IMG/VR virus record: IMGVR_UViG_3300013132_000235
Span: 1 to 25,297 of that record
Strand: one strand, 5' to 3'
DNA: 25,297 nt
Source: a virus
A program made the position numbers and the translations under genes. This document shows, one piece after another, positions 1 through 25,297 of the stretch (the first letter of the stretch is position 1; every line of letters starts with the position of its first letter). The notes under the pieces were generated by a model. The model was not told the DNA's origin. It saw only the letters and a program-made list of their open reading frames with translations, and made no database searches.

Positions 1-431
1 ACCAGTGCGATGCGCGCCTGATAGGGCGGTGACTGCAACAACGTCGCGAGGTCCACTCGCCCTGCTTTGTACGCAGCGGACTGCTGCGAAAGATTCGCGA
101 ACGCCTGTGCGGTGCCGCGCTGATCGGCGACACCGACATACGATTCGAAGAACCATAGATTGCGTTCCCCGCCTTCCAGCAAAGCCAGATCAGCGATGCT
201 ATCGGCCTCGGCAAACACCACCGCCAGCAATGTCGTCTCGAGCCGAAAGGTGTAGCGGCGATTCACTACCGGCTCGGCGGGAATCCGATTCAACGCCGCG
301 ATGTATCCAGCGGCCGTGCGACGAATGCGCGCCTCTAATTCCCTGATCGCTCCACGCTCGAGACGATCGACGCCCGTTGGATCAGCCAGATTGGCCGGAA
401 GGATTGCCGGGCGTTTCTTCTGGGTCGTCAT
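1..431 (-). CDS. Phage minor head (head morphogenesis) protein, N-terminal part, cut by window edge
   Basis: The reading frame starts at an ATG at 431, inside the end of the portal gene (50-nt overlap), and stays open to base 1, giving about 143 residues. It begins MTTQKKRPAILPANLADP and continues as a charged, helical sequence with motifs such as YTFRLETTLLAVVFAEAD. I recognise no catalytic motif. The call rests mainly on position: in many tailed phages the gene directly after a portal of this type encodes an SPP1 gp7-like minor head protein that enters the prohead with the portal. The C-terminal half, where the family signature would lie, is outside the window. The large overlap suggests translational coupling to the portal gene. 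Confidence 0.65.
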   Translation of the reverse strand, partial: MTTQKKRPAILPANLADPTGVDRLERGAIRELEARIRRTAAGYIAALNRIPAEPVVNRRYTFRLETTLLAVVFAEADSIADLALLEGGERNLWFFESYVGVADQRGTAQAFANLSQQSAAYKAGRVDLATLLQSPPYQARIAL

Positions 432-1752
432 CGTCTTCCGGCAGTGGAATCGCCTCATCCAGCGGGTCGTAACCCGCTGCCTCACGGATCTCCTCGGCGG
501 TGAACACCAACTCGCCAGAGGCCAGCGCCGTGTTGTTGATTTCGCTCATTCCCTTGGCGTTGGCGAGCTTGTCGGACTTGCTCGGCTCGCTGAGGTCATC
601 CCACATGACCGTAAATTCGGCGATCTGCTTCACGACCTTGATGCGCATCAGATGCCGGAAGAAGTCGTGAACTTCGAACGACAACTCACGTACACGGCGT
701 GACTGGCATCGCGCGTTGAAATACTTCTGATCCTCGCTGCTCGCGCGCTCGCCGGTCTGCATGCCGACGAGGATCTTGGTCGGGATATCGAGTGCGGCGC
801 CGGCCGTCTGCAGGTTGACGTCGTAGGTCGGACGCGGGTCGGGAATGTTTGACACAAGGGGCGTGGTTGTCGCGCCCTGCGTGATCAACATCACGTCGTT
901 TCCGCGATTCACATCACGGGCGGCATCGTTGAACTTGGCCTGCAGCTGGTCGAGGGTGACGCCGTACATTGCGGCGATGCTCTGCAAGTCGACTTCCCTG
1001 TCGAAATTGACGCCGAGATGCCGCGCCGCATTCTTCAGGAACGACTCGCCGCTACCGCCCTCGACCTTCTCCAGGCTCACGAATGCATTGAACGCCGGCT
1101 CCAGGAAGCCGATTGCATCCGGCGACCAGTCGCCGAGGATGAAAACGCGATCCGGGTGCACGTCTATTTGCCGCCCAACTTTCCCGCCGACGGCGCTCTC
1201 GGTGTACTGCCACTTCTTCGGCTGCCCGAAGCTCTCCAAGCTTTCGTCCGTCTCGAACTCGATCGGCTTGAGCGTGCCGGCCCATGCGGGGATCAGCTTC
1301 ACGATCGCCGAGTTGGCGCGCGTCACCGGCTGATCCCACTTGCCGCTGTCGCGAACCTGGATCAGCAGGCCCGCGTAACGCCCGATGAGGCGGCGCTTAT
1401 CCGCCTCGGCGAACGATTTCCACAGCCGGCCGCCGTCGAGCAGCGGCTTCAGCGAGTTTTCCCACGTGGTCGGACCTTTCGCTTTGTCCTGCTCGTCACC
1501 CTCGATGACCCATGGGGACGTATCCCAGCATGCGCCCGTGATCTTGTTGACGCCGCCGTGGGCGACGCCGCCGCGCTTGTAGAGTGCGTAGAAGTCATCG
1601 AATCCGAGCTCGTCCTTGAACCCGTATTCGCACCAGGCCGCGCTGCGCTTTGCATCGAGGCCCATCGTGCGATTAAGCAGGCCCGTGCGGGCACGCGCCA
1701 GCCTCAGGTCGTTGACCGCATGATTGACTGCGAGTTGAAGCGGATCACGCAT
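382..1752 (-). CDS. Phage portal protein (DUF1073/HI1409-like family)
   Basis: This 456-residue protein would form the ring at the capsid vertex through which the terminase pumps DNA and to which the tail is attached. The N-terminal part contains NRTMGLDAKRSAAWCEYGF, followed by a central region with LIGRYAGLLIQVRDSGKW and a VHPDRVFILGD segment, a pattern I associate with the DUF1073 portal family; length also fits. The C-terminus is strongly acidic (EDDDDPEE). I chose the ATG at 1752 rather than one at 1788 because GGAG lies 9 nt upstream and the overlap with the upstream gene falls to 8 nt. The neighbours, TerL upstream and a minor head gene downstream, are the standard packaging order. Relatives in this Pfam family have been linked to an anti-CBASS nuclease name (Acb1-like), but nothing here indicates that activity. 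Confidence 0.88.
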   Translation of the reverse strand: MRDPLQLAVNHAVNDLRLARARTGLLNRTMGLDAKRSAAWCEYGFKDELGFDDFYALYKRGGVAHGGVNKITGACWDTSPWVIEGDEQDKAKGPTTWENSLKPLLDGGRLWKSFAEADKRRLIGRYAGLLIQVRDSGKWDQPVTRANSAIVKLIPAWAGTLKPIEFETDESLESFGQPKKWQYTESAVGGKVGRQIDVHPDRVFILGDWSPDAIGFLEPAFNAFVSLEKVEGGSGESFLKNAARHLGVNFDREVDLQSIAAMYGVTLDQLQAKFNDAARDVNRGNDVMLITQGATTTPLVSNIPDPRPTYDVNLQTAGAALDIPTKILVGMQTGERASSEDQKYFNARCQSRRVRELSFEVHDFFRHLMRIKVVKQIAEFTVMWDDLSEPSKSDKLANAKGMSEINNTALASGELVFTAEEIREAAGYDPLDEAIPLPEDDDDPEETPGNPSGQSG

Positions 1753-1981
1753 CCGCGCGCACTCCGCGGCGGGCCTTGAGCTTCGCAAGCGCCAGTCCGG
1801 AAACCATCACAACCAGTGATTTCCGCTCATCGGCGCGGATCAGCTCGACCTCGACGCTGCTCGAATCGCTCCAGGCCTCGCCCTCAGCTTTGACCATCCG
1901 CTCTCGCGCGCAATCCAGGCAGCAGGCGCGAACCACGGCGGCGCGGCCGCTCGGCTTGTGGGTGACTTTGAAAATGGCCAT
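1745..1981 (-). CDS. Small hypothetical protein between TerL and portal
   Basis: This is a 78-residue protein starting MAIFKVTHKPSGRAAVV, with two cysteines in a CCLDCARE segment that could bind metal but is too short to assign. The middle is rich in acidic residues and the C-terminus is basic (LAKLKARRGVRADA). The ATG at 1981 directly follows the TerL stop, and the gene ends 8 nt inside the portal gene, so it is part of the packaging operon. Small genes in this position are common in siphoviruses and usually have no known role. I do not recognise its family. Confidence 0.75.
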   Translation of the reverse strand: MAIFKVTHKPSGRAAVVRACCLDCARERMVKAEGEAWSDSSSVEVELIRADERKSLVVMVSGLALAKLKARRGVRADA

Positions 1982-3235
1982 TTAGCGGCCTCCGGGGAGC
2001 AGCAAGCCGACCGACCCGCGCCGCTTGATGAGCGGCCCAAGGGCGTAGCGAGTTGCGTCCCAGTAGTGGTTGTGCGCGTCCACGACGTCGGTGAGAACGT
2101 CACCGGTCATGCGATCGACCTTGTAGCTGTAGAGCCGGGCTTCCCGCAGCGTCGCGGTGCAGCGCGGATGAATGATGATTTCTTTGTAGCTGCGGAGATG
2201 GCTGATGCCGTCTTCAACGCTGCCGGGCCACTTCTCGACCGCTTCAATGCGTGGCAGGCAAAGACGCGTGCCATTCCCCGTGCTCTTGACGTGGCTGATC
2301 GTCTCCGGCCGGGCAGAGTCAGCTCGAACCGCATGTCTCTCGATGCCCGGCAAGGCGTCGATCATGAATTTCGCGATCGCGTCGTTTTCGAGGCCTATCT
2401 TTCCAGCCTCGTACTCGATGTAGAGGCGACGATCGTTGATCCAACTTTTGGTGCCAGCGGTCGGGTCCTGAGAGAAGCCCCAGTCGATGCCGAAGTAGGG
2501 GCCGCTCCAGCCAGCCTCCGGTTCAAATTCCGCAACTCGATACTTGCCGGAGAGGATCTGGGCGGCGCTGTTCTCGCGATAAGCGCCGTCCCATATCCAG
2601 GCGTAGGTCTGATCGTCGAGGCGATCACGATCATCAAGCCGTTCGCGCTCGAGCTCGGCAGGGAACCAAGGGTTGTCCGAGTAGTTGAGCTCGACAATCT
2701 TGGCGCCGACTGGCGGCTGCTTTCGAAAGCGCTTGTCGGTCGGGCTCCCGTCCTTCTCGGGATTCCAGGTGACCCAAATCTCTGAACCAGCTTCGCGAAC
2801 CGTTGGTGTGAGCTTCAGCCACGCCGTCTCGCTGACGTTCTCGGCTTCATCAACCCACGCAATGAGGATGCGCGCTTTCGACTTGATGCTGTCGACGTTG
2901 TGCCGAAGGCCCGAGAACACGTACGAAACCCTGCGGTTCTTGGTGCGGATGTACTTTTCGCCGATGTCGTAATAGGCATCGAGCCACGGCTCCGACCGAA
3001 TCGCCTGCTTGATCTCCTCCATGGAGGATTCTTCAAGCGAGTTCATGTACTCGCGAGCGCCGAGGATGACGCCAGAGATTCCAGCCTCGGCGAACATCAT
3101 CCCGCGCACTGCGGTCATCTTGGCGAAGCTACGAGTCTTCGCGCTGCCGCGCCCTCCATGCGCCCCTCGGTATCGGGCTGGCCCAGAGAAAACGGGGATC
3201 AGCTTCGGTGGAAGCTCAATCCTCGCCTTGGTCAT
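1982..3235 (-). CDS. terL: Terminase large subunit (packaging ATPase and nuclease)
   Basis: The 417-residue TerL powers DNA translocation through the portal and cuts the concatemer. The ATPase half has a Walker A loop GGRGSAKT at about residues 27-34 and a Walker B strand ending in VDEAE at about 124-131. A C-terminal RNase H-like nuclease half begins with FGIDWG, where D251 is a likely metal-binding aspartate; another acidic site is in VVDAHNHYWDATRYAL near the end. This layout matches the PBSX/Terminase_3 group. I chose ATG 3235; an in-frame TTG at 3256 would add seven residues. The start overlaps terS by 20 nt, which is typical coupling. Family and motifs make this one of the surest calls in the window. 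Confidence 0.96.
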   Translation of the reverse strand: MTKARIELPPKLIPVFSGPARYRGAHGGRGSAKTRSFAKMTAVRGMMFAEAGISGVILGAREYMNSLEESSMEEIKQAIRSEPWLDAYYDIGEKYIRTKNRRVSYVFSGLRHNVDSIKSKARILIAWVDEAENVSETAWLKLTPTVREAGSEIWVTWNPEKDGSPTDKRFRKQPPVGAKIVELNYSDNPWFPAELERERLDDRDRLDDQTYAWIWDGAYRENSAAQILSGKYRVAEFEPEAGWSGPYFGIDWGFSQDPTAGTKSWINDRRLYIEYEAGKIGLENDAIAKFMIDALPGIERHAVRADSARPETISHVKSTGNGTRLCLPRIEAVEKWPGSVEDGISHLRSYKEIIIHPRCTATLREARLYSYKVDRMTGDVLTDVVDAHNHYWDATRYALGPLIKRRGSVGLLLPGGR

Positions 3236-3560
3236 TGTCCGGCGCGACCAGTTCAATCACCGACGGAACCACCGCAATGGGACCGCCGTCCTTCCCGGAT
3301 ACCTGCGTGCTCGCGAGCCGCGGATGCAGATACGGCGCCGCCTTCTCGGCCAGCATCACCGCCTGCATGCGCTTGGCCATGTTCGGCTTCGGGCCCTGGT
3401 TCGCCTCATCCCAAAGCTCCCGCATCGTCTGCGTGATGATCTCCAGGGGCGTGATCCCGTCCTTCGCTAGATCGCGCGCCAGAGCCTTCCGTTCCTTGGT
3501 CTTCGGAAGCTCCGATCCCTTCTTGCGCCCCGCGCCGGGCCGGCTTCCACCTCTTGGCAT
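3216..3560 (-). CDS. terS: Terminase small subunit
   Basis: This 114-residue protein would recognise the phage pac or cos DNA and present it to TerL. It opens with GGSRPGAGRKKGSE, a basic AT-hook-like stretch often seen at the start of phage small terminase proteins. A helical region follows (ALARDLAKDGITPLEIITQTMREL), then a proline-containing C-terminal tail. The ATG at 3560 has GAGG about 10 nt upstream, a slightly long spacing. It sits directly before terL and overlaps it, and this context carries much of the assignment because TerS proteins diverge fast. A short A/T-rich inverted repeat lies just upstream, at the end of the preceding gene. Confidence 0.82.
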   Translation of the reverse strand: MPRGGSRPGAGRKKGSELPKTKERKALARDLAKDGITPLEIITQTMRELWDEANQGPKPNMAKRMQAVMLAEKAAPYLHPRLASTQVSGKDGGPIAVVPSVIELVAPDNDQGED

Positions 3561-3593
3561 GGCGCGTGATCCTCAGATTCCCGTTTGATTGAT

Positions 3594-3617
3594 TTGATTG
3601 ATTCTTCAAACAATCAA
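3594..3617. repeat. A/T-rich inverted repeat with TGATT direct repeats before terS
   Basis: The inverted repeat TTGATTG (3594-3600) and CAATCAA (3611-3617) has a 10-nt loop. It follows several TTGATT/TGATT direct repeats from about 3584. It overlaps the stop of the metallopeptidase gene and is strikingly A/T-rich against GC-rich surroundings. It could be a weak attenuator or a protein site such as a TerS binding site; neither is shown. Confidence 0.45.
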
Positions 3618-4211
3618 TTTGCACGTACCGCACACGCCGTCGATTGAGGCTTGCCCTACATGAGGCTTCTGGCTCTCGGTGAACATCGCCTGCATGGCCT
3701 CGGTGGCTCCATAGCGCTTCACCACTCCGACGAACTCTTCGATGTCATGGCCACGGATGCCGAAGGACGGCGTGCCGTCCTTCCTGAACTTCGGGGCGCC
3801 GAAGCTGTTGAGTTGCTGGGCGCAGTGGTAAAGCTCGTGCTCGACCAGACGGCACCACTCGCGGTCGTTGCAGACCAGGACGAAGTGGGCGTCGAATGTG
3901 ATCACGAAGTCCGGCAGCTCGCCGAACCACTCGACCATCTGCTGCTCCTGACGCCCACGGCACCAGGCGTTGCCCTGGAACTGGGGAATCTCAGCCTGAC
4001 CGACCACCGAGCGCATGTGCCTGGACTGCGGCAGGGCGGCCCACAGAACCCCGATGCGCGCCTGCTGCAGGTGCTCATGATCCGGGTTGGCCAGCGGGCC
4101 GTCCGAATCAATGAACACCGACCTCATCCACCGCTCGGCTTCCGGCGCCGGCATGAATGGCCTGGACCAGTCGTCGATTAGGGATTCGGGCGGGCGGGGC
4201 CGTTCGAGCAT
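3606..4211 (-). CDS. Putative phage zinc metallopeptidase (PhageMetallopep-like)
   Basis: The 201-residue protein carries a zinc-protease HExxH motif as VEHELYHCAQ, with H125, E126 and H129; the later segment GIRGHDIEEFVGVV could supply a third ligand. This matches the putative phage metallopeptidase family often found next to terminase genes. The substrate is unknown; roles in head maturation or in host takeover have not been shown. The C-terminus ends CGTCKLIV. I chose ATG 4211, which has AGGCAGG about 5 nt upstream, because the extra 24 residues of an upstream start look non-coding. It is probably the first late gene on this strand, followed 45 nt later by terS. Confidence 0.8.
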   Translation of the reverse strand: MLERPRPPESLIDDWSRPFMPAPEAERWMRSVFIDSDGPLANPDHEHLQQARIGVLWAALPQSRHMRSVVGQAEIPQFQGNAWCRGRQEQQMVEWFGELPDFVITFDAHFVLVCNDREWCRLVEHELYHCAQQLNSFGAPKFRKDGTPSFGIRGHDIEEFVGVVKRYGATEAMQAMFTESQKPHVGQASIDGVCGTCKLIV

Positions 4212-4518
4212 GACAACCTGCCTTGAGATACGCTGCTCGGCGGCGGGGACAAAGGCCGGATGGCCCCCTCGCAAGTCGCCCATCCAGGCGGCGGTGTGGG
4301 CCGGGAGGCCTGCTGATGGGCTTCTATGCGCGGCAGGCAGGGGAAACGACGAGATAGTCCAGTACCCGGCATGTTCGCACCGGCTCTGTTGCCGTCACAT
4401 AGGTCCGAAACCCCGGCGGCGACGTCGACTAAGTCACCGGGCGCGCTCTCGAACGGCGCGTAACAAATGGCCAACTTCCACGTTGGCGCCGGCGCCAGCA
4501 AGAACGAAGGCTTCTGCC
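4212..4518. other. Intergenic stretch upstream of the late genes, no convincing gene
   Basis: About 300 nt between the metallopeptidase start and the small rightward ORF. Open frames exist on both strands, but their translations are proline- and arginine-rich low-complexity sequence typical of non-coding GC-rich DNA. I saw no clear -35/-10 pair and no tRNA T-loop. A small stem, GCCAAC/GTTGGC, occurs near 4470-4487. By position this stretch or the A/T-rich end at 4730-4745 should hold the late promoter. Confidence 0.4.
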
Positions 4519-4614
4519 ATGTTCAAGCTGACGATACAAGTAGGGAAGGGGTTCAAGGTGACGGTGTCGTTTCCAATGCACGCCGTCATATTGGCCCTAA
4601 CCCTACTGCAGTAG
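4519..4614 (+). CDS. Very small rightward ORF (31 aa), ending just before a terminator
   Basis: The frame reads MFKLTIQVGKGFKVTVSFP then a hydrophobic end AVILALTLLQ. A GAAGG lies about 8 nt before the ATG. The stop at 4612-4614 is three bases before a strong Rho-independent terminator on the same strand, which argues for a real rightward transcript. The ORF runs against the surrounding leftward operon. It could encode a small membrane-active or regulatory peptide, or only be the end of an untranslated RNA. An alternative frame starting at 4467 passes through both terminators and looks less natural. I do not recognise a homologue. Confidence 0.45.
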   Translation: MFKLTIQVGKGFKVTVSFPMHAVILALTLLQ

Positions 4615-4617
4615 GGG

Positions 4618-4649
4618 AGCCCGGCCGTGGCGACACGGTCGGGCTTTTT
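4618..4649 (+). terminator. Rho-independent terminator of the small rightward unit
   Basis: A 12-bp stem (4618-4629 with 4634-4645, one G-T pair) closed by a GCGA tetraloop and followed by TTTTT. It follows the 31-aa ORF directly, in the rightward direction. Confidence 0.85.
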
Positions 4650-4663
4650 AATTGCACAAACGA

Positions 4664-4689
4664 AAAGCCCCGCTTGGTGGCGGGGCTTT
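4664..4689. terminator. Bidirectional terminator hairpin
   Basis: A perfect 10-bp stem, AAAGCCCCGC (4664-4673) with GCGGGGCTTT (4680-4689), has a 6-nt loop and U-rich runs on both sides. In the leftward direction it lies after the HTH gene at 4745-5374 and before the late genes, the place where lambda tR' is found. Two short hairpins at 4696-4711 and 4713-4729 precede it in that direction. Confidence 0.85.
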
Positions 4690-4744
4690 CTTGAAGTGGC
4701 ACTATCGCCACCATGCCTAATCCTGGCATTTCCTATTAATAAAC

Positions 4745-5374
4745 TCAAGCATCTCTCGGCCGTAGCAAGTCTTTAAGGTGCCCGTACTGCAGCGTGACGT
4801 GTTCGCGCGCAGCCTGAAGCAGGTTCGAAACCTCTGCTTGGGACAGGCCCAACTCTGCGGCGGTTACTTCCTGCTTGCGCCCCTCGGCGTAAATCAGCGA
4901 AAGAACATTGCGGAAGAGCGCGGGGAATGCCGGATCGCTGATGATGCGGTCCAGCCGATCGCACATCACGCAGGCCTGTGCCTGAGCTTCAGTGAGCGTC
5001 ATATGGACGATCTCCGAAAGAGGATCGTCGCTGAGGCGGCTCGCGTACTGCTCCAAGCTTTTGCGGATCATTTTTGCGAGCGCATTCTCAGCCGGATATC
5101 CGAGTGCGTTGGCCTGCCACAAGCGATACGTGGCCCAGGTCTTCAGAAGCCAATCTCCGCGCTCACGATCATTCTCGCGAGACTTCTTCATCCTGGCCTT
5201 CTGCGACGCGCGCTCACTTGCGATCCTGGCATCGTTGGCGGCCAGCTGGCGTGCGATCTGATCCTCGACACGCACGTCTACGTTGATGGCGTTGAGGGCG
5301 AGGACTTGGCGGCCCGTGATCTTGTGCGGAGCGAGAGATAGCGTCGACTTCTTCGCGGGGGTGTAGGCGGTCAT
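4745..5374 (-). CDS. HTH protein in the position of a late-gene regulator (Q-like place)
   Basis: This 209-residue basic, mostly helical protein has a C-terminal helix-turn-helix resembling sigma region 4 (about residues 173-195, EVTAAELGLSQAEVSNLLQ). The N-terminal half contains a long charged helix (RIASERASQKARMKKSRE). It is the last gene of the leftward early chain and is followed by terminators and then the packaging genes, so by analogy with lambda it could switch on late transcription. I see no clear zinc finger or Q-family signature, so this is positional inference. Its ATG overlaps the stop of the upstream gene by 4 nt. Confidence 0.7.
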   Translation of the reverse strand: MTAYTPAKKSTLSLAPHKITGRQVLALNAINVDVRVEDQIARQLAANDARIASERASQKARMKKSRENDRERGDWLLKTWATYRLWQANALGYPAENALAKMIRKSLEQYASRLSDDPLSEIVHMTLTEAQAQACVMCDRLDRIISDPAFPALFRNVLSLIYAEGRKQEVTAAELGLSQAEVSNLLQAAREHVTLQYGHLKDLLRPRDA

Positions 5375-5673
5375 GCTCTTTCCTCATTCGCGGCCATGGC
5401 CACGCGGTGGGTGTAGTGACGGGATTCACGAAGCTCGCGCAGTGCTGCCGCCCTCTGCGTTCGGAGCATCCGGTACTCGATCTGCTTCCGGGCGCAGGCT
5501 GGCCGGTCGACGAGCTCGCCGGTAGAAACCAGCTTCTCGCGCTGCAGCTGTGCGATGGCCTCCCAGATCTCGACGACGTTCGAGCCGAGCTCGATGGCGA
5601 GCTCGAAGTCGGTGCGCGCTCGCTCGGTGAGCTCGTCCATGATCTGATCTCGGAGGTTTATGGGAGGGCTCAT
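5371..5673 (-). CDS. Small winged-helix-like protein
   Basis: The 100-residue product begins MSPPINLRDQIMDELTER. The segment TDFELAIELGSNVVEIWEAI with LQREKLVSTGEL looks like a winged-helix DNA-binding core: helix, recognition helix, then a short beta wing. The C-terminus is basic (LRTQRAAALRELRESRHYTHR). It overlaps both neighbours by 4 nt (ATGA junctions), so it is translated with them. It is probably a small transcriptional regulator of the nin-like region, but no specific family is recognised. Confidence 0.75.
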   Translation of the reverse strand: MSPPINLRDQIMDELTERARTDFELAIELGSNVVEIWEAIAQLQREKLVSTGELVDRPACARKQIEYRMLRTQRAAALRELRESRHYTHRVAMAANEERA

Positions 5674-5939
5674 GGAGTGATCCTCCCGGTGTAATGCATG
5701 TTAGGCACTTTGCCGTCCTGGACGTCGGTGTAGTGCCGGTACGCGCCCTCAATGAACCCCTGAATCGCCAGAGCTTCGATGGCTTCGATCATCTGCAGGC
5801 GCGGCATGGCGCTGATTTTGCTAACCATCTGGCGGAGTCTAATTTCTACGCCCCAAAGTTGAGCCATTGTTTCAAGCGCAGCTAAAGCCTGATTAACCGT
5901 CTCCTGCTGTTGCGGGGATGGCTCCGTTCCGTTGCTCAT
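5670..5939 (-). CDS. Hypothetical 89-aa nin-region protein
   Basis: The protein begins MSNGTEPSPQQQETVNQAL and is predicted to be mostly helical (ALAALETMAQLWGVEIRLRQ), with a C-terminus containing FIEGAYRHYTDVQDGKVPN. No cysteine, membrane or catalytic motif is visible. It overlaps the genes on both sides by 4 nt. Codon use matches the operon. I do not recognise a family. Confidence 0.7.
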   Translation of the reverse strand: MSNGTEPSPQQQETVNQALAALETMAQLWGVEIRLRQMVSKISAMPRLQMIEAIEALAIQGFIEGAYRHYTDVQDGKVPNMHYTGRITP

Positions 5940-6364
5940 GCGGCACCTCTGAGTTCTTGGAGAGCTTTCTTCTGTGCGGCGATCTTTAAGGGCGTCGACG
6001 TCCGGCCCTTCGACTTCCTCGTGCGCGGCGCCGGCGGCGCGCTGACGCTCTCGCGCACGATCCGAGCGACCGCGATGTATCCGAGCTGGAACAGCCGCAG
6101 CAGCGTGCGGTCGGCTGCGAGGCGCCAGTAGTGCTTGCGATCCTCAGCCGAGAGCGACGGGTGGCCGTGGTCGATCGCCTGATGGCAGGCGCGGCAGCCG
6201 GCGCCGAAGTAGCAGTCGTGCGCCTTGATGCTCGTCCCCTGGCCGTGCGCGCTCTGGTTGCTGTGCATCGGTTCGCCCATGCCGCCGGTGCAGATGCCGG
6301 GTATCTGCGCCTGGCACTCGAGCAGGTAGGCGAGATCGAGCAGTTCGCGGGAGCGGAACATCAC
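5936..6364 (-). CDS. YbcO-like (DUF1364) putative nuclease
   Basis: The 142-residue protein resembles YbcO of the E. coli DLP12 prophage, a small HNH-fold nuclease-like protein of lambdoid nin regions. Shared features are ECQAQIPGIC near residues 16-25 (C17, C25), the SNQSAHGQG stretch, and CRACHQAIDHG at about 57-67 (C57, C60, H61, H66), which together could build the zinc site and active histidines. YbcO-type proteins occupy the place of recombination or junction-cleaving nucleases in phage early operons. The C-terminal 40 residues are a basic extension (RTRKSKGRTS) not present in short YbcO. It overlaps both neighbours by 4 nt. Confidence 0.8.
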   Translation of the reverse strand: MMFRSRELLDLAYLLECQAQIPGICTGGMGEPMHSNQSAHGQGTSIKAHDCYFGAGCRACHQAIDHGHPSLSAEDRKHYWRLAADRTLLRLFQLGYIAVARIVRESVSAPPAPRTRKSKGRTSTPLKIAAQKKALQELRGAA

Positions 6365-6915
6365 AGATCCTTGAGCAGCGCCTTCAGCTGGACGAGTTTG
6401 GCGTTCTCGGCCGAGGCGTTTTTCAGGGCTTCCTCAGCCTCGAGCGCAATGGCGTCCAGCTCGTCCGCTGTCTCGCGCAAGCTGGTCGCTGCGCGCGCGA
6501 TCTTCTCGAGCGTCGTCTCTTCGGCCGGCGGCTGCGGCTCAATTGGTGCCGCGTCGCTCCGCACCAGCTTCGGCTTCGGCGGCAGACGCAAATAGACCTC
6601 ATCGGTGATCTTGCGCACCAGGCCGGATTCGGCGAGCGATTTCATGCAGCCGGCGACAACCTGATAGTCCGGGCGCGATCCAAGCTTGGCTATGGCGGCG
6701 ACCACGACATGGGCCTTCACCTCCTCGCCGATCGGCATCGTGTCGTAGACCTTCTTGGCGATGCCGGTGAGGCCTTCTTCGATCGATTTCTGCTTTGCGC
6801 TGTTCATGAATTCCTTCGGGTTTTCGATGCCGGCTTGCTTGAGGCCGTCGTAGAGGCCGCGGCCGTAAATGCGGCGCTGCTGCTGGATGTCGAGCGAGGG
6901 AGCATCGGGCTTCAA
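6361..6915 (-). CDS. Winged-helix-like protein with C-terminal coiled coil
   Basis: The frame is open much further upstream, but that part is the shadow of the neighbouring gene. The best start is TTG 6915, which overlaps the upstream stop (GCTTGA), has GGGGAGG 4 nt before it, and gives 184 residues beginning LKPDAPSLDIQQQRRIYGRG. The middle (VVAAIAKLGSRPDYQVVAG, then LVRKITDEVYLRLP) looks like a small winged helix. The C-terminus from about residue 135 is an acidic coiled coil (ETTLEKIARAATSLRETADE). It may be a DNA-binding regulator or replication accessory protein. No named family is recognised. Confidence 0.72.
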   Translation of the reverse strand: MKPDAPSLDIQQQRRIYGRGLYDGLKQAGIENPKEFMNSAKQKSIEEGLTGIAKKVYDTMPIGEEVKAHVVVAAIAKLGSRPDYQVVAGCMKSLAESGLVRKITDEVYLRLPPKPKLVRSDAAPIEPQPPAEETTLEKIARAATSLRETADELDAIALEAEEALKNASAENAKLVQLKALLKDL

Positions 6916-7424
6916 GCTGCCTCCCCGACGAGGCTCGCCATCTCTTCGATCGCGTCGTAGTCGATCGTTGGCCACCAGGTTTTGATGATGTAGGCGCAGA
7001 AGCCGGCGTAGGCGGCCTGGAACTGCGCCTCGTCCATCTCGTCGAAGGCGAGGCTGTTCGGGACGCGGAGCATGATCTTGCCGACGCCCTGCAGCTCGAT
7101 CTCGTTGTGATCGCACTCGACGCCCGACAGGCGCTGCAACTTCTTCAGCGCGCCGTGCGCGTCGACCTTGCCGTTGGGCAGCTGGAATTCGGCGAAGTCT
7201 TCGATGTTCAGCGCGATCACGGTGCCGAGCGCGTGAGCCTTGCGCCACTGGCCGTAGTCCCGCGGCTTGGAGAACACCACGCGGATCAGCTCGCCCGGCC
7301 GCGGCTTGCACCGGCGGATCGCATCGCGGCTGAACTCGTCGGCGCAGCGCAGGCTTCCGTCACGCTGTACGCGCACATAGGCGGAGCGGCCCTTGCGGGG
7401 CTTCTTCTTCGGGCTGGCGCTCAT
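6912..7424 (-). CDS. DUF1367-like nin-region protein
   Basis: The 170-residue protein begins with a basic stretch (MSASPKKKPRKGRS) and contains FSKPRDYGQWRKAHALGTVI, then RVPNSLAFDEMDEAQFQAAY and FCAYIIKTWWP. The order of a short conserved core followed by a PNSLAFD..D..F motif resembles DUF1367, a family of unknown function found in the nin-like region of lambdoid phages near replication genes. I hold the family name loosely. ATG 7424 overlaps the upstream stop by 4 nt; a longer frame upstream is a shadow. The length is close to what I recall for the family. Confidence 0.72.
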   Translation of the reverse strand: MSASPKKKPRKGRSAYVRVQRDGSLRCADEFSRDAIRRCKPRPGELIRVVFSKPRDYGQWRKAHALGTVIALNIEDFAEFQLPNGKVDAHGALKKLQRLSGVECDHNEIELQGVGKIMLRVPNSLAFDEMDEAQFQAAYAGFCAYIIKTWWPTIDYDAIEEMASLVGEAA

Positions 7425-8074
7425 GCAGCGTCGCTCCGCTTGGTGAGCGCTTGGGCGGCTACCGCTTGGCCGATCTCTGCAATCCCGATCGCCCGGCGTC
7501 CGGTGCCGAAAGCGAGCACGCTCTTGCACTGCTGCACATCGCCGATCATCACCGGCGCGGGGACATGTTCAAGGAAACCTCGGGCGACGCAGTCGGCCTC
7601 AGTGATCCCGATGATCTTCGGATCGTAGGGCGGCACTTCGCGCCGCGCCGCGTACGCGCGGTAGCGGGTCTCGAAATCCCTCGCCTTGAACGGCGCGTCC
7701 GATGACTTCATGTCGCAGAGCTCGTGAAAACCGCCCATGTCGGCAAGCACGACGTGAATCAGCGGATCGTCGAAAACGACTGTCTGATACGGCCCGATGC
7801 GTTTCACTGCCTCATGAACCTTTGACCACGCCATCGCTGCACGGTCACCGGTGCTGCCTTCAATCAGTTTCACCAGATCGGCAATTCGAGGCATGAACTG
7901 GCCGTTATCCGCATTGCGCAGATGCAGATTCACCGCGCGCTCGATGTCTTCGATCGCGTATTCGGCGAGGCCCTGGAAGTAGAGTTGCAACACTCCCGGT
8001 GATGGCTTCTTGTCGTAATACTCGCCAAGGGCAGTCATCGCGACACCGAATCGCTTTAGGTCAGCCGGTTGCAC
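7421..8074 (-). CDS. DUF6475 protein in the replication P (helicase-loader) position
   Basis: The 217-residue protein directly follows the DUF1376 replication gene. The N-terminal part (DLKRFGVAMTALGEYYDKK, then LQLYFQGLAEYAIEDIERAV) resembles helical helicase-loader or primosome proteins. The C-terminal half has IGPYQTVVFDDPLIHVVLAD followed by FHELCD and FETRYRAYA, which matches my memory of DUF6475. Genes in this place usually load the host DnaB helicase, as lambda P does; that role is inferred from position. I chose GTG 8074 because GGAG stands 7 nt before it and the further upstream frame only mirrors the overlapping gene. It overlaps its upstream neighbour by 14 nt. Confidence 0.78.
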   Translation of the reverse strand: MQPADLKRFGVAMTALGEYYDKKPSPGVLQLYFQGLAEYAIEDIERAVNLHLRNADNGQFMPRIADLVKLIEGSTGDRAAMAWSKVHEAVKRIGPYQTVVFDDPLIHVVLADMGGFHELCDMKSSDAPFKARDFETRYRAYAARREVPPYDPKIIGITEADCVARGFLEHVPAPVMIGDVQQCKSVLAFGTGRRAIGIAEIGQAVAAQALTKRSDAA

Positions 8075-8978
8075 GGGCGTTCTCCAGTCCGTAGGTCTCA
8101 AGCCAACGGTCGACGTTGCTGGCGGTCTGGCGGCCAGCGGATGAGAGATTGAGGCGCGCCGGGTTCTCGCCGGCGAGGCGGATGAACTTGTCGACGTGCG
8201 CGCCATCGCGGCAGATCAACTCGATGTCGTCGTAGACGGTGGAGCGATCGTTCTCGCCCATGTGGTGTGGAGAGTTCTTGCATCCGTCGATGGCGAGTTT
8301 GAGTTGATCGACGGTGTACCCGTCCTTGAGGCGGCCATCGATCGCGCGATGCCGCTTCGACGATGAGTCGCCGAGTTGGGCCTGCGGGTGGCTATGCGTG
8401 ATGCGCCAGTAGTCGAACACGAGCTTCACCGCCGAGACGCGCCCAGAAGGCCTGGGCGTGGCGCAGTCGGCCGCGAGTTCGAAAGGTGGTTCATCGTTCG
8501 CGGTCGGCGCAGCCGACAAGCCCGCGTCAGCGGGGGCTTTGGGGGTTGTTTCTTGGTTTATGGTTTTTGGTTCTGGCTTATGGTTAGTTTTCGCCTGGGC
8601 TGATCCTGGGTTACCTGTAGAAAACCCACTGGGTTTTTTCTGAGTTTCCTCTGGCTTCCTGGGTCTGCCCCCAGATTTGCCGTTCTGACGCGACCTTTCA
8701 GCCCTTTCAGCGTACAAAACGAGCTCTTTTTGCACTCTCGCCTGAACCCAGCCGGTTTCGGTGAGCGTGAAATAGCGGCTGATGACGTAATCGACGGCCT
8801 TCTTCTCTGCCGAGGTGGCCGCCCTTGCCAAGCGGTAGAGCTCGCTCTTGTCTGCTGGGAGAGGGCCCTCCGTCGCGTAGGCCTGATCCATGAGGCGGTT
8901 GTAGGCGCCGTCCTCGAGCATCGACAGGCCGATCGTGTCGCGGATGTAGTCGCCGATATGCTTCGGGTAGTGGTTCAC
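8061..8978 (-). CDS. DUF1376 replication initiator-like protein (O-like)
   Basis: The 305-residue protein has an N-terminal DUF1376 domain (VNHYPKHIGDYIRDTIGLS, LEDGAYNRLMDQAYATEGPL, residues 1-90). A linker of about 80 residues rich in K, P, T and N follows. The C-terminal domain (KRHRAIDGRLKDGYTVDQLK, then ENDRSTVYDDIELICR) resembles the conserved phage C-terminus Phg_2220_C. This architecture is typical of phage replication initiators that take the place of lambda O. The linker is encoded by A/T-rich repeated DNA that may be the origin. GTG 8978 forms a GTGA junction with the upstream stop; the longer frame beyond it is a shadow. Confidence 0.87.
   Translation of the reverse strand: MNHYPKHIGDYIRDTIGLSMLEDGAYNRLMDQAYATEGPLPADKSELYRLARAATSAEKKAVDYVISRYFTLTETGWVQARVQKELVLYAERAERSRQNGKSGGRPRKPEETQKKPSGFSTGNPGSAQAKTNHKPEPKTINQETTPKAPADAGLSAAPTANDEPPFELAADCATPRPSGRVSAVKLVFDYWRITHSHPQAQLGDSSSKRHRAIDGRLKDGYTVDQLKLAIDGCKNSPHHMGENDRSTVYDDIELICRDGAHVDKFIRLAGENPARLNLSSAGRQTASNVDRWLETYGLENARATG
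8551..8640. other. Possible replication origin: A/T-rich repeats inside the DUF1376 gene
   Basis: Near-identical 12-mers TGGTTTATGGTT (8554-8565) and TGGCTTATGGTT (8574-8585) lie 20 bp apart in a G/T-rich strand. Close by is an AAAACCC/GGGTTTT inverted repeat (about 8618-8634). The segment is much poorer in GC than its surroundings and encodes only the linker of an O-like protein. In lambda the origin iterons lie inside gene O in just this place. Function is inferred. Confidence 0.45.
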
Positions 8979-9253
8979 GCGCACGCAAGCAGGTCGCCCT
9001 GCTTGGCCTCCTGCATAAGCTCCCAGGCTGCGCTCCGCATATCCTGAGCAGCGGCGTGTCCCCTGGTCCTCGCGATCAAGGCCAAGGTGTCTGTGCGACC
9101 GGCGTTGTCCTTGAGCCGGGCGATCGTTTCTGCGGTGCACCAGAACGTGCGGGCAGCGGCGCAGGCGATGTGCTCCGGCTTGTCGGAGCACGGGCAGTAC
9201 AGCCGGCCATACTGGCCGAAGCAGGGCGGGCGAGGTGGCAGCTCGCGCTTCAA
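8975..9253 (-). CDS. Small Cys-containing hypothetical protein
   Basis: The frame is best read from TTG 9253, which overlaps the upstream stop (CTTGA) and has AAGG 7 nt before it, giving 92 residues that begin LKRELPPRPPCFGQYGRLYC. Five cysteines fall between residues 11 and 39 (CFGQYGRLYCPC, later ACAAARTFWC), suggesting a small zinc-binding fold. The remainder is helical. It sits between a nuclease and the replication initiator with 4-nt overlaps at both ends. The family is not recognised. No good ATG exists that would keep the cysteine region. Confidence 0.65.
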   Translation of the reverse strand: MKRELPPRPPCFGQYGRLYCPCSDKPEHIACAAARTFWCTAETIARLKDNAGRTDTLALIARTRGHAAAQDMRSAAWELMQEAKQGDLLACA

Positions 9254-9684
9254 GCGCGCACCTTGATCAGCTGCTCGATGTGAGCCAGCGCGGTCCCGGG
9301 CTTGATCCACTCCGGCGGCATGCGCACGACCAGCCAGCCGAGCAGATTGGCGGCGATGTCGCGCTCCATGTCCTTGATCCTGGCGCGGCCGCGGCTGTGG
9401 CCGCCATCAACGAACAGGCCGCCATCGATCTCGATGGCGAGCTTGACGACTGGAAAGGCGATGTCGAAGCGCCACTTCCGCGTGTCGTGGAAACGGTGCT
9501 CGCGCTCGTGCGGGATCCCGACGTTGTTGAGCTGCCAGCAGAGCAGGTCGACGTCGCCGTTCGGGGCCGGAGTCTTCGGCTTCGTGGCCGGCTTCGGCGA
9601 ATCGTTCGCCGGAGCCAGCGACGCCGCACCATGCTTTCGCTGGTAGTCGGCGAGCCAGGCTTCAGATGCGCGCAGAGTGTTCAC
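9250..9684 (-). CDS. PD-(D/E)XK-type endonuclease (DUF559/Vsr-like)
   Basis: The 144-residue protein has a Pro/Lys-rich N-terminal linker and then a nuclease core. WRFDIAF (D74) and LAIEIDGG (E85, D87) form the typical metal site of the restriction-endonuclease fold. GRARIKDMERDIAANLLGW follows, as in DUF559 and Vsr-like enzymes. In phage replication operons such enzymes often replace Holliday-junction resolvases such as RusA, or act as nickases; the substrate here is unknown. GTG 9684 gives a GTGA junction with the upstream gene, and the longer upstream frame is not coding. The catalytic residues appear intact. Confidence 0.82.
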   Translation of the reverse strand: MNTLRASEAWLADYQRKHGAASLAPANDSPKPATKPKTPAPNGDVDLLCWQLNNVGIPHEREHRFHDTRKWRFDIAFPVVKLAIEIDGGLFVDGGHSRGRARIKDMERDIAANLLGWLVVRMPPEWIKPGTALAHIEQLIKVRA

Positions 9685-9971
9685 GCCGATTCCTGCACGC
9701 GCGTGGTCTGAACAGCATCCGCATCTGGATTCCGAATGGGAACCAGATGGATGTTCTTGACCCATCCGCGAATTCCACTCGGCAATTCGCAGTGGTTGAT
9801 GATGTCGCCGCGATCGAATGACTTCAGATCCCTTGCTTCCTCAGGATCGGTGAGTACTTTTACGATCCGCGAGCGGCGATCGTTTTCCGTCACGGCTACA
9901 GCGCGGCTCCGGTCTTTTATGCAATGCCGGAGCACGTACGCCAGGTCGCCTTTGCGAGCTACGTCTCTCAT
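9681..9971 (-). CDS. Hypothetical 96-aa protein downstream of rdgC
   Basis: The product begins [20 protein letters not shown] and is basic at the N-terminus. A beta-rich middle with several acidic residues follows ([20 protein letters not shown]). The end, [20 protein letters not shown], could be a small OB- or SH3-like barrel strand pattern, but this is a guess. It overlaps the rdgC fusion gene and the nuclease gene by 4 nt each, so it may work with either. I do not recognise a family. Confidence 0.7.
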
Positions 9972-11125
9972 GCCGCCGCCTTGAACACTTCGCGTTGGCC
10001 ACCCGGGCCCGATGGTCCGACGATGCCTTCGACCTCCATGCGTTCCACCAAGCGCGCGGCGCGGTTGTAGCCGATCTTCAATCGACGCTGGACCCAGCTG
10101 ATGCTGGATTTGCGCGTCTCGATCACGAGCCTCACTGCGATGTCGTAGGCGGGATCGGGCTCTTCGCTGAACCGATCGTGGTCGGGCACGACGATGTCGG
10201 TTTCTTTGCTGGGCTCGGCCGCAGGCTTCTGATCGCCGAAGCTAATACCGAACGCTTCGAGCAAATCGGCGATCATCGGCCCGACTTGGCCGGTCATGAG
10301 CGTGAACTCAGCCTCGAACTGGCGCGCCGGGTCGATGCTGGGCTCTTCCTCGGCCTCGTCCATTTCCGTGAACTTGAGCCGGCTCACCTGCAGCTTGTCG
10401 TCGACGACGAGCGAGAGGCGGCCATTCCAGGTCAGCGCGAGCTTCGTCGCACGCAGCCCTTCCTCGAGATGGCGCTGAATCTGCTGCACGTCGAGGTTGT
10501 GGCGCGAATACTTCACCGTGGCTTTCGCCGCGTCGCCGCTGGTGAGCGTGCATTCCTCGCCGATGTCGAAGCGGCCGGGCGCGTGGCGAGCAGACAGCCA
10601 GTCGGTGAGCTTCTGGCCCGGCAAAGCCTTGGTCTGCGGTAACGACACCGACAGCTCACCGAGCGTCTCGCGCAGGAACTCCACCAGCTGCTCGGCCTTG
10701 GCCGGCGAAGAAGAATCAATGACCAGCAGGCCGGCGGTCGGATCGATCCAGGCGCGGACGACGGTCCGCTTAACGAACGCGCGCGGCAGCAGCTCGGCCG
10801 AGATGATCTCCTTGAAATCGCGCAGCTGCTTGCGCCCGGGCTTGAAGCCCTTTTCGCGCTCGAACTCGACTGCGCGCTGCTTGACCGCATCATTGAGCAC
10901 GGACGACGGCAGTAGCTTCTGATCGACGCCGAGCGCGATCAGCAAATGACGCTCAACGCCCTGAACCAGCGGTACGTCATCGATCGGCGGAACCCAGCCG
11001 CGCGATTCCGTGGACATCGCCGAGCACGGCTGCAGCGTGCGCTGCGCAAGCTTCTCCTCGAGCGCGCCGGCCGTCAACAACCAGGATTGCTCCAGGCGGT
11101 AGATCAACAGGTTCTTGAACCACAT
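9968..11125 (-). CDS. rdgC: RdgC recombination-associated protein fused to an FtsK-gamma domain
   Basis: Residues 1 to about 292 match RdgC, a ring-shaped DNA-binding protein that inhibits Rec[12 protein letters not shown] at the start, [21 protein letters not shown] and [10 protein letters not shown] line up in order with the E. coli protein, whose usual length is about 300 residues. After a linker, residues 321-385 form an FtsK-gamma winged helix: [20 protein letters not shown], then [20 protein letters not shown] and a GQREV end. In FtsK this domain reads KOPS (GGGNAGGG) and activates XerCD at dif. The fusion could target RdgC to such DNA or to Xer sites; this is inference. GGAG lies 8 nt before ATG 11125. 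Phage RdgC proteins are common, but I do not know this fusion as a described one. Confidence 0.93.
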
Positions 11126-11140
11126 CTTCGCGTCTCCGGA

Positions 11141-11758
11141 TCAGGCCGCTTTGGGGACGAGCGCGAGGTGTTCGCGGCGCTCGCGCTCTTTCGCCTGCTC
11201 GCTGACAAGCAGCGCGCGGGACGCAGTGACCGCGGCTATCAGCTCATCGCAGCTTTCGATCGCATCGGCGAAGAACTGGTAGTCGCAGCCGTTGACCTTG
11301 CCGTCGAAGAGGATCGGGGCCCAGCTTTCGCAGTAGCCAGCGAAACGCTTCGCAACAGCGCCAACGGTTGCGAGATCGGCATTGCGACCAACGCTCGGCA
11401 CCGGCACATAGAGAGAGCCGAGCAAGCGGCACACTTCCGTCGCGCATGCGATGCCGGCGAGCGAATCCGCAGCGCGCATCGTCTCCACGAACAGAAACAC
11501 GAGCTCGGCGGGCATACGGTGAGCGGTGCGCGTGTCCTTGTAGCGGCGCAGCTTCTTGCCGTTGTTCTCCATGCGCGCGAACAGATCGCCCCCGGATGCA
11601 AGCACATCCGTGCGCACATGCGCCGGAATCGACTCGTTGAACTCGACCATGCGCTCCGAGAAAGCCTCGAGCGATCCGCCGAGCAGATGCTGGTTGGCCT
11701 CGAAGTGCACAAACAGAACCTTGTCGAGAAGCCGTTGGGAACCGTGGGACATATTCAC
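11141..11758 (-). CDS. Hypothetical 205-aa protein upstream of rdgC
   Basis: This helical protein begins (V)NMSHGSQRLLDKVLFVHFEA and contains FSERMVEFNESIPAHVRTDV, PAELVFLFVETMRAADSLAG and a charged C-terminus (SEQAKERERREHL). No catalytic or membrane motif is seen. I chose GTG 11758, with GGAG 8 nt upstream; ATG 11752 two codons later is possible but has poor spacing. Only 15 nt separate it from rdgC, so the two are probably expressed together, and this may be a partner of RdgC. It is the first leftward gene after the reversed gene at 12044. I do not recognise a family. Confidence 0.72.
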   Translation of the reverse strand: MNMSHGSQRLLDKVLFVHFEANQHLLGGSLEAFSERMVEFNESIPAHVRTDVLASGGDLFARMENNGKKLRRYKDTRTAHRMPAELVFLFVETMRAADSLAGIACATEVCRLLGSLYVPVPSVGRNADLATVGAVAKRFAGYCESWAPILFDGKVNGCDYQFFADAIESCDELIAAVTASRALLVSEQAKERERREHLALVPKAA

Positions 11759-12043
11759 GAGTGGTACTCCGTCTTACTGTGCAAACACGGCGATGGATTC
11801 GGCCGGATTCGAAGGGGTGCGACGTGAGGGGAGGGAAGAAGAGGGCCGGCGGGTGCCGGCAAGACGCAACGCACGAAGGCGCGCGGGGAGAGATCGGTAC
11901 TGCGAGTGGCTGCCCATGGCTATGCGCAGCCCAGCGGCAATGCGTAGAAGCGCGCTGCCGGTTTCGAAGGATTGGAGCCGATCCCCGGCCTGATACGCTG
12001 GAAGTCGCCAGACGCACCAGCTACATCAGAACCGGGGATCAGC
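11759..12043. promoter_or_regulatory. Divergent intergenic region with 9-bp inverted repeat and a KOPS-like octamer
   Basis: The 285 nt between the leftward gene at 11758 and the rightward gene at 12044 hold no convincing gene. GATCCCCGG (11980-11988) and its exact complement CCGGGGATC (12032-12040) flank the probable rightward promoter area, the second copy touching the Shine-Dalgarno just before ATG 12044. GGGGAGGG at 11828-11835 matches the FtsK-gamma recognition sequence GGGNAGGG. I found no confident -35/-10 pair. Confidence 0.5.
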
Positions 12044-12409
12044 ATGGAAACGGAATTGCGCGCCGCAGCGCTCGACACGCTGCGCAAGCTCGCCGACGGG
12101 AAGAAGCACACCGCGCGGGAGAACTTGGGGTGGGACATGGGCGCCGTTGAACGCCTATACAAAGCGGGGCTCGCAGTTGGACGCGACGCATCAGATGCAG
12201 ACGGGCCGGAGTTCATCGAGCTAGCCATTACCCAACGCGGTGCAGAAATGCTTGCCGAGGAAATCGAGAAGCAGACAAACCCCGAGACTCGTGATGCTCG
12301 CTACTACCGCCGATATCCAATACGGGCAAACATCGTCGTCGCGGTGACTTCTGCGCTGGTCGGTGGTGCGGTTGTATGGGCCTACGGCCTTATCAACGCC
12401 TGCGGTTGA
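12044..12409 (+). CDS. Reversed small gene: winged-helix-like domain plus C-terminal membrane anchor
   Basis: The 121-residue protein begins METELRAAALDTLRKLADGK and contains HTARENLGWDMGAVERLYKA, then ITQRGAEMLAEEIEK, the pattern of a small winged helix. One C-terminal transmembrane helix (IVVAVTSALVGGAVVWAYGL) follows a basic YYRRYPIRAN stretch, so the N-terminal domain would face the cytoplasm. GGGGA precedes the ATG by about 6 nt; a longer TTG start at 11972 is unlikely. It runs against the leftward early operon, so it should have its own promoter, as moron genes do. The function is unknown; superinfection immunity is one option. Confidence 0.68.
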   Translation: METELRAAALDTLRKLADGKKHTARENLGWDMGAVERLYKAGLAVGRDASDADGPEFIELAITQRGAEMLAEEIEKQTNPETRDARYYRRYPIRANIVVAVTSALVGGAVVWAYGLINACG

Positions 12410-12547
12410 AAAAATGTCGTCCAAAGAGTCGACTTGCTTGGCGACGCCAGACTCGGCATACGCACGCAGCCAAGCGCGCCGGAACTCGCCGCGCTCGATG
12501 CGGCGATGCTTGCGACGCATGAATGGCGTATCGCGCGGGGCGCTCAT
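12221..12547 (-). CDS. Small basic protein, second half antisense to the reversed gene
   Basis: The frame starts at ATG 12547, overlapping the upstream stop by 4 nt (ATGA). Residues 1-45 look like a real phage protein: MSAPRDTPFMRRKHRRIERG followed by EFRRAWLRAYAESGVAKQ. The rest is antisense to the 3' half of the gene at 12044-12409 and could be partly random, although it keeps a hydrophobic ISAVVASITSLGVCLLL stretch. One explanation is that insertion of the reversed gene replaced the original 3' end of this one. The start is well supported, the C-terminus less so. Family not recognised. Confidence 0.55.
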   Translation of the reverse strand: MSAPRDTPFMRRKHRRIERGEFRRAWLRAYAESGVAKQVDSLDDIFSTAGVDKAVGPYNRTTDQRRSHRDDDVCPYWISAVVASITSLGVCLLLDFLGKHFCTALGNG

Positions 12548-12699
12548 TCGTGTTCGTCCTTGCCCGGAACGCTGTCGGGAGTCAGAGCACTCGACTCGCG
12601 CTCAGCGGCGCGGTCGATGGTCACCGTCAACGAGTCGGAGTTGTCGCGCTCAACGCGGACGGTCACGCCGGGAGCGCAGTGGACGATTACCTGCGTCAC
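12544..12699 (-). CDS. 51-aa hypothetical protein after cro
   Basis: A short frame from GTG 12699, overlapping the cro stop as a GTGA junction, to TGA 12544, which itself overlaps the next ATG. The product begins VTQVIVHCAPGVTVRVERDN and then SLTVTIDRAAERE, a plausible set of beta strands followed by a charged tail. GGAGG lies about 7 nt before the GTG. Its place between two coupled genes is the main argument that it is translated. No homologue is recognised. Confidence 0.65.
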   Translation of the reverse strand: MTQVIVHCAPGVTVRVERDNSDSLTVTIDRAAERESSALTPDSVPGKDEHE

Positions 12700-12953
12700 G
12701 CCGCCTCCTGCTGCTCGGAGTTCGCGGCGGGCGGGACGGGGCCGAAAATTTCCGGGCGCATCTCATGCTTGGATACGCGCCCATCCGTCGCTGTATCGAG
12801 GAGCACCGCAGCTTCGGGCGTGAGCTTTTCACTCTGCAGCCACTTCCAGACATGACCCTGGCGAACCTTGCCTCCGATCTTTCGGGCCAGACCGCTCTGC
12901 GTGCCGCCGCAAAGGTCGATTGCACGCTTGACGAAGGGGTTTTCACGTTCCAT
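12696..12953 (-). CDS. Cro-like / YdaS-type HTH regulator
   Basis: The 85-residue protein begins MERENPFVKRAIDLCGGTQS and continues with a helix-turn-helix (SGLARKIGGKVRQGHVWKWL, about residues 20-39), followed by LTPEAAVLLDTATDGRVSKH. This is the usual look of Cro/YdaS repressors of lambdoid phages, which turn down early transcription and favour lytic growth. It is the first gene of the leftward early chain and is divergent from the repressor gene. There is no Shine-Dalgarno before its ATG; the operator O1 covers the likely -10 region, so its mRNA may be leaderless. The C-terminus is a flexible PAANSEQQEAA tail. Confidence 0.87.
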   Translation of the reverse strand: MERENPFVKRAIDLCGGTQSGLARKIGGKVRQGHVWKWLQSEKLTPEAAVLLDTATDGRVSKHEMRPEIFGPVPPAANSEQQEAA

Positions 12954-12960
12954 GCAGCCA
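12948..12960 (-). repeat. Left arm of the 13-bp inverted repeat around the cro start codon
   Basis: Read leftward, this is TGGCTGCATGGAA, with the cro ATG in its centre. Its exact inverted copy lies at 13053-13065 around the cI ATG. Both genes therefore share identical start contexts without a Shine-Dalgarno. Confidence 0.9.
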
Positions 12961-12964
12961 GACT

Positions 12965-12978
12965 ACTACTAGGGTAGT
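12965..12978. promoter_or_regulatory. Operator O1
   Basis: ACTACTAGGGTAGT, a 14-bp partial palindrome with arms ACTAC/GTAGT, is centred about 18 bp from the cro ATG and covers its likely -10 region. It is one of five copies of the motif. Together with O2 it lies in the cro promoter (TTGACC at 12984-12989 on the leftward strand as -35, TAGTCT as a weak -10). Confidence 0.85.
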
Positions 12979-12988
12979 GAATTGGTCA

Positions 12989-13002
12989 ACTACGGTGGTA
13001 GT
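12989..13002. promoter_or_regulatory. Operator O2
   Basis: ACTACGGTGGTAGT, with perfect five-base arms. Its centre is 24 bp from that of O1, the same spacing as O4-O5 at the second locus. It sits at the -35 end of the leftward cro promoter. Confidence 0.87.
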
Positions 13003-13033
13003 GAATCAGCTAGTGAGCTCGTTCGCGGCGCCT

Positions 13034-13047
13034 ACTACGGCGGTAGT
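13034..13047. promoter_or_regulatory. Operator O3
   Basis: ACTACGGCGGTAGT, extended to seven-base perfect arms (CTACTAC/GTAGTAG, 13032-13049). It is centred 19.5 bp before the cI ATG, the mirror image of O1 before cro, so it is well placed for the repressor or Cro to control cI. Confidence 0.87.
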
Positions 13048-13052
13048 AGCTT

Positions 13053-13065
13053 TGGCTGCATGGAA
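13053..13065 (+). repeat. Right arm of the 13-bp inverted repeat around the cI start codon
   Basis: TGGCTGCATGGAA contains the cI ATG (13060-13062). It is the exact inverted copy of 12948-12960, and similarity continues outward through GTAGTAG into operators O1 and O3. This suggests an inverted duplication of the promoter and start region. Confidence 0.9.
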
Positions 13066-13536
13066 TTTAAAGATCGGATTCGGAAGGTGCGGGGCAGTGA
13101 CTCGCAGACTGTTGCCGCAACGAAAGCGGGCATATCGCAGCAGATGTGGTCAAAGCTAGAGAAGGGGAAGTTATCTCCGGACGACACCTCTGTGTTGCCA
13201 GCCATTCAACGGGCTTATCCAACATATAGATTGGAGTGGCTCGTCAGCGGCGCACCTCCGATGCATGTGATCGCAGCGCAAGCGCTTGGGGTGCATGAAG
13301 TCGGAAAGCCGTATGGAAGACCTGGAATTATCCTTAGACCGGACGATCCAGATACCGTCCGACCGCTCGGCAAACTTCAGGAAGCACTCGTTTCAGAAGT
13401 TAAGCGATTAGCTGGGTCTCTGACAGACGAAGATGCTAAGGCGCTTCTGACTCTTTTCTATCGATGCGTGAAAGATCCAGACTCTCAAGATTCGACAGAT
13501 GAAATTCAAAAGGTGGAAGGATCCAGCTTGCGGTAA
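13060..13536 (+). CDS. CI-like phage repressor without a self-cleavage domain
   Basis: The 158-residue protein has an N-terminal HTH: MEFKDRIRKVRGSDSQTVAA, then ATKAGISQQMWSKLEKGKL, followed by YPTYRLEWLVSGAPPM, typical of lambdoid repressors. The C-terminus (LQEALVSEVKRLAGSLTDED, LLTLFYRCV) is helical and probably dimerises the protein. It lacks the S24 peptidase domain with its catalytic Ser-Lys pair, so RecA-driven self-cleavage is not expected; induction may need an antirepressor. The frame is open upstream through the operators, but ATG 13060 matches the cro start context. It probably binds the ACTAC-N4-GTAGT sites here and at 17.2 kb. Its codons are less GC-rich than those of the flanking operons. 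Confidence 0.87.
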   Translation: MEFKDRIRKVRGSDSQTVAATKAGISQQMWSKLEKGKLSPDDTSVLPAIQRAYPTYRLEWLVSGAPPMHVIAAQALGVHEVGKPYGRPGIILRPDDPDTVRPLGKLQEALVSEVKRLAGSLTDEDAKALLTLFYRCVKDPDSQDSTDEIQKVEGSSLR

Positions 13537-13571
13537 GGTTTTGGGCAGTAGGTGATGGGTTTCTTGCGGAT

Positions 13572-13982
13572 ATGGGGGCGGCGATGGGGAATGGTATTGT
13601 CTTGTTTGTGGGGTTGTTTTTTCTTGCCGGTTGCGCGTCTAGCGGCAAGCCGATTGACCCTGGGGCAGCAACTGCTGTTGTGAAAGGGAAAACCACCGAG
13701 TCCGAGCTATATCAGATGGTGGGTCGGCGACCGGAATCCCTGTCGCTGATGCCAGACGGCAAGAAGATGGCGACTTGGATATACACCCGCGCGCAGACAA
13801 AGGCGGCGACGTTCGTGCCGATCGTTGGCCTATTTGCAGGAGGAACTGATCTTGACACCACAACCCTGCAAGCAATCATCTCCACGGACGGGGTTGTCGA
13901 GAACGTGCTCTACAACTCATCACAGACCGAGGTTGGGCTCGGCGGAAGTCCCGCCCCACAGCCAATTCCACCAGTGAAGTGA
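13572..13982 (+). CDS. Lipoprotein with BamE/SmpA-like domain
   Basis: The 136-residue product has a lipoprotein signal (GNGIVLFVGLFFLAGCASSG, lipobox LAGC with the lipidated Cys near residue 21). The rest resembles the small BamE/OmlA fold: VKGKTTESELYQMVGRRPES, a DGKKMATWIY strand, and a FVPIVGLFAGG loop. It would sit in the envelope of the lysogen. Known phage lipoproteins can block adsorption or DNA entry of other phages; that role is inferred here from position. ATG 13584 is an alternative start. It is the first cargo gene after cI, 36 nt downstream with no terminator, so it may be read from the cI promoter. A GTGA junction marks its end. Confidence 0.82.
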   Translation: MGAAMGNGIVLFVGLFFLAGCASSGKPIDPGAATAVVKGKTTESELYQMVGRRPESLSLMPDGKKMATWIYTRAQTKAATFVPIVGLFAGGTDLDTTTLQAIISTDGVVENVLYNSSQTEVGLGGSPAPQPIPPVK

Positions 13983-13993
13983 GGCGTCTGGAA

Positions 13994-14524
13994 ATGGAAC
14001 CGAAGCAGGGGGAAAGGGGCCTGTGGTACGTCGGCACAGTTGGGTTTGGCTCCAAGGAGGCGGCTGATGAATACATCAGGAATGGCTTCTCAACAGTACC
14101 TCGTCAGCTTCCCATTCAAAGCCTTGCGCCCAGCCATCCTGATGTTCGAGTTGCGGCGATCGCGATTTCTATCGTTGTGACGATGCTCATCGCGGGCTGG
14201 TACTTATTGGACTATCGAAGCGTCGAGAAGATAGCCGAGCGCAAGCAAACCGAAGTGGCCAAGAAATGCAGCGACACGACCATGGCTTACGTCATGTCGC
14301 AGAACTATGCGAAGCGCCTCTTGAAGGCGCCTGGCAGCGCAGACTTTCCGATGATCACTGAGGTGTCATCGAGGGCGATCGGCGATTGCAAGTTCGAGAT
14401 TCTGGCCTACGTCGATGCGCAAAACTCTTTCGGCGCGAAGATGCGCACGGGTTATAGCGCAACGATGAGCTTCGATCCCGAAACCGATCGGTGGAGCGCC
14501 GACGATCTCAAGATTGATCGGTGA
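13994..14524 (+). CDS. Single-pass membrane protein of unknown function
   Basis: This 176-residue protein starts MEPKQGERGLWYVGTVGFG, has one transmembrane helix near residues 55-75 (VAAIAISIVVTMLIAGWYLL), and carries a C-terminal domain with LLKAPGSADFP and later ILAYVDAQNSFGAKMRTGYS. The APxSADFP...VDAQNSFGA...R pattern recurs in many small bacterial membrane proteins of unknown role. I chose ATG 13994 (GAGG 9 nt upstream); an upstream GTG 13979 overlaps the lipoprotein stop. The gene is close behind the lipoprotein and probably cotranscribed. The charged N-terminus is likely cytoplasmic. Confidence 0.78.
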   Translation: MEPKQGERGLWYVGTVGFGSKEAADEYIRNGFSTVPRQLPIQSLAPSHPDVRVAAIAISIVVTMLIAGWYLLDYRSVEKIAERKQTEVAKKCSDTTMAYVMSQNYAKRLLKAPGSADFPMITEVSSRAIGDCKFEILAYVDAQNSFGAKMRTGYSATMSFDPETDRWSADDLKIDR

Positions 14525-14583
14525 GGACGGCCAAGACGGCTTGCGCGGAACTTTTTTGCGCTTAGTGTTGCGCTGGAGATTTG

Positions 14584-14853
14584 ATGTCTAGGACTCTCGA
14601 AGAGCTTGATAATGTTGTCCGCCAGCTCAGCCAAGCTTGGGCAGCAAATCACTATGCCAGCACCGTCCTTGCGGCCGCCATCGGGACACTTGCCGGCGGG
14701 AAAGAAGCCCTGCGCGCTCCTCTCGTTGAGGCATACGCGGCTGCCCGACGAGGGCGCCAGCGCGAGCATGACATTTCAGATCGAGCCATGAAGATCCTCG
14801 CCGAGTACGCCGAGAAGGCTGGCATCAGCGATTTCCCTCCGCCCGAGACTTAA
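14584..14853 (+). CDS. Small helical hypothetical protein
   Basis: An 89-residue product starting MSRTLEELDNVVRQLSQAWA, helical, with TLAGGKEALRAPLVEAYAAA and a C-terminus rich in charged residues (RRGRQREHDISDRAMKIL). No membrane or catalytic motif is seen. GGAG lies 5 nt before the ATG, and 59 nt separate it from the previous gene. The next gene's ATG directly follows its stop. Function unknown; it may partner the coiled-coil membrane protein that follows. Confidence 0.7.
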   Translation: MSRTLEELDNVVRQLSQAWAANHYASTVLAAAIGTLAGGKEALRAPLVEAYAAARRGRQREHDISDRAMKILAEYAEKAGISDFPPPET

Positions 14854-15303
14854 ATGGATACGTCTGGCGTCGACTGGAATGAATGGCTGAATAGAGTGGG
14901 GGACGCCGGCCCCTTGTTTGACACCAAGCCACTTACCCGCAAGCATGAGGCCATGACCGAGATCACTCGCCCAGAGCTTGATGCGCGCTTCGAAGCGATG
15001 GAAGCCCGCGCGGAAGCGCGTGATGCCCGCATCGAGGGGAAATTGGGGCAGATCGAATCCAGGCTCGACGCAAAGTTCGACTTCTTGTCGCTTCAGCTCG
15101 GGGCGCTCAGGGAGGATATTGCCTCAACTCGTACCGAAGCCCGATCGACCAAGGCAAATGTCTGGTATGCGGCAGTGACTGTTATCTCCATCGGCGTTGC
15201 TGCGGTCGCATTGTTCCCGCAGTTCTTCGACTTCGGAGAGAAAGTGCGCGAGACCGCCAGGCAAGAGGCCGCCAAAGTCGCTGAACAGCCGCCACCTAAG
15301 TAG
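14854..15303 (+). CDS. Coiled-coil membrane protein
   Basis: The 149-residue protein has a heptad-like region (MTEITRPELDARFEAMEARA, then EGKLGQIESRLDAKFDFLSL), one transmembrane helix near residue 110 (VWYAAVTVISIGVAAVALFP) and a short charged tail. Proteins starting with ITRPELDA... plus a coiled coil and a C-terminal anchor are common small prophage membrane proteins of unknown role. An internal ATG 14953 would give just that form (116 residues); the first 33 codons also look coding, so I kept ATG 14854. A weak hairpin follows at 15322-15340. Confidence 0.72.
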   Translation: MDTSGVDWNEWLNRVGDAGPLFDTKPLTRKHEAMTEITRPELDARFEAMEARAEARDARIEGKLGQIESRLDAKFDFLSLQLGALREDIASTRTEARSTKANVWYAAVTVISIGVAAVALFPQFFDFGEKVRETARQEAAKVAEQPPPK

Positions 15304-15321
15304 GTTCGAGCGCGTCGCCTA

Positions 15322-15340
15322 GCCCCGCCACGCGCGGGGC
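15322..15340 (+). terminator. Weak hairpin, possible attenuator
   Basis: A 7-bp stem, GCCCCGC/GCGGGGC, with a 5-nt loop lies 19 nt after the coiled-coil gene. No T-run follows, so full termination is doubtful. Confidence 0.4.
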
Positions 15341-15401
15341 CTTCGAGGTGCCTTGAGAGTGGCGGAAGGGAAAGGCGGAAATAGATTCTCGGGGTTGGGC
15401 A

Positions 15402-15887
15402 ATGAACGATTGGGTCAAGGTGTGCCGCGCGCATTGCTCGCGGATTAAGTACGTTGCAGAGCCCATGGAATGGCGCCAGCGCCCGAATCATGCGCAGTCC
15501 TATCGGGCGACTTCAGTGCTGCTCGACGACGCGCGCATCGTGATACCTGGGCTGCAGTTGCAGTGCGAATTCCGGCCCTCGTCAATCAGGGGCGATTACG
15601 CAAGCTTCACCCTTCTGTACCGCGGGCTCCGCGAAACACACCGGGTATTCCAACTTGAGGTCTATCCACGAGATCGGATGTCTCATCGAGACGCTGAGAG
15701 GACCATCTACGGACCCCACATCCTGCTGGGTGATCCTAGACTGAGTTGCGTTGTCCGACCTGTGGTGAGCGCCATAGAGCAAGCAGACGATCCGCGGTGG
15801 ATTGGTCGATTCGTGAGGCATTCCCGCGTTTCCAATGATGGAGCCAACGCTCTAATATCTGTTGCTGGTGAATTGTTCGGATCGTAG
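15402..15887 (+). CDS. Unknown protein paired with a DUF1828 gene
   Basis: The 161-residue protein begins MNDWVKVCRAHCSRIKYVAE and contains IVIPGLQLQCEFRPSSIRGD, FTLLYRGLRETHRVFQLEVY and ILLGDPRLSCVVRP, alternating strands and helices without a catalytic motif I recognise. It ends only two nt before the DUF1828 start, so the two are likely one functional unit. About 100 nt and a weak hairpin separate it from the gene before. Codon use is mixed and less GC-rich than in the phage core operons. A toxin-antitoxin or defence pair is possible but not shown. Confidence 0.68.
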   Translation: MNDWVKVCRAHCSRIKYVAEPMEWRQRPNHAQSYRATSVLLDDARIVIPGLQLQCEFRPSSIRGDYASFTLLYRGLRETHRVFQLEVYPRDRMSHRDAERTIYGPHILLGDPRLSCVVRPVVSAIEQADDPRWIGRFVRHSRVSNDGANALISVAGELFGS

Positions 15888-15889
15888 CC

Positions 15890-16618
15890 ATGGGCTGCCA
15901 TGATTTGATGAGCCAAATTGGCTGGCACTGCCGCGACATTGAGACGTTGCGCGGCGAGAGAGCGACCTATGTGTGCACGCCGCTGACTCTGAGCAGTGGC
16001 AAGCCGCTTGATTTTTTTCTCGTCGAGAACGGCGAGGAGTTGCGCTTCACCGATGATGGAACGGTGATGTTCGAAATGTATGGAATGGGCTATCCGCTGG
16101 ACGACCGAAGGAACTGGCGTGGGCTTGAGGGCATTGCCGAGGCATTCGGGTTCAGACTTTCTGATGATGGCGCTTTCACAGTCAGTTTCACGCGGAATGA
16201 ACTTTGGTTGTGGGGCGGTCGAATACTGCAACTCTTCGCCGCGGTGATGCAGTGGGATGAAGACCGCCGGGCAGACCACGATCAAGACCTCACCTTGCTA
16301 AAGCTCGTTGAAGATCTTCTGCGCTCGAAAGCTCCGGATAGAAAATTGGAAGCGCCAGCAGCTGTAACGGTTCGCGGAACGGACTTGCGTTTCGATTTCC
16401 GCTGGGGCAATCGCTATGTTGATGCCGTCCCGGCTCGAGCTCAGTCGACGAATGCCAGGCTAAGAAAAGCGATCATCGCGCGTTCCGAGATCGATCCGAC
16501 CGACATGCTGTTTGTTGTCGACGACAGATCCAGCATTGAGAAGGCTGATCGTGAAGTGCTAGTGCTGGGTGAGTTGGCCTCAGCGGTCGCGCTCAGGAAT
16601 TTCGCCATGGCCGCGTAG
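15890..16618 (+). CDS. DUF1828-domain protein
   Basis: The 242-residue protein shows a DUF1828-like N-terminal domain: a TYVCTPLTLSSGKPLDFFLV strand pair, the hallmark EELRFTDDGTVMFEMYGMGY, and further IAEAFGFRLSDDGAFTV. The C-terminal half (FDFRWGNRYVDAVPARAQS, then DMLFVVDDRSSIEKADREVL) could be a DUF1829-like module. The families are of unknown function and found in prophages and mobile regions. The gene follows its partner by two nt and is closed by a strong terminator, so the pair forms the end of a transcript. A nuclease-like role is sometimes suspected for such strand-rich proteins, but I see no metal-binding signature. Confidence 0.77.
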   Translation: MGCHDLMSQIGWHCRDIETLRGERATYVCTPLTLSSGKPLDFFLVENGEELRFTDDGTVMFEMYGMGYPLDDRRNWRGLEGIAEAFGFRLSDDGAFTVSFTRNELWLWGGRILQLFAAVMQWDEDRRADHDQDLTLLKLVEDLLRSKAPDRKLEAPAAVTVRGTDLRFDFRWGNRYVDAVPARAQSTNARLRKAIIARSEIDPTDMLFVVDDRSSIEKADREVLVLGELASAVALRNFAMAA

Positions 16619-16634
16619 GCCGGGCGGTTCGACG

Positions 16635-16657
16635 AACCCCGCTCCGGCGGGGTTTTT
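16635..16657 (+). terminator. Rho-independent terminator after the DUF1828 gene
   Basis: An 8-bp stem, AACCCCGC/GCGGGGTT, with a TCCG loop runs into TTTTT. It closes the transcript that can start at cI. Confidence 0.88.
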
Positions 16658-16867
16658 CATGCCTGCAGGCCGGCCGTTGTAGCACCTGCACTTTCGCGCC
16701 CCCCTGCAGTTTCCCGTAGCTCCTGCACCAGCCCCGTACAGCCAGACGCGAAGCTTCTGAATCCTCACCCTGCCATCAGCGTCATGGGCGCGATTTACCC
16801 ATAGCGGCGGCCCTTGGCTTGGGCCAGCCTCGAAGTGTTCCGCAGGGGAACATCACAGGGGAATTCT
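16658..16867. repeat. Non-coding stretch with four CCTGCA copies
   Basis: No gene is seen here. CCTGCA recurs at 16662, 16685, 16703 and 16722, 18-23 bp apart, in a C-rich context with short runs such as CCCCCC. It could be a protein-binding array or chance in this composition. A promoter for the secreted Cys-rich protein should also lie here, but I cannot place it. Confidence 0.4.
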
Positions 16868-17116
16868 ATGAGGCGCATTGCATTCGGGCTGATGCTGCTC
16901 GTCAGCACTCTTTCATTCGCCGCCAACGAGGCGCCCGGCAAGCTGCTGGAGCGGGGCGAGCAGGCGACGTCGATCCTGGCCGCGGCGCACTCAGACGACG
17001 CGGTCGAGGTTGCTCAGCGCTGCTGCAAGCATTGCAGCGCTGGCAAGGCCTGCGGGGATAGCTGCATCTCGCGGGAAAAGCAGTGCCGCAAGGGACCAGG
17101 CTGCGCCTGCGACTGA
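16868..17116 (+). CDS. Secreted cysteine-rich small protein
   Basis: The 82-residue protein has a Sec signal peptide (MRRIAFGLMLLVSTLSFA, cleavage likely before ANEA). Its C-terminal module has eight cysteines in RCCKHCSAGKACGDSC and CRKGPGCACD. The mature part would be periplasmic and held by disulfides or metal. I have seen this Cys module in small bacterial secreted proteins without a known function. AGGGG lies 7 nt before the ATG. The gene is flanked by its own terminator and a preceding terminator, so it is a single-gene unit in the cargo block. A longer frame from 16814 has no support. Confidence 0.82.
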   Translation: MRRIAFGLMLLVSTLSFAANEAPGKLLERGEQATSILAAAHSDDAVEVAQRCCKHCSAGKACGDSCISREKQCRKGPGCACD

Positions 17117-17137
17117 TCCCGGCCCGTTGATCTACAG

Positions 17138-17162
17138 AGCCCCGCCCAGTGCGGGGCTTTTT
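17138..17162 (+). terminator. Rho-independent terminator before the rightward early operon
   Basis: An 8-bp perfect stem, AGCCCCGC (17138-17145) with GCGGGGCT (17151-17158), is followed by a T-run to 17162. It insulates the rightward early promoter from cargo transcription. Confidence 0.88.
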
Positions 17163-17205
17163 CTTGGGCTGGAGTTAGCTGAGGGTTGACCGTTCGTCGG
17201 GAACT

Positions 17206-17219
17206 ACTACTGTGGTAGT
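17206..17219. promoter_or_regulatory. Operator O4
   Basis: ACTACTGTGGTAGT, the same 14-bp motif as at cro/cI, but 4.2 kb away, in front of the rightward early operon. Confidence 0.85.
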
Positions 17220-17229
17220 TGTAAAGATA

Positions 17230-17243
17230 ACTACTGTAGTAGT
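17230..17243. promoter_or_regulatory. Operator O5
   Basis: ACTACTGTAGTAGT has perfect arms and lies exactly 24 bp from O4 centre to centre, as O1 and O2 do. The pair is a mirror of lambda OL. Confidence 0.85.
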
Positions 17244-17285
17244 AGATTACATCCCACCGAAGCCGCGCACAGATGGGAGCCGCAG

Positions 17286-17729
17286 ATGACCCTCAGCCTC
17301 GCCGCCGTAGATCAGCAGGTTCGCGCCGAGTTCGCGAAGCCGGTTGACAGGGCTTTGGCCCAGCTCGATGAGCAGGAAGCGCGCCTTCGCAAGCTGCGCA
17401 CCGATGCGATCCTGAACTCGGCTGTCGGCTACGCCCACAACTGCGCCCGCGGCATGCAGGCCGATGCTCTCAAGCTGCTGGCATGGGACGGGAAGGGCGA
17501 GTCGCCGCTCAACATCGTTGCCGAGAACGTCGCGCTGCATTCGCAGGTCGAGCGCCTGCAGGGTGAGCTTGCGTCGGAGCGCGCGCGGTTCCGCAAGTAC
17601 AGCGATGCCCAGTCGGCGCGCCGCATCAAGTGCTATCGCGTCATCGACAAGCTGATCCGTCGTCACGCCCATCTCTACGCGCGATACATGGCCCTCGTCA
17701 TGTCCCGGGCCCGCCAGCGCGCGGCCTGA
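17286..17729 (+). CDS. First rightward early gene, coiled-coil basic protein
   Basis: The 147-residue protein begins MTLSLAAVDQQVRAEFAKPV and is largely helical (ALAQLDEQEARLRKLRTDAI; VALHSQVERLQGELASERAR). Its C-terminus is very basic (ARRIKCYRVIDKLIRRHAHL). GGAG stands 7 nt before the ATG. As the first gene behind the operator-controlled promoter it holds the place of lambda N, and a basic RNA- or DNA-binding end would suit such a role, but there is no recognisable antiterminator motif. The gene is insulated upstream by a terminator. Family not recognised. Confidence 0.72.
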   Translation: MTLSLAAVDQQVRAEFAKPVDRALAQLDEQEARLRKLRTDAILNSAVGYAHNCARGMQADALKLLAWDGKGESPLNIVAENVALHSQVERLQGELASERARFRKYSDAQSARRIKCYRVIDKLIRRHAHLYARYMALVMSRARQRAA

Positions 17730-17767
17730 TCCATCAACGGCCACGGATGGCCCTTTCTGAGATTCCC

Positions 17768-17974
17768 ATGCCCAAAAGCATTGAAGTGCGCGCCGAGTAC
17801 AAAGGCCTTGCGTTCGACGTGCTCCTGCGACCGCACCGCACCCCGACGAGCATCAAGAGCTTCGACATCGAGACGGTCTTCCATGGCCGCGATGACATCA
17901 CGTCGATGCTCAGCGAAGAAGCGATCGATGGGATCGAGAAAGCGGCTTGCGCTGTGGCTGGAGACAGCTGGTGA
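17768..17974 (+). CDS. Small hypothetical early protein
   Basis: The 68-residue product begins MPKSIEVRAEYKGLAFDVLL and continues RPHRTPTSIKSFDIETVFHG, a compact beta-rich sequence followed by a helix (EEAIDGIEKAACAVAG). Longer frames upstream (ATG 17747 or 17630) lie in poorly coding sequence. It ends in a GTGA junction with a lipoprotein gene. Family not recognised. Confidence 0.7.
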   Translation: MPKSIEVRAEYKGLAFDVLLRPHRTPTSIKSFDIETVFHGRDDITSMLSEEAIDGIEKAACAVAGDSW

Positions 17975-18174
17975 AGCGCCTCTGCGCCCTTATCGCTTTG
18001 ATCGCATCGGGATGCGCGCCGATCGAGCCGCCGGCTCCGGTGCCTGCGATGTATCCCGTTACGGTTGGCGACCACGCATGCACAGCGCTTGAAAATGCGC
18101 GCGGCGAAGCGCTCCTGATCTGCGATTTCGAGCCTATCCCGGCCACTGCTGAAGTGGCGAAGGAGATGCTGTGA
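17971..18174 (+). CDS. Small early lipoprotein
   Basis: GTG 17971 begins a 67-residue lipoprotein: VKRLCALIALIASGC gives a basic n-region, a hydrophobic core and a lipobox with the lipidated Cys at residue 15; then APIEPPAPVPAMYPV. The mature part is about 50 residues with two more cysteines. It is coupled at both ends by GTGA junctions. Small phage lipoproteins made early can protect the infected cell from further adsorption; that is an inference here. The translation that starts earlier at 17947 would spoil the signal peptide. Confidence 0.75.
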   Translation: MKRLCALIALIASGCAPIEPPAPVPAMYPVTVGDHACTALENARGEALLICDFEPIPATAEVAKEML

Positions 18175-18374
18175 GCGCGACTGTCTACGCACTCAAGGTC
18201 AACGCCGATCACGAAGACGCGGCCGCACTCGAATTCGAGATGGCACGGTTGCGTGAGCGCTATGCCTGTCTCATCGAGTCGTTCGACGTGATCACGCCGA
18301 AAGACCCGCCTCGCGTCGTGAAGTTGACCCCGCGCATGCCGCCGAATCCACATGCTCCGAGGCCTGCGGCATGA
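18171..18374 (+). CDS. Small hypothetical early protein
   Basis: From GTG 18171 the 67-residue product reads MSATVYALKVNADHEDAAAL, then EFEMARLRERYACLIESFDV, ending in a Pro-rich tail (PRMPPNPHAPRPAA). It has overlaps of 4 nt at both ends. No motif is recognised. Confidence 0.68.
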   Translation: MSATVYALKVNADHEDAAALEFEMARLRERYACLIESFDVITPKDPPRVVKLTPRMPPNPHAPRPAA

Positions 18375-18538
18375 GCGGCAAGCATCGCGAGACCAAGAAG
18401 TCCGAGTTGTTCCGGACGCAGGTTCGGGCGCTGTTGGCCAATGGCCTTTCGATCAGCGCGATCGCGAAGCGCACGGGCGCGAGCTACCAGTACACGAAGC
18501 TCATCGCCGAGCAGGAACGGCAGGAGGTGAAGTCGTGA
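18371..18538 (+). CDS. Small HTH protein (55 aa)
   Basis: A short frame starting at ATG 18371 in an ATGA junction. MSGKHRETKKSELFRTQVRA is followed by LLANGLSISAIAKRTGASYQ and a charged end. The second segment matches a resolvase-like helix-turn-helix (SISAIAKRTGASYQYTKLI), so a small DNA-binding regulator is likely. GTGA at its end couples it to the next gene. Coding is supported by both junctions. Confidence 0.68.
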   Translation: MSGKHRETKKSELFRTQVRALLANGLSISAIAKRTGASYQYTKLIAEQERQEVKS

Positions 18539-18717
18539 GCCTGAACCTCCGCCAGCGCAAAGCACTCGCACGCCTCCGTGGCGACATGAGCCTCGAGCGC
18601 CCTCCGATGCCGCCGATCTACTCGGCACCGTTTGTCATCAAGGTTCGCAATTTCCTCCTCGCCGTCGCCACCGGCGTCGTCGTTTTCTCCATCACCGTCT
18701 GGTACTGCCTGTCATGA
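18535..18717 (+). CDS. Small single-pass membrane protein
   Basis: From GTG 18535 a 60-residue protein: a basic N-terminus (SLNLRQRKALARLRGDMSLE), a short Pro-rich part, and a C-terminal transmembrane helix (FLLAVATGVVVFSITVWYCL). GGAGG lies about 8 nt upstream. It is joined to the coiled-coil gene by an ATGA overlap. Function unknown. Confidence 0.7.
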   Translation: MSLNLRQRKALARLRGDMSLERPPMPPIYSAPFVIKVRNFLLAVATGVVVFSITVWYCLS

Positions 18718-19979
18718 CCGAAACGAACATCGCCGAACGCACACAGCTCCCGGCCGAACTGCTGACCCTCAAGCCCGACGCCTACGTTGCGGCGGTTTAC
18801 CAGAGCTTCGGCGAGCGCCTTGCGGCGGCCAAGCTGTCCGCGTCGGCGACGGATTACGACGTCAAGACAACGGCCGGCATGAAGGTCGCGATCGATCGCC
18901 GGGCAACGCTGCGCGCGATCCGTGTCGAGGTCGAGAAGGCGCGCAAGGAACGCAAGGCGCCGATCCTCGAAATCGGCAAGTTGCTCGATACGCGCGCCAA
19001 GGAACTGACGGCCGAAATCGAGCCGCTTGAAGATGCGCACGATGCGCTGATCAAGGCCGAGGAGGCGCGCAAGGAGGCCGAGAAGCAGGCACGTATCGAG
19101 GCGGAGAAGCAGCGGGTTGCGGCCATCCATGAGCGCATCGCTGATCTGCGCGCTCAGGCCGCTGCGTGCGCCGGACATAGCTCAGCGGATATCGCCGAGA
19201 ACCTGGCGCTGGTGGAAGCGGCCGAGATCACCGTGGACATCTATGCCGAGCTCGCCGGACAGGCCCAGCTGGCGAAAGACGAGACGATCGCCAAGCTCCG
19301 CGAGCTGCACGCCGCAACAGTCGCCCGTGAGGAACAGGCCGCACGCGAAAAGGCCGAGCGCGAAGCCGAGGCCGCGCGCCTCAAAGCCGAGCGCGATGAG
19401 CTGGAGCGCATGAAGGCCGAGCAGGCCGAGCGCGATCGCATCGCCGCCGAAGAGCGTGAGCGTGCCGCAGCGGAAGCCAAGGCCGCGCGCGACGCAGAGG
19501 AAGCGCGCCAGCGCGCCGAGCGCGAAGCGCACGAGGCCGACATGCGCCGTCAGCGCGAGGAGCAGGAAGCCCAGTTGCAGGCGCAGCGCGCGGAACTCGC
19601 GCGTCAGCAGGCCGAGCTCGACCGCCTGCGCCGAGAGCAGGAAGAAGCGGCCGAGCGCGCGCGCCGCGAGCGCGAAGCTGCTGAGCGTGCCGAGCAAGAG
19701 CGCATCGCGGCCGAGCAGCGCAAGGCGCAGGAAGAAGCGGCAGCAAAGCAGGCTGAAGCCGAGCGCCAGGCGCGCGAGAAGGCTCGCGCCGAGTATCGCG
19801 CCAAGCTGTGGGCTGCTCATGAGCGTGTGCTGGTCCCTCCGTTCAACACGGAACAGCTGATCGCGCTGCTGCTCAAGGCCGGAATCGACGACAGCTTCTC
19901 CGACCCGCTCGTGCCCGCCCTCGACGAACTGAATCTGCGCATCGGCCCGAGCGCTGATGCGATGAAGCAGGCCGCTTAG
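18714..19979 (+). CDS. Long Ala/Glu/Arg coiled-coil protein
   Basis: The 421-residue protein starts MTETNIAERTQLPAELLTLK. Residues from about 40 to 170 form a mixed helical domain (VKTTAGMKVAIDRRATLRAI; LIKAEEARKEAEKQARIEAE). From about 200 to 355 it is an almost continuous charged coiled coil (REREAAERAEQERIAAE). A compact C-terminal domain ends VPPFNTEQLIALLLKAGIDD. Such proteins stand next to RecT/exonuclease genes in several phages and may hold recombination complexes together; that is inferred. The repetitive coil makes similarity searches unreliable. The antisense frame is also open, but only as a shadow of this repetitive sequence. Confidence 0.82.
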   Translation: MTETNIAERTQLPAELLTLKPDAYVAAVYQSFGERLAAAKLSASATDYDVKTTAGMKVAIDRRATLRAIRVEVEKARKERKAPILEIGKLLDTRAKELTAEIEPLEDAHDALIKAEEARKEAEKQARIEAEKQRVAAIHERIADLRAQAAACAGHSSADIAENLALVEAAEITVDIYAELAGQAQLAKDETIAKLRELHAATVAREEQAAREKAEREAEAARLKAERDELERMKAEQAERDRIAAEERERAAAEAKAARDAEEARQRAEREAHEADMRRQREEQEAQLQAQRAELARQQAELDRLRREQEEAAERARREREAAERAEQERIAAEQRKAQEEAAAKQAEAERQAREKARAEYRAKLWAAHERVLVPPFNTEQLIALLLKAGIDDSFSDPLVPALDELNLRIGPSADAMKQAA

Positions 19980-19981
19980 CC

Positions 19982-20476
19982 ATGAGTTTGCTCACCGCCA
20001 TGCGCTTGCGGTCATTGATTCGCTATGACCCGGAAACCGGATTGTTCACCAACTTGGTGACTCGCGGTTCTCGCGCCATTGCGGGAGCGATTGCTGGTAG
20101 CCCTGACGCGGACGGTTATCTGCAAATCAAGATCGATGGGGAGAACTTGAAGGCTCACCGCCTTGCATTTCTCTACATGACCGGTGAGTGGCCGGTCGAT
20201 CTTGTCGATCACAGAAACGGCGTCGTTTCGGATAACCGCTGGGACAACCTTCGGAATGCGACTCCGATAACCAACAGTCAGAACAAGCACAAGGCTTACA
20301 GCAGCAACGAACTCGGAATTCTTGGCGTGAGTTACGACAAGGCCCGATGCAAGTACATCGCACAACTCGCGATTGAAGGCCGACAGACCAACCTAGGGCG
20401 GTTCGATACAGCTGCTGCTGCCGAGGCTGCGTACATCGCGGCAAAGCGCCTCCACCACGAAGGAAACACATTGTGA
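19982..20476 (+). CDS. HNH endonuclease with AP2 DNA-binding domain
   Basis: The 164-residue protein has an HNH core near residues 58-95 (KAHRLAFLYMTGEWPVDLVD, then HRNGVVSDNRWDNLRNATP with key H and N residues). The C-terminal AP2-like domain (GVSYDKARCKYIAQLAIEGR, LGRFDTAAAAEAAY, about 113-150) would bind DNA. This is the standard free-standing homing-type endonuclease of phages. It lies between the coiled-coil gene and recT and ends in a GTGA junction, so it does not break the operon. Its codons (tat, aga-like use, more A/T) differ from those of its neighbours, a sign of transfer. Confidence 0.88.
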   Translation: MSLLTAMRLRSLIRYDPETGLFTNLVTRGSRAIAGAIAGSPDADGYLQIKIDGENLKAHRLAFLYMTGEWPVDLVDHRNGVVSDNRWDNLRNATPITNSQNKHKAYSSNELGILGVSYDKARCKYIAQLAIEGRQTNLGRFDTAAAAEAAYIAAKRLHHEGNTL

Positions 20477-21432
20477 ACGACACGAATTCCATAGTTGAGC
20501 GCACTCATACATTCGATCTATCACCGCGATCGCTTGATGAGGCGATGCGCATGTCTACGCTCCTGGCTGATTCGAGCATCGTGCCCAAGGACTTCCAGGG
20601 TAAGCCTGGCAACGTGCTCGTGGCGGTGCAGTGGGGCGCCGAAATCGGCCTCAAGCCGCTGCAAGCAATGCAGAACATCGCCGTCATCAATGGCCGGCCC
20701 AGCGTTTGGGGGGATGCCGTTCTCGCGCTGGTGCAATCTTCTCCGGCTTGCAAGGACGTTATCGAGTTCTACGAAGGGCAGGGCGACGACTACGCAGCGG
20801 TATGCATTGCTCAGCGCCACGGGCGTGAGGACAAGAAGTCGCGGTTTTCTTTGCAAGATGCAAAGGCCGCTGGGCTCCTCGGAAAATCTGGACCCTGGGC
20901 TCAGTATCGAGACCGGATGTTGAAGATGCGTGCTCGCGCGTTTGCGTTGCGAGATCAGTTCGCCGATGTGCTGAAGGGCATGCCAATCGCCGAAGAGGTG
21001 ATGGACTACACCGACATCCCCTCGGATCGCCCGAAGACGGCCACGCAGTACGGCGAGGCAGCACGCGCAACCGGCGAAACGATCGACGTGAAGTTGATCG
21101 AAGAGGTCGAGAAGCTCGCGCGCGAGAAGGGAGCGGACGGTATTGCGGCCCGTTGGAAGGAGATGACGGTCGCGCAGCGCAAATCCATCCCGCGCGACGA
21201 CTGGACTCGAATTCGCGCCATCGCCGATGAGTTTGACGCGAAGGCGAAGCAGGGTGCCGCGCATGCCGGCCCGAGCTATGCGCAGCTGATGGAGAGCATC
21301 AAGGCTGCTGCCGACGCTGACGCGCTGAATCAGGTGCTCAGCGATGCGGCCGCGCTCCCGGCCGATCAGCAGGCAGAGATCAAGAAGGCCTGCGATGCGC
21401 GCGCCGCTGCCTTCAACTCTATCCAGGAGTAG
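20473..21432 (+). CDS. recT: RecT-family single-strand annealing protein
   Basis: The 319-residue protein anneals complementary single strands in phage recombination. SLDEAMRMSTLLADSSIVPK, followed by VLVAVQWGAEIGLKPLQAMQ and NIAVINGRPSVWGDAVLALV, matches the core of RecT/Bet-like annealases (residues about 15-85). KMRARAFALRDQFADVLKGM is a further family feature near residue 155. A linker and a C-terminal helical region follow. GTG 20473 overlaps the HNH gene stop. It works as a pair with the exonuclease gene at 22115, from which it is separated by one nucleotidyltransferase gene. Confidence 0.9.
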   Translation: MNDTNSIVERTHTFDLSPRSLDEAMRMSTLLADSSIVPKDFQGKPGNVLVAVQWGAEIGLKPLQAMQNIAVINGRPSVWGDAVLALVQSSPACKDVIEFYEGQGDDYAAVCIAQRHGREDKKSRFSLQDAKAAGLLGKSGPWAQYRDRMLKMRARAFALRDQFADVLKGMPIAEEVMDYTDIPSDRPKTATQYGEAARATGETIDVKLIEEVEKLAREKGADGIAARWKEMTVAQRKSIPRDDWTRIRAIADEFDAKAKQGAAHAGPSYAQLMESIKAAADADALNQVLSDAAALPADQQAEIKKACDARAAAFNSIQE

Positions 21433-21434
21433 CC

Positions 21435-22112
21435 ATGCTGCAGCTCACTGACAACGATCTTCGTTTCGTCGCCTCACGTCTCCCGAAAGATATTCGGGAA
21501 TTGCTCAAGGCGAACCCATCGCTCTTTGTCGCTGGCGGATTCATCCGCGCGGTCATCGCTGGCGAGGAGCCGGCCGATATCGACATCTTCGGACCGAGCA
21601 AGGAAATTCTCGACGCCACGGCAAAGGTGCTGGCGGAAAAGCGCCAGGGTAGCCGCCTTGTGCGCACCGACAACGCCATCACCGTGATCCAGGTTGGGCG
21701 CCTGCCGGTGCAATTCATCACCCGCTGGGTGTTCGATTCCCTGAACACCTGCTGCGCGTCGTTCGACTTCACCGTGTGCCAGGCCGCAATCCGCCAGTCC
21801 AGCACATGGGAGTCGGCACGGCACGATGACTTCTATTCGGACCTTGCTGCGCGTCGTCTCGTCTACACGGCGCCGGTGCGCAACGAGGATGCGGGCGGTT
21901 CACTGCTGCGCGTCATCAAGTACGTGCGCAAGGGTTACACCGTCCAGGTGCAAAGCCTGGGCGCGGTCGTATCGAGGCTTGTCCAAGGCATCAGGCAGTC
22001 GGAAGACGGCCGCGAGATGACCGAGGAGTGGCGCGCTCAAGTGCTGACTGGCCTGCTGCGCGAAGTTGATCCGCTCAGCCGCATCGACGGCTTCGAAATG
22101 GTGGACGAATAG
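21435..22112 (+). CDS. Polymerase-beta-type nucleotidyltransferase (CCA/poly(A)-polymerase-like head)
   Basis: The 225-residue protein has the nucleotidyltransferase signature: VAGGFIRAVIAGEEPADIDI with G34-G35 and D48-x-D50, and a third possible carboxylate D111 in SFDFTVCQ. The next part, DFYSDLAARRLVYTAP then LLRVIKYVRKGY, resembles the region after the head domain in class II tRNA nucleotidyltransferases (R-rich helices). It is shorter than a CCA-adding enzyme (about 400 residues). Catalytic residues look intact, so it could add nucleotides to a tRNA, to DNA ends, or to a protein, or act as a toxin of the MNT type. It sits two nt after recT and two nt before the exonuclease. Confidence 0.8.
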   Translation: MLQLTDNDLRFVASRLPKDIRELLKANPSLFVAGGFIRAVIAGEEPADIDIFGPSKEILDATAKVLAEKRQGSRLVRTDNAITVIQVGRLPVQFITRWVFDSLNTCCASFDFTVCQAAIRQSSTWESARHDDFYSDLAARRLVYTAPVRNEDAGGSLLRVIKYVRKGYTVQVQSLGAVVSRLVQGIRQSEDGREMTEEWRAQVLTGLLREVDPLSRIDGFEMVDE

Positions 22113-22114
22113 CC

Positions 22115-22804
22115 ATGTCCGACACCGAGCAACGCACCGAAGCCTGGTTCGCAGCCCGCTGCGGCCGCATCACCGCGAGGCGCTTTAAGGACGCCATCGA
22201 CATCCCCGAAGATGCAGGCCAGCCGTACAAGTCTGGCCCGCGGAAAGGGCAGCCGCGTCCGCGCAGCTCGCAGGCGCGCGACACCTACATGCGCGAGATC
22301 GTATTCGAGCGTCGCAGCCAGCAGTCGGTGCATCAGATTGGCGGTCGCTCGCTGACCTGGGGAACCGAGGTCGAGCCCTACATCTGGGAGGCCTTCGAGC
22401 TTCAAACCGGCCTGATGGTGAGGCCGGGCGGCTTCGTCACGCACGAGAAGTACCCGTTTCTCGGTGCGAGCCCTGATGCGCTGATCGGCAGCACTGCCGG
22501 CGGCGAATCGAAGGCACCTTACAGCGAGGCTGTGCATCTGCAGACGATCCTCAATGGCATGCCAGAGGATCACGTCGACCAGGTGCAGGGCGGCATGCTC
22601 GTCACCGGTCTGCAGGGCTGGTATTTCTGTTCGTACGACCCGCGGCAAGCGGAAGCTGATCGCCTCTACATCCAATACGTGAAGCGTGATGAGCGCTACA
22701 TCCAGGAAGTGCTGTTGCCCGGATTGCTGCAGTTTGAAGCGGAAGTTCAGCAACTCATGAAGCAGTTGGATCGCCGTCCTGTGCTGGTCGGGATGGCAGC
22801 ATGA
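22115..22804 (+). CDS. YqaJ/lambda-type recombination exonuclease
   Basis: The 229-residue protein would resect double-stranded DNA 5'-3' to load RecT. The catalytic pattern of the lambda exonuclease family is present: WGTEVEP (E85), FLGASPDALI (D121), GGESKAP (E131, K133), then VDQVQGGMLVTG (Q motif). The N-terminal start EQRTEAWFAARCGRITARRF is the usual YqaJ opening. A long insert with basic PRKGQPRPRSS lies between. ATG 22115 follows the previous stop by two nt, and the end overlaps the next ATG by 4 nt. Together with RecT this forms a full two-component recombinase. Confidence 0.92.
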   Translation: MSDTEQRTEAWFAARCGRITARRFKDAIDIPEDAGQPYKSGPRKGQPRPRSSQARDTYMREIVFERRSQQSVHQIGGRSLTWGTEVEPYIWEAFELQTGLMVRPGGFVTHEKYPFLGASPDALIGSTAGGESKAPYSEAVHLQTILNGMPEDHVDQVQGGMLVTGLQGWYFCSYDPRQAEADRLYIQYVKRDERYIQEVLLPGLLQFEAEVQQLMKQLDRRPVLVGMAA

Positions 22805-23400
22805 GGACGTTTGACCTCAGCAATTTCGGCCTGCCTGACGGCTACTCGATTCGTGAAGATGGCGCCGTAATTTCGACGCGTAGCGGCTCGTCGTTTCAAC
22901 TCTCGATGCATATTGCGAAGTCCGGCTATCCGGCTGTGGGGCTCAAGGTCGGTCGCAAGACCCGTGTCTGGCTCATCCATCGGCTGCTGGCTTTGGCCTT
23001 CATTCCGAACCCGGAATCGAAGCCGCAGGTGAACCACATCGACGGGGTGAAGACTAACTTCGCCTTGTCGAATCTTGAGTGGGCCACGGACGCTGAGAAC
23101 AAGCTTCACGCGTATCGGATCGGGCTGGTCAAAGCCGACACTCCACTTCGACAGCTGGTGTCTCAGAAGGCATCAGCTGCGGCGCGTAGCAGCACAAGGG
23201 CATTGTCCGACGATCAGGTAACCGACATCCGGCGTCGGTTGGCAGCGAAGGAAACGCAAACGGCGATTGTTCTTGCAACGGGCATCAAACGCCATGTCAT
23301 CGCGAGCATCGCGTGTGGGCGCACCTATCGAAAGTCGAGCGCCGAACTGCAGGCCGTGATCCAGCGCTGCGACGCACTCGCAATGGAACTGGCCGCATGA
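22801..23400 (+). CDS. HNH endonuclease with C-terminal HTH (homing type)
   Basis: The 199-residue protein begins MRTFDLSNFGLPDGYSIRED. The HNH_3-like core is HRLLALAFIPNPESKPQVNH, followed by IDGVKTNFALSNLEWATDAE with its N and H residues (about residues 60-105). The C-terminal part (ALSDDQVTDIRRRLAAKETQ; ATGIKRHVIASIACGRTY) is a helix-turn-helix of the type found in homing endonucleases. It is overlapped by 4 nt at both sides (ATGA), so it is stitched into the operon without loss of coupling. It differs in family from the AP2-type HNH at 19982, so the two came in separately. Confidence 0.87.
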   Translation: MRTFDLSNFGLPDGYSIREDGAVISTRSGSSFQLSMHIAKSGYPAVGLKVGRKTRVWLIHRLLALAFIPNPESKPQVNHIDGVKTNFALSNLEWATDAENKLHAYRIGLVKADTPLRQLVSQKASAAARSSTRALSDDQVTDIRRRLAAKETQTAIVLATGIKRHVIASIACGRTYRKSSAELQAVIQRCDALAMELAA

Positions 23401-23729
23401 GCCGCGTCTGCGTCGCCACCTACTGCACGACGGGAAAGACCAAGGACTTCGGTGTCGTCTGGCACCGCCGCGAGTTCGCGCGCGGTGAGCACCGCTGGTT
23501 CGTGACGGTGCAGATCGCGCGCAAGTCGACGGAGGCCGATGGCGAGGATGTCATCGACGAGCACGAGATTCCGATCGACGTTCCGACCTCGCTCACCGCG
23601 GCCCGCGTCATGGCGTGCAAGTCGGTGAACGAAATCCTGCCCGACGACGGCCCCATCATCACCGCGCGCATCGTCTTCTACGCCGTGCGTCAGAAGCCGG
23701 TGCGGCATCACCGCCGGAGGGCTGCGTGA
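23397..23729 (+). CDS. Hypothetical 110-aa protein before the helicase-methylase
   Basis: The product begins MSRVCVATYCTTGKTKDFGV, has VVWHRREFARGEHRWFVTVQ and ends in a basic tail (KPVRHHRRRAA). A beta-rich fold without catalytic motif. It overlaps the previous gene and the next gene by 4 nt. Earlier starts lie in shadow sequence. Family not recognised. Confidence 0.7.
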   Translation: MSRVCVATYCTTGKTKDFGVVWHRREFARGEHRWFVTVQIARKSTEADGEDVIDEHEIPIDVPTSLTAARVMACKSVNEILPDDGPIITARIVFYAVRQKPVRHHRRRAA

Positions 23730-25297
23730 GCACTTATGACGAGTTCCTGCACGCAAAGGTGCAGTTCGAGTTTCGCCGAGGCTTCGAGATCGATCCGTCT
23801 GAAGTGAACCCGATCCTGAAGCCGCATCAGATCGCGTGCGTGGTGTGGGCGGTCGCGCTCGGCGCCGCTGCACTGTTCGAATCCTTCGGCCTAGGCAAGA
23901 GCGTGCAGCAGCTGGAATGGCTGCGCATCATTTTGCTCAAGTCCGGCGGACGGCGAGGCCTGATCGTTGCCCCGCTCGGCGTGCGGCAGGAATTCAAGCG
24001 TGATGCCGCGATGCTCGGCATGTCGATCAAGTTTGTGCGCTGGTCGCACGAGGTCGATGGCGACGGGCTCTACATCACGAACTACGAGTCGATCCGCGAC
24101 GGGCGACTTGATCCGAACCTGTTCGACGCGGTGAGCCTCGATGAGGCCGATTGCCTGCGCGGCTTCGGCGGCACGAAGACCTTTCGCGAGTTCATGCGGT
24201 ATTTCGAGAGCAACGTGGATCTTCGGTACCGGCTCGTGGCCACGGCAACGCCGAGCCCGAACCAGTTCATCGAGTTGCTGGCCTACGCGGCTTTCCTCGA
24301 GGTGATGGATGTCGGGCAGGGCAAGACACGCTTCTTCAAGCGCAACAGCGAGAAGGCCGACGAGCTGACGCTTCATGCCCACAAGGAGCGTGAGTTCTGG
24401 TTGTGGGTGAACAGCTGGGCGATCTTCCTGCAGCGGCCGAGCGATCTCGGCTACTCCGACGAGGGCTATGCGCTGCCCGAACTCGACATTCGCTGGCACG
24501 AAATCCCGACGGATCATCGCGACGCCGGTGTCGAGAAAGACGGGCAGGCGAGGATGTTCCGCAACACCGCGATCGGTGTGCAGGACGCCGCAGCGGAGAA
24601 GCGGCGCAGCCTGAGTGCGCGCATCGCGAAGCTGATGGAGATTCGGGCGGAGGAGCCCGACGAGCATCGGATCATCTGGCACGACCTTGAGGCCGAGCGC
24701 GCCGCGATCGAAGCCGCGATTCCGGCGGTGACCAGCGTCTACGGCTCGCAGGACCTCGACGAGCGCGAGCAAGCGATCGTGAGCTTCAGCGATGGCTGGT
24801 TTCAGGAGCTCGCGGCCAAGCCCGTGATTGCGGGCAGCGGCTGTAACTTCCAGCGCCACTGCGCGCGCTCCGTGTTTCTCGGCATCGGGTTCAAGTTCAA
24901 GGACTTCATCCAGGCCGTCTATCGCATCCAGCGCTTCGGCCAGGTCCGGCGCGTGCGCATCGACTTGATTTACACCGAGGCCGAGCGCGACGTGCGCCGA
25001 ATCCTCGAACAGAAGTGGCGCCAACACGAGGAACTGACCACGACGATGAGCGAGATCATCCGTACCTACAAGCTCAACCAACGCGAGATGATGCGCGAAC
25101 TGACGCGCGGCATCGGCGTACAGCGCATGGAAGTGAAGGGCGAGGGCTACACGCTGGTGCACAGCGATTGCGTTCCTGAGACGCGCTCGATGGCGGCCGA
25201 CAGCATCGACCTGATCGTGACGAGCATTCCGTTCGGGCAGCAGTACGAGTATTCGGCGAACTACGCGGACTTCGGCCACACCGACGACAACGCGCAT
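23726..25297 (+). CDS. SNF2-like helicase fused to a DNA methyltransferase, C-terminus cut by window edge
   Basis: The first 524 residues, from GTG 23726, are present. Helicase motifs: I in FESFGLGKS (about 55-59), II as LDEADC (139-142), III as VATATPSP (172-178), and VI in YRIQRFGQVRRVRI. The C-terminal part starts a DNA methylase: GYTLVHSDCVPE then DLIVTSIPFGQQYEY, with the catalytic motif IV written SIPF (500-503) instead of the usual (D/N/S)PPY. Such fusions are known in phages and are usually annotated as DNA methylases. Possible roles are anti-restriction marking of phage DNA or an epigenetic switch, inferred only. No cognate restriction gene is visible. A GTGA junction couples it to the gene before. 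Confidence 0.88.
   Translation, partial: MSTYDEFLHAKVQFEFRRGFEIDPSEVNPILKPHQIACVVWAVALGAAALFESFGLGKSVQQLEWLRIILLKSGGRRGLIVAPLGVRQEFKRDAAMLGMSIKFVRWSHEVDGDGLYITNYESIRDGRLDPNLFDAVSLDEADCLRGFGGTKTFREFMRYFESNVDLRYRLVATATPSPNQFIELLAYAAFLEVMDVGQGKTRFFKRNSEKADELTLHAHKEREFWLWVNSWAIFLQRPSDLGYSDEGYALPELDIRWHEIPTDHRDAGVEKDGQARMFRNTAIGVQDAAAEKRRSLSARIAKLMEIRAEEPDEHRIIWHDLEAERAAIEAAIPAVTSVYGSQDLDEREQAIVSFSDGWFQELAAKPVIAGSGCNFQRHCARSVFLGIGFKFKDFIQAVYRIQRFGQVRRVRIDLIYTEAERDVRRILEQKWRQHEELTTTMSEIIRTYKLNQREMMRELTRGIGVQRMEVKGEGYTLVHSDCVPETRSMAADSIDLIVTSIPFGQQYEYSANYADFGHTDDNAH

What the first reader, a model, noticed from the sequence alone, without database searches (positions are those of the whole stretch)
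13572..17116. Cargo block in the lambda rex position: candidate new exclusion or defence module
Seven genes oriented like cI lie between the repressor and the second operator pair, the place of rexAB in lambda. They are less GC-rich than the phage core and encode a BamE-like lipoprotein, two membrane proteins, a small helical protein, an unknown plus DUF1828 pair, and a secreted Cys-rich protein. There is no strong terminator between cI and the end of the DUF1828 gene, so they can be expressed in the lysogen. This is the best candidate for an undescribed system in the window.
Basis: partly seen in the sequence, partly recalled or inferred. Interest (0 to 1): 0.75.

Follow-up and report, generated by a model that had tools for sequence, protein, structure and literature searches.

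The report
Two-gene immunity cassette in Rex slot
Behind this phage's repressor gene, where phage lambda keeps its exclusion genes, sits a conserved gene pair that travels as a unit between unrelated temperate phages and, in bacterial chromosomes, sometimes lies inside restriction-modification operons; it is probably a prophage-borne anti-phage system, for which no experimental test was found.

Summary
The anatomy is confirmed: seven co-oriented genes lie between a cI-type repressor and a second operator pair, in the position of rexAB. They are not one module. Four upstream genes (lipoprotein, two single-pass membrane proteins, small helical protein) and the Cys-rich gene behind the terminator look like individual morons. 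The core is the pair 15402-15887 (A) and 15890-16618 (B).

A is a distant DUF6978 relative and B is DUF1828. The pair is a phage branch of PADLOC's candidate system PDC-M24. In 52 viral loci found by searching for the pair alone, 46 have an S24-type CI on the same strand within 2.5 kb upstream, four more (including the window) have a short HTH repressor, and none has CI on the opposite strand. A and B diverge together (r=0.94), but neither tracks CI (r=0.04-0.07). Some chromosomal relatives sit between hsdS and hsdR or beside other methyltransferases. There is no similarity to RexA and no membrane protein in the pair.

Most likely it is a lysogen-expressed two-protein anti-phage system, with A as a possible enzyme (conserved R...H...HxH) and B as sensor or DNA-binding partner. 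The function is inferred, not shown.

The parts
12696..12953 (-). Cro-like / YdaS-family regulator, divergent from cI
   Evidence: PF15943 4.9e-13, phrog_35 repressor 1.1e-14
12962..13047 (.). Operator-like palindromes at the cI end (12962-12978, 12987-13001, 13031-13047)
   Evidence: repeat families D1, D3; pattern 31 against 5.2 expected
13060..13536 (+). cI-type repressor, 158 aa, HTH only, no S24 domain
   Evidence: PHROG repressor families about 5e-6; HTH_31/HTH_3 below cut-off
13572..13982 (+). Gene 1: lipoprotein (LAGC lipobox), probably a moron
   Evidence: phrog_3135 2.9e-14; lipobox; no convincing homologue near other pairs
13994..14524 (+). Gene 2: single-pass membrane protein, moron family
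   Evidence: phrog_13160 4e-13; relatives lie between tail genes in other phages
14584..14853 (+). Gene 3: small helical protein, unknown
   Evidence: ORF; no significant family match
14854..15303 (+). Gene 4: coiled coil plus one TM helix, unknown
   Evidence: TM at about 102-120; no significant family match
15402..15887 (+). Gene 5 (A): phrog_2017, distant DUF6978 relative; conserved R81, H95, H106-x-H108; predicted beta-rich fold
   Evidence: phrog_2017 2.3e-26; hhalign to DUF6978-type sets E 2.3e-7, 1.9e-10, 4e-5; AF2 pLDDT 88
15890..16618 (+). Gene 6 (B): DUF1828 N-terminal lobe plus C-terminal lobe with PD-(D/E)XK-like topology
   Evidence: PF08861 3.2e-7, phrog_1960 2.5e-47, PDC-M24B 1.9e-5; AF2 pLDDT 85.5
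16630..16657 (+). Intrinsic terminator closing the cI-to-DUF1828 unit
   Evidence: -25.3 kcal/mol, z -2.95 for 16619-16665
16868..17116 (+). Gene 7: secreted Cys-rich protein, separate unit (own terminator about 17138-17160)
   Evidence: ORF; terminator hairpin -32.3 kcal/mol
17203..17245 (.). Second operator pair (OL-like)

Best explanation
Genes 5 and 6 (A and B) form a two-gene anti-phage (exclusion) cassette of the DUF6978-DUF1828 kind (PADLOC candidate PDC-M24), carried in the lysogenic operon. SHOWN by sequence: A and B are adjacent and co-oriented (2 nt apart here, 4-nt ATGA-type overlap in many relatives), evolve as a unit, and are placed behind a cI-type repressor in phages with unrelated repressors; their chromosomal relatives include copies inside RM operons. 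INFERRED: CI-controlled transcription makes both proteins in the lysogen and switches them off in the phage's own lytic cycle, so the prophage avoids self-harm; A and B act together in the cytoplasm; A, with an R...H...HxH set conserved across very divergent branches, is the enzyme-like effector; B (DUF1828 lobe plus a nuclease-fold-like, perhaps non-catalytic lobe) holds A in check and recognises an incoming phage's nucleic acid or protein; infection releases A, which stops phage replication or the cell. The other five genes are separate morons. The stated confidence is for the defence function of the pair; the division of labour between A and B is much less certain (about 0.3).
For: Pair co-occurrence: 13 of 13 records with B also have A, adjacent. 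Slot: 46 of 52 viral loci have an S24-type CI on the same strand within 2.5 kb upstream, none on the opposite strand; window, L074, L154 and L155 have short HTH repressors there. Pfam confirms S24 in 10 of 10 tested and an HTH in 9. It holds in phages of Pseudomonas, Acinetobacter and Helicobacter. Crude background: 22.6% of ORFs in pair-centred loci. Cassette behaviour: A-B distance correlation 0.937 (Mantel p 0.0005) against CI-A 0.04 and CI-B 0.07; one B cluster at 90% identity (10 loci) sits under several CI clusters, 4 even at 40% identity. Defence association: L053 proteins match PDC-M24A (7e-72) and PDC-M24B (1.8e-108) and lie downstream of hsdS and upstream of hsdR; so do L046/L084 and, by reading the sequences, L114; L051/L086 adjoins a type III-like Mod; L116 and L117 lie by other methyltransferase-like genes. 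Homology: B to the PDC-M24B protein of L053 E 4.7e-7; A to DUF6978-type profiles. The slot holds proven systems: lambda rexAB, BstA (PMC8585504), RexABpp (PMC12894663). A motif conserved in A6, A10 and A11.
Against: No experiment was found on the pair or on PDC-M24, which is itself only a candidate; PDC systems are described as putative, found by guilt-by-embedding (PMC10855318). The window's B scores only 22 bits to PDC-M24B and its A has no PADLOC hit. In the window 1.86 kb and a GC-rich hairpin separate cI from A, so read-through is not assured. Many chromosomal copies have no RM neighbour that I could recognise. B's nuclease-like residues are not conserved in the DUF6978 branch. Structure matches to PDB are all weak (E above 0.01). 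The slot also carries genes with no detected defence function: deletions of PP_3897 or PP_3898 did not sensitise P. putida. Two viral loci (L072, L008) lack a recognisable cI upstream.
Confidence: 0.58

Rival explanations
1. The pair is a toxin-antitoxin addiction module: A is a small toxin (R...H...HxH enzyme), B its antitoxin, and the pair stabilises the prophage rather than fighting phages.
For: Two small overlapping or abutting genes, enzyme-like invariants in A, strict co-evolution, neighbouring MazEF-like and Fic-like genes in some chromosomal loci.
Against: B (240-260 aa, two lobes) is large for an antitoxin; placement behind cI in 50 of 52 viral loci and inside RM operons is not needed for addiction. 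Many defence systems are TA-like, so this overlaps with the main reading.
Confidence: 0.17
2. The pair modulates restriction-modification (restriction alleviation or control of RM activity), which would explain both RM-embedded copies and benefit to a phage.
For: Copies between hsdS and hsdR (L053/L088, L046/L084; L114) and beside other methyltransferases.
Against: Phage copies appear to be under cI control and so would be off when an incoming phage needs anti-restriction; no RM genes were noticed beside phage-borne copies; candidate defence genes embedded in RM operons are common.
Confidence: 0.1
3. The pair is an accessory regulator of the lysis-lysogeny switch rather than an exclusion system.
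For: Constant proximity to cI; RexA is reported to bias the lambda switch (PMC11077077).
Against: The pair is indifferent to which CI it follows (CI-A r 0.04, CI-B r 0.07), and relatives exist in chromosomes without a recognisable phage repressor.
Confidence: 0.08
4. All seven genes form one functional exclusion system.
For: Co-orientation and no strong terminator before the end of the DUF1828 gene; lipoprotein or membrane genes also occur between cI and the pair in some loci (L013, L018, L075).
Against: Genes 1, 3, 4 and 7 have no convincing homologues in the other pair loci; gene 2 relatives lie between tail genes; gene 7 is behind the terminator; several phages have cI-A-B with nothing in between.
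Confidence: 0.05

Closest known systems
PADLOC candidate system PDC-M24 (PDC-M24A = DUF6978-type, PDC-M24B = DUF1828)
   Same: Two adjacent genes in the same order; B homologous (E 1.9e-5 to the HMM, hhalign 4.7e-7 to a member); A related by profile-profile comparison.
   Different: Phage branch, strongly diverged (A below PADLOC detection), carried behind cI rather than inside RM operons.
Lambda RexA-RexB and the RexAB-type systems (Sbash, CarolAnn, RexABpp of Pseudomonas putida)
   Same: Two genes in the cI operon between repressor and second operator; a position read in the lysogen.
   Different: No RexA similarity (hhalign probability 0.1 and 0.3%); neither protein of the pair has a TM segment, whereas RexB is a multi-pass membrane effector.
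BstA (Salmonella prophage BTP1)
   Same: Prophage defence gene placed downstream of the cI repressor in diverse prophages (PMC8585504).
   Different: A single protein with a cognate DNA self-immunity element (aba); no sequence comparison with BstA was made and no aba-like element was looked for here.
DUF1828-DUF1829 proteins
   Same: Gene 6 has DUF1828; a relative in a Helicobacter prophage has both domains over the cut-off.
   Different: DUF1829 itself is not detected in the window protein; no function was found for either domain.

Membership tests
PDC-M24 (DUF6978-DUF1828 candidate defence system) | B protein with DUF1828 domain | tested here: met
   PF08861 3.2e-7 over cut-off; PDC-M24B 1.9e-5
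PDC-M24 (DUF6978-DUF1828 candidate defence system) | A protein of the DUF6978 / PDC-M24A family | tested here: inconclusive
   No direct Pfam or PADLOC hit; profile-profile E 2.3e-7, 1.9e-10, 4e-5 to DUF6978-type partner sets
PDC-M24 (DUF6978-DUF1828 candidate defence system) | A directly upstream of B, same strand | tested here: met
   15402-15887 then 15890-16618; same in relatives
PDC-M24 (DUF6978-DUF1828 candidate defence system) | Protects against phages | not testable with these tools
   No published test found in the paper library
RexAB | RexA homologue (DNA-binding, RdgC-related fold) | tested here: not met
   hhalign of A5 and A6 to lambda RexA: probability 0.1 and 0.3%; RexA not among the 50 listed PDB matches of either model
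RexAB | RexB-like multi-pass membrane effector | tested here: not met
   No TM segment in genes 5 and 6, one each in genes 2 and 4
RexAB | Position in the cI operon before the second operator | tested here: met
PD-(D/E)XK nuclease superfamily (for B) | alpha-beta-beta-beta-alpha-beta core | tested here: inconclusive
   AF2 topology H102-147, E157-161, E164-172, E175-180, H189-197, E206-210; only weak Foldseek matches to VC1899, AF1548, Bax1, FANCM, Vsr and DUF559 proteins
PD-(D/E)XK nuclease superfamily (for B) | Conserved D...(D/E)xK active site | tested here: not met
   E141, D178 and K193 invariant in the phage branch, but no (D/E)xK motif, and D178 often Q in the DUF6978 branch

The most novel reading that the evidence does not exclude
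A widespread but unrecognised prophage exclusion system: a mobile A-B cassette with a new kind of enzyme (beta-rich fold with R...H...HxH) and a DUF1828 sensor, shared between the rex slot of temperate phages and RM operons of bacteria.
Probability: 0.45. Interest if true: 0.75.

Novelty: new variant of a known kind. Interest (0 to 1): 0.6.

Why it matters
It ties a computational defence candidate, proposed because relatives lie inside known immune operons, to an independent line of evidence: fixed placement in the lysogenic operon of temperate phages with unrelated repressors. That turns two weak guesses into one testable system, suggests the rex slot as a search site for further exclusion genes, and points to a conserved set of catalytic-looking residues in a family with no known function.

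Tried and rejected
RexA homology: none. One seven-gene system: rejected. Solved relatives by sequence: only chance matches for B and none for A. Fold of A: no credible match in the PDB. The Escherichia coli control genome matches phrog_1960, phrog_2017 and DUF1828, but two distant blastn searches of E. coli genomes did not locate the copy. Plasmids: no match to B. Relatives of gene 1 in viral contigs: none. A viral-contig search with the single window B protein found nothing, and a broad alignment was too diverse; narrower alignments worked. The idea that RdgC-FtsK-gamma at 9968-11125 is linked to the Rex question was dropped: relatives of that protein over its full length are common in Pseudomonas phages.
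Full report
The window is a 25,297-base virus record with terminase on the minus strand at 1982-3256 and early-type genes (YqaJ-like recombinase, HNH) on the plus strand. The region asked about lies between a divergent YdaS/Cro-like gene and short cI-type repressor on one side and a second set of operator-like palindromes on the other. The palindromes (12962-13047 and 17203-17245) far exceed chance. The arrangement matches lambda, where rexA and rexB lie between cI and the left operators. The transcription unit probably ends at a strong terminator just after the DUF1828 gene, which puts the Cys-rich gene 7 outside it.

The block is composite. Gene 2 belongs to a moron family that sits between tail genes in other phages. 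Genes 1, 3, 4 and 7 have no convincing homologue in any other locus that carries the pair. Genes 5 and 6 behave quite differently. Gene 6 is DUF1828 (PF08861 3.2e-7; phrog_1960 2.5e-47) and gene 5 is phrog_2017 (2.3e-26). All 13 records tested that carry gene 6 also carry gene 5, directly upstream.

Placement was then tested without selecting for it: loci were fetched with the pair proteins only (and phage records). In 52 viral loci, 46 have an S24-type CI repressor on the same strand less than 2.5 kb upstream of B; none has one on the opposite strand. The window, L074, L154 and L155 have short HTH repressors without S24 (the last three read by eye). L072 and L008 have no recognisable cI. The detection profile was built from CI proteins of some of these same loci, but Pfam independently calls Peptidase S24 in 10 of 10 tested, with an HTH in 9. 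The count includes near-duplicates: B falls into 26 clusters at 90% identity, and the CI proteins into 35 clusters at 90% and 12 at 40%. As a crude background, 22.6% of ORFs in these pair-centred loci have such a CI upstream, which overstates the genome-wide rate. The rule holds in Pseudomonas phage P7869, Acinetobacter phage Acba_11 and a Helicobacter pametensis prophage.

The pair moves as a unit. Over 16 loci the distances of A and B correlate at 0.937 (Mantel p 0.0005), while CI correlates with A at 0.04 and with B at 0.07. In L013, L014 and L015 the pair is nearly identical but the repressors are only distantly alike. One B cluster of ten loci sits under four CI clusters even at 40% identity. 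So the cassette is repeatedly placed behind different repressors, rather than inherited with one immunity type.

The pair has bacterial relatives. DUF1828 proteins in chromosomes often have an upstream partner that is DUF6978 or close to it, and PADLOC lists the two as candidate defence system PDC-M24, A and B (L053: 7e-72 and 1.8e-108). PDC systems are described as putative, found by guilt-by-embedding (PMC10855318). In the genomes sampled here, the pair lies between hsdS and hsdR in L046/L084 and L053/L088, apparently also L114, beside a type III-like Mod in L051/L086, and beside other methyltransferase-like genes in L116 and L117; these neighbour calls were made by reading the sequences, not by a profile search. 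Other chromosomal copies have no such neighbour that I could recognise. The window gene 6 family aligns with the L053 protein at E 4.7e-7. Window gene 5 has no direct hit to DUF6978, but its family aligns with DUF6978-type sets at E 2.3e-7, 1.9e-10 and 4e-5.

Mechanism. In A, an arginine and three histidines (R...H...HxH) are invariant or nearly so in the window's branch (R81, H95, H106; H108 nearly invariant, and L in the window protein's own register reads GPHILLGD, so the window protein itself lacks the third histidine), in the second phage branch and in the DUF6978 branch. That suggests an active or metal-binding site, and the model (pLDDT 88) is beta-rich with no credible PDB match. In B, D55 is invariant in all 40 sequences compared; the C-terminal lobe has the strand and helix order of PD-(D/E)XK nucleases, with weak matches to such proteins, but the catalytic motif is not met. 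I therefore propose A as effector and B as restraining sensor or DNA-binding partner. This step is inference; the reverse assignment is possible.

Known systems in this slot are lambda RexAB, BstA (PMC8585504) and RexABpp of P. putida (PMC12894663). The pair sits in the same place and probably under the same control, but it is not a RexAB member: no RexA similarity and no membrane component. It is best filed as a diverged, phage-borne variant of PDC-M24. The library held no paper on the function of DUF1828, DUF6978 or PDC-M24; preprints and most subscription papers are not covered, so a report elsewhere cannot be excluded.

Limits: no expression or phage data; a structured 98-nt gap before gene 5 in the window leaves read-through from cI uncertain; the window's own A departs from the consensus at the third histidine; and the pair's role in the chromosomal loci is equally untested.

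Noticed in passing
window 9968-11125 (-): RdgC (PF04381 8.5e-97) fused to an FtsK gamma domain (PF09397 5.8e-24). Relatives over the full length are common in Pseudomonas phages, so the fusion looks ordinary.
   Followed up: partly
window 13060-13536; L074, L154, L155: Some phages with the pair have a short HTH-only repressor without the S24 cleavage domain, unlike the majority; how such prophages are induced is unclear.
   Followed up: no
window 15402-15887, residue 108: The window's A protein has L where nearly all relatives have the third histidine (GPHILLGD against GPHxHLGD), so this copy could be altered or inactive at the proposed site.
   Followed up: no
window 19982-20476 and 22801-23400: Two HNH_3 endonuclease-like genes (one with a weak AP2 match) in the early region.
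   Followed up: no
window 15321-15343 and 17138-17160: Two 83%-alike GC-rich hairpins; the second is a terminator with a U tract, the first (between genes 4 and 5) lacks it and may be a decayed terminator.
   Followed up: partly
Escherichia coli control genome of the genome search: An E. coli genome matches both pair families and DUF1828, but the copy could not be located.
   Followed up: partly
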